Shown one piece after another: positions 1-64,000 of a stretch of 64,000 nt of DNA. The notes below the pieces were generated by a model. It saw only the letters and a program-made list of their open reading frames with translations, ran no database searches and was not told the origin of the DNA. Positions within the stretch are counted from its first letter, which is position 1. Each line of letters begins with the position of its first letter. The translations under genes were made by a program, and so were the position numbers. The stretch spans positions 310,001 to 374,000 of the forward strand of contig JARLIO010000034.1 of NCBI GenBank assembly GCA_031291675.1, in the 5' to 3' direction. This DNA comes from Azospirillaceae bacterium. Its GTDB lineage: Bacteria > Pseudomonadota > Alphaproteobacteria > Azospirillales > Azospirillaceae.

Positions 1-2
1 TC

Positions 3-647
3 CTGCTTGGCGCGGCGCTGTTGTCCGGGAATGGGCACGGCATCACCGTCAACGCGGGCGCGGCCTTGATCGCCGGCGCCTGCCTGGCCTGGGGCCTCGA
101 CAACAACCTGACCCGCAAGTTGTCAGCATCCGACCCGGTCCAGATCGCGATGGCGAAGGGGCTGGCCGCGGGTGTCGTCAACATCGCCATCGCCGCGATC
201 CGCGGCGCGTCGGTGCCGGCGGCCGGCACCGTGCTGGCGGCAACCGTGATCGGGTTTCTCGGCGTCGGCGTCAGTCTGGTGTTGTTCGTACGCGCCTTGC
301 GTCATCTCGGTACCGCCCGCACCGGCGCCTATTTCTCGCTGGCACCGTTCATTGGCGTCGCCGTCGCCATCCTGGCGCTCCACGAGGCCCTCACCTGGAA
401 CGTGGCGCTCGCCGCCGCCCTGATGGGGAGCGGGCTCTGGCTGCATCTGGCGGAACGCCATGTCCATCCGCATCGCCATGAGGCGCTGGACCATGAACAC
501 AGCCATGCCCACGATGACCACCACCGTCACGCGCATGACGGCACGGTCACCGAGCCGCACTCCCATCCGCACCGCCACGACCCGCTGCGGCACACCCATA
601 TCCATTACCCGGACCTGCACCACCGCCACGATCACCGGCAGGCCTGA
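3..647 (+). CDS. EamA/DMT-family exporter, C-terminal part, with His-rich tail (5' partial)
   Basis: The reading frame is open from the first bases, so the gene begins outside the window; 214 residues are visible. Hydrophobic helices with the small-residue pattern of the second EamA repeat fill about the first 145 residues, ending in a GSGLWLHLAE-type helix. The last 60 or so residues form a cytoplasmic or periplasmic tail with about 23 histidines in HxH and HHxH clusters, mixed with Asp and Glu. EamA proteins are inner-membrane drug/metabolite transporters. The tail resembles metal-binding tails of CDF and ZIP transporters, which suggests metal sensing or transport, but the substrate is unknown. 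Confidence 0.8.
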   Translation: MLGAALLSGNGHGITVNAGAALIAGACLAWGLDNNLTRKLSASDPVQIAMAKGLAAGVVNIAIAAIRGASVPAAGTVLAATVIGFLGVGVSLVLFVRALRHLGTARTGAYFSLAPFIGVAVAILALHEALTWNVALAAALMGSGLWLHLAERHVHPHRHEALDHEHSHAHDDHHRHAHDGTVTEPHSHPHRHDPLRHTHIHYPDLHHRHDHRQA

Positions 648-692
648 TCACCAGGGCGCCCCTGTCGGAACCGCCCCGGCAACGTTCCGGCC

Positions 693-2879
693 TCACGGCA
701 GACGCGACACGCCCGCCCGTGATCTTCCCTCACCCGGATTCAGGCCGGTGGCCACGGCGCGACGATCAAGGCGCAGGGTCAGGCAGAAAGCCGAACCGCC
801 GCTGCGGGCGAAGGCGGCCAAAGGCATGCGGTGCACCCGATAACCCCGGACCTCCAGGGTCGCCTGCAGATCGGCGCTGCAGGATCCCATCAGCAGGTGG
901 TGCCCGACCGCGAAGGCATTGACCGCCAGGGTCCCGGCGTCGGCCGGCGTCGCCGCAATCAGGCGGTCCGCGCCGACCAGGTCGCCGAGCAGGCCGTTGC
1001 CGGTGTCGTCGAAGGCCCCGGGATAATACAGCACCTCGCCCCCGGGCAGGACACAGAGGCAGGTGTCGAGGTGATAAAAGCGCGGATCCACCAGCCGCAG
1101 CGGCACGACGGTCTGACCGAAGACCCGGGCCACCACCGCACCGGCCCCGGCACTGGAACGCGGGCCGTGGCCGACCCAGAACATTCGGCGATGGGCGTCC
1201 CAGACCGCATCACCGGCCCCTTCGAAGAAGGCGCCGTCGGGCATCACCTCGATGCGATCGATCCGTCCGCTTTGCTGCAATTGTTCGAAGAACCGGCGAT
1301 TGGGTGCCTCCTCGCCCTGACGCTCGGGATGGCGGAACCGGGCCATCAGGGCAATCCGGTCAAGCACAACGGCGGCATTGGCGGTGAAGACCAGATCGGG
1401 CAGACCGGGTTCGGCCGGCATGACGTCAACGACGGCCCCCAGGGCGACATAGGCATCGTGCAGCGTCTGCCAACCGGTTCGGGCCTGATGCGACAGCGCC
1501 GCCGCCGCAGGCGACCATTGCCCGGGATCCATCCACGGGTTGATGGCGTAGCTGACCGTGAAGTGCTCCGGCGCACACATCAGGATCTGCGGCAGGGTGG
1601 CCGCGTCATCGGTCGCGACGGGATCGGCGAGCCGTGCCGCCGGCCAGCCGCCGGACAGCGAGCGCCCCCCCACCGCGTGTGGCGCCAGCTCGTGCAGAAC
1701 CTCTTCCAACGTATCGAGCGCACCGTCCAGGTCGGCGCGGCTGATCGTCAGCGGTGGTGCCAACCGGATCACTGTATCGTGGGTTTCCTTGGTCAGGATG
1801 CCCCGTGCCGCCAGCCGCTCGCACGCCATCCGGGCGCCGCCGGCCATCGGGGTCAGCTCGACGCCGGCCCACAGGCCCCGCCCCCGAACCGCCGCGATTG
1901 CCGGCGAGTCGATGCGCCGCAGCCTTTCGAGCATATGGCGGCCCAGGACGGCGCTGCGCTCCACCAGATGCTGATCCTCAAGCACCGCCAACGCCTCCAG
2001 CGCGACCGCGGCCGCCAGCGGATTGCCGCCAAAAGTCGAGCCGTGGCTGCCCGGGGTGAATGTTGCCATGACGTCGGCCCGGGCCAGGAAGGCGGAGACC
2101 GGCAACAGCCCCCCGCCCAGCGCCTTTCCCAGGATCAGACCATCGGGTCGGGCCTCGGATTCGTGCTCGAAGGCAAACCAGCGGCCGGTGCGTCCCAGGC
2201 CCGACTGGACCTCATCAAGGATCAACAAAATCCCGTGCTGGTCGCACAATCGGCGCAGGGCCGTCAGCCAACCGTCGGGCGGAACGATGATGCCCGCCTC
2301 ACCCTGGATCGGCTCGACCAGCACCGCGCAGGTGTTGGCGGTGATCGCCGCCGCGACCGCCGCGGCGTCACCGAAGGGCACGGCGCGGAAACCGGGCGCA
2401 AACGGCCCGAAATCACGGCGATAGTCCGCCTCCGACGAGAAACCGACGATGGTTGTCGTGCGCCCGTGGAAATTGCCCGCGGCAACGATGATTTCGGCCT
2501 GCCCTTCGGGAATGTTGCGCACCTGATAGCCCCAGCGCCGGGCCGCCTTGATCGCGGTCTCGACCGCCTCGGCCCCGGTGTTCATCGGCAGCATCGCGTC
2601 AAGCCCGCTGAGCCGGCACAGGCGCGCCGCCAGGGGGCCCAGACGGTCGCTGTAATAGGCGCGCGATGGCACCGCGAGCCGGTGCGCCTGATCGGTCAGG
2701 GCCTGCACCAGGCGCGGATGGGCATGGCCATGGCTGACCGCGGAATAGGCGCTCATCATGTCGAGATAGCGTCGGCCGTGATCGTCCCACAGCCAGACAT
2801 CCAGCCCGCGCGTCAACACGACGGGAAGTGGATGATAATTATGGGCGCAAAATCTTTGTTCGAGATTCATGGGATCCAT
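693..2879 (-). CDS. Bifunctional fusion: ornithine aminotransferase + arginine dihydrolase/amidinotransferase-like domain
   Basis: The protein has 728 residues. Residues 1-400 are a complete class-III aminotransferase of the ornithine-oxoacid type: TGAEAVETAIK at 101-111, LDEVQSG around Asp222, and PLP lysine Lys252 in LILGKALGGG. A linker of about 30 residues follows. Residues 430-705 are a guanidino-group-modifying (GME) domain with INPWM (Asn447), VFTAN (Asn501), FEGAGD (Glu553), YHLDT (His603) and a C-terminal nucleophile Cys699. From memory of the family, this set matches cyanobacterial ArgZ/AgrE, including the 50- and 96-residue spacings from Glu to His and His to Cys. The predicted route is arginine to ornithine (plus ammonia and CO2), then to glutamate 5-semialdehyde. 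The ATG at 2879 is chosen for its GGGGAGAA ribosome site; a longer frame reaches 3014. An Lrp gene lies just upstream. The C-terminal half could instead be a deiminase. Confidence 0.88.
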   Translation of the reverse strand: MDPMNLEQRFCAHNYHPLPVVLTRGLDVWLWDDHGRRYLDMMSAYSAVSHGHAHPRLVQALTDQAHRLAVPSRAYYSDRLGPLAARLCRLSGLDAMLPMNTGAEAVETAIKAARRWGYQVRNIPEGQAEIIVAAGNFHGRTTTIVGFSSEADYRRDFGPFAPGFRAVPFGDAAAVAAAITANTCAVLVEPIQGEAGIIVPPDGWLTALRRLCDQHGILLILDEVQSGLGRTGRWFAFEHESEARPDGLILGKALGGGLLPVSAFLARADVMATFTPGSHGSTFGGNPLAAAVALEALAVLEDQHLVERSAVLGRHMLERLRRIDSPAIAAVRGRGLWAGVELTPMAGGARMACERLAARGILTKETHDTVIRLAPPLTISRADLDGALDTLEEVLHELAPHAVGGRSLSGGWPAARLADPVATDDAATLPQILMCAPEHFTVSYAINPWMDPGQWSPAAAALSHQARTGWQTLHDAYVALGAVVDVMPAEPGLPDLVFTANAAVVLDRIALMARFRHPERQGEEAPNRRFFEQLQQSGRIDRIEVMPDGAFFEGAGDAVWDAHRRMFWVGHGPRSSAGAGAVVARVFGQTVVPLRLVDPRFYHLDTCLCVLPGGEVLYYPGAFDDTGNGLLGDLVGADRLIAATPADAGTLAVNAFAVGHHLLMGSCSADLQATLEVRGYRVHRMPLAAFARSGGSAFCLTLRLDRRAVATGLNPGEGRSRAGVSRLP

Positions 2880-3026
2880 CGCACATTCTCCCCGTCGATC
2901 GATCGCGAGTCTATCACCGCAACCGCTGCAATTACGGCTGAACCCGGCGGCCCAGGCCGCCGAATCGGCGGTGAGGAGTGTCACGCTCCGCCGAAGCGGC
3001 GGGCCCGGGCGCACATGCCGCGGCGC

Positions 3027-3530
3027 TCAGCCCGCATCCAGGATCGGCGATCCGTCATCGGGCAGCGGATAGCCGCCAAATTCACGCACGGTATGCAGGA
3101 CGATATTGGTGACAATCCGGCTGACACCCAAGGTCGGATCGTCGGCCCACGCTTCGGTCAGCAGCCGGTAGCTTTCGATATCGCGGCAGGCGATCCGGGC
3201 CAGATAGTCGAAGGGACCGCTGACCAGATAACAGTCGACGACCTCGGGACAGGTGCGGATACGGCGCTCGAACCCGGCCAGGGCGCGTTGGGTGTGGTCC
3301 TTCAACGAGATTTCGGCGAAGAAAATAGTCAACTGAACCACCAGCCGCGGATCGACCACCGCCATGTAGCGGGTGATGATCCCGACGGCTTCGAGGCGCC
3401 GGACCCGATCCAGGCAGGCACGGGGCGACAGGTGAACCTGCTCCGACAGGCGCTGATTGGTCAGACGGCCATCGCGTTGCAGGGTCCCCAGGATCTTCAG
3501 ATCGATCGGATCGAGCTTGCCCGCCTTCAT
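3027..3530 (-). CDS. Lrp/AsnC-family transcriptional regulator
   Basis: The protein has 167 residues, the normal length for the family. The N-terminal helix-turn-helix (LDPIDLKILGTLQRDGRL onward, residues about 6-60) is followed by the RAM ligand-binding domain with the signature region CPEVVDCYLVSGPFDYL. The ATG at 3530 follows a GGGGAGAG ribosome site. It is transcribed toward the aminotransferase/dihydrolase fusion gene, which starts 147 bp downstream. Lrp-type proteins often control the amino-acid catabolic gene beside them, so arginine or ornithine is the likely effector; that is inference. The two genes may be co-transcribed. Confidence 0.88.
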   Translation of the reverse strand: MKAGKLDPIDLKILGTLQRDGRLTNQRLSEQVHLSPRACLDRVRRLEAVGIITRYMAVVDPRLVVQLTIFFAEISLKDHTQRALAGFERRIRTCPEVVDCYLVSGPFDYLARIACRDIESYRLLTEAWADDPTLGVSRIVTNIVLHTVREFGGYPLPDDGSPILDAG

Positions 3531-3951
3531 GCCGTCTCTCCCCTTGATGCGCGCCGATGCCCAGGGCGCACGCCGCACCCGATACGCCGCAATCCGGCGA
3601 TCCGGCAAGCCTCCATCACAGAGCGCCTCGAGCCGCAACAGAGCCTTCGGGTTTTTCGCTTGCCCCAGGGCTTGATCGCCAACCCCGAGACAGCGACGAG
3701 CAATCATGAGCTGCGCGCCGGACTGTCATTCAATCCGGTCATGCTCGTGTCAAACACCACCATCCGGCGGCCTAGCGCCGAATAGGTCGGGCAGCAAGCC
3801 GGATAGACAACGAATGAACATTGTCGAGGACTGCCGGTTTCTTTGGGCGGAACACCGCAAAGGGATCGGGTCCTGCGCGTTAAATCAGTCGCAGCGGGCC
3901 GCGGATCGGATTATATTGACAAATTGAACGGTCACGTTTCTCGTATTGGCA
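3531..3951. other. Intergenic region between the divergent Lrp and PAS_5 genes
   Basis: This 421-bp stretch has no convincing gene. A TTGACA hexamer at 3916-3921 is a perfect -35 match on the + strand, but I see no good -10 at 16-18 bp. A 37-codon frame from ATG 3814 lacks a ribosome site and is not called. Confidence 0.5.
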
Positions 3952-4452
3952 ATGGCGATCTCGACTTTCAACCGGGAAGCATCGGTGCCGGCCAGGACCC
4001 TGGTTGCGGTCTTGGCGGGGGCGGCGCTGTTGCCACGTCACGACATGGCGACGCCGCTGGTCCAATTCCTCGACTATTGGCGCAGCCGGAGCGATGACGA
4101 CGTCCCGCATCGCAATACCCTCGATCCCTGCGATCTCGCCCCCCTGCTGGCCCATCTTCTGATGTGGGACGTGCTCGACGACGGCCGCTATCGCGTTCGG
4201 CTTGCCGGAACCGCGCTGTGCAATGCCGCCGGCCGCGAGTTGACCGGGCTGCCCGCGGATCAGTTCCCGTGGCAAGACACGGCGACACTTTGCGCCCAAT
4301 TCGACCAAGTCCGGGACCGTGGCACCCTGCTCTATGTCGAGCGGCTGCTGCCACGGGACCGCAAACCGCCGCAGCGCTGCCAGCACCTGGTGACCCCCTG
4401 GCGCCAGGACACGTCGATTCGCTACCTGCTCGGCATCATCGTTTTCATTTGA
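3952..4452 (+). CDS. PAS_5-type PAS domain protein
   Basis: The protein has up to 166 residues. After a variable N-terminus it reads FLDYWRSRSDDDVPHRNTLDP, then LAHLLMWDVLDDGRYRVRLAGTAL, the layout of the alphaproteobacterial PAS_5 family (PF07310): a lone PAS fold with no output domain. These proteins are thought to bind small ligands or act as partners in signalling; no specific role is known. The start is uncertain: ATG 3952 has no clear ribosome site, and Met at 4045 (MATPLVQFLDYW) would remove an N-terminal stretch that does not look conserved. Confidence 0.75.
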   Translation: MAISTFNREASVPARTLVAVLAGAALLPRHDMATPLVQFLDYWRSRSDDDVPHRNTLDPCDLAPLLAHLLMWDVLDDGRYRVRLAGTALCNAAGRELTGLPADQFPWQDTATLCAQFDQVRDRGTLLYVERLLPRDRKPPQRCQHLVTPWRQDTSIRYLLGIIVFI

Positions 4453-4564
4453 AACGAACCGTCTATGATGGTGGCGGACCTCGGGATCAGATGGCGGAAC
4501 CAATGCTGACGCCGCGGCGCACCGCCCGATCCCGGGGTCCGCTCTCAGAGGGGAAACCATCGCC

Positions 4565-5608
4565 GTGCTGATCGAAAACGACCTGAAGCTGGATTTCAAG
4601 GATGTCCTGATCCGCCCCAAGCGCAGCACTCTGCCCAGCCGACGCGAGGTCGACATCAACCGCACATTCAAGTTCCTGCACAGCGGCCGGGAATGGAGCG
4701 GCTTTCCGCTGATCGCCGCCAACATGGATGTCACCGGGACCCTGGCCATGGCCCGGGCCCTGAACCGCCACACCGCCCTGACCGCGTTGCACAAGCATTA
4801 CGACGTCGACCGCCTGGTTTCGTTCTTCCGGGAAAGCGAAACCGCCAATGTCTTTTTTACGATGGGGACGACCGAGGCCGACTACGAGAAATTCCAGGCG
4901 GTCAAACAGCAGGTGGCGATCGACAAGGTGTGTCTCGACGTCGCCAACGGCTATACTGAAAAATTCGTGCTGTGGATCCGTCGCATCCGCGACGAAAACC
5001 CGGATATCGTGATCATGGCCGGCAACGTCGTCACCGGTGACATGACCGAGGCGCTGTTGCTGGCCGGCGCCGACATCATCAAGGTCGGCATCGGCCCGGG
5101 ATCGGTGTGCACAACCCGCAACATGACCGGCGTCGGCTATCCTCAATTGTCCGCGATCATCGAATGTGCCGACGCGGCCCACGGCCTCAAAGGCCAGGTG
5201 TGCGCCGATGGCGGTTGCACGGTTCCCGGTGATATCTGCAAGGCCTATGGCGGCGGCGCGGATTTTGTCATGCTGGGCGGGATGCTGGCGGGGCACGACG
5301 AATGCGATGGTGACATCGTCTATCAGGAACGGGACGGACAGCAGGTTCCGGTGGCCATGACGTTCTACGGCATGTCGTCGGACACCGCGATGCGCAAATA
5401 TTCCGGCGGCGTCGCCGCCTATCGCGCCTCGGAAGGCAAGACCGTCAAAATCCCCTACCGCGGCCCGGTCGAGAACACAATGCAGGACATCATGGGCGGT
5501 ATTCGCAGCATGATGACCTATATCGGCGCGATCCGACTGAAGGAGGTCGCCAAACGGACCACTTTCGTCCGCGTCACCAGCCAGCTCAACACCGTGTTCG
5601 GCGGCTGA
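4565..5608 (+). CDS. guaC: GMP reductase
   Basis: The protein has 347 residues, the length of E. coli-type GuaC. It reduces GMP to IMP with NADPH and releases ammonia, linking guanine and adenine nucleotide pools. The IMPDH/GMPR barrel is clear: [11 protein letters not shown] at the N-terminus, AANMDVTGT, the phosphate and catalytic loop [20 protein letters not shown] (thioimidate cysteine near residue 182) and GGMLAGHDE. There are no CBS domains, which with MTGVGYPQ favours GMP reductase over IMP dehydrogenase. The start is GTG 4565, with GAGGGG about 11 bases upstream. It converges on the polyferredoxin gene 15 bp downstream. Confidence 0.95.
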
Positions 5609-5623
5609 ACCGAACGCCGCCGC

Positions 5624-7087
5624 TCAGGCGCCGAAGATCGCCGGCCACCACAACAGGCCGACGATCGCGCTGCCGGCAACACCCGGCAACAGGGGCAGCC
5701 AGCGCCGCGCCGCGGCAACGCCCTGACGAGCCAGGATCCGCTCGCCCAACACGATACTCCACAACACGCCCAGCACGAACACCGTCCCCTCGACACCATG
5801 GACCCCGGGCATGCCAAGCGGGGTATCGGCGATCGGCATGAACAGCCGGGTCCCCAGCCCGATGATCAACGACACCAGGGCCACCGGCGCATATTGATAG
5901 CCCAGTTCCGTGAACCGCTGCCGGAAACCGCCGTCGGCGCCGACCCGCCCGGCAACCGCGGCCGACACGGCGGTCAGTGCGGTCAGGATCACCGTCAGCA
6001 GCACCATGCAGCCCGACATGAACGCCACGATCATCAGGAAATCCAGCCAACTGAACACCTCGGCCCGGGCCGGGTGAACACTCATCAGCCAGGCGGGCCC
6101 GGGCTCGGTCAGGCCCAGCAGATCATGATCGATGATCCATTCGGCAAAGCGCTGGCGCAAATCCTGAAACAGCGGCAGCACCAGCCACAGAAAACCGCCC
6201 AGCGCCACCCCAGTATCGAGAAACAGGAACCAGACTTCAGCCGGATTGGCGCGAAAGTCCCGGATTTGTTCGATCTCCGCACCGGGACGCCGCAGCCTCA
6301 TCCGCATGCCGCCCCGAGCCTCGGGCATGACGCAGCGAAAACAGGTGATGCAATGGCGCGATTCGGTCTTGCGGGCCAAATCGATCATCGTCGGGCAGAT
6401 GCCCCGCTCGCCGGAGCGCTGGCCGGCCCCCCCGGCCAGGGCGCGCTCCCGGCCGGCAGCGGCGCCAGCCGGCATGAATTGGACCGCACCCAGACGGGAA
6501 TAGAGCCCCAACACCCGGCCAATCGGGCACATGTGACGGCACCAGACCCGCTTCTTGCGGCCGTAGAGAAAACCGATCACCAGCGCTGCGACCATCGTCG
6601 CGCCGAAGACTTCCGCGGCACCTTCCGGGTGATCCCGGACCCCGAGCGTCTGCCCCAGGATCGTGGTGACCACGAAACTGACCAGGGGCGTCCCCTCCCA
6701 GCGCAACCAACCGGGAATCGCGCGCTGCAACCCGAAGCCGTTGACCCATTCCGAGGCCGCACCCATCGGGCACAAAGTGCCACACCAGACCCGTCCGGCA
6801 AAGATCACCGACAGGAACACCAAGGGAAACCACAGCCCCCACAGCACATAATTCGCCAGCGTCGTGAAATGGGTCAGCGGCGTCGCCGTGGCCGGCGGAT
6901 CGGGCAGGATCAGGGGCACGACCATGATGACGACAAAGGCGACAAACATCGCGATATGCAGCCAACGCAGATGGTCGCGATGGCGGACAAAGAAGGCCTC
7001 GATCGCGGCCGCGGCCTGCGCGGTAAGGCGCAGGACCCGGCCTTGCGGCCTTGCGGCATCGGGATGATCGGCGAGCGGCAGATCCAC
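5624..7087 (-). CDS. Membrane-bound 4Fe-4S polyferredoxin (NapH/CcoG/NosR-like)
   Basis: The protein has 487 residues and several membrane helices. Two motifs sit at the ends of helices in the NapH/CcoG/NosR manner: CGTLCPMGAASEW (Cys102, Cys106) and CRHMCPIGRVLGLYSRLG. A soluble segment carries CPTMID and CITCFRCVMP, which together could supply ligands for further 4Fe-4S clusters. Such proteins pass electrons across or along the membrane to periplasmic or flavin partners. No partner oxidoreductase, cytochrome or nap/nos/cco gene is nearby, so the pathway is unknown. The start is GTG 7087 with GGGGG about 11 bases upstream. Confidence 0.8.
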   Translation of the reverse strand: MDLPLADHPDAARPQGRVLRLTAQAAAAIEAFFVRHRDHLRWLHIAMFVAFVVIMVVPLILPDPPATATPLTHFTTLANYVLWGLWFPLVFLSVIFAGRVWCGTLCPMGAASEWVNGFGLQRAIPGWLRWEGTPLVSFVVTTILGQTLGVRDHPEGAAEVFGATMVAALVIGFLYGRKKRVWCRHMCPIGRVLGLYSRLGAVQFMPAGAAAGRERALAGGAGQRSGERGICPTMIDLARKTESRHCITCFRCVMPEARGGMRMRLRRPGAEIEQIRDFRANPAEVWFLFLDTGVALGGFLWLVLPLFQDLRQRFAEWIIDHDLLGLTEPGPAWLMSVHPARAEVFSWLDFLMIVAFMSGCMVLLTVILTALTAVSAAVAGRVGADGGFRQRFTELGYQYAPVALVSLIIGLGTRLFMPIADTPLGMPGVHGVEGTVFVLGVLWSIVLGERILARQGVAAARRWLPLLPGVAGSAIVGLLWWPAIFGA

Positions 7088-7320
7088 GGCAGCAAACCCC
7101 CTTCAGCATCGTCATCGACACGACCGGGCCGACGACGACCCGACAGTCCGTTCGCCGGTCTTCAAACCCGATGCGAATCGAAAATCGTGGACGGCCGACC
7201 GCAGCCGCGGCTCCCGCGCTACCGAAGTGTGGGCGGATTGTCATTCGGCCGTCACAAATTGCGATTAAAAACTATTCGCAATAGCGACTGGCGTCAACAC
7301 GACGGGGCGTCCGCGCCCTG

Positions 7321-7415
7321 CGACCGATTGGCGCCATCCGGCGCCAGCGACCAACTGGCGCGGCCGACGATTGACGCCGTCCGGCGGCTACGACCGACCG
7401 GTGCCATCCGGCGCC
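7321..7415. repeat. Three degenerate ~24-bp direct repeats at the glpK 3' end
   Basis: Copies at 7321-7345, about 7364-7388 and 7391-7415 share the pattern CGACCGATTGGCGCCATCC (variable) followed by GGCGCC or GGCGGC. Copies 1 and 3 differ at three of 25 positions. The third lies inside the glpK coding end. Each contains short self-complementary GGCGCC cores. They may be a small repeat family or a processing/terminator site. Confidence 0.5.
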
Positions 7416-8944
7416 GCGGCCCGGATGCTGGCACTCGTGCTGCGCCGCCGCCGCGGGGCCGTGACCCGGGCAACGGCATCCAGCCAACCCTCATACAGCC
7501 GTTCCCGACGGTCGGACGCCATCGTCGGCTTGAAGCGACGTTCACACGACCAGGCCTGGGCCAGAGCGGTGGAGTCGGTATAGACGCCGGACGCCAGCCC
7601 GGCCAGATACGCCGCGCCCAGCGCCGTGGTCTCAACGGTCGCCGGCCGTTCCACCGGCAGACCCACCATGTCCGCCAGAAACTGGCACAGCCACGCATTG
7701 GCGACCATGCCGCCATCGACCCGCAGTGTCTTCGGCGCCTGGCCCCAATCCGCGGTCATGGCGCGTTCGAGATCGCTGGTCTGATAGGCCATCGCCTCCA
7801 GCGCCGCCCGGGCGATATGGGCCGGACCGGCATCCAGCGTCAGGCCGAAGATCGCGGCCCGGCTGTAAGGCGACCAGTAGGGCGCACCCAAACCGGTGAA
7901 TGCCGGGACCAGATAGACGCCGTGATTGTCGGGCACCCGGGTTGCCATATCGTCGGTCTGCGAGGCGTGGGTCACAATCCCCAGCCCGTCACGCAACCAT
8001 TTCACCGCCGCCCCGGCGACGAAAATCGATCCTTCGAGCGCGTAATAGGGCACACCGTCAAGCCGGTAGGCCACGGTGGTCAGCAGACCATTGGCCGAGC
8101 TGACCGGCCGCGTGCCGGTATTGAGCAGGACAAAACAGCCGGTGCCATAGGTTGCCTTGACCATCCCCGGCTCGAAACAGGCCTGGCCGACCATGGCCGC
8201 CTGCTGATCCCCGGCGATGCCGCAAATCGGCACCGACCGTCCGAGGATATCGGGATCGGTGACGCCGAAGGAGGTGCTGCTGTCGCGAACCTCGGGCAAC
8301 AGGGCTCGCGGCACCCGAAACAGGCGCAGCATTTCCTCATCCCAATCCTGGGTCAGGATATTAAACAGCAGGGTTCGCGAGGCATTGGTGGCGTCGGTCG
8401 CGTGGACCCGCCCCCCGGTCAACCGGAACAGCAGAAAAGAATCGATGGTGCCAAAGCACAGCTCCCCCCGTTCGGCGCGGGAACGAACCCCGGGGATGGT
8501 ATCGAGCAGCCACGCAACCTTGGTGGCGCTGAAATAGGGATCGAGGACCAGACCGGTGCGCGCCTGGACATCGGGCGCAGCACCCGCCGCCGCAATCGTC
8601 GCGCAAAGGTCAGCGGTACGGCGATCCTGCCAGACGATCGCCCGGTGAACCGGCATCCCGGTCGACCGGTCCCAGATCAACGCGGTCTCACGCTGGTTGG
8701 CGATGCCCAACGCGGCGATGTCCGCGGGATCCAGACCGGCGCCCCCGACCGCATCGCGCATCACCGCGACGCTGTCACGCCAGATATCCTCGGGGTCATG
8801 TTCAACCCAACCGTCAGCGGGATAGAACTGCCGCAACTCGCGGCGGGCCAGGCCCACCGCCATTCCCTTCGGATCGAAGACAATCGCCCGGGTCGAGGTC
8901 GTGCCCTGGTCCAGGGCGACGATATGGCGGGGCTGCGTGGTCAT
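7388..8944 (-). CDS. glpK: Glycerol kinase
   Basis: The protein has 518 residues, slightly longer than usual because of an Arg/Ser-rich C-terminal extension ([17 protein letters not shown]). It phosphorylates glycerol to sn-glycerol 3-phosphate with ATP in the cytoplasm. FGGY-kinase signatures are all present: [16 protein letters not shown] for phosphate 1, GIANQRET, the substrate region [47 protein letters not shown] and [10 protein letters not shown]. The ATG at 8944 is placed by the [13 protein letters not shown] start; the frame stays open upstream but that part is not conserved-looking. No glpF or glpD is adjacent. Confidence 0.95.
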
Positions 8945-9486
8945 CGCGAGGCCTCTTGACGTCCGTTGGCCCGGGGGGCGCGGGGGGAAAATACGCGATT
9001 CCGCACTGGCTGTGTCTCCTGTCGCGGCAGACGGCGGGACCATCCCCCTACCGTATCGGTCAAAGCTAGCACCCGGCTTGATCTTGATAAAGCTGCGCTT
9101 TGCCGCGCAAACGCCCGCCCTGATGCGCATCAGCCGCGGGTCTGTCCGGGGGACCATCCCGGGCCCCCGGTGCCGGATCCATCACAACCGCACCGCGTTG
9201 ACGCACGACTCGATGCCAGCGATCGCGGATCCCGGCGCCCCCCGTCGCAGACCCCGCCCCGGCGCCACGGCCCCGGCGCCATCGCGCAACCAGGCCATTC
9301 CAGGACGTGCCGGCCCGGGGTCCCCGTTCATTGACGGCGAGAACTCGAATTTTGTTGCACAGCCCAGGCCTGAGGCGGTTAAGTACGGGGTGCATGAACC
9401 CGATTGCATGAACCCGACTGGCAGTCATTTGCGCGTCACCGTTGTTCAGGTTCAGAACGCGGCCTATCAGCTTTTGTGAGATCTTG
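8945..9486. other. Intergenic region between divergent glpK and the cold-shock gene
   Basis: In these 542 bp I see no gene with both a ribosome site and plausible composition. It must hold the glpK promoter and the cold-shock-gene promoter with its 5' leader. No clear sigma-70 hexamers or hairpins stand out. Confidence 0.5.
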
Positions 9487-10065
9487 ATGTTCGATCGTCA
9501 GCCGCGCGGTGCGGTTCGCACCCCGCCGATTACCCAGCGCGAGGTTCGCGCTACCGTCAAATGGTTTAACGCGGCGAAAGGCTTTGGTTTCGTCACGCCC
9601 GAGGATGGTTCCCCGGATGCTTTTCTCCACGTGTCGGCCGTTCAGGCCGTGGGTCACGACAGCCTGAATGAAGGCACGACGATCGTTTGTGACCTGGCCC
9701 AGGGTGCGCGCGGACCGCAGGTCGCGGCCATCCATTCGATTGAGGCCGCCGAGGGCGACGTCGCGCCGCGCAGCCCCCGGGCGCCGCGGGATGGCGGATT
9801 TGCCTCCGCGGAGAACCGGCCGCAGCGTGACTTTCAAGGCAATGCCGGCAGCGATGGCGACGCCATTACGGGCATCGTCAAATGGTTCAATGAGACCAAG
9901 GGTTTTGGTTTCATCGCCCCGGACAGCGGTGGCAAGGACATTTTTGTTCACATCAGCGCGCTGCAACGCTCGGGTCTGAGCACCCTGGCCGAGGGTGATG
10001 CCGTGCGCGCCGTGGTGCGCATTGGCGCCAAAGGGCCAGAGGCCGAGAGCATCGAGGCGATCTGA
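9487..10065 (+). CDS. Two-domain cold-shock protein (double CSD)
   Basis: The protein has 192 residues with two cold-shock domains. CSD1 starts RATVKWFNAAKGFGFVTPED (residues about 19-85). A Pro/Arg/Gly-rich linker follows, then CSD2 with GIVKWFNETKGFGFIAPDSG and DIFVHISAL (about 122-192). Both carry the RNP1 KGFGF motif; RNP2 is FLHVSAV or FVHISAL. CSDs bind single-stranded nucleic acid and melt RNA structure. Double-CSD proteins of this length are typical of alphaproteobacteria. The ATG at 9487 starts the compact protein (MFDRQPRG). The symbol is left blank because copies are numbered differently between species. Confidence 0.92.
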   Translation: MFDRQPRGAVRTPPITQREVRATVKWFNAAKGFGFVTPEDGSPDAFLHVSAVQAVGHDSLNEGTTIVCDLAQGARGPQVAAIHSIEAAEGDVAPRSPRAPRDGGFASAENRPQRDFQGNAGSDGDAITGIVKWFNETKGFGFIAPDSGGKDIFVHISALQRSGLSTLAEGDAVRAVVRIGAKGPEAESIEAI

Positions 10066-10077
10066 AGCACCGGTCGC

Positions 10078-10119
10078 GGGTCTGACGACCGACCGGGCAA
10101 CCGTTCGGTCGTCAGACCC
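10078..10119 (+). terminator. Strong hairpin after the cold-shock gene
   Basis: A perfect 15-bp inverted repeat (GGGTCTGACGACCGA and its complement) with a 12-nt loop begins 12 nt after the stop codon. There is no U-tract, so it may act as an RNA 3'-end stabiliser or a Rho-assisted terminator. A second, smaller stem (TTGCCCT/AGGGCAA, 10211-10232) lies before the next gene. Confidence 0.6.
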
Positions 10120-10280
10120 GGCGACGCCGCCCCGCTGTGCCGTAATGCAGAATAGTCATGGCGGCCCCACCGCAGATGGTGGGCAGCGATCCGGGACGGT
10201 GACGGGTTCTTTGCCCTATCTTTAGAGGGCAAGGGAGGGATCCGGTCGGACCTCCCAGAGAACAGCAGAAGGCGCGCCCC

Positions 10281-10757
10281 GTGCGCACCCATTCTTACGA
10301 GCTTCGCGCTCCGGCGTCCCCCAGCGAGTGGGGCGACTATCACGAGATCCGCAAGACCTGTCTTTTTGACGTCTACCACCCCCGCGGATCCGACAACTAC
10401 TTCGAATACGATGCGAATCATCCCGACGAACGGGCGCCCGGCAACCATCCCCTGGTATTTCTTCGGGACGGCAGGGTCATCGGCACGATCCGAATCGACA
10501 TCAAACCCGACCAACGGGCGATCTTCCGCATGATCGCCATCCGGCGCGGCCTGCGAGGGCGCGCGCTCGGAACCCGGCTGCTGTGCATGGGCGAAGCCTA
10601 CGCACGCAGCATGAATGCCCATGCGATCTGCCTCAACTCGGTCGCCGCCGCCTTTAAATTCTATTTGCGCAACGGCTTCAACCCGTTCCGCTGGGACGGC
10701 TGTACCCGGTGCCCGACCTCGGTCCCGGTGATCAAACCCCTGATGTCCGCCGCTTAG
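10281..10757 (+). CDS. GNAT-family N-acetyltransferase
   Basis: The protein has 158 residues. The GNAT fold is recognisable: VFLRDGRVIGTIRIDI for the central strands, IRRGLRGRALGTRLL as acetyl-CoA motif A (RxxGxG/A type), and AAAFKFYLRNGF for motif B near the C-terminus. It transfers an acyl group from acyl-CoA to an amine; the acceptor cannot be told. The start is GTG 10281 with AAGG about nine bases upstream. It is a stand-alone gene between a cold-shock gene and a convergent SDR gene. Confidence 0.8.
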   Translation: MRTHSYELRAPASPSEWGDYHEIRKTCLFDVYHPRGSDNYFEYDANHPDERAPGNHPLVFLRDGRVIGTIRIDIKPDQRAIFRMIAIRRGLRGRALGTRLLCMGEAYARSMNAHAICLNSVAAAFKFYLRNGFNPFRWDGCTRCPTSVPVIKPLMSAA

Positions 10758-10949
10758 AGGATCTTCCGGCTTGGTGAGATCCGGTTGCCCCTGGGAAAGG
10801 CAACAAAAGAACGGCTGAAAGCCATTTTCGATCTGACGAGGTCGGAAATGGCTTCCGTTCGCAGCGATGCGCCGAATGACGTCCGCGGATCACCTTGCCT
10901 TGCGGGAGGCGATCTTATCGCTGGATCCCGCCGCTCGCCGTTGCGGGCT

Positions 10950-11846
10950 TCAGATGCCGGGGCCAGACAACTGTTCGAGGTCGGCAATCAGCCCGGGCCC
11001 GGTTGGCTGCCATCCCAGCCATTTGCGCGTCAGCGCGCTCGACGCGGGCATGTCGTGTCCCGCAAACATGGCAAGCCAGCCGAAAAAGGCCGGCACCTCG
11101 TCCGGGGTGATGGATTTGACCGGCAGTTTCAGGCGGCGACCAATGGCTTCTGCAATATCGCGCATCGACACACCTTCTTCGGCGACCGCATGATACTTTG
11201 CGTTCGGCTCGGCCTTTTCGATCGCGAGCCGATAAAGGCGGGCGACGTCGAGAAAGTGCGCCGCTGGCCAGCGATTGAGGCCATCGCCGATATACGCGCA
11301 CACGCCCTTTTGGCGATACATCTCGATCGCCGGGGTGACAAGGCCCTGCCGGGCCGTGTCGTGAACCTGCGGCAGACGCATCACCGAGACATTGACCCCG
11401 TCAGCGGCGACAGAAGCGGCCGCCTCTTCCGAGGCGGCACGAGGGATCACGCTGGAGCTGATAACCGCACCGTCTTCGGTGGCCGGCTGACCGGCCAAGG
11501 CCTTGGCCATCCCGGTCCCGGAAGTCACGATCAACGGCCGGTCGGTTCCGGCGAGAGCCGAACCGAGCGCCTTGATGACACGCCGATCGTCCTCACAGTT
11601 CGCCACAAATTTCGAGAAGTCGTGGTTGAAGGCCAGGTGAATGACGCCATCCGACCGCGCGACACCCTGCCTGAGGCTGTCTTCGTCCTCAAGGGATCCG
11701 CGATAGACCTCGGCGCCGGCAGCGGCCAGGGCCGCCGCCTTTTCATCCGAACGACAGAGGCCGAGAACCTGATGACCCGCCGAGATCAGCTCCTTGACGA
11801 CGGCCGAGCCGATGAATCCGGTCGCACCAGTAACGAATACACGCAT
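10950..11846 (-). CDS. NAD(P)-dependent epimerase/dehydratase-type SDR
   Basis: The protein has 298 residues. The N-terminal Rossmann glycine motif VTGATGFIGSAVVKEL is followed by D/N-rich nucleotide contacts (GLCRSDEKAAAL) and an extended-SDR C-terminal part (FLDVARLYRLAIEKA). It resembles NAD-dependent epimerase/dehydratase or nucleoside-diphosphate-sugar-epimerase-like proteins annotated as general SDRs. The canonical YxxxK pair is not obvious, so the reaction is unknown. The ATG at 11846 has a GGAGG ribosome site seven to eight bases upstream. It appears to be monocistronic. Confidence 0.8.
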   Translation of the reverse strand: MRVFVTGATGFIGSAVVKELISAGHQVLGLCRSDEKAAALAAAGAEVYRGSLEDEDSLRQGVARSDGVIHLAFNHDFSKFVANCEDDRRVIKALGSALAGTDRPLIVTSGTGMAKALAGQPATEDGAVISSSVIPRAASEEAAASVAADGVNVSVMRLPQVHDTARQGLVTPAIEMYRQKGVCAYIGDGLNRWPAAHFLDVARLYRLAIEKAEPNAKYHAVAEEGVSMRDIAEAIGRRLKLPVKSITPDEVPAFFGWLAMFAGHDMPASSALTRKWLGWQPTGPGLIADLEQLSGPGI

Positions 11847-11980
11847 GAGCAAAGCCTCCGGTTTTCATGGAAGATCACTCTCGGCTTGCGGTTCATTCTG
11901 GTAAAGTCGTGAGATTATCACGGTATAGTGGCTAACAGGCTTGGGACCTCGCCGTGGCGCCGCCGTCCGAAGCGCTATCG

Positions 11981-12006
11981 GGATGCGGCCCTTGCGGGCC
12001 GCATCC
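11981..12006 (-). terminator. Hairpin immediately downstream of hss
   Basis: This is a perfect 11-bp stem (GGATGCGGCCC and its complement) with a four-base loop, starting five bases after the hss stop. There is no U-run. It probably marks the 3' end of the hss message. Confidence 0.6.
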
Positions 12007-12010
12007 CCCC

Positions 12011-13429
12011 TCACACCACCCGGAAATTCTTGAATTGCCACGGGTCTTCGGAATCGATGTCTTCAGGGAACAACCGTCCGCGATCCTGCAACGGGGTCCA
12101 ATCGCCATAGATTCCGACCACCTCGCCCAGATAGGGCGCGCAGATTTCCAGAATCCGTTCGAAATCCATTTCTTCAGGCTCGATCACGCCGCGCTCGGGA
12201 TTTTCGGTCGCCCAAACCATGGCCGCGAGGATCGAAGCCGTAACCTGAAGGCTGGTCGCATTGTTGTAGGGCGCCAGCGCGCGCGCCTGCCCGATCGACA
12301 GGCGGGAACCGTACCAGTAAATATTACGGGAATGCCCCATCAGCAGGACGCCGAGTTCATCGGTCCCTGCCGCAACCTCGTCGACCAGCAGACGTTTCTC
12401 CGGCTGAAGCCGCCAGTTCTTGCCCGCGAACTCATGCAGTGACAGCACGGCATCGTCACAGGGGTGATAGGCATAATGGCAGGTCGGGCGATAAATCAGA
12501 CGATCGCCTTCGGTGATCGAATAGTAATCGGCGATTGAAATCGCCTCCCCATGGGTGATCAGGAAACCGCGATAGGGGCCTTCCAGCGGTGTCCAGCTCC
12601 GGACCTGGGTTGCGGCGCCGGGACGGCTCAACCAAAGACCGACCTTGTCGCCGGTCAGGTACGGGTGGCCGTCGGCCGGCCACTCCTTTTCGTGGCTGCC
12701 CCAGCCCAGTTCGGCAGGCTGACAGCCTTCGCCGACAAAGCCGTCGATCGACCAGGTGTTCACGAACTGCCCGACCTGCTTGGGCGTCGTCGCAACCTGC
12801 GTGTCGCGCTCGGCGATGTGGATGACCTTGACCCCCAGCCTGTAGCTCAGGGCCGCCCATTGCGCCCGCGTCGCCGGCGCCGCGGCGTCGACGCCGGTAT
12901 CACGGGCAAGTTGCAGCAAGGCGCGCTTGACGAAATGCGATACCAACCCCGGATTCGCGCCATGGGTAATGACGGCCGTCGGCCCCGCGCCCAGGGACCG
13001 CCGCACCGCCAACGCGCTTTCCCGCAAGGCGTAATTGGTGCGCGCCGCCGGCGACAAGGTCGCGTCGGTATAACCGCCGGCCCAGGGTTCGATGCAGGTG
13101 TCCAGATAGAGCGCACCGACGCGATGGCAGAACGCGATCAGCGCAACGCTGGAAACATCGACCGAAACGTTGAGGAGAAAATCACCCCGGCCGAGCAACG
13201 GCTCCAGCACCGACACGTAGTTTTCCCGCGTCAACGGTTCGCGAATGAAGGCGACGCCGTAATGATCAGCCTCAACATGACCGCGCTCCTCCGCCGTGAC
13301 GACGGTGATCTGCTGCGGCGTAATCGCGAAATGACGCAACAACAGTGGCAGCACACCTTGGCCGATGCTGCCGAAACCGACGATGACCAGACGGCCGGAA
13401 AAAGCGAACTGAGTGATATTGAGCGGCAT
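12011..13429 (-). CDS. hss: Homospermidine synthase
   Basis: The protein has 472 residues, the family length. It joins two putrescines (or putrescine and spermidine) in an NAD-dependent reaction to give sym-homospermidine. Visible features are the N-terminal Rossmann motif VIVGFGSIGQGVLPLLLRHF, the acidic NVSVDVSSVALI region, CIEPWAGGYTD, THGANPGLVSHFVK and the C-terminal YGSRLSIGQARALAPYNNAT, all typical of bacterial Hss. The ATG at 13429 follows GGGGGTTCC. It lies 424 bp downstream of odc on the same strand but has its own likely promoter, so the two genes form a polyamine unit without being strictly one operon. Confidence 0.95.
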   Translation of the reverse strand: MPLNITQFAFSGRLVIVGFGSIGQGVLPLLLRHFAITPQQITVVTAEERGHVEADHYGVAFIREPLTRENYVSVLEPLLGRGDFLLNVSVDVSSVALIAFCHRVGALYLDTCIEPWAGGYTDATLSPAARTNYALRESALAVRRSLGAGPTAVITHGANPGLVSHFVKRALLQLARDTGVDAAAPATRAQWAALSYRLGVKVIHIAERDTQVATTPKQVGQFVNTWSIDGFVGEGCQPAELGWGSHEKEWPADGHPYLTGDKVGLWLSRPGAATQVRSWTPLEGPYRGFLITHGEAISIADYYSITEGDRLIYRPTCHYAYHPCDDAVLSLHEFAGKNWRLQPEKRLLVDEVAAGTDELGVLLMGHSRNIYWYGSRLSIGQARALAPYNNATSLQVTASILAAMVWATENPERGVIEPEEMDFERILEICAPYLGEVVGIYGDWTPLQDRGRLFPEDIDSEDPWQFKNFRVV

Positions 13430-13853
13430 TGGAACCCCCGCGCGCACTTGACGTCGAATCAACAACGCCCTGACATGATGATCTGGTGACGATTACCGGA
13501 CAGAAATAGTACATATTTCTGGACATTTCAGGCAATCGGTATCGGCCGCAACCGCGACGACACGCCACATCGCCGAAGCCTGTGTCGTGTTTCGCGCGAA
13601 AACGTTGCGTTTTTGTTACTCTGCATGGACACGACAAACGCGCCGGTCACTTTGAGGACCGGCCGGTGGGCCATCAGCGTCTTCGTTTCGATCTCACAAT
13701 GACCTCACCCTCGCCCCTTCTCCGGGTTTCCCCGGCGGAGCTGGTGCGACGCACCGCGGCAAAGCGCAACGTCATGGTGATCAGCCGCGGCAACGCCGCC
13801 TTTGCCTCCGCCGCGGCCCGAGGACGGGGCGCGGCATCCCCCGCCGCACCCGC
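13430..13853 (-). other. odc-hss intergenic region
   Basis: Besides the hss promoter element listed separately (13501-13535), this 424-bp gap holds nothing I can call. A 99-codon + frame at 13582-13881 has no ribosome site and overlaps the odc 3' end, so it is treated as noise. Confidence 0.5.
13501..13535 (-). promoter_or_regulatory. Candidate hss promoter overlapped by a perfect palindrome
   Basis: On the minus strand TTGCCT (13530-13535) and TACTAT (13506-13511) are spaced by 18 bp, which would start transcription about 70 nt before hss. An 8-bp inverted repeat, CAGAAATA-GTACA-TATTTCTG (13501-13521), sits on the -10 box. This is the expected geometry for a repressor operator. The repressor is unknown. 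Confidence 0.5.
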
Positions 13854-15101
13854 TCAGGCGACCATCGCCCAATCGGCGTAGCCCGGCGTCGCCAGCATCG
13901 GCGCGTCGGCGACTTCCGCCACCTCCGCCCGATCAAACCCGTTGAAGGCGGTCCGCAACGCCGAACCATAGGCCCCCAATTGACCGATTTCGATCCAATC
14001 CCCTTCGCCGATGTCGTTCGGCAGCTCAAACGGGCCCGCCATCCGATCAGCGCTGTCGCAGGTCGGGCCAAACAACCCGAACCCCTTCAGCGCTGCGCCA
14101 TCGTCGGCCCCGTCGGGCCTGATCAGCCGGCAGGGGAAGCGGAAGCCCGGCGCCCCGGCATCGGACAACGCGCCGTAAACGCCGTCGTTGACAAACAGCA
14201 TGTCACCACGACGCAGCAGGACCTGCACCACCAGCGACGCCCCCGGCGCAACCAGGGCCCGCCCGGGCTCGCACCACAGACGGCAATGCGCCGGCAGCGC
14301 CAGGCGGGCCACGCCGCGTTCGATCGCCGCCATGAAGTCCGCCAGCGGCGGCGGTGTGACCCCCGGATAGCTGACCGGGAAACCACCGCCGACATCCAGC
14401 ATGTCGATGACGACATCGGCCTGTTGCAGCACCGCGCCGGCCCGTGCCAACGCCGCTTCGTAGGCCGCGGGATCCAGCATCTGCGAACCGACATGGAACG
14501 ACAAACCGATCCGCGGCGCCATCAGGCGCGCCGCCCGCAACAAGCCGACGGCTTCCGCCTCGGCAGCACCGAACTTGCCGGACAAATCATAGACCGCCGA
14601 GCCCTTCGGCAGCGCCAGCCGCACGATCAGACCCAGATCGGTGGCGTTATCGGTTTCCTGGAACAGCTTCACCAGCTCTTCCGCGCTATCCAGCACGAAA
14701 TCCCGGACGCCATACTGGAAATACGCCTCCCGAATCGCGGTCCGCGACTTGACCGGATGCATGTAATGGATCACCGCATCCGAGAACAGCTGACGGATCA
14801 AGCGGATTTCACCGGGCGAAGCCGCGTCGAAATGCCGGATGCCGCCCTCATAAAGCGCCCGCAACACCGCCGGTTCCGGGTTGCACTTGACGGCGTAAAG
14901 AACATCGCCGGGAAAGGCACGAACGAAATGCCGCGCCTGCTCGGCGAAGACCGCCGGACGCAGGCAATGAACCGGATCAACCGGGCGCCGCTCGGCAACC
15001 AGCCGGTCGACAGTGACACTTTGTGCGGCCGGCGCGGCCGCGTCCAGGACAGCAGCACGGCGCAGCGGCGAAACCGCAGAACGAAAACGGATGTGGCCCA
15101 T
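13854..15101 (-). CDS. odc: Ornithine decarboxylase, eukaryotic-type fold III (PLP)
   Basis: The protein has 415 residues and converts ornithine to putrescine. The alanine-racemase-fold barrel carries PLP lysine Lys72 in YAVKCNP, HVGSQM, the glycine loop DVGGGFP and EPGRALVA. The C-terminal half has the decarboxylase cysteine in GPTCDSAD and the interface motif GAYGSALRTAFNGF. GPTCDSAD separates ornithine/lysine decarboxylases from DapDC (LysA is elsewhere, at 42891). The ATG at 15101 has a GGAGGGG ribosome site six bases upstream. A long leader with an upstream ORF precedes it. The product would feed the homospermidine synthase downstream; activity on lysine as well is possible. Confidence 0.92.
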   Translation of the reverse strand: MGHIRFRSAVSPLRRAAVLDAAAPAAQSVTVDRLVAERRPVDPVHCLRPAVFAEQARHFVRAFPGDVLYAVKCNPEPAVLRALYEGGIRHFDAASPGEIRLIRQLFSDAVIHYMHPVKSRTAIREAYFQYGVRDFVLDSAEELVKLFQETDNATDLGLIVRLALPKGSAVYDLSGKFGAAEAEAVGLLRAARLMAPRIGLSFHVGSQMLDPAAYEAALARAGAVLQQADVVIDMLDVGGGFPVSYPGVTPPPLADFMAAIERGVARLALPAHCRLWCEPGRALVAPGASLVVQVLLRRGDMLFVNDGVYGALSDAGAPGFRFPCRLIRPDGADDGAALKGFGLFGPTCDSADRMAGPFELPNDIGEGDWIEIGQLGAYGSALRTAFNGFDRAEVAEVADAPMLATPGYADWAMVA

Positions 15102-15437
15102 GGCGCACCCCTCCGAAGGCCGCTGCGAAACAGCGGCGATACAGTGGCGAGTCGAGGCCCACGGCGTCAGCCGCAGACCAGGCGAATATCAGAGGATGGG
15201 ATTGGGATAGCCGAACGTCCCGGAGACTTCGTGCCCCACCAAAGCGGGGTCGCACGATTTAAAGTCACGGACGCCGGCAGTAAACCTACCGAGCGGGCGC
15301 CCGTTGGTGGCTTGCAAACATATCGACCTCCCTCTCGGGACCGGCCCACTGATGACCGGTTCTGCCAAAAAGGACGCGGTACGTCGTTGCATAACCCCAA
15401 GGGGCCATAGGCACGTGCGGGTGCGTCGTTAGCGCTT
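15102..15437 (-). promoter_or_regulatory. Long structured 5' leader of odc (speF-like leader candidate)
   Basis: About 330 nt separate the candidate promoter from the odc start. In transcript order there is a 5-bp stem (15340-15360) ending before a strong ribosome site, an 11-codon ORF (15286-15321), a GUGC/GCAC-CCCC/GGGG hairpin (15231-15255), and a 7-bp GCCGCUG/CAGCGGC hairpin (15119-15137) that ends just before the odc ribosome site (15108-15114). A speF RNA motif is known upstream of alphaproteobacterial ornithine decarboxylase genes. Membership of this leader is inference until tested with the covariance model. Confidence 0.6.
15286..15321 (-). CDS. 11-residue odc leader peptide (upstream ORF)
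   Basis: The ORF encodes MFASHQRAPAR followed by TAG. It has an excellent GGGAGG ribosome site five bases before its ATG, better than many real genes in the window. It ends 184 nt before odc. In enterobacteria a speF leader peptide stalls ribosomes in response to ornithine; an analogous role here is inference. The peptide sequence is not obviously related to the enterobacterial one. Confidence 0.55.
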   Translation of the reverse strand: MFASHQRAPAR

Positions 15438-15465
15438 CAAATACGCTTTTTGGGCCAGAATGCAA
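15438..15465 (-). promoter_or_regulatory. Candidate odc promoter
   Basis: Minus-strand TTGCAT (15460-15465) and TATTTG (15438-15443) are 16 bp apart, in a locally AT-rich patch. The match to the sigma-70 consensus is moderate. Confidence 0.4.
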
Positions 15466-15519
15466 GGGGAAATTTTCTTGCGGTCAAAAAAATGCGATTG
15501 CCGCAACGTCCCCCGGCCG

Positions 15520-15876
15520 TCAGTCGCTCGCCTCCGGCTGACAGTCGACGGTATCCCCCGGAAGAGAACGACAGGCCATGCCATTATTGAACCGGAAGAC
15601 GCCGCGATTATCCCGGCGCACGGACATGCCGTTCGAGAACTGAATCCAGCCCATCGATCCCCAATAACTGTTGATTCCGTTTGAAAATTTCAGCCCGCCA
15701 TCCGGCATTTTTTCTATGGCGACGCCGTCCTGGAAGACAATATTCTTGTCGCCGTCGACCGTCGCCGAATAGCCGTTGCTGCAACTGGCACCGTCGGCAC
15801 CGTGCGGCGCACAGGTGAAAGGCAGGCTCGCCTTGGTCAGGACCAACGCATACACCGCGACTTCAATCACATTCAT
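15520..15876 (-). CDS. Small hypothetical protein with repeated F-x-NG units
   Basis: The protein has 118 residues and no family I recognise. Its second half repeats a short pattern around Asn-Gly: KFSNGINSY, QFSNGMSV, RFNNGMACR, each following a turn. This suggests a small beta-rich repeat fold like MORN or WG-type repeats. There are four cysteines (two in CAPHGADGASC). An alternating N-terminal hydrophobic stretch is too weak for a sure signal peptide. The ATG at 15876 has GGGAGGCGAC just upstream. It precedes the odc promoter on the same strand. Confidence 0.65.
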   Translation of the reverse strand: MNVIEVAVYALVLTKASLPFTCAPHGADGASCSNGYSATVDGDKNIVFQDGVAIEKMPDGGLKFSNGINSYWGSMGWIQFSNGMSVRRDNRGVFRFNNGMACRSLPGDTVDCQPEASD

Positions 15877-15937
15877 TGTCGCCTCCCGATTTATGGACCC
15901 AGTCTCCCGGGACCCATCCGGAAAGCTGGTTTTGACA

Positions 15938-16951
15938 TCACAATATGTCACGCGGAACCGTCAGCAAAGCACGACGAATCCCGGCCAGACTGGGGCGGTT
16001 GTCCGCGTTAAAGGCCAAAGGCCGGCATTGGTGCATGGCTGCAATTCCGATCCGCGCGGTCAGCAAACCATTCAACAAAGCCTGGCCGACTTTGGTCGAT
16101 ACCGCGGCCGCCAGAGTTCCCCCCAGTGCTTCGATCGCCATATGGTGACCGGTCTCGGCCAAACCGGCAACGGCAAGATTACCCATCATGTGACGAAACA
16201 GTCGTACCGACCCGATATAGCCAGGCCGGACGCCATAGAGCGCCGCAATCTGGCGGATCACGCGGACAGTGCGCCACAGCATCACCGCGACGTCGATCAC
16301 GGCGGCCGGACTGAGCATGCTGGCGATGGCCGCGTCACGGGCCGCCCGCAGCACCAGCGCCTCAGCCCGACGGTCGAGGTCGGCCAGAACCACGCGATCG
16401 ATCAGCATCACCAGTTCGCGATCATCATGGGCATCGCCGACACTGCCACGCCACCGCTCCAGCGCCGTCGCGACATCGCCGCGATCCCGGTACAATCCGG
16501 TGATCGCCGCGGCATAATCGCGGCCGACACGGCCACCCGCGCTGTTCATCGCCAGCGCCCCGACGTCGCGCAGCCGATCCATCGTCCGCAGGCGCGCCAG
16601 GCTGCGGACCTCATCGGCCAGCAGCACGACAAGACCGATCGCGGCGCCGGCCGTGACGACAGCCGCCGCTGTGCCCAGGGCGATGCTGGTGGCAAACGCC
16701 CGGGCCAGAAGATCGGCAACGTCGAAGCCCAACGCCGTGAGGACCAGAAGCACGCCGCCGCCGACGACCCCGCGAACCGCCCAGCGCCGGCCCGGAGACG
16801 GCGGCGGCGGCGTGGCGACATCCGCCGCCGCGGCGTCATCCCCGTCGAAGACCAAGGGCTGAGCGGCATCGACGTCGAATTCAACCGGGCCGATCGGATC
16901 GTCGCGATCAACCGTCCCCCCCGCTGACGCTCCGCTCTGTCGTCCACTCAT
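15938..16951 (-). CDS. ycjF: YcjF/TIGR01620-family membrane protein (DUF697)
   Basis: The protein has 337 residues. An acidic N-terminal segment precedes two membrane helices (about residues 58-82 and 88-112). The DUF697-like part carries the family pattern around ASMLSPAAVIDVAVMLWRT and IAALYGVRPGYIGSVRLFR. The start codon overlaps the ycjX stop by four bases, so the two are translationally coupled. In enterobacteria YcjX-YcjF sit beside the phage-shock genes and form an envelope-stress-linked pair; no psp genes are visible here. Confidence 0.85.
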   Translation of the reverse strand: MSGRQSGASAGGTVDRDDPIGPVEFDVDAAQPLVFDGDDAAAADVATPPPPSPGRRWAVRGVVGGGVLLVLTALGFDVADLLARAFATSIALGTAAAVVTAGAAIGLVVLLADEVRSLARLRTMDRLRDVGALAMNSAGGRVGRDYAAAITGLYRDRGDVATALERWRGSVGDAHDDRELVMLIDRVVLADLDRRAEALVLRAARDAAIASMLSPAAVIDVAVMLWRTVRVIRQIAALYGVRPGYIGSVRLFRHMMGNLAVAGLAETGHHMAIEALGGTLAAAVSTKVGQALLNGLLTARIGIAAMHQCRPLAFNADNRPSLAGIRRALLTVPRDIL

Positions 16952-18408
16952 GTCAGAACGTCCCCCAGCAAAAACTGCAACGCCCGGTCCAGGCGGATAT
17001 GCGACAGACCGCGCCCGTCATCGCCAAGCCCGGGCGGCGGTTGAAAATCCAGGAACCGGACCGTTCCGGTATCGATATAAGGCGGAACCAGGCGGGCCGG
17101 CAGGGCGCCGGGATAGAGAACCGTGGGCGCGGTCCGGCCCAGCGGCGTGCCCCGGACACAGGACAGGGTCCGCCCCAGATGCGGGGACTGAACGCTGACG
17201 GTTGATTTGACCGCGGCGATCGCCATGGTTTCGACGCTCGCCCCGGCAAACCGGATCGCATTGCGGGCGTCGGCGACGAAGCCACCCAGCAGGTGCGCCA
17301 GGTCGTCGTGCTGATCAACGGCCAGATGGTCCGCCTTGGTTGCCGCGAACAGCACCCGATCGATCCGGCTGACCCCGATCAAGCGCTCCAGCCAATAGCC
17401 CCGACCATGGCGGAACGCCTCCAGCGCCGTCGTCAGCGCCACCGCGGTATCAGACACCGCCGGACTGCCCCGGGTCATCGCGCCCAGCAAATCGACCAGG
17501 ACGATCTGCCGGTCCAGCCCGGCGAAGTGGTCGCGGAAAAACCGGCCGACCACGGCGTCCTTGTACGCCTCAAACCGCTCGGCCATCGTCGCGTACAGCG
17601 AAGGTCGCAGCACCTCGCCCGCGGGCGGCGGCAACGGGCAGAACACCAGCAACGGCGCGCCGGCCAGGTCGCCCGGCTCGATGAACCGTCCGGGCTGGAG
17701 CAGGGTCAGGCCGGCCTCCGAGCGACGGCAGGCATGGAGATAATCGGTATAGGCGTCGGCCAACTGCCGCATCACGGTTTCATCGGCGGGCCCCGTCGGT
17801 GAAACGGCCGCCAACGCCTGGCGCCACGGCGCCGCCAGAGCCGCGCGCGGCGGCCGATCGGCGAGCGCCAGTGTTTCCGCCGACCAGGTCGCGAAATCGC
17901 GGGTCAGCAGCGGCAGGTCAAGCAGCCATTCCCCGGGATAATCGACGATATCCAGAACCAGGGTTGATTGCCGCTGCACGCGGCGCCGCAGCGGTGAGTG
18001 CGGCTGAAACCGGATCAGCAGCCGGATCTGGCCGAGCCCCCGAGTCGGCTCGGGCCACGCCGGTACCGGGCCGGTCAGGGCCGACAGATGCTGTTCAAAG
18101 GCAAAGCGCGGGACATCATGGCGCGGATGGGCTTCCAGCCGCGCGGCCTGGTAGCGTCCTTCGGCAATCACATCAAGAAACGGCAAGCGCCCGGCACGCA
18201 GCAAATTGTCGATCACCGAGGTGACGAAGACGGTCTTCCCCGAACGTCGCAACCCGGTGACCCCGAGCCTGATCCGGTTCTGAAACAACGTTCCCGCTCG
18301 TTCGCCCCATTGCTCCAGGGTCTGCAACGCCCAATCCGTGCTCGGAATGATCGACACCCAGCCTCTCTCCCGCCGGGCCGGCGATCGGCCTGGCTTTTCA
18401 ACGGGCAT
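16948..18408 (-). CDS. ycjX: YcjX-family predicted GTPase (DUF463)
   Basis: The protein has 486 residues. A P-loop, GLRRSGKTVFVTS, lies near residue 50, and the downstream DUF463 features DIVDYPGEWLLDLPLL and VLFAATKADHL (NKxD-like, here TKAD) agree with the family. It is a cytoplasmic nucleotide-binding protein thought to act with YcjF at the membrane under envelope stress. The ATG at 18408 begins MPVEKPGRS. Its stop overlaps the ycjF start (ATGA). Confidence 0.88.
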   Translation of the reverse strand: MPVEKPGRSPARRERGWVSIIPSTDWALQTLEQWGERAGTLFQNRIRLGVTGLRRSGKTVFVTSVIDNLLRAGRLPFLDVIAEGRYQAARLEAHPRHDVPRFAFEQHLSALTGPVPAWPEPTRGLGQIRLLIRFQPHSPLRRRVQRQSTLVLDIVDYPGEWLLDLPLLTRDFATWSAETLALADRPPRAALAAPWRQALAAVSPTGPADETVMRQLADAYTDYLHACRRSEAGLTLLQPGRFIEPGDLAGAPLLVFCPLPPPAGEVLRPSLYATMAERFEAYKDAVVGRFFRDHFAGLDRQIVLVDLLGAMTRGSPAVSDTAVALTTALEAFRHGRGYWLERLIGVSRIDRVLFAATKADHLAVDQHDDLAHLLGGFVADARNAIRFAGASVETMAIAAVKSTVSVQSPHLGRTLSCVRGTPLGRTAPTVLYPGALPARLVPPYIDTGTVRFLDFQPPPGLGDDGRGLSHIRLDRALQFLLGDVLT

Positions 18409-18587
18409 GGCGCCACCGCCATACCCCGACTCGCGGCGCTATTGATGGCAAGCGGCCACGCCGGTCACAAGATCGAAATGCCACAGGACGCCGCCGCCGT
18501 CACCGGGTCAATCCGATCGCACCGCGAGGTGACACAGAGTCGTCATGGAACAGTGATACCAAGGGCTAAACTTTGGAGGTTTTCGTC

Positions 18588-19115
18588 GTGACGATCATTC
18601 GTCGTTATTCCGTCCTTTTTGTCTGCACCGCGAATTCGATCCGCAGCATTTTCGCCGAATGCACCCTGCGGCGTTGGGGCCAGGGGCGGTTCGACGCCTT
18701 CAGCGCGGGCAGTCAGCCCCTTGGGGTCGTCGATCCGATGGCATCGTCACTGCTGGAGCGTCTGAATTATGACGTCGCGTCAGAAAATTTGCGCAGCAAG
18801 AGCTGGGATGAATTCTCGACCCCCGAGGCCCCTGTTTTGGACTTTGTCTTTGTCCTCGATGACGCCGTCTTCGCCCAGCCCCTGCCGGAATTTCCGGGTC
18901 AACCGGTGGTGACCGCGTGGGGCATCGACGATCCCCGGCTTCACGAGGGCCCGGAGGACCGTCGGATGCGCCTGTTGAAGCGGGTATACCTCGAAATCGA
19001 AAACCGCTCCAAGCTGTTCGCCAGTCTGCGGATGGAGGGCTTGAGCAATCTGACGCTCAAGACCCAACTCGACAGAATCGGCACGACCCAGGCCGAAGCG
19101 ATCAGTCCGAACTGA
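18588..19115 (+). CDS. Low-molecular-weight phosphatase / ArsC-type protein
   Basis: The protein has 175 residues. The phosphatase loop CTANSIRS near the N-terminus fits CX5R(S/T), preceded by VLFV and followed by IFAECTLRRWG and FSAGSQP, as in thioredoxin-linked arsenate reductases and LMW tyrosine phosphatases. A general acid Asp may be in GIDDPRLHEGPED. The C-terminal extension (LFASLRMEGLSNLTLKTQLD) is seen in alphaproteobacterial ArsC-like proteins. GTG 18588 is chosen because a GGAGG site lies eight bases upstream. No ars operon is present, so arsenate reduction is not certain. Confidence 0.8.
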   Translation: MTIIRRYSVLFVCTANSIRSIFAECTLRRWGQGRFDAFSAGSQPLGVVDPMASSLLERLNYDVASENLRSKSWDEFSTPEAPVLDFVFVLDDAVFAQPLPEFPGQPVVTAWGIDDPRLHEGPEDRRMRLLKRVYLEIENRSKLFASLRMEGLSNLTLKTQLDRIGTTQAEAISPN

Positions 19116-19531
19116 GGGTCCGAAGCGGTCTGCGGTCCCGGCATGGCCGGGGACCGCTTCAGACCTGCTGGCCGCCGCGCCGCCTCGACCAGGCCGGCGC
19201 CGACCATGCTCGTCCGGTCCTATCCTCCCGATCCGCATCGCCCCTGGGCCTGCAGATCGGCCTGTGCGCGTCCGGCATGAGCCTCTTCCCACGATCCGGC
19301 AGATACACATGATCCCCTGTTTTCCCGTGCTGAGGCCGAAGACCTGGCGGAGGCAGCGGTGGGGAAGGCCAGGGGCGTGACTGTGGCTGCGACAAAGGTC
19401 TTATTCCGGTAGCGCGTCAAAACGCGGAGATAGGCAAAACGCGGGCATCGGCCACCCCGGCGACCGTGTTACAAGAGCGGGCTCCTTGTGCCATCCCTGC
19501 CAGATCATCCTATCGCGTGAGGGCCGTTGCC
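19116..19531. other. Intergenic region with a strong 3' hairpin
   Basis: A 9-bp stem (GAAGCGGTC, 19122-19130, with 19152-19160) contains a competing inner stem GGTCCCGGC/GCCGGGGACC, directly after the phosphatase stop. It has no U-run but is a plausible transcript end. The remaining 370 bp show no gene. Confidence 0.5.
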
Positions 19532-20425
19532 GTGGCATCCCCCGAGACCCAACGCCTCCCGCCATCCCACCGGTCGCGCGGCAGAGCGCGGATCTATCGT
19601 GCCCTGGTCATCCTCGCGGCCCTGCTGCTTCGGGCCGGCCCTGTGATCGATGCGGCCAGCGCGCAGACCGGCCCGGGGCTGGGCGGACCGCAGCAGGGCG
19701 AAGTGATCCTCAATCAGGACAGCGACGTCCATTCCCTGCCGACGCCGGAGGGTAAGGTGGTGATGACACTGGCCAAAGGGCGCACCGTCGTCGCCTTCGA
19801 CACGCCGCGCAACACCGGCTGGACCCAGATCGCGATCGGCGGCCGCGACATCGGCTATGTCCCCTATGATCACCTCACCTCGATTTACGTTGTCCGCGAG
19901 GTCACCAGTCACGCCGCGGTGATTTCGACGGCGCGTTGGGCGGCGGGGCGCATGATCCCGATCAGCCAGATCGCCGCCAAGCCGGTCAGCGCCAAGCAGG
20001 TCCTGGGCCACAAAACGCGGCGGATCGCCCTGGCCGCGGGAACCGGGCTGGGTTTCGTGGCGATGAGGGGCAGCGAGGCCATGATGATGTCGGAAAGCGA
20101 TGCCAACCTGCTGGTACCGGTGTCGGCGTTGTTGCCGATTGTCGGGACCTATCCCAACGGCGCACGGCCCGGTGCAAATTTCTTTCTGGCCAAGGTCGGC
20201 GACTATCCGACATCGTCGACGGCGCACGCCGCCTGGTCACAGCTGGTCGCGACCTTCCCCGAGTATCAGGTGTTTTCACCCTTCGTTTACCCGGTGATCA
20301 CGGAAGCGAAAGAGCTTCATGTCCTGGCCTTTGGCCCGCTGACCCGGGACCAGGCCAACAATCAATGCATCACCCTGGCGCAAAAACTGCGAGATTGCTG
20401 GATCGTCGAAGCCACATCATATTGA
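19532..20425 (+). CDS. Exported SH3-like / SPOR-like domain protein
   Basis: The protein has 297 residues from GTG 19532 (GAGGG eight bases upstream; earlier GTG starts are possible). A basic N-terminus and a hydrophobic segment ending DAASAQT form a Sec signal peptide. Residues about 55-115 (VHSLPTPEGKVVMTLAKGRT to GRDIGYVPYDHL) read as a bacterial SH3 domain. The last 90 residues (FFLAKVGDYPTSSTA to LAFGPLTRDQANNQC) have SPOR-like beta-alpha-beta spacing. Both domains bind cell-wall glycan in other proteins, so a periplasmic wall-associated role is likely. Confidence 0.7.
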   Translation: MASPETQRLPPSHRSRGRARIYRALVILAALLLRAGPVIDAASAQTGPGLGGPQQGEVILNQDSDVHSLPTPEGKVVMTLAKGRTVVAFDTPRNTGWTQIAIGGRDIGYVPYDHLTSIYVVREVTSHAAVISTARWAAGRMIPISQIAAKPVSAKQVLGHKTRRIALAAGTGLGFVAMRGSEAMMMSESDANLLVPVSALLPIVGTYPNGARPGANFFLAKVGDYPTSSTAHAAWSQLVATFPEYQVFSPFVYPVITEAKELHVLAFGPLTRDQANNQCITLAQKLRDCWIVEATSY

Positions 20426-20448
20426 GGCCACGCGCGCAGGAACGGCGG

Positions 20449-20655
20449 TCAGGGGCTGCCTGGGCGCCATGCCATCAGTCCGACGGCGCTGCGATTGATT
20501 TCGAACCCCGCCACAGAGCGACCGGTGATGCCGGCATCCGTTGGCGCGGGCCGCGGCATGGCACGCAACAATGTCAGCACCATCACCGCGGCCAGCGCCG
20601 CTGCGACAATCACCAGGGACAGCGTGGAAGCCTGTTTGACACCCCAAAGTCCCAT
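20449..20655 (-). CDS. Small single-span membrane protein
   Basis: The protein has 68 residues. A hydrophobic helix, LSLVIVAAALAAVMVLTLL, occupies residues about 12-30, followed by a polar tail containing RSVAGFEINRSAVG. The ATG at 20655 has GGGGGA six bases upstream, which makes expression plausible. It lies 31 bp after the TPR-like exported protein on the same strand and could be its operon partner. No family recognised. Confidence 0.55.
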   Translation of the reverse strand: MGLWGVKQASTLSLVIVAAALAAVMVLTLLRAMPRPAPTDAGITGRSVAGFEINRSAVGLMAWRPGSP

Positions 20656-20686
20656 ATCATTCCCCCGTCACCGCACCGGCACCCGG

Positions 20687-22102
20687 TCATTCAAGCATCG
20701 GGAATCCGGTTTCGATCTCGACCAAGCCTGACAGCAGTGGCACACCGATGTCACGCTTGGTATAGGCACTGGATTTCTCTGCGGCCGCCAGCGCATCCGT
20801 AAAGGTCTGCCGCCACCGTTGGTCGCTAAAGGTCAGACGCTCCACCTTGGCCCGTTGAATCAGGATCTTCGGCTTTTTCCCGGCATTGTCATCCGCCAGC
20901 TTGTTGAGCCGGTCAGTGAGATCGGCGACCAAAGCCGCCGTCGACGGCCCCCGTTTGATCAGCCCGCCGATCATCCGCGCAAAGACCTCTGCCTGTAAAT
21001 CGCTATCCTTGATCGTCTCGGCGAACGCCAGGGTCTGCGCCGTCTCACCCCGCGCGCACAGCCGGCCCAGCACCGCAGGGACCGTCCAGGGATTTTCCTG
21101 CTGAACCGTCCGCATCAGATTGAGCGCCAGATCCGGGTCGGCCAGATCACCTGCGGCCACGGCCAGTTCCGCCGGACAACAATCACTCTTTTCCGGACTG
21201 TCATGAAATCGCGAATATTGCTGCTGCACCGTGTTGAGAAACAGCGTGCGGGCCTCGGCCTCATGGCCGATCCGGTATTCGGCCTGGGCGACCAAACCCA
21301 GCTCCCACTTGCAGTCATGCTTCGTGGCGTAACTGGCCGCCTCGCTGGTCACGGATGCGGCGAGATCCCGTTCGTTGCGCCACAGCGCGGCCTTGGCGAT
21401 GTCGGTGAGATCGTAGCTGCGAATCGAGCAATCGTCGAACTTGCGCGCGAACTGAAGCGCCAGATCGCTCTGGCCGGTCAGGGCCAACGCCCGGGGCACA
21501 TAGAAATCCTCGTCGGCGCTCTCCGTCATCTTGCGGCGCAGTGCCGAAACGAAGGGTGCGATCAGGGTCCGCGCCCGCGGCTGATCGCCGAGGTTGTAGT
21601 AGGCGACGGCGAGCCCCAACCAGTCCCAGCGGGCCTGGGCGATAGGGTACTCGATCGGCGGCAGGATCTGTTCAACACGGTACAAAAAGCAGGCATCCGA
21701 TATCGGATCGTTGCAGACCAGCGCGTGAACGCGGTTGTGAAACTCGACGACATCAAAATCGCCAATGAACTGATTGGTCGCCAGTTGCACCGCGAGCGGG
21801 CTTTCCGGGTCGTGCTGAACGATTTCATTCAGGATCCGGTCGGCCTCCTTCAGCAGGCTGCTCTCTTCCGCCGAATCATAGGTGCTGTCGGCACGTTCGA
21901 TCAGTTTCATCGCCTGGATGAACTGGCGATTGGCGGCGCTCACCGCGTCTTCGGCGCGCGCAGCCGGCGCCCCGGCCGTGAGAATCACCAAGGCCGCGGC
22001 GATCAGGCAAAACGCCCGGCCGGTCGTGACGGGCCACAACCATAAGACGACACAAGAAGCCCCCTTGCGACGCTCACCGCCACGCCACCTGCACACGGAC
22101 AT
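20687..22102 (-). CDS. Exported helical-repeat (TPR-like) protein, unknown function
   Basis: The protein has 471 residues. A signal peptide (AFCLIAAALVILTAGAPAARAED) precedes an alpha-helical repeat protein: paired amphipathic helices such as ALALTGQSDLALQFARKF, RIGHEAEARTLFLNTVQQ and ARGETAQTLAFAETIKD recur about every 34-40 residues, the TPR/SEL1 spacing. Eight or so cysteines in the mature part suit periplasmic disulfides. The ATG at 22102 has only a weak ribosome site. Such proteins are scaffolds; partners unknown. A small membrane protein follows in the same direction. Confidence 0.7.
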   Translation of the reverse strand: MSVCRWRGGERRKGASCVVLWLWPVTTGRAFCLIAAALVILTAGAPAARAEDAVSAANRQFIQAMKLIERADSTYDSAEESSLLKEADRILNEIVQHDPESPLAVQLATNQFIGDFDVVEFHNRVHALVCNDPISDACFLYRVEQILPPIEYPIAQARWDWLGLAVAYYNLGDQPRARTLIAPFVSALRRKMTESADEDFYVPRALALTGQSDLALQFARKFDDCSIRSYDLTDIAKAALWRNERDLAASVTSEAASYATKHDCKWELGLVAQAEYRIGHEAEARTLFLNTVQQQYSRFHDSPEKSDCCPAELAVAAGDLADPDLALNLMRTVQQENPWTVPAVLGRLCARGETAQTLAFAETIKDSDLQAEVFARMIGGLIKRGPSTAALVADLTDRLNKLADDNAGKKPKILIQRAKVERLTFSDQRWRQTFTDALAAAEKSSAYTKRDIGVPLLSGLVEIETGFPMLE

Positions 22103-22403
22103 CAAACTGACCCTTGAAGCAACCCCGCACCCCGCCCTCGCGGCTTTCGCGCTGCGGTATGCCGAACACCACTGATAAACCACGGCGCGAGGCCTTGCGA
22201 TCCTGGATTTGTCAAGCGTGGTTTCTTTGCCCGAAGTGAGGCATTAACGCAACTACGACGGCGCCCTTTGGCCGCTCCCTGATAAATCCGCCTTCGTAAT
22301 AATCCCCAAAGCGCGAGGATCGTCCGCAATCGCGTCGTCAACACAGTGGCAAGAGCGGCGTTCCGGAAGCCCCGCACCGCCGCGGCGACGGCGAAAACAG
22401 AGC

Positions 22404-23297
22404 TCAGGCAAACATCGGCCGATCCACCAGCGCGGCAATCTCTTCGGCCAGGACCTCGGCAACATTGCGGCGGGATCGTGGATCGGCCAGCAGTGTTTCG
22501 TCATCACGGTTGGACAGGAACCCGGTCTCGATCAGCACGCTGGGAATGTCCGGCGCCCGCAGCACCGCGAAATTGGCGGCCCGCATCGGGTTTTCCAGCA
22601 AACGCAGATGCCGGCCGCAGCCATCGACGATCGCGGCCTGCGTCTGCAAGGAGGAATTGCGGGTCTGCCGCACCACCAGCTTCTGCAGCACCGCTGCGAC
22701 CTGGGCGTCGACAACCGGAATCACGAAACCGCCCGGGCCGTTTTCACGCTGCGCCAGGGCCGCGGCGAGCGCATCGGTGCCATGCTCCGCCAAGGTATAA
22801 ACCGAGAGCCCGCGCGCCTCACGGTTGGGTGCGCTATCGGCGTGAATAGAAATGAACAGATCAGCCTTGGCGTGCTCGGCGATCGCCACCCGGTCATCCA
22901 GCGCGATGAATTCGTCCTGGTTCCGGGTCAAGCGAACCTTGATCCCGGGGTGATGGCTCAACTGGCGCTGGATCGTCTGGCACAGGTCCAGCGTCACGGC
23001 CTTCTCATAAGTGCCACGACCACCGATCGTCCCGGGATCATGGCCACCGTGCCCGGGATCAATCACAACGACACGGGGACGCCGGGTCAAGGCCTCCGGA
23101 ACCTGTGGCTTGGTCCCCGGGCGGATCAGTGCCCCAGCCCGGTCCAGCAGGGCGGATCGCGGCTTGCGTGACGTCAGAGAGGCCGGCTCCGCGGCCGCGA
23201 TCCCCGGAATTGTGATGGCGACACCCAGGAACGGCGCCGTCAACGCCAGCCGCAGCAATGCGCGTCGTTGCGGCGACACGGACCCAACCTTGGCCAT
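22404..23297 (-). CDS. N-acetylmuramoyl-L-alanine amidase (Amidase_3), Tat-type export
   Basis: The protein has 297 residues. The N-terminus SPQRRALLRLALTAPFL is a Tat-like twin-arginine signal, as in E. coli AmiA/AmiC. The zinc amidase domain shows VVIDPGHGGHDPGTIG (first His), YEKAVTLDL (Glu), ISIHADSAPN (second His) and VLIETGFLSNRDDE (catalytic Glu). It cleaves the amide between MurNAc and the stem peptide in daughter-cell separation or wall turnover. There is no AMIN domain, so it is closer to AmiA size. The ATG at 23297 has GAGGGTGA upstream. Confidence 0.9.
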   Translation of the reverse strand: MAKVGSVSPQRRALLRLALTAPFLGVAITIPGIAAAEPASLTSRKPRSALLDRAGALIRPGTKPQVPEALTRRPRVVVIDPGHGGHDPGTIGGRGTYEKAVTLDLCQTIQRQLSHHPGIKVRLTRNQDEFIALDDRVAIAEHAKADLFISIHADSAPNREARGLSVYTLAEHGTDALAAALAQRENGPGGFVIPVVDAQVAAVLQKLVVRQTRNSSLQTQAAIVDGCGRHLRLLENPMRAANFAVLRAPDIPSVLIETGFLSNRDDETLLADPRSRRNVAEVLAEEIAALVDRPMFA

Positions 23298-23567
23298 GCG
23301 ATTTTCACCCTCACCAAACGGTATCGTCCGCCGGTCACGGCCGCCCCAGGCCGCACGAAACCCGCGACGCAGCCTTCTTAACACAGCGTTTGCAGAAAGT
23401 CGCGTAACACGTTGGCGACGCGGCCCGAATCTGCTTTCGGGCAAAAATGCTTCGGTCAAGCTCGATCCGAGAGAATACGACTAAAGTTTTAGAGCAATTC
23501 ATGTCCATGCCGTTGATGAGACGGGCCCCTGGCACTATCCTTAGGCTCAAGTTGATGGAGGTGGCCG

Positions 23568-23732
23568 ATGAAAGAGACTTTTATCCGGATCATTCGTCAG
23601 GAGCAACGTCAGCTCGAAAGCGAAATAGCGGCCGAGCAACGGTCCCTACATCCCGATCTCGCTCGCCTGGCCGTATTGCAGCGTGAAGAATCGAGTCTGC
23701 GGCGCCAACTTGACCGGATTCCGGATGCATGA
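23568..23732 (+). CDS. YdcH-like small coiled-coil protein (DUF465 type)
   Basis: The protein has 54 residues. A perfect GGAGG lies six bases before ATG 23568. The sequence is almost entirely charged amphipathic helix (RQEQRQLESEIAAEQRS, then HPDLARLAVLQREESSLRRQL), with the HPDLARL...L...L pattern of the DUF465/YdcH family. The family's function is unknown; members are cytosolic helical hairpins. An intrinsic terminator follows 40 bp later, which makes this a complete one-gene transcription unit. Confidence 0.75.
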   Translation: MKETFIRIIRQEQRQLESEIAAEQRSLHPDLARLAVLQREESSLRRQLDRIPDA

Positions 23733-23772
23733 CGATTGACCGCATTCCCGGCTCGAACGCAACCGGGTGCTG

Positions 23773-23801
23773 AGCTGCGGGCCTGACGACCCGCAGCTTT
23801 T
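23773..23801 (+). terminator. Intrinsic terminator
   Basis: A perfect 9-bp stem AGCTGCGGG/CCCGCAGCT with an 8-base loop is followed at once by TTTT. It is the best rho-independent terminator I see in the window and ends the small YdcH-like gene before the convergent pmbA. Confidence 0.85.
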
Positions 23802-23817
23802 CTATTGGTGGCGCCGG

Positions 23818-25152
23818 CTACAGCCCGGCAACCGTCATTCCCTCGATGCGAACCGTCGGCGCATCCATGCCGAACTTCCGCTCCAGATCATTGGCCGGTT
23901 CAAGGGCCAGGAACATGTCCTTGAGGTTGCCCGCGACGGTCACACCGCTGACGGGATAAGCCAATTCACCGTTCTCGATCCAAAAGCCGGCGGCGCCGCG
24001 GCTATAGTCGCCGGTGACGCCATTGACCGCCGAGCCCATCATCTCGGTGATATAGAACCCGTCCTGGATTTCACCGATCAGGGCCTGGGGCGTCCGGGCG
24101 CCCGGCTCGAGATAGAGATTGCCGGGCGACGGCGAGGGCGGGCTGGCCGTCCCGCGACTGGCATGGCCGGTGGAACGCAACCCCAGTTGGCGCGCCGAGC
24201 GCAAATCGAGCAGCCAGGTCGTCAGCACCCCATCAGCGATCAGCGCGCGACGACGATTGGCGACACCTTCGCCATCGAACGGCCGCGACCGCAGGCCGCG
24301 GCTGACATGGGGATCATCGATGATCTGGATCGTCGGGCCGAAAATCGGCTGATTGAGTTTGTCTTTGAGAAAGCTGGTGCCCCGGGTGATCGACGGCCCG
24401 GCGATGGCACCCACCAGATGCCCGACCAGGCCCCGGGCAACCCTTGGATCAAACACCACCGGCACCTTGCGTGTCGTGACCTTGCGCGGATTGAGGCGTC
24501 GCACCGCACGTTCGCCCGCGCGACGGCCCAATTCGGCGGCATCGTCGAGATCCTCGGCATAGACGGCGGTGGAGAAGTCGTAATCCCGCTCCATGCCGGT
24601 GCCGGTGCCGGCCAGCACAACCACCGACAGGCTGCGCCGGGAAATGCCATAGCCCCCCGAAAAACCATTGGAGCCCACCAGCGCAACCCGGGTCCGCCCC
24701 CAACTGGCCTCGGCGCCCTCGGAGTTGGTGACCCCGGCGACAGCGCGCGCCGCCTCCTCGCCAATCCGCGCCTGCTCGATCAGCGTTGCCGCGGTGGGCT
24801 CGGCCGGATCGTCGAGATCGAGATCGGGCCAGTCATGCGCCAGATCCTCCGCGGCCGCGAGGCCACAATAGGGATCCTCGGGGACGACACGGGCCATCGC
24901 GACCGCGCGTTCAACCAGCTCCGCCAACGCCGCGGCGCTGCGATCGCTGCTCGACACCATGGCCTGCCGCGTGCCGACCAACACGCGCAGCCCCAGATCA
25001 CCGGATTCCGAGCGCTCCAGCTTCTCGGGCTCGCCGAGACGTTGGGCCAGCGACAGCGACGCCGAGTCGAACAGCACGGCGTCGGCGGCGTCGGCGCCGG
25101 CGGCCCGGGCTTTGTGGATCAGGTCATCGAGAAGCGACAGGGCATCGATCAT
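23818..25152 (-). CDS. pmbA: TldD/PmbA-family metalloprotease subunit (PmbA/TldE)
   Basis: The protein has 444 residues. It matches PmbA/TldE throughout: the N-terminal ERSESGDLGLRVLVGTRQAM strand region, SVVVLAGTGTGMERDYDFS and the C-terminal GFYITEMMGSAVNGVTGDYS. TldD carries the HExxxH zinc site and PmbA does not; none is seen here, as expected. With TldD it forms a heterodimeric protease that matures modified peptides (microcins) and degrades CcdA in E. coli. tldD is not in the window. The ATG at 25152 has GGAGAT upstream. It lies downstream of ubiD in the same direction. Confidence 0.92.
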   Translation of the reverse strand: MIDALSLLDDLIHKARAAGADAADAVLFDSASLSLAQRLGEPEKLERSESGDLGLRVLVGTRQAMVSSSDRSAAALAELVERAVAMARVVPEDPYCGLAAAEDLAHDWPDLDLDDPAEPTAATLIEQARIGEEAARAVAGVTNSEGAEASWGRTRVALVGSNGFSGGYGISRRSLSVVVLAGTGTGMERDYDFSTAVYAEDLDDAAELGRRAGERAVRRLNPRKVTTRKVPVVFDPRVARGLVGHLVGAIAGPSITRGTSFLKDKLNQPIFGPTIQIIDDPHVSRGLRSRPFDGEGVANRRRALIADGVLTTWLLDLRSARQLGLRSTGHASRGTASPPSPSPGNLYLEPGARTPQALIGEIQDGFYITEMMGSAVNGVTGDYSRGAAGFWIENGELAYPVSGVTVAGNLKDMFLALEPANDLERKFGMDAPTVRIEGMTVAGL

Positions 25153-25271
25153 ACGCGGATCTCCGTGTGACGGCCGCCGGACGGAACAAGCCGGGGACCG
25201 GGCTGGAAGAAAAACAGGACAAGGGCGTGACGTCTACAGGCAGCGTGCCGGTATCGCCATGAAGCCGCCCG

Positions 25272-26780
25272 TCACCAGATCGATGGACCGGCGCCGGGAA
25301 GGCCATAGCTGGCCCATTTGCGGGTGACATCGTCGATGACGCTATCGCTCATCCGGATCTTGCGACCCCATTCCCGCCTGGTCTCCGGGGGCCATTTATT
25401 GGTGGCGTCCAAGCCGGCCTTGCCACCCAGGCCGCTGTCGGGACTGGCGAAGTCAAGATAGTCAATCGGTGTGCCCTCGAGCACGGTGATGTCGCGCGCC
25501 GGATCCATCCGGGTACTGATCGCCCACATCACGTCCTTCCAATTGCGCGCATCAATGTCATCGTCAACGACGATGACCCATTTGGTATACATGAACTGAC
25601 GCAGATAGGACCACACCCCCATCATGACCCGCTTGGCATGGCCGGGATAGGCCTTGCGGATGCTGACAACCGCGATCCGGTAGGAGCAGCCTTCGGGCGG
25701 CAGCCAGAAATCGACGATTTCCGGGAACTGCTGGATCAACAGGGGAATAAAGACCTCATTGAGCGCCTCGCCCAGGACGCTGGGCTCATCGGGCGGGCGG
25801 CCGGTGAAGGTCGAGAGATAGATCGGATCGCGACGCATCGTGATCGCGGTCACCTGGAACACCGGGAAGCGTTCGACCGCGTTGTAATAGCCGGTATGGT
25901 CACCATAGGGACCTTCATCACCGGTTTCATCAAGGCTGACCAGCCCCTCCAGAATGATCTCGGCCTGGGCCGGAACCTTGAGCGGCACCGTCTTGCAATC
26001 AACCAGGTCGACCCGGCGGCCGCGCAGCAGCCCGGCAAACTGATATTCCGACAAGGTCTCCGGCACCGGTGTCACCGCGGCCAGGATCGTCGCCGGGTCC
26101 GCGCCGAGAACCACCGCGGCGGGCAACGGTTCCGGGCGACCCGACGCGGCCCAGCGCTGATGGTGCTGGGCGCCGCCGCGATGCCTCAACCAGCGCATCA
26201 GGGTGCGGTCGCGGCCCAGCACCTGCATGCGGTAGATGCCGAGATTGAAATTGTCCTCGCGTTTGGTCGTGGGGCCACGGGTCACGACCAGCGGCCAGGT
26301 GATCAGCGGCGCCGGTTCCCCGGGCCAGCAGGTTTGAACCGGCAGCAGGCCGAGATCGATATCGTCGCCCTGCAGCACGATCTCCTGACACGGCGCCGAC
26401 GAGACCGTCTTCGGTTTCATCGCCAGAACCGTCCGCGCCAGCGGGATCAGGCCCAGCGCCTCGCGGAAGCCGCCGGGCGGCTCGGGCTGGCGCAGGAACG
26501 CCAGCGTTTCGCCGACCTGGCGCAATTCGCCCGGTTCACGATCCATGCCCCAGGCCACACGTTCGACGGTACCGAACAGGTTGATCAGCACCGGCATCGC
26601 CGAGCGCCGACCATCGGCCTTGAGAACATGCTCGAACAGCACCGCCGGCCCCTGCTGGGCCAGCAGCCGGGTGTGGATCTCGGTGATCTCCAGGACCGAC
26701 GACACCGGCGTCGAGACCCGCACCAGACGACCGGCGCGTTCCAGCCGGTCCATGAATTCACGAAGCGAGGCGTAGGGCAT
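25272..26780 (-). CDS. ubiD: 4-hydroxy-3-polyprenylbenzoate decarboxylase (UbiD)
   Basis: The protein has 502 residues, the family length. It decarboxylates 3-polyprenyl-4-hydroxybenzoate in ubiquinone synthesis using prenylated FMN supplied by UbiX. Diagnostic stretches are [31 protein letters not shown], the prFMN/metal region [13 protein letters not shown] with catalytic Glu/Arg nearby, and [21 protein letters not shown]. The ATG at 26780 (MPYASLREF) has GGAAAG seven bases upstream. ubiX is not seen nearby, while ubiA lies two genes upstream on the same strand. Confidence 0.95.
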
Positions 26781-26932
26781 CTGCAGCTTTCCGAACCGGC
26801 CTGCGACCATCAGGCACCAACACGAAACCGCGGCAGCCTATCAGGTCATGGCGTTCCGAAGAACAGCCCGCTGCGCCCCACCGGGGCCGGGAGGATCACC
26901 GTCATGGACCGTGTCACCGCGGCCTCGCCGAC

Positions 26933-27595
26933 TCAGGCCGCGGCGATCCGCAGCACCCGGGTCTCGCGCGACACCCGGTCCTCCAGATCCAGGCTGGTCG
27001 GCACCACATAGCGCGCCAGCTCGCACAGGCCGTCACCGGGCAGATAGCTTCGCCCGGGATCGCCGATGATCACCGTCTTGCCCGCGCCCGCCAGGGCGCG
27101 GAACCAGGCCGTCACCCGTTCCGCCATCGGCCGCTCGTAGCACACGTCCCCGGCCAGCACGACGTCGATCCCGTCAAGGGCATCGCCGACCAGATCCTCG
27201 CAGCGCACCTTGATCCCGCCGTCCGGAAAGGCGGCGCCGTTGAGCGTCGCATTCATCGCGATCACCGCGGCGGCGTAGGCGTCGATCTCCACCGCCACCA
27301 CCGAGGCCGCGCCAGCCTGGCGCGCCGCGATCGCGATCACGCCGCTGCCGGCGGCGAAGTCGAGCACCCGGCGATCGCGGACCAGCGCCGGATTGTCGAG
27401 GACATAGCGGCTCACCGCCTGGCCGCCGGGCCAGGCAAAGGCCCAATAGGGCGGCGGCAGGTTGTGGCGGTCCAATTCGACCTCAGTCGCCTGCCATAGC
27501 GGCGTCACCTCGGTGGCCAGATGCAGGATGATTTCAGGAACGAGCGGTGGCGCGGCCACCACGGTGCTGGTTGAAATGAATTCGCATGGCGTCAC
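26933..27595 (-). CDS. Class I SAM-dependent methyltransferase (PrmA/ETFB-methylase-like)
   Basis: The protein has 220 residues. The SAM-binding motif I VLDFAAGSGVIAIAARQAG, motif II VVAVEIDAYAAAVI and the post-motif DVVLAGDVCYE are clear. PPPYWAFAWPGGQAVSRYVLD before motif I is typical of the group containing human ETFB lysine methyltransferase and nicotinamide N-methyltransferase-like bacterial enzymes. Protein lysine methylation is therefore more likely than quinone methylation. There is no early ATG: GTG 27595 (GAGG nine bases upstream) or TTG 27619 are the options. It sits between ubiA and ubiD in one run of genes. Confidence 0.82.
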   Translation of the reverse strand: MTPCEFISTSTVVAAPPLVPEIILHLATEVTPLWQATEVELDRHNLPPPYWAFAWPGGQAVSRYVLDNPALVRDRRVLDFAAGSGVIAIAARQAGAASVVAVEIDAYAAAVIAMNATLNGAAFPDGGIKVRCEDLVGDALDGIDVVLAGDVCYERPMAERVTAWFRALAGAGKTVIIGDPGRSYLPGDGLCELARYVVPTSLDLEDRVSRETRVLRIAAA

Positions 27596-27631
27596 CAGCT
27601 TGGTCCTCAAGAGTTGCAATAGCGGGCCCCG

Positions 27632-28537
27632 CTACAGCGTGGCTCCGATGATGATGGCACCCAGCACGAGCCAGCCAAACCACCGGTTTGACCGGAACTT
27701 GTCGAGGCTGTCGGCGCGATCGTCAGGATTCCACGCCGCCCACTGCCAGATCAGTTGCAGCAGCGCCACCGCCAGCCCAAGGCGATAGGCGAAGGAAAGC
27801 CCGGCCCAGGTCCCCGCCGCCATCAGCAGGCCATAGGCGATACTGTAGAACCCGGCGATCCAGATCTTCGAGTGGTCACCCAGCATCAACGCGGTCGAAC
27901 CGATCCCGATCCGGGCGTCGTCGGCCTTGTCCTGGTGGGCGTAAATCGTGTCATAGCCCAGGGTCCAAAAGAAGCCGGCGGCGTAGAGCAGGACCGGCGC
28001 GGTCGCGAGGCTGCCGGTGACCGCGACCCAGCCCAGCAGCGCCCCCCAATTGAAAGTCAGTCCCAGGAAGGCCTGAGGCCACCCGGTGATCCGTTTCATC
28101 AACGGATAGGTGAAAACCAGCAGCAGCGAGGCGGCACCGAGCGCAATCGTCGGCCGGTTGAGCTGCACCAGAACGACGAGACCCACCAGCAGTTGGGCGG
28201 CCAGAAAAACCAGAGCCTGGCGCAGCGTGACCTGACCGGACGGCAACGGCCGGCCCCGGGTCCGTTCGACGGCGGCATCGATGTTGCGATCCATCATGTC
28301 GTTGACGGTGCAACCGGCCCCGCGCATCACCACCGCCCCGATCGCAAACAGCACCATCAATCCGAGATCCGGCAGGCCCGGGCTGGCCAGCGCGATGCTC
28401 CACCAGCACGGGAACAGCAGCAGCCAGGTGCCGATCGGCCGGTCGAGCCGGGCCAATCGCAGATAGGGCCGCCAGGCCGGGGGCACGCGGCGGTCGATCC
28501 AGCCATTGCTGACGATATCAGTGTGAGCAGCGGTCAC
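27632..28537 (-). CDS. ubiA: 4-hydroxybenzoate polyprenyltransferase
   Basis: The protein has 301 residues. It is an integral membrane prenyltransferase with about eight helices. The first aspartate-rich motif is NDMMDRNIDAAVERTRGRPL, typical of UbiA (NDxxDxxxD), and the second is YDTIYAHQDKADDARIG. It attaches the polyprenyl chain to 4-hydroxybenzoate, the step before UbiD. GTG 28537 is chosen: it gives normal length and has GGGAG upstream, while the longer frame would run into the divergent rsmE start. Confidence 0.95.
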   Translation of the reverse strand: MTAAHTDIVSNGWIDRRVPPAWRPYLRLARLDRPIGTWLLLFPCWWSIALASPGLPDLGLMVLFAIGAVVMRGAGCTVNDMMDRNIDAAVERTRGRPLPSGQVTLRQALVFLAAQLLVGLVVLVQLNRPTIALGAASLLLVFTYPLMKRITGWPQAFLGLTFNWGALLGWVAVTGSLATAPVLLYAAGFFWTLGYDTIYAHQDKADDARIGIGSTALMLGDHSKIWIAGFYSIAYGLLMAAGTWAGLSFAYRLGLAVALLQLIWQWAAWNPDDRADSLDKFRSNRWFGWLVLGAIIIGATL

Positions 28538-28691
28538 GGCGATCTGTGCTCCCGTTGCGGGTTTGCCAAACTTGACGCCGCGATCCGCGCCGCGGCCCCC
28601 GTCAGGCCGGACGGGAAACCACGCGACGAAACGGCGTCGATCCGCTTCCCGATAGCATGTCGCCGTCATTTGCGCCAATGTCGTGCCTGCC

Positions 28692-29486
28692 ATGATTGAA
28701 CATCCCGCGACACGCCTGTTCGTCGACCCGGCCCTGAACGCCGACGCGACGATCACGCTCGACTCCGACCGCACCCATTATCTCCGCCATGTGCTGCGGC
28801 TGGAGATCGGCGCCACCCTGGCCCTGTTCAACGGTCGTGACGGCGAATGGCTGGCGCGCCTCAGCCATGCCACCAAGGCGGCGATCACGCTGACGGTGAG
28901 CCACCCGCTGCGCGCACCGGCGCCGGAGAGCGACCTGTGGCTGTTGTTCGCCCCGATCAAGGGTCAGCGCATCGACAGCATCGCCGAAAAAGCCACCGAA
29001 TTGGGCGCGTCGGTGCTGTGGCCCGTCTTCACCCGCCGCACCGAAGCCTCGCGGGTCAATGTCGCCCGGTTGCGGGCCAACGCCCGCGAAGCGGCGGAGC
29101 AGTGCGAGCGGCTGACCGTCCCGGAGGTCCGCGATCCCGAGCCCCTGGAGCGCGTGCTGGCGGCGTGGCCGGCGGCGCGCCCGTTGCTCTGGTGCGCCGA
29201 GGCCGGACCGGCGGACCCGATCGGCGTCGCCGCGGCGCGGATCGCCCCGGGACCGGCCGCCTTTCTGGTCGGGCCCGAGGGCGGGTTCGACCATTCCGAA
29301 CTTGACGCCCTGGCCAAACTGCCATTTGTTGTCGCCGTGGGCCTGGGGCCCCGCGTGCTCCGTGCTGACACCGCGGTGTTTGCTGCCTTGGCCTGCTGGC
29401 AGGCCATCAAGGGCGACTGGACCGCCATGGGGGCGACCGGCCGGCCGCCCTTCCGGGCGGATCCCGATCACGCAACCTCTCGATAA
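28692..29486 (+). CDS. rsmE: 16S rRNA (uracil-1498-N3)-methyltransferase
   Basis: The protein has 264 residues. The N-terminal PUA-like segment (RLFVDPALN to HYLRHVLRLEIG) is followed by the SPOUT knot domain with PIKGQRIDSIAEKATELGAS, TRRTEASR, the glycine-rich SAM loop FLVGPEGGFDHSE and LGPRVLRADTA. These are RsmE hallmarks. It methylates U1498 in the decoding centre of 16S rRNA. ATG 28692 is used, with GTG 28683 as a possible alternative; no strong ribosome site. gshA starts 14 bp downstream, so the two are probably co-transcribed. Confidence 0.93.
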   Translation: MIEHPATRLFVDPALNADATITLDSDRTHYLRHVLRLEIGATLALFNGRDGEWLARLSHATKAAITLTVSHPLRAPAPESDLWLLFAPIKGQRIDSIAEKATELGASVLWPVFTRRTEASRVNVARLRANAREAAEQCERLTVPEVRDPEPLERVLAAWPAARPLLWCAEAGPADPIGVAAARIAPGPAAFLVGPEGGFDHSELDALAKLPFVVAVGLGPRVLRADTAVFAALACWQAIKGDWTAMGATGRPPFRADPDHATSR

Positions 29487-29500
29487 CAGGACTGCCAGGC

Positions 29501-30865
29501 ATGGCTGCGCCGCCAAAATCATCTGCCGAGCCGATTACCGATCGTCGCCAGCTTGTCAGCTATCTCGAAGCCGGCAGCAAGCCGGTGACGGATTGGCGCA
29601 TCGGGACCGAGCACGAGAAATTCGTCTATCGCCTGTCGGATCTGCGACCAGTCGCCTATGACGGCCCTCAGGGCATCGCCGAACTGTTGACCCGGATGAT
29701 CCGATTCGGCTGGCAACCTTGGGAAGAAAATGGCGCGATCATCGCCCTGACCTGCGGTGCGGCCAACGTCACGCTGGAGCCGGGTGGTCAGGTTGAGCTG
29801 TCGGGGGCACCGCTGGAGACCCTGCATCAGACCTGCGCCGAGATCCAGACGCATCTGGCCCAGGTCAAGGAGATCGACGCCGAACTGGGCATCGGGATGA
29901 TCGGGCTGGGCTTCAATCCGAAATGGTCGCGCGCCGACATTCCCTGGATGCCCAAGGGCCGCTATCAGATCATGCGCGACTACATGCCCAAGCGCGGCGC
30001 GCTCGGGATCGACATGATGCTGCGAACCTGCACGGTTCAGGTCAATCTGGATTTTGCCAGCGAAGCCGACATGGTTTCCAAGTTCCGCGTCAGTCTGGCC
30101 CTGCAGCCGCTGGCGACCGCCCTGTTCGCCAGCTCGCCCTTTACCGAAGGCAAACCCAACGGTTTTCAGTCTTATCGCAGCCACATCTGGACCGATACCG
30201 ATCCCGACCGCTGCGGTGACCTGCCTTTTGTCTTCGAGGACGGCTTTGGTTTCGAACGCTATGTCGACTACGCGCTTGATGTGCCGATGTATTTCGTCTA
30301 CCGCAACGGGCGCTATATCGACGCCTCGGGCCAATCATTCCGGGATTTCCTGGACGGGCGCCTGCCGATGCTGCCCGGGCAACAGCCGCTGATGTCCGAT
30401 TGGGCGGACCATCTGACGACGTTGTTTCCCGAGGTGCGACTGAAGCGGTTTCTGGAGATGCGCGGCGCGGATTGCGGGCCGTCGGGGCGGCTCTGCGCGC
30501 TGTCGGCCTTCTGGGTTGGCCTGTTGTATGACGATCAGGCGCTCGACGCCGCCACGCGCATGGTCGCGGATTGGAGCGCGGAGGATCGGGCCTATCTGCG
30601 TCGCGAGGTTCCGCGTCACGGATTGGCAACACCCTTTCGCGGCCGCCCGCTGCAAGCACTGGCCGTCGAGACCGTGGCCCTGTCACGCCAGGGGCTGAAC
30701 CGGCGGGCGCGGCTCGACAGCTGGGGCAACAATGAGAGCCATTTCGTCGAACCGTTGATGACCATCGCCGAACGCAATGAAACGCTGGCCAGCGAATTGC
30801 TGGGCCGGTTCCACAAGCAGTGGCAGGGTCAAATCGATCCCATCTTCAACGAATACGCTTACTGA
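29501..30865 (+). CDS. gshA: Glutamate-cysteine ligase, plant/alphaproteobacterial class
   Basis: The protein has 454 residues. It makes gamma-glutamylcysteine from Glu, Cys and ATP, the first step of glutathione synthesis. It is the plant-type class: IGTEHEKFVYR at the N-terminus, GAIIALTCGAANVTLEPGGQ (glutamate/ATP site), GFNPKWSRADIPWMPKGRY, MMLRTCTVQVNLDFASE, and GNNESHFVEPL near the end. Start ATG 29501, directly after rsmE. Confidence 0.95.
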   Translation: MAAPPKSSAEPITDRRQLVSYLEAGSKPVTDWRIGTEHEKFVYRLSDLRPVAYDGPQGIAELLTRMIRFGWQPWEENGAIIALTCGAANVTLEPGGQVELSGAPLETLHQTCAEIQTHLAQVKEIDAELGIGMIGLGFNPKWSRADIPWMPKGRYQIMRDYMPKRGALGIDMMLRTCTVQVNLDFASEADMVSKFRVSLALQPLATALFASSPFTEGKPNGFQSYRSHIWTDTDPDRCGDLPFVFEDGFGFERYVDYALDVPMYFVYRNGRYIDASGQSFRDFLDGRLPMLPGQQPLMSDWADHLTTLFPEVRLKRFLEMRGADCGPSGRLCALSAFWVGLLYDDQALDAATRMVADWSAEDRAYLRREVPRHGLATPFRGRPLQALAVETVALSRQGLNRRARLDSWGNNESHFVEPLMTIAERNETLASELLGRFHKQWQGQIDPIFNEYAY

Positions 30866-30945
30866 GACGACCCTCACCTGACACGCCGTCCGGCCATCGC
30901 GGCCGGGCGGCCGGCCCTGTCAGTTCCGGGGATCAGTTCCCAGGG

Positions 30946-31161
30946 TCAGTTCTGTTTGATCATGGCCTGGAAAATCCGCCAGACCGTCTCGACCGTCACG
31001 TTGCCGGCGCGCGCACCGGCTGTCAGCATTTCAAGCGTCGGCTTCACCGGCACAGTCGCCAGACAGGGCTCGTTGGCCACGGGCGCATCTCCCGCCGCGT
31101 AGAACGAGGTCCGGGGCTGGATCGTGTTGCTTTTTGCTTCGATCAGCATGAAACCATCCAT
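30946..31161 (-). CDS. Small hypothetical protein
   Basis: The protein has 71 residues from ATG 31161, with GGGAGC eight bases upstream. No family recognised. The N-terminal half is polar with one cysteine (EPCLATVPVKPT); the C-terminal half could form one amphipathic helix (NVTVETVWRIFQAMIKQ). It is a lone gene between gshA (convergent) and the AT-rich region before DUF952. Confidence 0.5.
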   Translation of the reverse strand: MDGFMLIEAKSNTIQPRTSFYAAGDAPVANEPCLATVPVKPTLEMLTAGARAGNVTVETVWRIFQAMIKQN

Positions 31162-31364
31162 GGTCGTTGCTCCCAGAACGCGATACCGTGTACCGGCGCT
31201 CTGTTCTTAAGGGTGGCGATACCGAGGGAAATGCATTTACCGGGCCAAAGACCCGAATCTAATTCTTCACCGATTGTGGGTTGTTTATTGCTAAACATTA
31301 TCATGAATAGACTTTAAATTACATTCCGGGGGCTATTTGCTGAGCTCACCCCTTTGCACTTTAG

Positions 31365-31413
31365 CATTTTGCGAATCGCATTCTGCCGTTTCGCCGGATT
31401 GATTCGCAAAATG
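31365..31413 (+). promoter_or_regulatory. 13-bp perfect inverted repeat upstream of DUF952-pyrD
   Basis: CATTTTGCGAATC (31365-31377) and its exact complement (31401-31413) flank a 23-bp spacer and end 18 bp before the DUF952 start. The region 31200-31430 is markedly more AT-rich than the rest of the window. It may be a repressor operator or a hairpin that covers the ribosome site. Confidence 0.6.
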
Positions 31414-31431
31414 TGATAGGACTAAAGCACT

Positions 31432-31788
31432 ATGCAACGATTAATATATCACGTATGCCGCAGCACCGAGTGGCAGGAGAGTCAAAAGGGCGATCTGTAT
31501 CCCGGCTCATCCCAGGATCGGCATGACGGGTTCATCCATTTCAGCACGCGCGATCAACTGGCGGCGAGCGTTGCCAAGCATCGCGCGGGTCAGGACGGGC
31601 TGGTGCTTCTGACCGTCGACACCGATGCCCTGGGCCCAGCCCTGCGCTGGGAGCCGGCGCGCGGTGGCCAACTGTTCCCACACCTTTATGGCCCCCTGCC
31701 CGTCGCAGCCGTGCGATCGGTTGATCCGCTGACACGCGGCACGGACGGAAGCCATCAGTTCCCCGATCTGAAAGCGGAAGTTCCATGA
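31432..31788 (+). CDS. DUF952-family protein
   Basis: The protein has 118 residues. It starts MQRLIYHVCRSTEW and carries GFIHFSTRDQLAASVAKH and LFPHLYGPLPVAAVRSV, the conserved blocks of DUF952 (PF06108), a small fold distantly like the catalytic part of Arg ADP-ribosyl/RNA-2'-phosphotransferase proteins. The biochemical role is unknown. Its stop overlaps the pyrD start by four bases, a DUF952-pyrD linkage I recall from other alphaproteobacteria. Confidence 0.88.
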   Translation: MQRLIYHVCRSTEWQESQKGDLYPGSSQDRHDGFIHFSTRDQLAASVAKHRAGQDGLVLLTVDTDALGPALRWEPARGGQLFPHLYGPLPVAAVRSVDPLTRGTDGSHQFPDLKAEVP

Positions 31789-32840
31789 TCGATCTCTTCC
31801 CCATTGCCGGGCCGTTGCTGCGATCGCTGCCGCCGGAAACCGCGCACCTGTTGACAATTCTGTCGTTACGTACCGGATTCTCGCCCCGGCAGCGCGCGCC
31901 AGATGACCCGCTGCTGGCCACGCGGGTGTACAATCTCGATTTCAGCAACCCGGTTGGCATCGCCGCCGGTTTCGACAAGAACGCCGAAGTCATCACCCCC
32001 ATGATCGATATGGGCCTGGGTTTCGTCGAGGTTGGCACCGTGACGCCCCGGCCGCAGCCGGGCAATCCGACACCACGGATGTTCCGTCTCCCGGCACAAT
32101 GGGGCCTGATCAATCGCCTGGGCTTCAACAACAAGGGGCTCGACTATGCTGTCGGGCGTCTGGCCCGGCATCGGCCGCGGCGCGGCGTCATCGGCGTCAA
32201 TATCGGCAAGAACAAGACTCAGGACGATGCCGTCGCCGACTATGTCACCGGCATCGCGGCGGTTGCCGACCATGTTGATTATATCGCGCTCAATGTCTCC
32301 TCGCCCAACACACCGGGGCTCCGCGCGCTCCAGGGACGGGCGCCGCTCACCACGCTGCTCCAGCAGGCGATCGCGGCGCGCGATGCCACCGTCACCCGGC
32401 CGCCGCTGTTGCTGAAGATCGCCCCGGATCTGACCGATGACGACAAGCGTGACATCGCCGAGGTCAGTCTTGCCGCTGGCATCGACGGCCTGATCGTTTC
32501 CAACACCACGATCACCCGGCCTCCGGGATTGCCGGAAGATCGCGCGCGCGAGACCGGCGGCCTGAGCGGCCGGCCGTTGTTTGCCCTGTCGACCGCGGTG
32601 CTGGCGCAAATGTACCGTTTGACCGGCGGCCGGCTGCCGATCATCGGGGTCGGCGGCATCACCGGCGCCGATGAGGCCTATGCCAAAATCCGCGCTGGCG
32701 CCTCGCTGATCCAGATCTACACCGGCCTGATCTATGGCGGGCCGGCCCTGATCCGCGACATCAAGACCGGCCTCGTGGCGCGATTGCGCGCCGATGGCTT
32801 CGACAACGTTGCCGCCGCGGTCGGTGCCGATCATCGCTGA
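31785..32840 (+). CDS. pyrD: Dihydroorotate dehydrogenase (quinone), class 2
   Basis: The protein has 351 residues. It oxidises dihydroorotate to orotate and passes electrons to ubiquinone. The N-terminal helical part (LFPIAGPLLRSLPPETAHLL) is the class-2 membrane-docking extension. FMN and catalytic motifs: NPVGIAAGFDKNAE, EVGTVTPRPQPGNP, INRLGFNNKG, catalytic Ser in NVSSPNTPGLR, SNTTITRP, GVGGITGADEAY and IQIYTGLIYGGP. It is coupled to DUF952 by a 4-bp overlap. Confidence 0.96.
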   Translation: MIDLFPIAGPLLRSLPPETAHLLTILSLRTGFSPRQRAPDDPLLATRVYNLDFSNPVGIAAGFDKNAEVITPMIDMGLGFVEVGTVTPRPQPGNPTPRMFRLPAQWGLINRLGFNNKGLDYAVGRLARHRPRRGVIGVNIGKNKTQDDAVADYVTGIAAVADHVDYIALNVSSPNTPGLRALQGRAPLTTLLQQAIAARDATVTRPPLLLKIAPDLTDDDKRDIAEVSLAAGIDGLIVSNTTITRPPGLPEDRARETGGLSGRPLFALSTAVLAQMYRLTGGRLPIIGVGGITGADEAYAKIRAGASLIQIYTGLIYGGPALIRDIKTGLVARLRADGFDNVAAAVGADHR

Positions 32841-33122
32841 CAAGCGACGATCGGGGTCGGGCCCGGCCCCCTCATCCGGCCACGCCCCGATCGCCCACCC
32901 TCCCGATCGCAGGGAATGCTTCACCCCGCGAATGTCTGCCCAGCGCGCAAGGGAATTGCTTTTCGCCGGTGCGCGCCGCACAAATGCCCGCGCTTGGCCG
33001 CCGATCGCCAGCGTCCGTGCGGCGCGGGCCGGTTATCGGCATCCCTCAACCGAGGCCCCCATCGCCCCGACGGGACACCCGGACGGCATACCAGGGCGCC
33101 GTGTTCTGATCGGCCCACCACC

Positions 33123-34001
33123 ATGCTTTCATCCAACGTGATTATTCCGGGACTGGCAGCGATCGCCGATCATTATGATGGCCTGATCGTCGATCTCTGG
33201 GGGGTCCTCCATGACGGCATCCGGGCTTATCCGGGGGCGATCGATTGCCTGCGCCAGCTCAAGGCAATCCATAAGCCGGTGTGCCTGCTGTCGAACGTAC
33301 CCCGGCGCTCGGCGACCGTGATGGTGTTTCTCGAGGAGTTGGGAATCACCCGCGACCTCTATGACCATCTGGTCACCTCGGGCGAAGCCGCCCATCAGGC
33401 ATTGCTGCAATCCCCCGACGCCTGGCACGCCGCGCTGGGCCCGCGCTGCTTTCATCTCGGGCCGGAACGCGACCGCGACGTCTTCGTCGGCATCCCCTAT
33501 CAACGGGTGGAGCGACTCGAGGATGCGGACTTCGTTGTCGCCAGTGCGCCCTGGCAAAGTGGGGACCCGCTCGAGAATTATGAGGCCCTGCTGGCCGATT
33601 GTGCCAAGCGTCACCTGCCCATGATCTGCACCAATCCCGATCTGGTCGTCATGTCCGGTGCCGTGACCGTGATCTGTGCTGGAACCCTGGCCGCGCGCTA
33701 CGAGGCCCTTGGCGGCGACGTGCACTATTATGGTAAGCCCCATGCCCCGATCTATCGGGTGTGCCTGTCGCTGCTCAAGGCCCGCGATCCGGCACGGATC
33801 CTCGGCGTCGGCGACAGTTTCCACACCGACGTCACCGGGGCCCGGACCGTGGGCTGCGGCGCGCTGCTGATTGCCGGCGGGATCCATGTCAAGGAATTGA
33901 CTTCGGCCTGGGGGCAAGCCCCAGAGCCGGAGCGGTTGGCCGACGCGATCGCGCGTTATCGCCAAACCCCGGATGCCACCGTGGCCTGCTTCGCCTGGTA
34001 G
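33123..34001 (+). CDS. HAD-superfamily hydrolase, TIGR01459 / class IIA type
   Basis: The protein has 292 residues. HAD motif I is DGLIVDLWGVLHDG (DxWGV/L, the NagD-like subclass IIA form), motif II CLLSNVPRRS, a cap domain in the middle, then YGKPHAPIYRVCLSL (motif III Lys) and GVGDSFHTDVTGA (motif IV). This fits the TIGR01459 family of alphaproteobacterial phosphatases; the substrate is unknown. The ATG at 33123 is the start consistent with the family length. The 282 bp before it hold no gene. Confidence 0.88.
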   Translation: MLSSNVIIPGLAAIADHYDGLIVDLWGVLHDGIRAYPGAIDCLRQLKAIHKPVCLLSNVPRRSATVMVFLEELGITRDLYDHLVTSGEAAHQALLQSPDAWHAALGPRCFHLGPERDRDVFVGIPYQRVERLEDADFVVASAPWQSGDPLENYEALLADCAKRHLPMICTNPDLVVMSGAVTVICAGTLAARYEALGGDVHYYGKPHAPIYRVCLSLLKARDPARILGVGDSFHTDVTGARTVGCGALLIAGGIHVKELTSAWGQAPEPERLADAIARYRQTPDATVACFAW

Positions 34002-34071
34002 TCACCGGGCCCGGCCGTCGCAGACCGCGGCGCCGATCCCCAGCCAACGATTTGTCAAGCGCAGCGCTGTA

Positions 34072-34452
34072 TCAGTTGCGCCGCGGTCCGACTTCGTCGA
34101 GTGCCTGATCCATCAACGGACTGGAACGATCGTTCCCGGGGGCCGACGGTGCCGGAGCCTGCGGATCGCCCAGTCCGCGATTGCCGTGGCGGTCGACGCC
34201 GCCGACGCTCCGGGCCCGTTGCCGAAAATAACTCGTGATGAAGATCCGAATCGCCCCGGTCAGTGCGAACGCGCCGCGGCGCCGGTCGATCACTGTGCAC
34301 AATTCGGCTGGGGAGCGATCCTCAATTTCGCAGATCTCGCTCAGCGCCTCCCACATAACCGGCTCCAGCCGAATGCTCGTGCGGCGACCATTGACGGAGA
34401 GGTTGCGGCACTGATAGCGCGGAGGTTGCTCGGTCAGCATGTTTCGCGTCAT
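34072..34452 (-). CDS. Ribbon-helix-helix domain protein (RHH_4-like)
   Basis: The protein has 126 residues. The core NLSVNGRRTSIRLEPVMWEALSEICEIEDRSPAELCTVID is an RHH-type fold: a short basic strand followed by two helices, as in PF13467. These are small DNA-binding dimers or adaptor proteins in alphaproteobacteria. The C-terminal 45 residues are Pro/Gly/Arg-rich and probably disordered. Start MTRN at 34452, or MLTEQ at 34440. Target genes unknown. Confidence 0.75.
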   Translation of the reverse strand: MTRNMLTEQPPRYQCRNLSVNGRRTSIRLEPVMWEALSEICEIEDRSPAELCTVIDRRRGAFALTGAIRIFITSYFRQRARSVGGVDRHGNRGLGDPQAPAPSAPGNDRSSPLMDQALDEVGPRRN

Positions 34453-34808
34453 GATAAAATCAACCGAACCGCGAACCTTCTTCGTCTATATTTCGATGGT
34501 GCTAACAACCCTCGCATAGACCCCACCATTGAATAGTGCACGACAGACGAGAAGCCACCCTTACGGGCACCTGTCTAGCAACCGAAAATACACACGATAG
34601 TGTGCCCGTGCATCAAGTTTTGCCACAGCAGCAATCTTTTCCAACCGGTTTCCGGTGGCATGGCCGCGAAAGGATGATCGTGACAAGGGCAAGACGAACA
34701 GGGTCGCCGGGGGGGGTTTTCACGGCCGCCCTTTCTTGTCCCCCCCTTTCCGGCGAACACAGACTATATTCCGGGGTGAGGATCGGCTCGAACCGACAGG
34801 AAGACTTG
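34453..34808. other. Intergenic region upstream of two divergent small genes
   Basis: These 356 bp are of mixed composition, with an AT-rich part at 34440-34660. It contains runs of G (GGGGGG near 34711) and C (34740). No gene or clear promoter pair is called. Confidence 0.45.
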
Positions 34809-34934
34809 ATGGCGAAGAACAGCGGACCGCGAATCGTGCCGCGGCAGACAAAACCGCGAACGGTGCCGAACCCGCCGGGACTCGCCGTGGGAACGCATCG
34901 CGAACCTTCTTTCCCCATCACGCGAGAAAGCTGA
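34809..34934 (+). CDS. Possible small basic protein
   Basis: This is a 41-codon ORF starting MAKNSGPRIVPRQTKPRTV, with AGGAAG about six bases before the ATG. It is rich in Pro, Arg and Thr and has no hydrophobic segment. No family recognised; it is called only because of the ribosome site and spacing. Confidence 0.35.
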   Translation: MAKNSGPRIVPRQTKPRTVPNPPGLAVGTHREPSFPITRES

Positions 34935-35093
34935 TGAACTGAACCTGCAGTCCCGTTTCCTTGCCCCCCGGGCACGACCGGCGGACCCGGTGGACGCCCG
35001 ACCGCCGCGTCCACCAGTCGCGCATTGTCTCAACGCACCGGATTTGCCGAAGGATCGGCGATGACATCACCCGCATTGAATGAAGGAATTGCC

Positions 35094-35771
35094 ATGACAA
35101 GGATCCGCGCCCTTTTGCTTGGCGTGATCGCCCTGTTCGCCGTGGTCACGGGATCGGCGCAACCGGCAGCCGCGTTGACGGACCCCGAATTGCTGGTTGA
35201 AAATGCGCGCCTCACGGTCCTGGACCTGCTGGGTGACCCGGAGTATGCCGCGGCGCGCAGCCTGAGCCGCGATGCCCGCGCCATCCTGGTGTTTCCCAAT
35301 CTGCTGAAAGCCGGTTTCATCCTGGGCGGTGAGGGCGGCACCGGCGTCATGCTGGTTCACCAGGGACAGGGCAGCTGGACCGCACCGGCGTTCTACACCC
35401 TTGGCGGCGCGAGTTTCGGCCTCCAGATCGGTGGACAATCGTCCCAGGTGCTGATCATCGTCATGACCGAGAAGGGCCTCAACGCCGTTCTCGATCGCAA
35501 TGTCACGCTCGGCGCGGATGCCAGCATTGCCGTCGGCGAACTCGGCGGCAGCGTCGGCGCCGCAACCGGCGCCGCACTGTCCGCCGACATGTATATCTAT
35601 GCCAAGACCGCCGGACTGTTCGGCGGTCTTGCCTTCGCCGGATCCGTGCTGGCGCCACGGACCTCGTGGGACGAGGCCTATTACGGCAACGGTGCCACCG
35701 CGCGGGCCATCGTGACCGAGTCGCGCTGGCACAACCCCCAGGCCGAACCGTTGCAGCGCGCCCTGCCGTAA
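35094..35771 (+). CDS. Exported SYLF (Ysc84-like) lipid-binding protein
   Basis: The protein has 225 residues. A signal peptide (MTRIRALLLGVIALFAVV to AAA) is followed by the SYLF domain: ARSLSRDARAILVFPNLLKAGFILGGEGGTG, then TLGGASFGLQIGGQSSQVL and LGADASIAVGELGGSVG. In other organisms SYLF domains bind phosphoinositides or other lipids; bacterial members are periplasmic or lipoproteins of unknown role. Upstream in-frame ATGs exist, but the one at 35094 gives a clean signal peptide with AAGGA before it. Confidence 0.88.
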   Translation: MTRIRALLLGVIALFAVVTGSAQPAAALTDPELLVENARLTVLDLLGDPEYAAARSLSRDARAILVFPNLLKAGFILGGEGGTGVMLVHQGQGSWTAPAFYTLGGASFGLQIGGQSSQVLIIVMTEKGLNAVLDRNVTLGADASIAVGELGGSVGAATGAALSADMYIYAKTAGLFGGLAFAGSVLAPRTSWDEAYYGNGATARAIVTESRWHNPQAEPLQRALP

Positions 35772-35810
35772 CCGCCAGCCGTCACCGCCGGGTGGCGCGG
35801 TCCGCGGAAT

Positions 35811-35832
35811 CCCGGGGGCCACGGCCCCCGGG
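35811..35832. terminator. GC hairpin between convergent genes
   Basis: CCCGGGGGCC and its exact complement are separated by two bases, 39 bp after the SYLF stop and just before the cobD-like stop. It could serve both strands. No U-tract. Confidence 0.5.
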
Positions 35833-35842
35833 GGATCACCGC

Positions 35843-36820
35843 TCAGCTCGCCGCAGCCGCGATCGTCAGACCAAGCGCCGTGAGACCGGCGACAAGGATC
35901 CCGGTGATGCCAAACAGGCTCAAGGCGCGGTCCAGGTCAGATGGCAGAGCCCGGGCGCGCCCATCGCCGATCCAGGTCGTCCGCCGGACCTGATCGCCTT
36001 CGCGGCGCGGCCCGCCCAACGCCACGCCGACGGCACCGGCCATCGCCGCAACCGTTCGGTCGTCGCCACGCCGGGACAGCGCCGTCCGCAGCGCCAGCGC
36101 CGGCATCGCTCCCGGCGTAAACACCGCACCGGCGGCGATCAACACCGCCGCCAGAACGGCCGGGGGCCCGCTCAGGATCGCCGCGGTTCGCGCGGCGGCC
36201 CAGCCAAATTGCGCGTAATGCAGGGTGTCATGGCCAATCTCGGCCGCCATGGTATCAACCGCGATCCACGACAACAGCCCCGGCAAACCAAACAGGCCGT
36301 ACCACAGCACCGGGGCGCTGACCCGGCGCGCCATGCCGATCGCCAACGCCTCGATCCCGGTGCGGACGACACCGTGATCATCAAGGCTCTGGATTTGCTG
36401 ATCGGACAGCCCGACCAGCGCCTGACGCCCCGCATCCAGCCCGCGTTCGCGCAGCGCAGCACCGACCCGGCGCACCCGACTCCACAGCCCCCGCAAATCC
36501 AGCGCGCCGGTGACGAGAACCAATTCAATCAGCCACCCGCCGGCCATGCGACGACACAGGCCGGCGATCAGCCAGCCCGACGCCAGGGCCAACAAGCCGA
36601 TCAGCGCCACAAGGATGATCCCGCGCCACCGACGCGTTCTGTCCCCGCGTTGGATCCGGTTCAACCGGCGATCCAGGGCGCGAACCACCGACCGCACCAG
36701 GGCCGCCGGCATCGACAACAGGCGATGGATCAAGCGGATGTCGCCCACGGCCAAGTCCGTGGCCAGCGCCAGCAACAACAGCAACAGGGGTTCGGGTCCG
36801 CCAAAATACGGAAGGAACAT
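35843..36820 (-). CDS. CobD/CbiB-like adenosylcobinamide-phosphate synthase family protein
   Basis: The protein has 325 residues with several membrane helices. The layout follows CbiB/CobD: an N-terminal helix with LATDLAVGDIRLIHRLL (compare DxxxGDP and HP..xG in canonical members), a middle RRVSAPVLWYGLFGLPG (canonical SPxFY...GxPGA) with AVDTMAAEIGH, and a late ALALRTALSRRGDDRTVAAMAGAVGVALGG block (canonical MAGALGV). Canonical residues are drifted (GDI for GDP). Canonical enzymes attach aminopropanol to cobyric acid. No other cobalamin gene is in the window, so a distinct role is possible. Confidence 0.75.
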   Translation of the reverse strand: MFLPYFGGPEPLLLLLLALATDLAVGDIRLIHRLLSMPAALVRSVVRALDRRLNRIQRGDRTRRWRGIILVALIGLLALASGWLIAGLCRRMAGGWLIELVLVTGALDLRGLWSRVRRVGAALRERGLDAGRQALVGLSDQQIQSLDDHGVVRTGIEALAIGMARRVSAPVLWYGLFGLPGLLSWIAVDTMAAEIGHDTLHYAQFGWAAARTAAILSGPPAVLAAVLIAAGAVFTPGAMPALALRTALSRRGDDRTVAAMAGAVGVALGGPRREGDQVRRTTWIGDGRARALPSDLDRALSLFGITGILVAGLTALGLTIAAAAS

Positions 36821-36891
36821 GCCTCAGCGCTCCGGAACGCCGGTAGCCGCGTTGCATCGCCGCGGCCGGGGCGCCCACCCGGCCCGGACCG

Positions 36892-37452
36892 TCATTTCCC
36901 GCCCGCCTGACGCAACAGTGTCATCACCCGGTTCGACCGCGATTCGCCGGCCCAGTCCAGCGCGGTACGACCGGTGAAGTCGGCCAGGTTGACATCGGCG
37001 CCCGCCTTCAACAGCAGTTGCACGGCGTCGATCTGCCCGGCCCGGGCCGCAGCCATCAGGGGCGACATCCCCTGTCGATTGCGGATATTGACCCTGGCGC
37101 CGGCTTTCAGCAGCACCGAGATGGTTTCAGGATCGCCCTGCTCCGCGGCAAATTGCAACGCGCTGTTCCCCATCTGGTCCGCGATTTGGACCGACGCTTT
37201 GCGCGCCAGCAGCATCCCGACGATCGACGCGTTGCCATGCCGCGCCGCGATCAGCAGCACCGGTATCCCCGCATCGTTGGTCATCTCGGGATTGGCGCCC
37301 CCTTCGAGGATTCGCTGAACCTTGTCGGCGTCGTCGACCTCGACCGCGTGAATCAGTTCAGGGTCCTGAAACAGGGTAATCGTCGCCTGCGCCGGACCGG
37401 CGGCGAGCACCGCCCACAGCATCATGGCGGCCAAAAGCCATCCTTTGGACAT
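36892..37452 (-). CDS. Exported ankyrin-repeat protein
   Basis: The protein has 186 residues. Signal peptide: MSKGWLLAAMMLWAVLAAGPAQA. Four to five ankyrin repeats follow, with the ankyrin turn signatures GIPVLLIAARHGNASIVGML, GNSALQFAAEQGDPETISVL, GMSPLMAAARAGQIDAVQLL and GRTALDWAGESRSNRVMTLL. It is a periplasmic scaffold; small exported ankyrin proteins protect catalase (AnkB) or mediate protein contacts in other bacteria. The ATG at 37452 has CGGAGC about ten bases upstream. No catalase is nearby. Confidence 0.88.
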   Translation of the reverse strand: MSKGWLLAAMMLWAVLAAGPAQATITLFQDPELIHAVEVDDADKVQRILEGGANPEMTNDAGIPVLLIAARHGNASIVGMLLARKASVQIADQMGNSALQFAAEQGDPETISVLLKAGARVNIRNRQGMSPLMAAARAGQIDAVQLLLKAGADVNLADFTGRTALDWAGESRSNRVMTLLRQAGGK

Positions 37453-37663
37453 TTTTACTTTGCTCCGATCGCGATCACGCCCTGTCATAGCACAGCGACC
37501 GGGCGGCGACAGACAGCTTTGCCAACGAGACGGGATCGAACCCGTCGGGGCGGTGCCGGCGGCGGCGAACGCGCCAACTCTTGTCGATCTTTCTCGCGAC
37601 AAGCCATAGAGTTGCGCGTCGGGCCGCGCCGGCCGACACGCTGCCCCGAAGGGATGAAATCAC

Positions 37664-38446
37664 ATGGTGGATGCGGCGACCGCATTCGGCCTGCTTCAGG
37701 TCGGACTCGATCATTGTCAGATCGTTCTTGATCGTCATGTCAGCCTGGTTGCCGCGCTGTTCACCGCGGGCCTGGTCGGCGGCACCAGCCATTGTGCCGG
37801 CATGTGCGGCCCGTTTGTCCTGGCACAGGTTTCGGTGCGCTTGCAACAGGTGCCGGCAGCGGGCATGCGGGAATGGCATCGCGTACGCGGCGCCGCGGTA
37901 CTTCCCTATCACCTGGGCCGGGCCACGACCTACACCGCCCTGGGCGCTGTGTCTGCGGGTATCGCCGGCGGTGCCGTGGCGACATTGCCCGGTTTGCGCG
38001 GTGTCGAAACGATCCTGTTGCTCGCCGCCGCGCTGTTCTTTCTCGCCGCGGCTTTGAAGGGGGTCGCCGGCTGGCTGCCCGACACCGGCCGTTTCACGCG
38101 CCGCGTTCCCGCCTTGTGGGCCGAACATGTTGCCGCGATCGCCCGCCCCTTGTTCGCGTCACCCACCGGGGGGCGCGGCTATCTGCTGGGCCTGGCCCTG
38201 GGGTTCATACCCTGCGGCCTGCTTTATGGCGCGCTTGCCGCGGCCGCGGCAACCGGCAGCGCCCTGGGTGGCGCCGTCGCAATGGCCGCTTTCGCCCTGG
38301 GCACCCTGCCCGCGCTGTTCGCCGTCGGGCTTGCCGGTCATCTGGCCGGCCGCCGCTTCATGGCGCTGGCGCGCCGCATCGCGCCGCTGATCATGGCCGG
38401 CAACGCGGTGGTCCTGGGCGCCATGGCCTGGCGCCTGATGATCTGA
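37664..38446 (+). CDS. TauE/SafE-like (UreH_2) membrane protein with CxxxC motif
   Basis: The protein has 260 residues and about six membrane helices in two halves. Helix 1 carries GLVGGTSHCAGMCGPFVLAQ and the second half starts GFIPCGLLYGALAAAA, the paired Cys-containing signature of the PF13386 group. These proteins are linked to heavy-metal (copper) handling, cytochrome-oxidase maturation or thiol transfer in other bacteria. No ccoNOP or ccoGHIS genes are adjacent. Start ATG 37664 after AAGGGATG. Confidence 0.8.
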   Translation: MVDAATAFGLLQVGLDHCQIVLDRHVSLVAALFTAGLVGGTSHCAGMCGPFVLAQVSVRLQQVPAAGMREWHRVRGAAVLPYHLGRATTYTALGAVSAGIAGGAVATLPGLRGVETILLLAAALFFLAAALKGVAGWLPDTGRFTRRVPALWAEHVAAIARPLFASPTGGRGYLLGLALGFIPCGLLYGALAAAAATGSALGGAVAMAAFALGTLPALFAVGLAGHLAGRRFMALARRIAPLIMAGNAVVLGAMAWRLMI

Positions 38447-38655
38447 TGTCCCGGGATCCGGCGCCCCGGCCTCCAGGACGAAAGAACGACCCCAAACAAT
38501 CTCATTCTTCTTTGAGCGCCCCCCTGGCTTGTATCATTGTTGCGGGTGCGAGGTCACCAATCATCGCGAGGGGAGCCACGAGGAGCAATTTCTCGGCGCT
38601 TCGGTATTGGTTGCGGATCGCTTTGATAAAGGCTTCCAGCTCGACGAGGACGGTG

Positions 38656-39903
38656 TTGCTTTACCAATTATATGATTTGCGCCATGTCGCCTTGACCCCA
38701 CTGCGCCTGATGGCCGAGGCCACGGTCACAGCCTTCCAGAACCCGTTTGTTCCGGCCGCTTTCACCAAGGCCGGGCGCGTGGTCGCGGCCGGGGCCGAAC
38801 TTGTGGAACGCTCGACGCGACGCTATGGCAAACCGCTCTGGGGGCTCAAGACCACCCGAATCGGCGAGGACAGCGTCGCGGTCACGGAACGGATCGCCCT
38901 GCATAAACCATTCGGATCCCTGCTTCATTTTCAGCGCGCGACCGACCGGCAGGACCCCCGGATTCTTGTGGTGGCCCCGATGTCGGGTCATTATGCGACG
39001 CTGCTGCGCGGCACCGTCGAGGCGCTGCTCCCCGATCACGATGTCTATATCACCGACTGGGAGGACTGCCGGCGGATCCCGCTGGCGCGTGGCCGCTTCG
39101 ACCTCGACGCCTATATCGAGTATGTCATCGCGTTTTTGCACCATCTCGGCCCCAATACGCACGTCATCGCCGTGTGCCAACCGGTGGTGCCGGTGATGGC
39201 CGCGGTGTCCCTGATGGCGCAGGACGACGATCCGGGCCAACCCGCCAGCATGACCCTGATGGGGGGGCCGATCGATACAAGGGCGGCACCGACCCAGGTC
39301 ACCCGGCTGGCGGAGGCCCGGACCTTGACCTGGTTCGAACGTCACGTCATCAGCACGGTGCCGGCCTATTATCCCGGGGCACTGCGCCGGGTCTATCCCG
39401 GTTTTGTTCAATTGTCGGGCTTCATGTCGATGAATCTCGACCGCCATGTCGGCGAACATGTCAAGCTGTTCCAGCATCTGGTCCAGGGTGACGGCGATTC
39501 TGCCAGTTCCCACCGCCGCTTCTACGACGAATACCTGTCGGTGATGGACCTGCCGGCCGAGTTCTACCTGCAGACGATCGCAACGGTGTTCCAGGAACAT
39601 CTGCTGCCCCGGGGCCTGATGCGCTGGCGCGGCAACCCGGTTGATCCCGGGGCGATCCGCAAGACCGCGCTGATGACCGTGGAGGGGGAGTTGGACGATA
39701 TTTCGGCCCCGGGACAGACGCGGGCGGCGCATGCGCTGTGCACCAACCTGCCGGCGGCGCTCCAGGCCGACCACATGCAGCAGGGCGTCGGCCATTACGG
39801 CATCTTCAATGGCCGGCGCTGGCGTGACCAGATCCTGCCACGCATCCACGCCTTCATCCGCAGCCACGATCACGAACGCAGCACGAGCGCGGCGACCGCC
39901 TGA
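38656..39903 (+). CDS. phaZ: Intracellular polyhydroxyalkanoate depolymerase
   Basis: The protein has 415 residues from TTG 38656 (MLYQLYDLRH after conversion), with GAGGA five bases upstream; this start matches the YQLYE/D N-terminus usual for the family. It is an alpha/beta-hydrolase with a cysteine nucleophile in HVIAVCQPVVPVMAA, the catalytic acid probably in EGELDDIS, and His in GHYGIFNGRRW. It degrades stored PHB granules inside the cell. No phaC or phasin gene is in the window. Confidence 0.93.
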   Translation: MLYQLYDLRHVALTPLRLMAEATVTAFQNPFVPAAFTKAGRVVAAGAELVERSTRRYGKPLWGLKTTRIGEDSVAVTERIALHKPFGSLLHFQRATDRQDPRILVVAPMSGHYATLLRGTVEALLPDHDVYITDWEDCRRIPLARGRFDLDAYIEYVIAFLHHLGPNTHVIAVCQPVVPVMAAVSLMAQDDDPGQPASMTLMGGPIDTRAAPTQVTRLAEARTLTWFERHVISTVPAYYPGALRRVYPGFVQLSGFMSMNLDRHVGEHVKLFQHLVQGDGDSASSHRRFYDEYLSVMDLPAEFYLQTIATVFQEHLLPRGLMRWRGNPVDPGAIRKTALMTVEGELDDISAPGQTRAAHALCTNLPAALQADHMQQGVGHYGIFNGRRWRDQILPRIHAFIRSHDHERSTSAATA

Positions 39904-39944
39904 GCCCCGCCCCGACCGGGACAGATCAGCGGGTTGTCCCGGCG

Positions 39945-40244
39945 TCAGGCCGCAGCGACGACTTCGGCATCGACCTGGGCGCCGTGCGCAAGCTCCGCTT
40001 GGCGCAGATCATAAGCCTGCTGCATGGCCAACCAAAAACGCGCTCCCGTTCCGAGGCAACGGCCGACGCGCAATGCGGTCTCGGGCGAGATCGCGCGCTT
40101 GCCGGCAACGATCTCCTGAATGCGCTGCGGCGGCACGCGCAATTTCAGGGCGAAGGCATTGGCAGTCAAGCCCCGGGCCTCCAACTCCTCCTTGAGGACG
40201 GCGCCCGGATGCACGCCATGAAAGGCCATGGTCTCCATGTTCAT
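39945..40244 (-). CDS. higA: HigA-type antitoxin (XRE family)
   Basis: The protein has 99 residues. It starts MNMETMAFHGVHPGAVLKEEL; the phrase HPGxxLxEEL marks the HigA/VapI family. The helix-turn-helix spans LTANAFALKLRVPPQRIQEIVAGKRAIS. It binds and neutralises the HigB toxin and represses the operon. Its start overlaps the toxin stop by four bases, giving the usual toxin-first order. Confidence 0.93.
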   Translation of the reverse strand: MNMETMAFHGVHPGAVLKEELEARGLTANAFALKLRVPPQRIQEIVAGKRAISPETALRVGRCLGTGARFWLAMQQAYDLRQAELAHGAQVDAEVVAAA

Positions 40245-40525
40245 CCCTTATGATAATCGGTAATCTCGACGTCGAAGGCATGACCGTCCCTAAAGAAGAA
40301 GACCAACCTCCAGGGGCCATTGATCGTCATTGCCCACTGACCAACACGATCACCATCGAGCTTATGAAGTCCGATGGATTTGAGTGGCAGAATCTCCTCC
40401 AGGGACGCCGTGGCATCCAACATCTGCAGCCGGGCCAAGGCCTTGCCTTCATCAATCCCGGAAAACTTCGCTTTGCCAGTCTCGGCGAAGCGGCGCGTCG
40501 TTTCGGTTCCCCAGGATTTAATCAT
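40241..40525 (-). CDS. higB: HigB-type mRNA interferase toxin (RelE/ParE fold)
   Basis: The protein has 94 residues from ATG 40525. It starts MIKSWGTETTRRFAETGK and contains LARLQMLDATASLEEILPL, IGLHKLDGDRVGQWAMTINGPWRLVFFF and EITDYHKG at the end, all typical of HigB/RelE plasmid-maintenance killers. It would cut mRNA on the ribosome when HigA is lost. The weak ribosome site before higB and the overlap into higA fit tight coupling. Confidence 0.93.
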   Translation of the reverse strand: MIKSWGTETTRRFAETGKAKFSGIDEGKALARLQMLDATASLEEILPLKSIGLHKLDGDRVGQWAMTINGPWRLVFFFRDGHAFDVEITDYHKG

Positions 40526-40536
40526 AGCCAAAGATA

Positions 40537-40551
40537 CCACGCAAGGCGTGG
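40537..40551 (-). promoter_or_regulatory. Candidate HigA operator
   Basis: The perfect palindrome CCACGC-AAG-GCGTGG lies 12 bp upstream of higB, where autorepressing antitoxins bind. Assignment to HigA is inference. Confidence 0.45.
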
Positions 40552-40690
40552 CATGTACACGATGGCACGCGCACCATGCCCCGATCACGCCCGGCGCCGT
40601 CATTGATCCGTGGTGGGAAAACGGCCAATCGAGGCATTCATTCTCTGTTTCGGAGACAAACCTTGCAACACGTCTCAATCACGGGATGTG

Positions 40691-41275
40691 TCACCGCGGC
40701 GACGCCGTCCTGATCAGCTTAGCGGCGCCGTTGTGATCGAGCAGGCGGGTAATCGCCGTCGTGGCATCGGCACCGGTCCAGTCGACGGCGCCTTCGGCGC
40801 GTGCCACCTCGTGGCCGTCGCGATCGATCAGCAGCGTCGTCGGCAGACCACGCACCCCCAGCCGCTGCGCCGCACCGCCGGCAGGATCGAGGTAGATCGG
40901 CAGCGACCGGACCCCGGTGCGCTGAAAGAACGGCACCACGGTCGCCAGCCCGCCGCGATCGACCGACAGCGCGATCACCACGAAATCCGATCCGCCCATC
41001 GTCGCCTGAAGCCGGTCCAGGGAGGGCATCTCACGGACGCAGGGACCGCACCAGGTTGCCCAGAGATTGAGAAGAACGACCTTTCCCGCGAAATCCCCCA
41101 GCCCGACCGTGTGCCCGTCACCGTCGACGAAGCGCAGCGACGGTACAGCCCGGGGCGGTTCGGCCGGCACAAAACGCGACGGGGTATCCCCAGCCGACAC
41201 CCGAACGAAGGTCACAATGCCGACCACCATCAGAATCAGCGCGCCAAGCGTTGCGGCGATAGCAGGTTTGCGCAT
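40691..41275 (-). CDS. tlpA: TlpA-family membrane-anchored thioredoxin
   Basis: The protein has 194 residues. An N-terminal anchor ([18 protein letters not shown]) is followed by an AhpC/TSA-thioredoxin domain with [18 protein letters not shown] (CGPC active site) and [14 protein letters not shown] (cis-Pro loop). It reduces periplasmic disulfides, typically for cytochrome c or cytochrome oxidase maturation. The ATG at 41275 has GGAAGG upstream. It is divergent from argH with only 45 bp between the start codons, as in other alphaproteobacteria. Confidence 0.92.
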
Positions 41276-41320
41276 ATTTTCCTTCCTGTCGTTCAGATCC
41301 ACCAGGAACCGAATCCGCTC

Positions 41321-42724
41321 ATGACCAGCAAGCTTCCGCCCAGCGCTGCCAATCAATTGTGGGGCGGCCGCTTTGCCTCCGGCCCCGCCGCGATCATGGA
41401 GCAAATCAACGCTTCGATCGGCTTTGATCAGAAACTGGCCATGCAGGATATCGCCGGCTCGAAGGTCCATGCCGCGATGCTGGCCCGCCAGGGCATCATC
41501 AGCACCGCCGACGCCGAAGCGATCACCGCCGGTCTCGATCGCATAGCAGAAGAAATCGCCCACGGCCAGTTCACCTTCACCACCGAACTGGAAGACATTC
41601 ATATGAATGTCGAGGCGCGGCTGGCCGTGCTGATCGGCGAGCCCGCCGGACGGCTGCACACCGCCCGTTCGCGCAATGATCAGATCGCGACGGATTTCCG
41701 GCTCTGGGTCCGGGATGCCCTCGACCGGCTCGACGGCGACCTGAAGGCGCTGCAGGGCGCACTGATCGACCAGGCCGAACGCCATGCCGGGACCGTGATG
41801 CCCGGCTTCACCCATCTGCAATCCGCCCAGCCCGTGACCTTCGGCCACCATTTGCTGGCCTATGTCGAGATGATTGGGCGTGACCGCTCCCGCGCGCGTG
41901 ACGCGCGCGCACGGCTCAACGAATGCCCGCTGGGGTCGGCGGCGCTGGCGGGGACCTCGTTCCCGATCGACCGGGACGCGACGGCGACGGCGCTCGGTTT
42001 CGCCCGCCCGACGGCCAACTCGCTCGACGCGGTCTCCGATCGCGACTTCGCCCTGGAATATCTCGCCCTGGCGTCGATCATCAGCGTCCATCTGTCGCGT
42101 CTGGCCGAAGAAATCGTGATATGGTGCTGCGATCGTTTCCGATTCGTGCGCCTGTCAGATGCCTATTCGACCGGAAGCTCGATCATGCCGCAGAAAAAGA
42201 ACCCGGACGCGGCCGAACTGGTCCGGGCCAAGACGGGCCGGGTGATCGGGGCCTTGACCGGCCTGCTTGTCGTGATGAAGGGACTGCCTCTGGCCTATAC
42301 CAAGGATACCCAGGAAGACAAGGAACCGGTGTTCGGCGCCGACGAGACCCTGGCGCTGTGCCTGGCCGCGATGACCGGCATGGTCGGGGATCTGCAACCG
42401 GAAACCGAGGTCATGCGCGCCGCCGCCGATGCCGGTTACGCCACCGCGACCGATCTGGCCGATTGGCTGGTGCGCGCTATCGGTCTGCCGTTCCGTCAGG
42501 CCCACCACGTCACCGGCCGGATCGTCAAACTGGCCGAACAACAGGGCTGCCGGCTCGGCGATCTGGCGCTGGCCGACCTTCAGGCGATCGAGCCGCGCAT
42601 GACCGCCGGTGTTTTCGACGTGCTGACGGTTGAGGCCTCGGTCGCCAGCCGCACCAGTTTCGGGGGCACGGCTCCCGAGCGGGTTCGCGCCGCGGTCGTC
42701 GCGGCACGGGAGCGGTTCCTGTGA
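41321..42724 (+). CDS. argH: Argininosuccinate lyase
   Basis: The protein has 467 residues. It splits argininosuccinate to arginine and fumarate, the last step of arginine synthesis. Conserved blocks: [76 protein letters not shown] and the fumarase/lyase signature [19 protein letters not shown] 41321 has AGGAA about 11 bases upstream. Its stop overlaps the GTG start of the lipoprotein gene that follows. Confidence 0.97.
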
Positions 42725-42894
42725 CCCGCCGCCAACTCAGCCGGCTGATCCTGGGCGCCGCAGCCCTGGCCCTGGCCGGTTGCGGCAAGAAGATCCGCTT
42801 CCCCGATCCGCCCGATGACGCCGCGGATGTGCCTTACCCGCGCGGCTATCCCAACGCCAACACCGACCCCAAGCCGCGGGGCGAGGTTCAATGA
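42721..42894 (+). CDS. lptM: LptM-like small lipoprotein
   Basis: The protein has 57 residues from GTG 42721. The signal [22 protein letters not shown] ends in a clear lipobox (LAGC) with the short Gly-Lys-Lys start seen in LptM/YifL, followed by a Pro/Asp-rich tail ([18 protein letters not shown]). Its start overlaps the argH stop and its stop overlaps the lysA start, each by four bases or fewer. In many proteobacteria this lipoprotein precedes lysA. In E. coli LptM helps the LPS transporter LptD mature. Function here is inferred from position and type. Confidence 0.8.
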
Positions 42895-44189
42895 TCGGTT
42901 TTTCCTATTGCGACGGTGTGCTGCACGCCGACCAGGTCGCGGTGCCTGCGATTGCCGCTTCCGTCGGAACGCCGTTCTATTGCTATTCGGCCACGGCGCT
43001 GCGCCAGAACTATCAGGCTTTCGCCCTGGCCTTCGCCACAGCCTTCAAGACGAATGATCGCGGCGCCACCGCCCCGGTTGGCATCTGCTATGCCCTCAAG
43101 GCCAATTCAAACCTGGCCGTGGTGAAGACCCTGGGCATGCAGGGTGCCGGTGCCGACGTGGTCTCGGGCGGTGAGATGCAACGGGCGCTGGCCGCGGGGA
43201 TCCCGGCCGGGCGCATCGTGTTTTCGGGCGTCGGCAAGACCCGCGACGAAATCGCCGCGGCCCTGTCCGCGGGCATCCACCAGATCAATGTCGAATCGAT
43301 CCCCGAACTCCAGGCCGTCAACGCGGTCGCGGTCGCTCAGGGCGTCACCGCGCCGATCGCGCTGCGGGTCAATCCGGACGTCGACGCCCAGACCCATCAC
43401 AAGATCGCGACCGGCAAAAAGGAAAACAAGTTCGGCATCGATATCGACCTGGCCGCAGCGATCTACGCCGAGGCCGCCACCCTGCCGGGGATCGATCCGG
43501 TCGGCGTCGCGGTCCATATCGGGTCGCAACTGACCAGCCTGCAGCCGTTCCAGACGGCGTTCGAGCGCGTCGCGGCGCTGGTCCGGACCCTGCGTGCCAA
43601 TGGCATCGCAATCGCCCGCCTCGATCTCGGGGGCGGTCTCGGGATCTGCTATCGTGACGAGGAACCACCCAGCGTCGACGCCTACGCGACCATGGTCGCC
43701 GCGGTGACCGGCGAACTGGGCTGCCAGGTGACGATCGAACCGGGCCGGGCGCTGGTCGGAAACGCGGGGGTTCTGGTCGCGGCGGTCATCTATGTCAAGC
43801 ACGGCCTCAGCCGTCGCTTCGTCATCGTCGACGCCGCGATGAACGATCTGATCCGCCCGGCGCTCTACGACGCCTATCACCGCGTGATCCCGGTGCGCCA
43901 AGCGGCAGAGGCTACCGACACGACCCCGGCCGATGTCGTCGGCCCGGTGTGTGAGAGTGGGGACACTTTTGCGGTCCAGCGGCCGTTGCCGCCCCTTGAA
44001 AGCGAAGATCTGGTTGCCTTCATGTCGGCGGGGGCCTATGGCGCGGTGATGGCTTCAACCTACAACACCCGGCCTCTGGTCCCTGAGGTTCTGGTCGATG
44101 GAACGGACTTCGCCATCGTCCGCCGCCGCCCGGCGATTGCCGAGCTTCTCGCCGCCGAAAGCCTGCCTCCCTGGTTGGATCACAACTGA
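42891..44189 (+). CDS. lysA: Diaminopimelate decarboxylase
   Basis: The protein has 432 residues. It decarboxylates meso-diaminopimelate to lysine using PLP. Motifs: CYALKANSNLAVVKTL (PLP lysine), GADVVSGGEM, HHKIATGKKENKFGID, HIGSQL, DLGGGLGICY, IEPGRALVGNAG and GPVCESGDTFA (catalytic Cys), then AGAYGAVMASTYN. HKIATG and CESGD distinguish DapDC from the ornithine decarboxylase at 13854. The start overlaps the upstream lipoprotein stop. Confidence 0.97.
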   Translation: MIGFSYCDGVLHADQVAVPAIAASVGTPFYCYSATALRQNYQAFALAFATAFKTNDRGATAPVGICYALKANSNLAVVKTLGMQGAGADVVSGGEMQRALAAGIPAGRIVFSGVGKTRDEIAAALSAGIHQINVESIPELQAVNAVAVAQGVTAPIALRVNPDVDAQTHHKIATGKKENKFGIDIDLAAAIYAEAATLPGIDPVGVAVHIGSQLTSLQPFQTAFERVAALVRTLRANGIAIARLDLGGGLGICYRDEEPPSVDAYATMVAAVTGELGCQVTIEPGRALVGNAGVLVAAVIYVKHGLSRRFVIVDAAMNDLIRPALYDAYHRVIPVRQAAEATDTTPADVVGPVCESGDTFAVQRPLPPLESEDLVAFMSAGAYGAVMASTYNTRPLVPEVLVDGTDFAIVRRRPAIAELLAAESLPPWLDHN

Positions 44190-44202
44190 CGAGCATTGGC
44201 CG

Positions 44203-46812
44203 ATGACCACGACCGACACCGACGACCGCACCGCCATGCCTGTCACGGTGTCGCGCCTCACGGCCCTGGATCGTGGCACCGGCCGCGCGCCCCTGTGGCG
44301 GGCCCAGGCGATCATCGCGTTCGAGATGCTGTGGCCGGCGTTGGCCCCGACCATCGCGATCGGCGCCGGCTTTCTGGCGCTGGCCCTGTTCAACCTCCTG
44401 CCCGACCTGAATGGCTGGGTCCATCTGGCGGTTCTGATCGGGTTCGCCGCGGCCGGAACCGTCATGCTGGAGCGCGGGCTGCGGCGGTTCCGCTGGCCAG
44501 ACCGCGACGCGGCCCGGCGGCGCGTGGAACGCGACAGCGGTCTGCACCACCGGCCCTTGACGACGCTGCGCGACGGGCCCGGCGGTCCGTCGGACCGGCC
44601 GGCGGACCCGCTGACCGCCGCGCTGTGGCAGATCCATCAACGGCGGATCCGTGCCCAACTGGGCCGGTTTCACCTCAGCCCGCCCGCAACCGATATGCCC
44701 AGCCGGGATCCCTGGGCGCTGCGGCTGGTGCCTTTGCTGCTGCTGGTTCTCGCCGCAGCCGGAACCCGGGGCGACTGGATGCCCCGCCTGACCGCGGCGG
44801 TTTCACCGCATTTGACCGGCGGTGCGCCGGCACTGGCCATCACGCTCGACAGCTGGATCACGCCGCCCGACTATACCGGCCTGCCACCGGTGTTTCTCAA
44901 GGTCGGGCAAACCGACCGGATCCCGGTTGCCCAGGGCAGCACCATCACCGCCCGGCTCTCCGGCAGCGCGCGCAAACCGGACCTGAACGTCAACGACGCC
45001 ACGGTTCCGTTCACGCCGGTCGAGGCCAACAATTGGCAGATCACGCAAACCGTTCAGGCCGGCAACCAGATCGCTGTCACCGCGGGGCGCCGCATCGTCG
45101 GCGCCTGGCCGATCACCGTGATTGCCGACCAGCCACCGACCATCGCCTTTGCCATGCCGCCTCAGGCCACCGAGCGCGCCGTGCTCCGCCTGGATTACCA
45201 GGCCGGCGACGACTATGGCCTGACCACGGTCGCGGCCCGGATCAAGCTCGATCCCCAGGCCCCGGCGGACGCCACATTGCCGCCGGAGATCGCCAACGTC
45301 CCCCCGATCGCGTTCAACCTGTCGCTGCCAGGTCTGCATCCCAAACAAGCACGCGGCACCGCGTACCAGGATCTGACCAGCGAGGCCTGGGCCGGATTGC
45401 CTGTCATAATCCAGCTGATCGCCACCGACGGCGCCGGGCAAACCGGCGTCAGCGATGCCCTGCCGATGGTCCTGCCGGAACGCGCCTTTGTCAATCCGAC
45501 GGCCCGCGCGATCATCGCCGCGCGCAGGACCCTGATCCTCCAGGGAAACAGCCGCCGCAGCGAGGTCATCGACCGTCTGACCGATATTGCCGCCGAGCCC
45601 GATCGCTATGACAACGATATCGTCGTGTTCCTGGCCCTGCGCAGTGCCGCAAACCGGCTCGATCTTGACAGTTCCGACGCCGCGCTGGGCGAAGTCCGCC
45701 AGTTGCTATGGGAAACCGCACTGCGCCTCGAGGACGGCGGCACGACGCTGGCCTTGCGCGACCTGCGCCAGGCCGAGCAGCAATTGATGGACGCCTTGAA
45801 CCGCGACGCGTCCCCTGATGAGATCCGCGCCCTGATGAACGCGTTGCAGGCGGCGATGGACAAGGCCGTCGAGGCGATGCAGCAGCAAATGGCGCAGCAG
45901 GGCAGCCAGCCGGACCTGCCCGAAGACCCCAACGCCCAGGCCATCGACAGCACGGACCTGCAACATATGCTCGATCAGATGCGCCAGTTGGCGGAAACCG
46001 GGTCCCGCGACTCGGCACGCCAGATGCTGTCGCAACTGCAGCAGATGATGGAAAATCTGCGAACCGGCGGCACGTCCCCGATGTCGGGACAGGCCAGCCA
46101 GGCGGCGCAGTTGCTGCGGGATCTCCAGGCGCTCGGCCAACAACAGCAAAAACTGCTCGACCGCACCTTCCGCGACGCCGAAAAGCTGCTGAATAGCGAC
46201 GCCGATGCCGACACCGGCGGTCCGCGGGTCGCGATACCGGGACGCCAGGGTCGGCCCAACCCGCGCGCGGCAACACCAGAGCCGAACCCCGGGCCCGAAT
46301 CCGGCACCGCCGGGGCGATGTCCGGCGACGACGATCCGGTCAGCGCCGCCGAACAGCAGACGTTGCGACGCCAGTTGGGCGATATCATGCGGCGCATGGG
46401 CGAACTGGGCGGCGAGATTCCGCGCCCCTTTGGCCGTGCCGACCGGGCGATGCGCGACGCGGAACAGGCCTTGGATGGCGCCGCCCCCGACGAGGCGGTT
46501 CCGCCGGAAACCCAGGCGATCGACGCCTTGCAGCAGGGCCTGCAGGCCTTCGCACAGCAGATGCAGCAGCAGATGCAGGCCCAGGGTGCCGCCATGGGAC
46601 GGTTTCCCTGGCCCCCGAACCGCAACCGGGACCCGCTGGGGCGGCCTGCAGACGACCTCGGCGCCAACGACCGCGACAGCGTCCGCCTTCCCGCGGACAC
46701 CGATCTGCAACGCGCGCGGCAGATCCTTGATGAGCTGCGCCGCCGCGACAGCGAGTTCTCCCGCCCGCAACTCGAGCACAATTACATTGAAAGGTTGCTG
46801 CGTCGTTTCTGA
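44203..46812 (+). CDS. TIGR02302-family membrane protein with Gln-rich helical C-terminus
   Basis: The protein has 869 residues. Two N-terminal membrane helices (around IGAGFLALALFNLL and LAVLIGFAAAGTVML) and a third near residue 180 (LVPLLLLVLAAAG) are followed by a periplasmic Ig-like part (SWITPPDYTGLPPVFLK) and a long helical region. The C-terminal third is exceptionally rich in Gln and Met (EAMQQQMAQQGSQ, QALGQQQQKLLD, QQMQQQMQAQG). This is the DUF4175/TIGR02302 family, conserved next to lysA in alphaproteobacteria and of unknown function. ATG 44203 is 13 bp after lysA. Confidence 0.88.
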   Translation: MTTTDTDDRTAMPVTVSRLTALDRGTGRAPLWRAQAIIAFEMLWPALAPTIAIGAGFLALALFNLLPDLNGWVHLAVLIGFAAAGTVMLERGLRRFRWPDRDAARRRVERDSGLHHRPLTTLRDGPGGPSDRPADPLTAALWQIHQRRIRAQLGRFHLSPPATDMPSRDPWALRLVPLLLLVLAAAGTRGDWMPRLTAAVSPHLTGGAPALAITLDSWITPPDYTGLPPVFLKVGQTDRIPVAQGSTITARLSGSARKPDLNVNDATVPFTPVEANNWQITQTVQAGNQIAVTAGRRIVGAWPITVIADQPPTIAFAMPPQATERAVLRLDYQAGDDYGLTTVAARIKLDPQAPADATLPPEIANVPPIAFNLSLPGLHPKQARGTAYQDLTSEAWAGLPVIIQLIATDGAGQTGVSDALPMVLPERAFVNPTARAIIAARRTLILQGNSRRSEVIDRLTDIAAEPDRYDNDIVVFLALRSAANRLDLDSSDAALGEVRQLLWETALRLEDGGTTLALRDLRQAEQQLMDALNRDASPDEIRALMNALQAAMDKAVEAMQQQMAQQGSQPDLPEDPNAQAIDSTDLQHMLDQMRQLAETGSRDSARQMLSQLQQMMENLRTGGTSPMSGQASQAAQLLRDLQALGQQQQKLLDRTFRDAEKLLNSDADADTGGPRVAIPGRQGRPNPRAATPEPNPGPESGTAGAMSGDDDPVSAAEQQTLRRQLGDIMRRMGELGGEIPRPFGRADRAMRDAEQALDGAAPDEAVPPETQAIDALQQGLQAFAQQMQQQMQAQGAAMGRFPWPPNRNRDPLGRPADDLGANDRDSVRLPADTDLQRARQILDELRRRDSEFSRPQLEHNYIERLLRRF

Positions 46813-46979
46813 TTTCGGGGGCACCCGCGGGGTTCGAGCCCGCGGCACCGCGAGCGGTATCGACAAAGGTGATCGAACATGGGAGCTTGCGCGACCGAAA
46901 CGACGCCGCGCGGGACTCCGCCTGCGGCGCTCATCATCGAGCGGACTTGTCACTCTCCGCAGCAGGGATCCGGGAGAAA

Positions 46980-48206
46980 ATGGATCAGGAAAGACACCCT
47001 TCCTTCCTTGGGGCGCACAAGGATTTTTATGTCACGCTGCTGATCGTATCGCGGGTGTTCTTTTCATTTGTTTGCTATTTTATCATCGGTATTTCATTCG
47101 CGATCCTGCCGACCTATGTCCACGTTCAGCTCGGCTACAGTTACACAGTATCGGGGCTGGTGATCAGCATTCAATATTTTGCGACTCTGGCGAGCCGAGC
47201 GGCAACCGGACGCCAGGCTGATCGTTTCGGGGCCAAGAAGACCGTGCTGATCGGGCTGGCCGGCTGCACCGTCAGCGGCCTGTTGCTGCTCCCCGCGACC
47301 CTGCCGCTCGGGGCTTGGTGGAACCTGCTGCCTTTGGCGGCAAGCCGGCTGATGCTGGGTTTTTCTGAAAGCTACACGGCAACCGGGGCGACGCTCTGGG
47401 GCATGGGGCGGGTCGGCTTTCACCGCACCGCCCGGGTGATTTCATGGAACGGCGTCGCCACCTGGGGCGCCCTGGCCGCCGGGGCCCCGACCGGGGTGAT
47501 GCTGGATCAGACCGGCGGCTTCACCGCCGTCTCCTGGTTCATCACGGGGTTCAGCGCGCTGGGTTTTCTGTTGGCGCTGCTGCCGAAACCATCACCCATC
47601 GTCAAAGGCCGCCCGCAGCCGATGCGGACCGTGGTGTGGCGTGTGTTTCCCCACGGCATGGGGCTGGCGTTGGCCGGGGTCGGCACCGCGATGATCATGT
47701 CGTTCATCACCTTGTTTTTTGGTGAGCATGGCTGGCCCAACGCGGCCCTGGATCTGACGGTGTTCGGCATCTGCTTCGTCGGGATCCGCCTGTTGTTCGC
47801 CCGGCAGATCGACCGGCGCGGCGGCCTGCTCGTGGCCCTGATCTCGCTGGCGATCGAAACGCTCGGGCTGACGGTTCTCGGACTGGCCGGGACACCGATC
47901 CTGGCGATGGTCGGCACCGGGCTGGCCGGCTGCGGCTTTTCGCTGATCTTTCCGGCGTTGGGCGTCGTTGCGGTTAACCGCGCCGGGGCGGCCAACCAGG
48001 GACCGGCGCTCGGGATCTATACCGTATTCGCCGATGTTTCCCTGGGCGTTGCCGGACCGGTGGGCGGCCGGCTGATCGCCCGTTATGACTATCCTGCCGC
48101 CTTCCTGTTCGGCGCGACCGCAGCCGCCGTGGCATTCCTGCTGACATTCTGGCTGTGGCACGCGGCGCGCCATGAGTCCCACCCGGTCGCCGCCCGGCCG
48201 TCATAG
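46980..48206 (+). CDS. MFS transporter (YfcJ/YhhS-like)
   Basis: The protein has 408 residues and 12 predicted membrane helices. The MFS loop 2-3 motif is AATGRQADRFGAKKTVLIG. Helix 1 starts VTLLIVSRVFFSFVCYFIIG, and ARVISWNGVATWGALAAGAPTG in helix 5 fits the YhhS/YfcJ group of putative sugar-efflux or arabinose-type exporters. Substrate unknown. ATG 46980 has GGGAGAAA just upstream. The stop overlaps the convergent dinB stop by six bases. A 7-bp GC hairpin at 46825-46845 lies in the preceding gap. Confidence 0.85.
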   Translation: MDQERHPSFLGAHKDFYVTLLIVSRVFFSFVCYFIIGISFAILPTYVHVQLGYSYTVSGLVISIQYFATLASRAATGRQADRFGAKKTVLIGLAGCTVSGLLLLPATLPLGAWWNLLPLAASRLMLGFSESYTATGATLWGMGRVGFHRTARVISWNGVATWGALAAGAPTGVMLDQTGGFTAVSWFITGFSALGFLLALLPKPSPIVKGRPQPMRTVVWRVFPHGMGLALAGVGTAMIMSFITLFFGEHGWPNAALDLTVFGICFVGIRLLFARQIDRRGGLLVALISLAIETLGLTVLGLAGTPILAMVGTGLAGCGFSLIFPALGVVAVNRAGAANQGPALGIYTVFADVSLGVAGPVGGRLIARYDYPAAFLFGATAAAVAFLLTFWLWHAARHESHPVAARPS

Positions 48207-49301
48207 CGCCAGATCGAGCTGGCGCTGAGACTCCGGCGCCTCATCGCCCAGCGAGGAAACCGTCAGCCCCAGAAGACGGACACCCTTGGCGAGCGGAAGT
48301 ACCGAATCGAGCAGAGCAAGGCCAACCTGCGCAAGCTCGTCCCGGGTCGCGACCGGTGCGGTGCCGGTGCGGCTGCGCGTGACCTGGTGAAAATCGGCAT
48401 ATTTGACCTTCAGGGTCACCGTGCGCCCGCGCAGGGCCGAACCGGCGCAACAGGACCAGACCTTTTCGATGATCGGTTGCAGGGCCGCGCGCATATCCGC
48501 GGCACTGAACAGATCGGCAAGGAACGTGTTCTCGGCACCGATTGACTTGCGGATCCGGTCGGCCTGAACCGGGCGGTCGTCGATGGCGCGCGCCACACCG
48601 TAATAATAGCGGCCGGCCTTGCCGAAATGATGTTCCAGGAAGAGCAGCGACCGCGCCCGGAGATCGAGCCCGGTGTCGATCCCCAGCCCGTTCATCTTTG
48701 CGGCCGTCGCCGGGCCGATGCCATGAAATTTCCGGATCGGCAACGTTGCGACGAAGGCTGGCCCCAGCCGCGGCGGGATCACAAAGCAACCGTCGGGCTT
48801 GCGGTAGTCGGAGGCCAGCTTGGCCAGGAACTTGTTGTAGGAGACGCCGGCCGAGGCGGTCAGGCCGGTGCTCGCCCGGATCTTGGCGCGGATCGCCTCG
48901 GCGATCGCGGTGGCCGACGCGCTCCCCGACAAATTCCCGGTGACGTCGAGATAGGCCTCGTCCAGCGACAACGGCTCGATGACCGGGGTGAAACGGGCGA
49001 AAATGGCACGCAACTGGAGCGAGATCGCCTTGTAGACCTCGAAGCGCGGCTTGACGAAGATCAGGTCGGGGCATTTGCGCTTTGCCGTGACCGAGGGCAT
49101 CGCCGAATGAACACCGAATTTGCGCGCCTCATAGCTGGCGGTCGCGACAACCCCGCGTTCGCGCGATCCGCCCACCGCGATCGGCCGACCTTGGAGTTCA
49201 GGGTGATCGCGCTGCTCGACCGCGGCGTAGAACGCATCCATGTCGATATGAATGATCTTGCGGGGCGGCGCGGCAACCGCCATCGGGTCCTGCTGCGGCA
49301 T
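48201..49301 (-). CDS. dinB: DNA polymerase IV (Y family)
   Basis: The protein has 366 residues. Palm motifs: IIHIDMDAFYAAVEQRDHPEL (catalytic Asp), ASYEARKFGVHSAMP, and PLSLDEAYLDVT (second acidic pair), then SAGVSYNKFLAKLASDYRKPDG, the helix-hairpin-helix (IRKFHGIGPATAAKMNGLGI) and the little finger. The C-terminus QLDLAL looks like a beta-clamp-binding peptide. It performs error-prone bypass of lesions. ATG 49301 or 49283 (AGGA four bases upstream) are both possible. I see no SOS box with certainty. Confidence 0.94.
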   Translation of the reverse strand: MPQQDPMAVAAPPRKIIHIDMDAFYAAVEQRDHPELQGRPIAVGGSRERGVVATASYEARKFGVHSAMPSVTAKRKCPDLIFVKPRFEVYKAISLQLRAIFARFTPVIEPLSLDEAYLDVTGNLSGSASATAIAEAIRAKIRASTGLTASAGVSYNKFLAKLASDYRKPDGCFVIPPRLGPAFVATLPIRKFHGIGPATAAKMNGLGIDTGLDLRARSLLFLEHHFGKAGRYYYGVARAIDDRPVQADRIRKSIGAENTFLADLFSAADMRAALQPIIEKVWSCCAGSALRGRTVTLKVKYADFHQVTRSRTGTAPVATRDELAQVGLALLDSVLPLAKGVRLLGLTVSSLGDEAPESQRQLDLAL

Positions 49302-49575
49302 CGGGACACGACCAGCCTTCTTGCCTTTCGAGACCGGGCGCGGATCAGCGGCCCGGTCACCGGGCCCCGCCACTTCCGGAACGGAAAGAGAACATAGCAC
49401 CGGACCCGGACGATGAAAAGCCCATCGGCGGGCGGCCGGTCCCGGGCGGGAGTTTCGATCCGCCCCCAGCTCGATCGCAGAGCCGACAAACACCCGGTTG
49501 CCGCGGGCTGGCAAGCCGTCTACCGTCGACCGCCACGCCCCAAGGCGGCGCCTTCGCAACGGAAACGGTATCTTC

Positions 49576-50496
49576 GTGCAACGTCTGTTGGCTTCCCCCC
49601 ACTTGGTCCTGTTGCTGGCGCAATTGTTCTGGGCCGGTAACGCCATTGCCGGGCGCGCCGCCGTCGGCCATCTGCCCCCGATCGCCCTGGCCTTCTGGCG
49701 CTGGGCCCTGGCCCTGGTCATTCTCCTGCCCTTCGCCCTGCCAACGGCGATCCACCAGGGCGCCGCAATCCGACGGCAATGGAAGTTCCTGGTCGCGTTG
49801 GCCGCGGCCAGCGTTGCAACCTATAATACCTTCCTCTATCTCGCTTTGACGACGAGCACGGCGGTCAATACGACACTGGTTTCAGCAACCATCCCTGTCG
49901 CGATCGCCGCCTTGTCGTGGCTCTGGCTCGGGCAACGGCTCGATCGGCGTCAGAGCGGCGGATTGCTGCTGTCACTGGCAGGCGTCGTTCTGGTGATCGC
50001 CCGGGGCGATCCCGCCGCGCTGGCGGCGCTGCGGTTTCACCAGGGTGACCTCTGGGCCCTGGCCGCGGTCGCCAGTTGGGCCGTCTATTCGGTGATGTTG
50101 CGCCGTCACCCCTGTTCCCTGGACCCGGCAACCCTGCTGCTGATGCAGGTCAGTTTGGGTCTGTTGTGGATGCTGCCGCCCTATCTGCTCGAATGGCGGC
50201 ACAGTGGCGGTTTCACCCTCGACCTCACGACCGCCAGCCTGATCACCTATGTCGCGACCTTCCCGTCGCTGCTGGCCTATGCTTTCTGGAATCGTGGCGT
50301 CACCCGGTTGGGGCCACAGATTGCCGGCCTCTACACCAATTTGATCCCGGTGTTCACCGCGCTCCTCGCGACCCTGTTGCTGCATGAGCAGATTCAATGG
50401 TTTCATGCCGCTGGACTGGTTCTGATCGTCGGCGGCATCTGGACGGTCACCCGCCCACCGCAGCCGCGTCAGCTCCGTGCCGGCGCGCGCCCCTGA
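49576..50496 (+). CDS. DMT-family (EamA) exporter
   Basis: The protein has 306 residues and ten membrane helices in two EamA repeats: LLLAQLFWAGNAIAGRAAVGHLPP at the start of the first and WALAAVASWAVYSVMLRRHP for the second, ending TPVFTALLATLLLHEQI-like (here NLIPVFTALLATLLLHE). It probably exports an amino acid, base or drug. GTG 49576 is chosen from helix placement. The AraC regulator starts 22 bp downstream and DUF2000 follows; all three run the same way. Confidence 0.9.
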   Translation: MQRLLASPHLVLLLAQLFWAGNAIAGRAAVGHLPPIALAFWRWALALVILLPFALPTAIHQGAAIRRQWKFLVALAAASVATYNTFLYLALTTSTAVNTTLVSATIPVAIAALSWLWLGQRLDRRQSGGLLLSLAGVVLVIARGDPAALAALRFHQGDLWALAAVASWAVYSVMLRRHPCSLDPATLLLMQVSLGLLWMLPPYLLEWRHSGGFTLDLTTASLITYVATFPSLLAYAFWNRGVTRLGPQIAGLYTNLIPVFTALLATLLLHEQIQWFHAAGLVLIVGGIWTVTRPPQPRQLRAGARP

Positions 50497-50518
50497 TGAT
50501 GGCTGTTGCGATCCCGTG

Positions 50519-51361
50519 ATGGCCTCCGGTCAGCATATCCGCCTGGTTCACGACGGCGTCCGCGGCGTCGAGGCGATTTACGCCCGCTTCGCGGCCCATG
50601 CCTATGACGTGCATCGGCACGACGACTGGCTGGTCGGCGTCACCGAGAGCGGCGTCCAGGATTTCCTGTGCCGCGGTGTGCGCCATCGCAGCACGCCCGG
50701 CCGGGTCATTCTGATCGAACCGCAAGAGGCACACGACGGCCAGGCCGGTTCGGCTGAAGGGTTTTCCTATCACATGCTCTATCTGCCGCGTCCCTGGCTG
50801 CGGGCGACGCTGGCCGATAGCCCTGAGGGCGATGGCGGTTTTTCCGCGACCCTGTCCGACGATCCCCGCCTCGGCATCGCGATCCGCCGGGCCTGCGCCA
50901 TCCTGGCAGAGCCGGATCCCGATTTGCTGCGGACGGCGGCCCTCGACCGGGTCATGGACCTGCTGCGCCCCCATCTCGGCCGCCCGCCGCGGCCGCGAAC
51001 CGGGGGACGCGACATCCGCGTCGCCCGGCGCGCCCGCGCGCTGCTGCATGACGCCATGACCGATGATATCGGCGCCGACGCCCTGGCCGATGCCGCCGGG
51101 GCGGGCGACCGGTTTCACCTCGCCCGCGCCTTCCGGGCGGCCTACGGCACGGCCCCGCATGCCTATCTGGTCCAGATCCGCCTGTTGGCGGCGCGTCAAA
51201 AGCTGGCCCAGGGTGAAAACCCGGCCGCGGTTGCGGCATCCTGTGGCTTCGCAGACCAGAGCCATCTCGGCCGTTGGTTTCGCCGGGCCTATGGCATCAC
51301 CCCGGCCGCCTATCGCGCTTGTTGCACGGGCGTTCCAGACGGGGTGCGGCACGCCCGGTAA
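50519..51361 (+). CDS. AraC-family transcriptional regulator
   Basis: The protein has 280 residues. The N-terminal cupin ligand-binding part starts IYARFAAHAYDVHRHDDWLVGVTESG and has RVILIEPQEAHDGQAG. The C-terminal double helix-turn-helix includes FHLARAFRAAYGTAPHAYLVQIRLLAARQKL and AASCGFADQSHLGRWFRRAYGITPAAYR. ATG 50519 is used; GTG 50477 would overlap the exporter. It probably controls the flanking exporter and DUF2000 gene. The effector is unknown. Confidence 0.9.
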   Translation: MASGQHIRLVHDGVRGVEAIYARFAAHAYDVHRHDDWLVGVTESGVQDFLCRGVRHRSTPGRVILIEPQEAHDGQAGSAEGFSYHMLYLPRPWLRATLADSPEGDGGFSATLSDDPRLGIAIRRACAILAEPDPDLLRTAALDRVMDLLRPHLGRPPRPRTGGRDIRVARRARALLHDAMTDDIGADALADAAGAGDRFHLARAFRAAYGTAPHAYLVQIRLLAARQKLAQGENPAAVAASCGFADQSHLGRWFRRAYGITPAAYRACCTGVPDGVRHAR

Positions 51362-51398
51362 GATCACGACCTTGCGAAACCGGCAACGGCAGGGGTCC

Positions 51399-51809
51399 AT
51401 GATCTTCGATACCAAAGTCGCAATTCTGGTCCTGGAGGACCTTCTGATGTGGCAGAAACTCAATGTAACGGCCTTCCTGGCGACCGGAATCGCCGCGGCC
51501 GCCCCGGAAGCCCTGGGCGAACCCTATATCGATGCGACCGGGCGGTGCTTTGCGCGGCTGTTGGGCCAACCGATTCTGGTGTTCGCCGCGTCCGCGCCGG
51601 TGCTGTTGCGTGCCCACCGCGCCGGGATCGAGCGCGGGTTGATCCATGCCGCCTATGTCCGGGCGATGTTCTCAACCGGCCATGACGCCGCCAACCGGGC
51701 GGTCTTCCAGGCCGAGCCGGCCGATCAACCGGACCTGGTCGGCCTCGCGCTGCGCGGCCCCCGCAAGGACATCGACAAAGCAACAAAAGGGGCGGCGCTC
51801 CACCCGTAA
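51399..51809 (+). CDS. DUF2000-domain protein
   Basis: The protein has 136 residues. It starts MIFDTKVAILVLEDLLMWQKLNVTAF and includes PILVFAASAPVLLRAHRAGIERG and VYTRAMFSTGHD-like VRAMFSTGHDAANR, matching DUF2000 (PF09391, peptidyl-tRNA hydrolase-like fold). Function unknown. ATG 51399 has AGGGG close upstream. It follows an AraC regulator 37 bp upstream, an arrangement I recall as recurrent (exporter, AraC, DUF2000). Confidence 0.8.
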   Translation: MIFDTKVAILVLEDLLMWQKLNVTAFLATGIAAAAPEALGEPYIDATGRCFARLLGQPILVFAASAPVLLRAHRAGIERGLIHAAYVRAMFSTGHDAANRAVFQAEPADQPDLVGLALRGPRKDIDKATKGAALHP

Positions 51810-51850
51810 ACCGCAACCCCATCGACAGAGATCGCCCGGGTTCCCCACGC

Positions 51851-52795
51851 TCACAGTTGATCAGCGGCCTCGTACAAACATTCTCGCAGCCAGAGATGGC
51901 CCTGATCCTCCTGGCTGCGGCGATGCCAGATCGCAAACAGTTGTGATTGCGGCAGCGCCAAAGGCGGCGCGACAAGATCAAGCTCCCCGGCGAAACGCGC
52001 CAGGAAACGGCTCGGCAGCGTGCAGACGCAGTCGCTCTGGGCCACGATGATCGGTGCCAACGCATAATTCTGAACCGAAACCGCGACCCGGCGGGTCTGG
52101 CCCAGCGCGGTCAGCGCTTCGTCGACCAGACCGGAGAAAGCACCGCCGTCGGCGGAGACCAACACATGCTCCAGGGCGCAAAAAGCGTCGAGATCCAACG
52201 CCCCCGTGCCCCGCGGATGGCCCTTGCGCTGGGCCATCAGGAAAGCGTCGGTCAATAGCGGGCGGCGCATCAGATCACCACTCGCATTCTTCGTCGCGGC
52301 GATCACCAGATCAACGCTGCCCCGCTCCAATTGCTCGGTGATGTCCGATGTCGGGTGGACAAAGGCCAGGCGAGCTCCCGGCGCCGTCCCCATGACCCGC
52401 GCCGTCACGCCCGCGGCCAGGATTGTCGCCGGGTTTTCGGGAATCGCAACCACGAAGGTACGACGGGTCCGGGCCGGATCAAACATCGCCGGACCCTCGA
52501 TCATGCGGCGCAACGCCGCCAGCGTATCGGCCAGTTCCCTTTGCAGGCCCGCCGCCCGGGGCGTTGGTACAACCCCCCGTCCGCTGGTTGCGGGAACGAA
52601 CAACGGGTCGGCGAAGACATGGCGCAGACGGTTGAGACGGGCCGACAGGGCTGGCTGGCTGATGCCCAGCCTGATGGCGGCGTGGGTGACATTGCCCGCG
52701 GCCAACAGGGCTTCCAGCGCCAGCAACAGACCCAGATCGATCTCACCCAGGTCAATCGCGCCACGGGCCGAACCCGGCGGCAGTGATGTCATCAT
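51851..52795 (-). CDS. LysR-family regulator
   Basis: The protein has 314 residues. The winged helix (LGLLLALEALLAAGNVTHAA, then LGISQPALSARLNRLRHVFADPLFV) is canonical, and the periplasmic-binding-like effector domain follows. It is divergent from the micro-ORF/MBL/hydrolase group, 154 bp apart, which is standard LTTR geometry, so these are its probable targets. Start ATG 52795 or 52792, with AAAGGG upstream. Confidence 0.92.
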   Translation of the reverse strand: MMTSLPPGSARGAIDLGEIDLGLLLALEALLAAGNVTHAAIRLGISQPALSARLNRLRHVFADPLFVPATSGRGVVPTPRAAGLQRELADTLAALRRMIEGPAMFDPARTRRTFVVAIPENPATILAAGVTARVMGTAPGARLAFVHPTSDITEQLERGSVDLVIAATKNASGDLMRRPLLTDAFLMAQRKGHPRGTGALDLDAFCALEHVLVSADGGAFSGLVDEALTALGQTRRVAVSVQNYALAPIIVAQSDCVCTLPSRFLARFAGELDLVAPPLALPQSQLFAIWHRRSQEDQGHLWLRECLYEAADQL

Positions 52796-52949
52796 CAGCC
52801 CTTTTCGCGATTGCCCCGCGAGCCTGGTCCCGCGCGTCGGCATCCGTCGCCTGGATAAGACCTATCCAACCGCCGGGGCTCCTGACGAACCGATCTCCGA
52901 CGTAAGTAACAGTCACAACCGAAACACGGGATCGTCGAGGAGAGACACC

Positions 52950-53021
52950 ATGTTCCCCAAACCTATCATGACCGCCGCGCAGCCGGCGCAAAACATAGAC
53001 CGGCACCGGGCGACACGATGA
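52950..53021 (+). CDS. 23-residue micro-ORF translationally coupled to the MBL gene
   Basis: The ATG at 52950 has a GAGGAGAG ribosome site nine to ten bases upstream. The peptide begins MFPKPIMTAAQPAQNID and is polar and basic at the end. Its TGA overlaps the ATG of the metallo-beta-lactamase gene (ATGA), which itself has no ribosome site. The micro-ORF is therefore likely to be the ribosome-loading point for the operon, and may be a leader peptide. Confidence 0.6.
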   Translation: MFPKPIMTAAQPAQNIDRHRATR

Positions 53022-53944
53022 CCACGCCGACGCCGACCTACCGCATCGGTGACGTCACCGTCACCCGGATCCACGAATTCCCGATCACGGGCAAGAATCC
53101 CAACAACCTCTACCCCGGCGCTGGAATCGAGGCCTTGCAGCGCCACCGGAACGCGTTTGGTCACGGGTCCGTGGACCCGGCCGACGGAAGCCTGATTCAG
53201 AGCGTCCATAGCTGGCTGGTGCGGACCCGTCATCATACCATCCTGATCGATACCGCAACGGGCAATGGCAAGAGCCGCCCCTTCGCCCCGATGCTCGATC
53301 ACCGCAACGACCCCTATCTCGACCGTCTGGCGGCTGCCGGGGTGCAGCCGGAAGATGTCGACTATGTCCTGCTCACCCATCTGCACGCCGATCATGTCGG
53401 TTGGAACACCCGTCGTGACGGCGATCGCTGGGTACCGACCTTTACCAACGCCCGCTATCTTTTTTCGGCGACGGAGCAAAGCGACAACGAGTCACAGCGA
53501 ATCGACCCGGTCGCCCCGGCGTCGAACACGGCGCTGGGTTCGAGGGAGCGAACACCCTATCCCGGCGTTTTTGACGACAGCGTGCTACCGGTGATCGAGG
53601 CCGGGCTGGCGATGACGGTCCCGGTTGACGGCAGCGAAGTCCTCGACGGGTTATCCTTCCTGCCCACACCCGGCCACAGTATCGACCACGCCTCGATCCG
53701 CCTGCGCTCCCGCGGCGAGGAAGCGCTGTTTGCCGGTGACGTGATGCATCACCCGCTTCAGGTTTACGAACCGGCGCTCAATTCGTGCTTCTGCGAGTTC
53801 CTGGACGCGGCACAGCGTTCACGCCTCTGGGCCCTGGAATATGCCGCAGCACACAACACAACCTTCTTCAGCAGCCATTTTGGCGAAACCTCGGCCGGCC
53901 GCGTCACGCGCAAGGGTGACCGGTTCAACTGGCACTTCGTCTGA
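53018..53944 (+). CDS. MBL-fold metallohydrolase
   Basis: The protein has 308 residues. The metal motif is LLTHLHADHVGWNT (HxHxDH), with further ligands in PTPGHSIDHAS, FAGDVMHHP and SSHFGE. The layout resembles quorum-quenching lactonases and related lactone or ester hydrolases of the MBL superfamily. The N-terminus is MTTPTPTYRIGDVTVTRIHE. It is followed after 23 bp by an alpha/beta-hydrolase and preceded by a coupled micro-ORF; a LysR regulator is divergent. Exact substrate unknown. Confidence 0.88.
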   Translation: MTTPTPTYRIGDVTVTRIHEFPITGKNPNNLYPGAGIEALQRHRNAFGHGSVDPADGSLIQSVHSWLVRTRHHTILIDTATGNGKSRPFAPMLDHRNDPYLDRLAAAGVQPEDVDYVLLTHLHADHVGWNTRRDGDRWVPTFTNARYLFSATEQSDNESQRIDPVAPASNTALGSRERTPYPGVFDDSVLPVIEAGLAMTVPVDGSEVLDGLSFLPTPGHSIDHASIRLRSRGEEALFAGDVMHHPLQVYEPALNSCFCEFLDAAQRSRLWALEYAAAHNTTFFSSHFGETSAGRVTRKGDRFNWHFV

Positions 53945-53967
53945 CGTCAATCCTGGGAGCCCCCTTC

Positions 53968-54960
53968 ATGACCGCAACCGCCACAACGACACCGTCGATC
54001 GTCACCGAGGATCTGATGATCGCCAGTGATACCGCCGGGATCGAACTTCACCTGCGCAACAAGCGCCTGGCCTCGATGTCGGTGTTCACGCCGGAGACAA
54101 CGATCCTGCTGATGCACGGCGCAACCTATTCGTCGGGCAGCCTGTTCGACGTCGCCCTCGGCGGTTTCTCGCTGATGGATTACCTCGCCGACGCTGGTTA
54201 CGACGTTTACGCCCTTGATGCCCGCGGCTATGGCGGCTCGACACGGCCGCCGGAAATGTTCCAGCCCGCGATGGGGCATCTGCCGATCGGCCGCACGGAG
54301 AGCGGGATCCGCGATCTGGGAAGTGCCGTGGATTTCATCCGCGAGCACCGTCATCTGGCGCGCCTCAACCTGGTCGCCATGTCCTGGGGCGGAACCGTCG
54401 CCGGAGCCTACACCACCCGCAACAATGACAAGATCGCCAAGCTGGCTCTGGTCGCCCCGCAATGGCTGGGATCCGGCGGGCAGACCGACCCGGGCGGCGC
54501 GATCGGCGCCTACCGCAAGGTTCCGGTGCTGGGAACCCGGGCCGGCTGGCTGAACGCCGCACCGGCGGCGAAACGTGCCGGGCTGCTGCCCCCGGGTTGG
54601 TTCGAAGCCTGGGCGGAGGCCACGCTGGCGGAGGATCCTCACAGCAACCAGGACAGTCCCCCCACCCTGCGTGCCGTCAATGGTCCGGTCCAGGATATCC
54701 GGGAGTTCTGGGCCACCGGCCGCCCCTTCTACCAACCCGCCGAGATCCGCGTTCCGGTCCTGCTGCTCCATGCCGAATGGGACATCCACGTGCCAATCGA
54801 TTGTACGCAAGCCTATTTCCGGGCATTGAGCGGGGCGCCCTACCGGCGCTGGATCGAAATCGGCGAAGGCACCCATATGATCCTGCTGGAAAAGAACCGT
54901 CTTCAGGCTTTTGACGCAATCCGGCACTTCCTTGATGAGAATTTCACACCGGCCGGCTAA
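53968..54960 (+). CDS. Alpha/beta-hydrolase
   Basis: The protein has 330 residues. The oxyanion region LLMHGATYSSGS, nucleophile elbow AMSWGGTVAGAY (Ser), acid in LLLHAEWDIHVP and His in GEGTHMILLEKNR give a complete triad. SLMDYLADAGYDVYALDARGYGGS is typical of this fold. It probably hydrolyses an ester or lactone handed over from, or to, the upstream MBL hydrolase. ATG 53968 has GGGAG upstream. Confidence 0.88.
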   Translation: MTATATTTPSIVTEDLMIASDTAGIELHLRNKRLASMSVFTPETTILLMHGATYSSGSLFDVALGGFSLMDYLADAGYDVYALDARGYGGSTRPPEMFQPAMGHLPIGRTESGIRDLGSAVDFIREHRHLARLNLVAMSWGGTVAGAYTTRNNDKIAKLALVAPQWLGSGGQTDPGGAIGAYRKVPVLGTRAGWLNAAPAAKRAGLLPPGWFEAWAEATLAEDPHSNQDSPPTLRAVNGPVQDIREFWATGRPFYQPAEIRVPVLLLHAEWDIHVPIDCTQAYFRALSGAPYRRWIEIGEGTHMILLEKNRLQAFDAIRHFLDENFTPAG

Positions 54961-55243
54961 ATCCCGGCACCATTCACCGAAAATCGCGGCGGCCGGTCTC
55001 TCGGCATGTCCGGCCGTCGACGATACTTCGATCTCCGACAGAAAGGCCGGTGTGTCCGTGGCGCTTGAGGGTGCGACGACTTCGAGCAGGGCCCTCGCCG
55101 CGGGACAATGGTTAATCAAGCTGCAATAAATCGCTTTCCGAAGTGTCACTATTGATACATCACAACCTGTTAAGGATGACGGAATTCCTGAGGATCGGGA
55201 CCGCAACTGCGTGTTGCGCCGGAGCGGCGTTTGGGGGCAGGCA

Positions 55244-56920
55244 ATGTTGAAGCGCTTGAGAATCCGCGGGAAGCTCTTTCTCGGTTTTGGCGTGGTCCTG
55301 GTGCTGATCCTGGCCCTGACGGGATGGACTGTCGTCTCGGGCAGCCGAAACGCCCGGAATATGACCGAGTCGGACCGGGCCGCCAGCGTCGTCGTCGGCC
55401 TCAAGGATGGCTTGCTTGCCGTACAGCAGGCCTCGATCCAGGGCTCGGCTTTTGTCGTGACTGCTGACAAGACTGCGCTTGCCGACCGGGACCGGGCCTT
55501 CGACAGTTTCGAGACTGTGTTTGCGCGGCTGCAGCCCCAGGTTACCAGTCCCGAGGATCAGGCACTGATCAAAGAGTTCCACGCCGACGTCATCAGTTTC
55601 AAGATGGCGGTCAAGAAGATGGACGATCTGAAAATCCGGGGTGTCGCGATCGACGCGCCGGAAATGGCCGATCAGATGGAAGAGGTCGGTACCGCTTCCG
55701 ACCATTACACGGTGACGAGCGACAAGGTCGCGGAAATTGAACAGAAGATCAAGGACAGCGCGGACACGGCCACGCGCGCGCAAATCGGCCTGTCGCGCCG
55801 GATTTCGATCGGCGGCGGACTGCTTTCGGTGCTGCTGAGCGTCGCCGCGGCGCTGATCATTTCGCGCGGCATCGCCCATCCGGTCAAGGCCATGACCGAA
55901 GCGATGGGCCGGCTGGCAAAAGGGGATCTCGAAGCCGTGGTGCCCGTGGTCCGCAGCGCCGACGAAATCGGCGACATCGCCAAGGCCGTTCAGGTCTTCA
56001 AAACCAACGCCGTCGAAGTCGAGATGCTGCGGGTCGAGCAGGAGCGCCAAAAGCGGGTCGCCGCCGAAGAACAGCGACAGGCCTTGAGGCGGCTGGCCGA
56101 CAGCTTCGAATCGCGTGTGATGGAAGTGGTCAAGGTCGTGTTGTCATCGTCGGTCGCGCTGCAGGAAACCGCGCAACAAATGTCCTCCGGCGCCTCAGAG
56201 ACCGCAACCCAGGCGACGACTGTCGCCGCTGCCGCCGAACAGGCCACCAGCAATGTTCAAACGGTCGCCTCCGCGGCCGAGGAATTGTCGGCCTCGATCG
56301 CCGAGATCGCACGTCAGGTCGGGGAGTCGGCCCGGATCTCGACCGAAGCCTCGGAGACCGCGTCACGAACCAATGTCATGGTCCAGGGATTGGCCGCCGC
56401 TGCGGGGCGGATCGGTGAAGTGGTCAGATTGATCACCGACATCGCCGCACAAACCAATCTTCTGGCGCTCAACGCCACCATTGAGGCGGCCCGCGCCGGC
56501 GATGCCGGCAAGGGGTTCGCCGTCGTCGCCAACGAAGTCAAGACGCTGGCGGGTCAGACGGCACGGGCGACTGACGAAATCGGCAAGCAGATTGCCTCGG
56601 TCCAGGAAGAGACCCGGCGAACCGTCGAAGCGATCCGCGGCATCGCCACCGTCATCGAACAGGTGCGGCAGATCTCCTCCGGCATTGCCTCCGCTGTCGA
56701 AGAGCAGGGCGCGGCGACGCAGGAAATTGCCCGCAATGTTCAGCAGGCCGCCCAGGGCACGCAGGAGGTTTCAAGCCACATTGGCGAAATCACCCAACGG
56801 GCGACTCACGCGGTCACGGGTTCCGGCCAGGTGCTGTCGTCGGCCAGCGATCTGGCTTCCCATTCCGAAAAACTGCGCGGCGAGGTGACCACGCTCCTCG
56901 CCGAGGTCCGCACTGCCTGA
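55244..56920 (+). CDS. Methyl-accepting chemotaxis protein
   Basis: The protein has 558 residues. Transmembrane helices lie at about 11-31 and 188-208, with a small four-helix-bundle periplasmic sensor (residues 32-187) between them. A HAMP domain ([21 protein letters not shown], about 209-262) is followed by the signalling coiled coil with hairpin tip [20 protein letters not shown], about 398-432. There is no C-terminal CheR-binding pentapeptide. Its ligand is unknown. The ATG at 55244 follows GGGGGCAGG. No che genes are adjacent; it is an orphan receptor. Confidence 0.95.
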
Positions 56921-56943
56921 GCACCGTCATGCGGCGAAAGCGC

Positions 56944-58032
56944 TCAGTTCAGGATTTCATCCAGGCTCCCGGCATCAAGGAGGCGGAGGCTCCATTCCTC
57001 CAGCACCAGGGTATCGGCCGCAGCGATACGCGCCACCGCCCAGTCGGGCAGGTCACCAAAGCGACGGGTCAGCTGACGTAACAGCAAGGCTGCCTCGCCA
57101 TCCCGCCGTCCTTCCTGGCGTCCCTCTCGGTGACCTTCCTGGCGTCCCTCTTGACGTCCCTCCTGGCGTCCCTCCTGGCGTCCCTCTTGACGTCCCTCTT
57201 GACGTCCCTCTTGACGACCTTGCCGCCGTCCCTCCTCGAGTCCTTCTTCGCGAGCTTCCTGACGCCATTGCCGTTTCCACTCCGCGGCACGTGTTGCGAG
57301 CATGGTTCTCACCTCCGCCAAATTCTCCGACACCTGGACGCTGGCGGACGCGCCGTCCTCCAGCTCCACCAGACGCCACGCCAAAGCCGAGAACATCGGC
57401 TTCAGCGCCTCGAACCCCGGATGACGGCGAAACCAGTCGATCACCGCATCCACCAGCCCCATCACCTGTTCCGGTTCGCGACCATGCTCCAGCCGGAACA
57501 GCAAGGCCGCCAGCGTGTCCTGCCCCGCCAGATCCGCCTCGGCAAAGGCGCCCTGGTCAATAATATGGTAGCGCAGCGCCGGCTGCCACAGCCACAGTGG
57601 CGACGTCTCGGGCAGGCCGATCAGATCGCGCAACGCCAGCGGTGCCGCCCAGCGCGGATCACCATTGTAGAGCACGATCGGAACCACCGGTGGCAGACAC
57701 CCATCCGCGGGCAACCGCTTCTCCTTGACCAGATGCTGCCACAGCAGGCCGACATAGACCATCGCCCGCAACGCCATCCAGCGGTCGCTGCTCGACTGGA
57801 ATTCCAGCATCAGCAACAGATAGGCATCGCCGCCGCCACGCACCGGGATGCGCCAGATCACATCGCCGTCACGGCGGTCGCCATCCTCGGCATCAAAACG
57901 GGTATTGACCCGCTCCATCGCCGACAGATCCAAATCATCCAGCCAGGGCTCAGCGACGAAGCCCCGCAGCAGCTGCACCACCATCCCGGGGTGGCTGAAC
58001 AGGCGATGGTAAAGGCCATCATGGTCGGACAT
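56944..58032 (-). CDS. Rpn-family PD-(D/E)XK nuclease with tetrapeptide-repeat segment
   Basis: The protein has 362 residues. It starts MSDHDGLYHRLFSHPGMVVQLLRGF, the Rpn (RpnA/YhgA, PF04754) opening. Nuclease residues are visible: RRDGDVIWRIPV and LLLMLEFQSSSDRWMALR (the E-x-Q of the PD-(D/E)XK fold). Residues about 255-300 are about ten copies of a QEGR-type tetrapeptide in a charged helix, followed by a short C-terminal domain of the DUF4351 kind (LLLRQLTRRFGDLP). Rpn proteins are DNases with a recombination-promoting activity linked to mobile elements or phage response. Confidence 0.9.
   Translation of the reverse strand: MSDHDGLYHRLFSHPGMVVQLLRGFVAEPWLDDLDLSAMERVNTRFDAEDGDRRDGDVIWRIPVRGGGDAYLLLMLEFQSSSDRWMALRAMVYVGLLWQHLVKEKRLPADGCLPPVVPIVLYNGDPRWAAPLALRDLIGLPETSPLWLWQPALRYHIIDQGAFAEADLAGQDTLAALLFRLEHGREPEQVMGLVDAVIDWFRRHPGFEALKPMFSALAWRLVELEDGASASVQVSENLAEVRTMLATRAAEWKRQWRQEAREEGLEEGRRQGRQEGRQEGRQEGRQEGRQEGRQEGRQEGHREGRQEGRRDGEAALLLRQLTRRFGDLPDWAVARIAAADTLVLEEWSLRLLDAGSLDEILN
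57108..57263. repeat. 12-bp minisatellite (13 units) inside the Rpn gene
   Basis: Thirteen back-to-back units read GTCCCTCTTGAC or GTCCCTCCTGGC with one to three changes each. Units at 57180, 57192 and 57204 are identical. The 12-bp period is a multiple of three, so copy-number changes alter protein length without shifting frame. Confidence 0.9.
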
Positions 58033-58347
58033 GGATATTGCCTACCACATGAACCCCATGCCGTCACCATGCTCTCGTCATCGGCAGCCCAATCAATCTT
58101 AGGACACGTCGATTGTTGACGCTCCTGGCCACTCTGGCCATCGCCCCGATGCCTTGCACAGCCATGCCGATAGTACAACGTCATATTTTAAGCCATAACG
58201 GACAGGAATTTCGTCTTCCGAAATCGCACAAGGTGTCGACCGAACCCGTCATCACAAAATCCGAATGTGATGGCAAGAACCGGGGTGTTTGCCGAGACCG
58301 GCACGGACACAGTCTGTCCTGCGAACACACAGAAGAAACAGGAAAAA
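58033..58347. other. Intergenic region between divergent rpn and flavin reductase genes
   Basis: These 315 bp are AT-richer than average. The only structure noticed is a 6-bp palindrome ATTTCG-TCTTC-CGAAAT at 58208-58224, possibly an operator. No gene seen. Confidence 0.45.
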
Positions 58348-59106
58348 ATGGCGATGCTTGTCACCTGTGAACCGGCAATTCTTTATTTCGGTACCCCCGT
58401 ACTGTTGATCAGCACAATCAACGAGGATGGCTCCACCAACCTCGCGCCGATGTCGTCGGCGTTCTGGCTCGGCTGGCGCTGTGTGCTGGGCCTCGCCGCG
58501 ACATCGAAGACCACACAAAACCTGCTCCGCAGCGGTGAATGCGCGCTCAATCTTGCTTCGGTCGACAATGTTGCCGCGGTTGATCGATTGGCGCGCACAA
58601 CGGGGTTGCATCCGGTACCGGCCAACAAGTTGGCACGGGGCTATCGGTTTGAGCGCGAAAAATTCCGCCTCGCCGGCCTGACGCCGATCGCATCCGAGAC
58701 GGTGGCCCCGCCGCGCGCCCGCGAATGTCCGGTACAACTTGAAGCCGTGACCGCCAGTCACCACGGCCTGGCCGAGAGCGACAACGAACTGCGGGGGCGG
58801 ACTGTCATTTTCGAAATGCGCATTCAGCGTGTCCATCTCGACGATGCGATCCTGATCGAAGGGGAGCCGAACCGGATCGATCCCGACAAATGGCGGCCGC
58901 TGATCATGAGCTTCCAGAAATTCTATGGCTTGGAGTCCCGCCAACGGCATCACTCGATGCTCGGCGAAATCCCCGAGGTGCTCTACCGCAGCGCCGACAT
59001 CGACAAGGCGCGCCAAGCGAGACCGTTCCTTGGCGCAGGCCCGGGCGACGCAGGGCGTAACCATGTTCTGACCCTGGACGCGGAACCAGGACGATCCTCT
59101 CCATAA
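58348..59106 (+). CDS. Flavin reductase-like (FMN-binding split-barrel) protein
   Basis: The protein has 252 residues from ATG 58348 (AGGAAA upstream). PVLLISTINEDGSTNLAPMSSAFWLG and LAATSKTTQNLLRSGECALNL match the DIM6/NTAB flavin reductase family, and FEMRIQRVHLDDAIL belongs to the second barrel half. Members bind FMN and act as NAD(P)H:flavin oxidoreductases or as oxygenase partners. The C-terminal tail past residue 215 is not conserved-looking. Downstream DNA is decayed. Confidence 0.85.
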   Translation: MAMLVTCEPAILYFGTPVLLISTINEDGSTNLAPMSSAFWLGWRCVLGLAATSKTTQNLLRSGECALNLASVDNVAAVDRLARTTGLHPVPANKLARGYRFEREKFRLAGLTPIASETVAPPRARECPVQLEAVTASHHGLAESDNELRGRTVIFEMRIQRVHLDDAILIEGEPNRIDPDKWRPLIMSFQKFYGLESRQRHHSMLGEIPEVLYRSADIDKARQARPFLGAGPGDAGRNHVLTLDAEPGRSSP

Positions 59107-59305
59107 TAACCCAGACCGGCGGGAATGGCCTCGGGTTTGGCGAACCGAAATGGTTCCCTGTCTTCGCAGGGTGGGCAGACAATGCTGGCGTCCCGGGCGT
59201 AAACGGAATCGAGAAACCGGCCATGATCGGCCTGCCAGCCCAATATCAACGAGGTCCCGGGCCTTGGCGAAGGTATCCGGCACGCGCCGCCGCGCGACAG
59301 CCATA
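59107..59305. other. Decayed sequence
   Basis: No intact gene. The minus strand contains short frames that look like broken coding sequence (for example ILGWQADHGRFLDSVYARD near 59180-59240) but none can be assigned safely. It probably belongs with the IclR remnant to its right. Confidence 0.35.
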
Positions 59306-59572
59306 TTATCCCGGCACCACCATGGAGGACACGCTGCCGACGGCGGCCGGCGCAGCAAAGCCGGTCCCAAGCGCACAGTCCCGTCCTCCTGGACGGCGAC
59401 CAATTGTTCCTCCTGGAGCGAGCGAACGCACAAGGCGGATCACGATCGCCCGTGGCAAACCAGACCCGCGGGTGATGTCGCCAATCCGGAGGTCCGCGGG
59501 AACCTGCTCCAGCGCGCGCAGAATCGATGCCGCACGCCCGATCACCTGATGTCCGCCCCCCTCCGGCGCCAC
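59306..59572 (-). pseudogene. Remnant of an IclR-family regulator, frameshifted
   Basis: From 59572 the minus strand reads QVIGRAASILRALEQVP, then ITRGSGLPRAIVIRLVRSL, an IclR N-terminal winged helix. At about 59418 the frame breaks. The next frame continues RSLQEEQLVAVQEDGTVRLG, exactly the IclR wing. A tandem four-base duplication (TCGC in TTCGCTCGCTCC) accounts for the shift. Beyond that the frame changes again and the effector domain is unrecognisable. Confidence 0.7.
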
Positions 59573-59585
59573 CCTGCTTCCGTTC

Positions 59586-59604
59586 CCGAATAACCGTTAT
59601 TCGG
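59586..59604 (+). promoter_or_regulatory. 9-bp palindrome upstream of the Bcr/CflA gene
   Basis: CCGAATAAC-C-GTTATTCGG is perfect over nine bases per arm and ends 67 bp before ATG 59672. The size and symmetry fit a TetR- or MarR-type operator. It also lies 14 bp from the start of the IclR remnant. Confidence 0.55.
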
Positions 59605-59671
59605 TTGATACAGCCGATGAGCAGTCATATGGAGAACGGGTTCTCTCACCAATCGGAAGGCAGGACGTCAG

Positions 59672-60877
59672 ATGGCTGCGCTCGAAACGGCAAGCGACCC
59701 CGTCCCAACCGGGCGAATCATCGCCATTCTCGGCATGCTCGCCGCGTTTGCCCCGCTCGCCACCGACATGTATTTGCCGGGTTTTCATCTCATGGCCGAC
59801 GACTTCGGCGTTCCCGAGAGCAACATCGAAATGACCCTGTCGGTGTTTTTCCTCGGATTGGCGATCGGACAGGCGGTCTATGGCCCTGTCATCGACCGTT
59901 TCGGGCGCCGAATTCCGTTGCTCGCCGGCGTCGCACTGTTCTTGACCGCGACATTGCTCTGCCTCGTGACGGCGGATATCGGCGTGTTTACCGCTCTCCG
60001 CTTCGTCCAGGCCGTCGGTGGCTGTGCCGGCATGATCGTGGGGCGCGCCATCATCAGCGATCTGTTCGATGCCCGTGAAAGCGCCCGCGCCTTCTCTCTG
60101 TTGCTGGTGGTCATGACATTGGCGCCGATCCTGGCGCCAATCCTCGGCGGCTTCATCATCACCCATGCGGGTTGGAAGGCTGTCTTCCTCTTTGCACTGG
60201 CCTTCGGACTTCTTTGCGCCGGGCTCGTCTGGTTTTTCGTCCCCGAAACCCTGGCCCCTGAAAAACGGCGGATCGAGACCCTGGGCGAAATCCTCCGGAT
60301 ATGGGGCGACCTGATGATCGCCCCGAACTTCATCGTGCCCGCCCTGGTCGGGGGCCTCGCCCAAGCCTGCATGTTCGCTTTTATCACCGGTTCACCCTTC
60401 GTGTTCATCAATCTCCACGGCGTGAGCGCCCAGACCTATGGCTGGCTGTTCGCCTTGATCGCCGGCGCGTTGATCATCGCCTCGAAAATCAACCGGAGCG
60501 CATTGCACCGACACGGCCCAGCGTCGCTGCTCGGCATGGCCCTGATTCTGAACGCATTGGCCGGCGTCGGCACTCTCGTCATGGCGTCGACAGGCAGCCT
60601 GGTCGCCCTGCTCGTGCCGCTCTGGTTTGCCACCGGCGCCCTGGGCTTCATCGGCGCCAACGCCGCCGCGCTTGCGATGGTGGCCAGCGACCGACATATC
60701 GGAAGCGGTTCCTCGCTGGTCGGGGTGCTCCAATTCGGCTGCGCCTTCCTGGTCAGCAGCCTGGTCGCCGCAACCCAAAATGGCACCGCTTATCCCATGA
60801 CCATCGCCATTGCCGGCTGCAGCACGGCGGCGGCATTCATATGGTTCCTGGCCCGCAGGCTTGGGCAAACCCGATAG
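59672..60877 (+). CDS. Bcr/CflA-family multidrug MFS exporter
   Basis: The protein has 401 residues and 12 membrane helices. Bcr/CflA hallmarks: FAPLATDMYLPGFHLMADDF in helix 1, FFLGLAIGQAVYGPVIDRFGRR for motif A, and FVQAVGGCAGMIVGRAIISD for helix 4. It exports drugs such as bicyclomycin or chloramphenicol in relatives. ATG 59672 is the family-length start. A palindrome upstream may be its operator. Confidence 0.92.
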   Translation: MAALETASDPVPTGRIIAILGMLAAFAPLATDMYLPGFHLMADDFGVPESNIEMTLSVFFLGLAIGQAVYGPVIDRFGRRIPLLAGVALFLTATLLCLVTADIGVFTALRFVQAVGGCAGMIVGRAIISDLFDARESARAFSLLLVVMTLAPILAPILGGFIITHAGWKAVFLFALAFGLLCAGLVWFFVPETLAPEKRRIETLGEILRIWGDLMIAPNFIVPALVGGLAQACMFAFITGSPFVFINLHGVSAQTYGWLFALIAGALIIASKINRSALHRHGPASLLGMALILNALAGVGTLVMASTGSLVALLVPLWFATGALGFIGANAAALAMVASDRHIGSGSSLVGVLQFGCAFLVSSLVAATQNGTAYPMTIAIAGCSTAAAFIWFLARRLGQTR

Positions 60878-60993
60878 GACCAATCGGCAATGAGCTTGCC
60901 TCATCGCGGCTTGGAGGTTGTCGACGGCCGCTGCCGGCACACCACAAAACCGTCCGCCATCCCGGACGACGCGGCTCGCCCCCCGGCTGGCGC

Positions 60994-62430
60994 TCAAAGG
61001 CGCTGGTTTTGGCGAGGCAGCCACAGCGACAGGACACCGCCGAGCGCCAGCAGCGCGACGTTGCAACCAAGAGCCACGCCGAAGGCATGTGAATAGGCGC
61101 CAAGCTGTTTCCCGGTGCCGAGAATGCTGAAGAAGATACCGCCGATGGTCGCAACGCCGAGGGCCGCGCCAATCTGGAAGGTCGAGATGACGATCCCCGA
61201 TGCGAGGCCGGCATGACGTCGATCAACGCCGCCGATGACCGCCTTGATGACGGAAGGCATGACGATACCGAAGCCGACGCCTGCCACGACGAGGCCGATC
61301 GCAAGATATCCTGCCCATGCTCCCGTGACGGCCAGGATCACCGTGCCAAAACCGAGCACCTGAATGGCGAAGCCCAGCGTCAGGGCGCGTGGACCCAGAC
61401 GCTGCATGATGGTGGCCGAAGCGAATGAGGCCAGAAAATAACCGATGCCGAAGGGGAGCGTCCGAAGCCCGGCGTCGAGCGGCATCAGATGCAGTCCACC
61501 TTGCAGATAGACCGAGAAGGTCAGCTAGAACGCCGACAGCATATAGTAGACCAGCGCCATCGCGACACCGATCGCGAATCCGCGTTCCTGGAACAGCGAC
61601 AGGTCGACCAGCGGCGAGCCGCCGCGAGCTGTCAATCGCTTCTCGAACCGGATAAAGGTCGCGAGCGCAAGGGGACACGCAACGAGCATGGCGACGATCC
61701 AGAGCGGCCACCCGTCCTCGCGGCCTTCGACCAGCGGATAGACGAGAAAGCCGAGCGTTGCCGAGAGTAACAGGACGCCGCCGATGTCTGGTTTTTGCGC
61801 GTGGTCGGCCCGTGAGTCACCCAGAAAGAGCAGACTCCCCACGACAGCGGCAAGCCCGATCGGAATGTTGATCAGGACGATCGCCTGCCAGGCGAACCCG
61901 AAGGGCTGCGCCGAGACCAGCACACCACCAAGCATCTGGCCGACGATATTGGCGAGGCCGAAGGTTGCGCCGTATAACCCGAGCGCCCGGCCTTGCTCGG
62001 ATGGCGGAAAAAGCACCCGGATCGAGGCCAGGACCTGCGGCGCCATTGCAGTCGCGGTCAGCCCTTGCAGGATTCGTCCCGCAATGAGCACGCCCGGCGA
62101 CCAGGCCGTGCCGCACAGCGCCGATGCCAGGGTGAAGCCGGCGACGCCGAGCACAAACATCCGCTTCCGGCCAAGCCCGTCGCCAAGTCGACCGCCGGTG
62201 ATAAGGAAGACCGCGTAGGTCGCCGCATAGGCTGAAATGATGAACTGTACCTCGCTGGACGTCGCACCCAGATTTTGTCGGATAGCCGGCAACGCCAAAT
62301 TGACGACATTGAAGTCGAGGATTGGCAGGAATGCGCCCGTCAGCAGGACGGGAAGCGCAAACCATCGCCGGGAATCGCCGGAACGATCGGACATGCCCGG
62401 ACCCGTCAGTTCTTCAGCTTGTGCGCTCAT
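60994..62430 (-). pseudogene. DHA2-type multidrug MFS gene interrupted by one in-frame amber codon
   Basis: From ATG 62430 (GGAGGG upstream) the frame encodes 301 residues of a DHA2/EmrB-QacA-type exporter: PILDFNVVNLALPAI in helix 1, ITGGRLGDGLGRKRMFV for motif A and GRILQGLTATAMAPQ in helix 4. A TAG at 61525-61527 follows YYMLSAF. The same frame then resumes LTFSVYLQGGLHMPLDAG and runs 176 codons to a natural end, PRQNQRL. Without the amber it would be about 478 residues. A single base change explains it. It is divergent from a LysR gene. Confidence 0.8.
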
Positions 62431-62537
62431 CGTTCCCTCCGACCGAGGGCGCACTGAGATGAGGTCAGGCGGCCCGCTCGATCCGCGTGTTGCGTATGGC
62501 GCGCAACATAGTCAGAGCTTAACCATGCGATAATAGG

Positions 62538-62580
62538 ATGATTATCTATTTCAGAAATAACTTATTGATATGATAATCAT
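62538..62580. promoter_or_regulatory. Paired palindromes between the MFS and LysR genes
   Basis: ATGATTATC (62538-62546) and GATAATCAT (62572-62580) form a 9-bp inverted repeat with a 25-bp spacer. Inside it lies TATTTC-A-GAAATA (62547-62559), a compact LysR-box-like dyad. The region is AT-rich and overlaps the LysR start, as expected for autoregulation. Confidence 0.55.
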
Positions 62581-63436
62581 GGCAACATTGGATGTTGGCT
62601 CGGTGCAAGCGTTCGTCCTGGTGGCGGACTTTCAGAGCTTCACCCGGGCGGCCGAGGCGCTCGACACCTCTCAGGCTGCGATCAGTGTAAGACTGAAGCG
62701 GCTCGAGGACCGGCTGGGCGAAAAGCTGATCGAAAGAACGCCGAGGCTGGTGCGCCTGTCGGCGTGCGGAGCCGCGTTTCTCGGCGTCGCCCGCGAGTTC
62801 ATCGCGGCCCACGAGCGCGCCGTCGCCGGTCTCGCTTCGACATCACGCCGCTTCACGCTCGGCATCGCCGATCAGGTGGCCGGCCCCGAGTTGCCGCTGT
62901 TGCTGTCCCACCTCCATGGCTACGATCCCGCCCTGTTGATCGAAGTGCGGATTGAGGCGTCGCGCAATCTGCTGGATGCGTTCGACCACGGCGCGCTCGA
63001 TACCGCGATCGTCGGCCGCGAGGACGACCGCCGCGATGGCGAGGTTCTGGCACAAGAGCGTTACGGCTGGTTTGCATCGCCGGGTTTCGAGCACCGGGAG
63101 GGCGAAGCCCTTCGGCTGGCCTCACTGGCCGCCTCATGCGGTGTCCGCAATATCGCCACCCGTGCCCTCGATGCTGCGGGCGTGAGCTGGATCGAGGTCT
63201 TTGTCGGTGGCGGCACGGCGGCGGTCATCGCCGCCGTGGCGGCCGGGCTCGCCGTAGCCGCGCTCGCCTATCGCGTCGCCCCGGTCGGCATTGTCGAGGT
63301 CGGGGCGGCGCTGGGACTTCCCGCGCTTCCATCGTCCGAAATCGTGCTCCACTCCACCTTGTCGGACACACGGTCACGCGGAGCCCTGCGCACCGTCGCG
63401 GCCGCCTTTCGTGAACACCGGGCGCCGTCTTCGTGA
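62570..63436 (+). CDS. LysR-family regulator
   Basis: The protein has 288 residues. The helix-turn-helix is VQAFVLVADFQSFTRAAEAL then TSQAAISVRLKRLEDRLGEKLIERTPRLV. The effector domain is short and ends VAAAFREHRAPSS. Starts at ATG 62570 or 62579 are both possible. It is divergent from the amber-interrupted exporter, which is its likely target; the regulator itself is intact. Confidence 0.92.
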   Translation: MIIMATLDVGSVQAFVLVADFQSFTRAAEALDTSQAAISVRLKRLEDRLGEKLIERTPRLVRLSACGAAFLGVAREFIAAHERAVAGLASTSRRFTLGIADQVAGPELPLLLSHLHGYDPALLIEVRIEASRNLLDAFDHGALDTAIVGREDDRRDGEVLAQERYGWFASPGFEHREGEALRLASLAASCGVRNIATRALDAAGVSWIEVFVGGGTAAVIAAVAAGLAVAALAYRVAPVGIVEVGAALGLPALPSSEIVLHSTLSDTRSRGALRTVAAAFREHRAPSS

Positions 63437-63713
63437 TCCTTGACCGGCAGCGGATCGTTGCTCTCAGCCGCAATGAGCGGCGGTGCGGACATCGATCGTC
63501 GCCCCGTGTTTTACGCCTGGCCCGTTGGCCCCGCGGCGCAAAACGGCGACCGGCAAATTTTTCCTGATCGGAAAAACGTGCCGACGGCGTGAGGTCACAA
63601 TCGCTGGCGCGGGCGCTTTCCCGGGACGAAAAACGCCGCCGCGACCGTCGTTCCGGCCTTGGCGTGTTTCTTGCTTCTCATTCCACGCCAAGTGCTCATC
63701 CAGGAGGCATACC

Positions 63714-64000
63714 ATGACGACAACCGTCACCGGGACCGCCGCTCCAAATTCCAATTCCCGCCAACCATCGTCGAGCACCGTCAGCCCGCCGGCAGGCACG
63801 GCGGACACGTTCTCTGCCTATACCCGTCAATCTTCGCCGGCGAGTCCGTTGTCGGCGGCCGACCTCAATTCGCATCCCCTGGCCGGCTACGCTCCGGCGA
63901 TCAAGATGTCGGCCGATCAATTGGCGGCGATGCAGGCCAGCCCGTTCCGCGCCCCCGATCCCGCGGAGACGGCGGCGCAGAGCAACGACAAGGCCTATGC
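63714..64000 (+). CDS. Hypothetical Ser/Thr/Pro/Ala-rich protein (3' partial)
   Basis: The ATG at 63714 has a perfect AGGAGG about six bases upstream, and 95 codons are visible before the window ends. The sequence is low-complexity (MTTTVTGTAAPNSNSRQPSS, then SPASPLSAADLNSHPLAG), with no signal peptide and no recognised domain. It is likely a disordered N-terminal region. The 277 bp before it contain an AT-rich hairpin TTTTTCC/GGAAAAA at 63558-63576. Confidence 0.65.
   Translation, partial: MTTTVTGTAAPNSNSRQPSSSTVSPPAGTADTFSAYTRQSSPASPLSAADLNSHPLAGYAPAIKMSADQLAAMQASPFRAPDPAETAAQSNDKAY

Follow-up and report, generated by a model that had tools for sequence, protein, structure and literature searches.

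A conserved leader with an upstream reading frame before an ornithine decarboxylase-like gene of Azospirillaceae: a putative RNA switch of the alphar45/speF kind

Sequence comparison confirms that odc, a gene for an ornithine/lysine-decarboxylase-like protein in an Azospirillaceae bacterium, is preceded by a real, strongly conserved, regulatory leader with a genuine upstream open reading frame (uORF). We put at about 0.58 the probability that this 5' leader (approximately 15430-15102, minus strand) acts in cis as an RNA switch of the alphar45/speF kind and works by the steps proposed below, in which a conserved core would either close its basal stem, P1, or give way to a helix that hides the ribosome site of the uORF. 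The most conserved part of the leader, at about 15317-15430, lies upstream of the uORF and was missed in the original prediction. Coordinates are those of the window, the whole stretch of 64,000 nucleotides analysed, and the features are as follows.

12011..13465, minus strand: hss, homospermidine synthase, the next gene 3' of odc (E 1e-165 to a solved homospermidine synthase)
13854..15101, minus strand: odc, ornithine/lysine-decarboxylase-like, 415 aa (Pfam and solved-structure relatives)
15114-15108, minus strand: Shine-Dalgarno (SD) sequence of odc, GGAGGGG (sequence)
15119..15137, minus strand: hairpin just upstream of the odc ribosome site (z -3.16 versus shuffles)
15229..15257, minus strand: hairpin in the spacer between uORF and odc (z -3.07 versus shuffles)
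15286..15321, minus strand: uORF MFASHQRAPAR, 11 codons, ATG 15321-15319, stop TAG 15288-15286 (read directly; uniform place in orthologues)
15327..15336, minus strand: SD of the uORF, GAGAGGGAGG (sequence; alignment A1)
15329..15374, minus strand: SD-sequestering hairpin (covariation and folding)
15367..15371, minus strand: U-tract directly 3' of P1, CUUUUUGG (sequence; alignment A1)
15373..15430, minus strand: alphar45-like core (model R1)
15427-15423 with 15377-15373, minus strand: basal stem P1, GACGC with GCGUC (complementarity; counts in alignments A1 and A3)
15438..15465, minus strand: promoter-like element, TTGCAT (15465-15460), 16 nt, TATTTG (15443-15438) (sequence; permissive search in relatives)

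The odc locus and the distribution of its leader

The odc product matches the Pfam family Orn_Arg_deC_N (1.7e-37), and its best solved relatives are lysine/ornithine decarboxylases. The 388 nt that separate odc from hss (13466-13853) yielded no further leader in a search with R1, a model built from leaders of type A only (see below); hss may therefore share the odc transcript or be served by a promoter of its own. An ORF of 143 codons (15520-15951), with repeated FxNGM/I-like stretches, lies between odc and a DUF697/YcjX pair; it matched no Pfam or NCBIfam family.

The promoter-like element claimed earlier is present, and its position appears to be kept: a permissive search found a TTG...xA pair, at a spacing of 16-18 and ending 6-11 nt before the core, in all 30 orthologous leaders, which are those of the 30 best odc matches, one per genome and the bacterium's own included. 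By consensus, however, the element is weak, with only 6 of the 12 sigma70 letters, and it is absent from the consensus scanner's list for the region. The odc transcript would be expected to start at about 15430.

Matches to the leader DNA were found in 32 of 59 genomes, including the bacterium's own; all 32 are of its family, from which 35 members were searched. The exact core pattern occurs in 98 stretches of a collection of species genomes, 90 of them with an ODC gene next and the remaining eight ending too early to show the next gene; the leader was not found in plasmid records. Leaders of type A-short, with uORFs of 11-17 codons, precede odc genes of the window's type in Azospirillaceae, and a 12-codon form elsewhere precedes a canonical odc (L194). 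Type A-long (28-59 codons) is found chiefly upstream of canonical odc genes in other alphaproteobacteria, with a few members (L022, L023 and L127) upstream of the window-type gene instead, and type B (28-56 codons, mostly beginning MxxVVVGG) stands before canonical odc, mainly in Azospirillaceae. The bacterium's own genome carries a second copy of the leader, of type B, before a canonical odc (G000:C17:72095-72213).

Across the class, R1 matches 43 of 289 alphaproteobacterial genomes, with 59 matches at E <= 0.01, 50 of which were examined for the first gene that follows. At 43 of these it is odc, at three homospermidine synthase and at one a glutamine amidotransferase; it is unclear at one (L218), and the contig ends at two (L208, L222). 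Because this type of leader directly precedes homospermidine synthase in L200, L213 and L223 (genomes G190, G305 and G161), the element would seem to govern more genes than odc. L217 and L220, in addition, have a homospermidine synthase gene after odc. We note that in L198 the gene in frame after the leader match encodes a class-I glutamine amidotransferase that might be a polyamine-related hydrolase.

Pairing of the core and the uORF ribosome site

Alignment A1 comprises 31 dissimilar A leaders, in which CGCACGUGC and ACGACG are invariant and the SD and AUG of the uORF are approximately as conserved as the core. The structure was named from complementarity before it was counted. Besides P1 it includes the SD-sequestering hairpin, in which UCCUUUUUGG (15374-15365) pairs with CCGAGAGGGA (15338-15329), with an inner stem of ACCGG (15360-15356) and CCGGU (15344-15340), and whose foot overlaps the 3' strand of P1. 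The named structure is paired in 95.7% of cells in A1, compared with 30-53% when it is slid along the alignment. P1 is paired in 99.4% of cells with zero double changes, and the SD helix in 98.4% with double changes in three of eight counted pairs; the doubly changed pairs number four, no more than slid versions reach (0-5). In one genus (L025), UUUUUAAG with CUUGAG replaces UUUUUGG with CCGAG in the SD helix. RNAalifold applied to A1 chose other, shorter helices and not the named structure.

A second alignment, A3, holds 53 leaders, mostly from many families, that were aligned to the model and are hence biased toward its structure; there, 94.6% of cells are paired, compared with 30-53% when slid. 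Double changes occur in 17 of 30 pairs, against 4-8 in slid versions and a mean of 5.7 in shuffles that retain the relatedness of the sequences, and they affect four of the five P1 pairs and six of the eight pairs in the SD helix.

Folding probabilities were calculated for 29 of the 31 A cores and for all 19 B cores. P1 forms with a mean probability of 0.88 when the transcript stops at the U-tract and of 0.01 after synthesis of the ribosome site, a fall seen in 29 of 29 A leaders. In the same 29 of 29, the uORF SD is less often unpaired (mean 0.022; 0.01 in the window) than when the upstream sequence is shuffled (0.401). P1 and the hidden uORF start are thus predicted to be largely mutually exclusive. 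In the window, the SD-sequestering hairpin has a z-score of -2.89, with none of 200 shuffles as stable; neither the alphar45-like half alone (z -0.38) nor the whole 112-nt element (z -0.98) is more stable than its shuffles. A terminator-like site falls on a local stem at 15385-15373, one of two such sites in the region compared with 0.7 (sd 1.1) in shuffles.

For B-type leaders, which have no U-tract, RNAalifold without guidance pairs the segment after P1 (GCGUA..CC) with the segment holding the SD and AUG. When B-type sequences are folded singly, concealment of the SD is weak (0.137 versus 0.238, with the lower value in 15 of 19) and the AUG mostly stays open.

Kinship with alphar45 and speF leaders

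The scan called for in the original prediction, with the Rfam speF model RF00518, gave no match at the gathering score (37 bits) in the window, the bacterium's own genome, the loci of 20 relatives or 20 B-type loci; the genomes used as controls for the own-genome scan gave none either. The Rfam alphar45 model RF02347 likewise remained below its gathering score (40 bits) in the window and the relatives' loci, with nothing in the window up to E 10. R1 matches the window at 15430-15319 (123.5 bits, E 2.3e-25) and finds all 20 B-type loci (E up to 3.5e-4). In the class, the Rfam speF model matches four of 142 genomes, three of them over the cut-off, and at all four loci alphar45 is directly followed by speF, with the same order of boxes. 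R1 matches two of these, overlapping the Rfam alphar45/speF matches (L063, E 4.3e-5; L061, E 0.0085), and is not significant at the other two (L062, E 0.14; L064, E 0.18). These matches, at two of the four loci, support the suggested connection to the speF leaders that lie upstream of ornithine decarboxylases, and we read the window leader, alphar45 and speF as one superfamily, of which the window leader would be a divergent variant.

Like the window leader, speF (RF00518) lies upstream of alphaproteobacterial ODC genes and contains GCACGUGC, GCAACGACG, CUUUUU-GG and the purine tract GAAGAGG in the same order, and by eye its U-tract can also pair with the purine tract. It is said to start near the transcript start (PMC1273637, in its accessible part). 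The two differ in that the Rfam model misses the window and that the 3' domain of RF00518 was not recognised in the window leader. No AUG-initiated uORF is common to the nine speF loci read (of ten requested, and seven of the nine from one genus); six loci of that one genus share a 12-codon frame beginning with UUG. The topology of the alphar45 (RF02347) 5' domain is that of the window, with a basal stem, a GCACGUGCC / GCAACGACG helix and a U-tract at the 3' end. Its P1, however, is GCCC/GGGC rather than GACGC/GCGUC, and the window core is the first half of one leader, whereas alphar45 is reported to be expressed separately from the speF leader, as an RNA in its own right (PMC7717549, accessible part). 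As far as the accessible text of each source goes, the 2005 description of the speF leader gave no ligand; six compounds were negative for binding to the tumefaciens speF RNA, homospermidine not being on the list (PMC1273637), and a paper of 2020 still calls its function unclear (PMC7717549).

Two other ODC leaders invite comparison, and we know of no alphar45-like domain in one of them, the orf34 leader of Salmonella speF. The odc1 motif (uORF-25-1), studied experimentally with the copy from Sphingomonas echinoides, shares with the window leader its place before an ODC gene, a uORF of 11 residues and a hairpin that contains a ribosome site; it differs in that its UUG starts are two nt apart, its uORF overlaps odc and its peptide is highly conserved, whereas the window has an AUG start, a distance of 184 nt and a peptide that is not conserved (PMC8632094). 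Salmonella orf34 is likewise a uORF in a long structured ornithine decarboxylase leader, but according to the accessible part of PMC6386406 it has 34 codons and the conserved domain DUF2618, whereas six long uORFs of the window type have no Pfam match. In the accessible parts of the literature consulted, which included PMC12403871 and PMC2573895 and had most subscription journals outside its scope, no uORF is described in a leader of this type; the main text of PMC10117765, in the part available, has no words beginning with odc or ornithine.

The uORF, rival readings and the route to odc

The uORF and its strong ribosome site are where the original prediction had placed them, with correct coordinates on the minus strand. 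All 30 odc-orthologue loci have the core and a GAGAGGGA-like SD that precedes an ATG by 6-9 nt; their uORF has 11 codons in 21, 12 in five, 17 in two, 28 in one and 31 in one. That it is a chance ORF in an ordinary long leader would fit its shortness, the lack of an Rfam match and the lack of peptide selection in the short class; since the comparison shows a uORF in 30 of 30 orthologous loci with conserved SD and AUG, this reading is contradicted, and with the purifying selection on long forms and the in-frame fusions to odc described next, we give it almost no credence.

Among the 50 class loci examined, an ATG stands exactly at the end of model R1 in 42; the other eight are without one at the model end, three of them having an ATG directly after it. 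L214 and L216 have no uORF, and the conserved ribosome site there belongs to odc itself; in L227 the odc ATG begins 6 nt after the start of the model's end codon. In four others (L199, L201, L203 and L211) the frame from the conserved AUG runs without a stop into odc, and neither an alternative ATG nor, by eye, a start of another kind with a ribosome site was seen; the resulting N-terminal extensions begin ML or MI, like many uORFs. These four in-frame fusions count as weaker evidence than L214, L216 and L227, because open extensions can arise by chance in GC-rich DNA. As the conserved SD serves odc itself in seven of the 43 odc loci, initiation at the conserved site is probably the controlled step.

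Enterobacterial SpeFL arrests ribosomes on ornithine, and the original prediction proposed the same logic with an unrelated peptide. On such a reading, the peptide made from the uORF would stall translation once ornithine or a polyamine was bound to it within the ribosome tunnel. The uORF is indeed kept at all 30 orthologous loci, but short-class peptides change freely (MFASHQRAPAR, MLALHGRALRR, MLDIGQKALVP, MNAVSRREGMVR), with a pN/pS of 1.09 in frame (82 pairs) and of 0.79 and 0.98 in the shifted frames. Since the in-frame value is at the level of no selection, the 11-codon ORF would be conserved as a start, a place and a rough length, and not as a peptide. These values come from uORFs of equal length with identical ones collapsed and pairs more than 40% different skipped, the set leaving out four A and one B uORF without a stop in the stretch and 18 further loci. 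Long A uORFs, mostly before canonical odc, give 0.37 in frame against 1.61 and 1.19 in shifted frames, and many end DPSSL-x-stop; by this measure they are clearly coding. B-type uORFs give 0.95 overall in frame, and 1.08 and 1.02 in shifted frames. Six long uORF peptides of relatives matched no Pfam or NCBIfam family, and the 11-mer is too short to scan.

The comparison of peptides among relatives thus turned up no conservation in the short class, and for that class arrest by this peptide on ornithine was rejected; the relationship that emerged is to the RNA leader alphar45/speF of alphaproteobacteria and not to enterobacterial speFL. The original prediction would have been abandoned in the absence of both an Rfam match and peptide conservation, and literally both are absent, but the leader is real nonetheless, its RNA and the start and end of its ORF being conserved. 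Eleven residues would hardly fill the ribosome exit tunnel, and at L214 and L216 the site serves odc without any uORF. A peptide sensor is therefore without support for the 11-codon form, where we consider it distinctly unlikely, and may hold for the long forms. Ten of 18 non-redundant short uORFs, the window's own among them, have CGG as their final sense codon, which favours both a peptide sensor and an attenuator in which charged tRNA-Arg is sensed at CGG before the uORF stop, a reading with a precedent in the Arg codons of Salmonella orf34 (PMC6386406, accessible part). The Arg frequency in short uORFs (0.152), however, is not above both shifted frames (0.095 and 0.192), a candidate enrichment that was accordingly rejected, and eight of the 18 have no Arg before the stop; we regard an arginine attenuator as very improbable.

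A plain ligand riboswitch, in which the core binds a metabolite, transcription terminates at the U-tract and the uORF has no role of its own, would explain the invariant letters of the core, the position of P1 against the U-tract and the separate expression reported for alphar45 (PMC7717549, accessible part). It sits poorly with the conservation of the uORF SD and AUG, which approaches that of the core, with the covariation of the SD helix, and with a U-tract that has only five U and is missing in B-type leaders, and we think it unlikely.

Under the switch that we favour, transcription would begin adjoining the core, which is predicted to fold first, with P1 closed just in front of the U-tract. 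RNA polymerase may then stop at the U-tract, yielding a short alphar45-like RNA, or continue, in which case the later uORF ribosome site is predicted to pair with the U-tract and take over the 3' strand of P1; covariation supports this hiding helix. The choice between P1 and the hidden start would be biased by a signal that binds to the invariant core. The enzymes of odc and hss lead to homospermidine, and since the leader also precedes hss we propose homospermidine as a candidate ligand; to judge by the genes, the signal would most likely be an end product of the odc-hss pathway, for example homospermidine or putrescine. Initiation at the uORF AUG would probably be the controlled step, the 11-codon uORF acting by the presence of a ribosome and the position of its stop rather than by its peptide, and refolding of the RNA, or protection from Rho, could pass the effect on to odc, which lies 184 nt further downstream.

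A bolder form of this model, possible but doubtful, is that alphar45 and speF are two halves of one bistable polyamine switch, whose core would sense homospermidine and choose between release of a terminated alphar45 and presentation of the ribosome site for the uORF or odc start. If true, it would constitute a new class of polyamine riboswitch, with an output start codon repeatedly re-used in evolution. The leader variant described here offers a candidate expression platform (P1 versus the uORF ribosome site), a candidate output (initiation at one site, given to odc in some lineages) and, in its position before homospermidine synthase, a pathway clue to homospermidine as candidate ligand.

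The two hairpins claimed earlier between uORF and odc are both present and more stable than shuffles. As to the relay, the excess of C over G that might mark a Rho site reaches only 9 in the window, a maximum matched by 40% of the background; across 30 leaders the median is 15.5, an excess in most, which 3.8% of a background drawn from the window only attains. The odc SD is mostly paired (mean unpaired 0.15), and in five loci of one genus (L025, L026, L027, L029 and L030) it pairs just after the uORF stop; no common sequestering partner was found across the leaders.

Leaders were also compared with shuffles for a hairpin starting 16 to 22 nt after the uORF ATG. Non-redundant B leaders, 28 of 28 of which carry such a hairpin, had a mean score of 18.45 (shuffled 13.15, sd 0.55); the 18 long-A leaders scored 15.86 (shuffled 13.48, sd 0.70), and the 19 short-A leaders, at 13.63 (shuffled 13.12, sd 0.60), showed no excess. 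Because the B-type MxxVVVGG start overlaps this hairpin, it may reflect a constraint on the RNA rather than selection on the peptide. We note that in B-type and most A-long leaders the hairpin extends from +16 to about +40 with varying letters, where an initiating ribosome would touch it.
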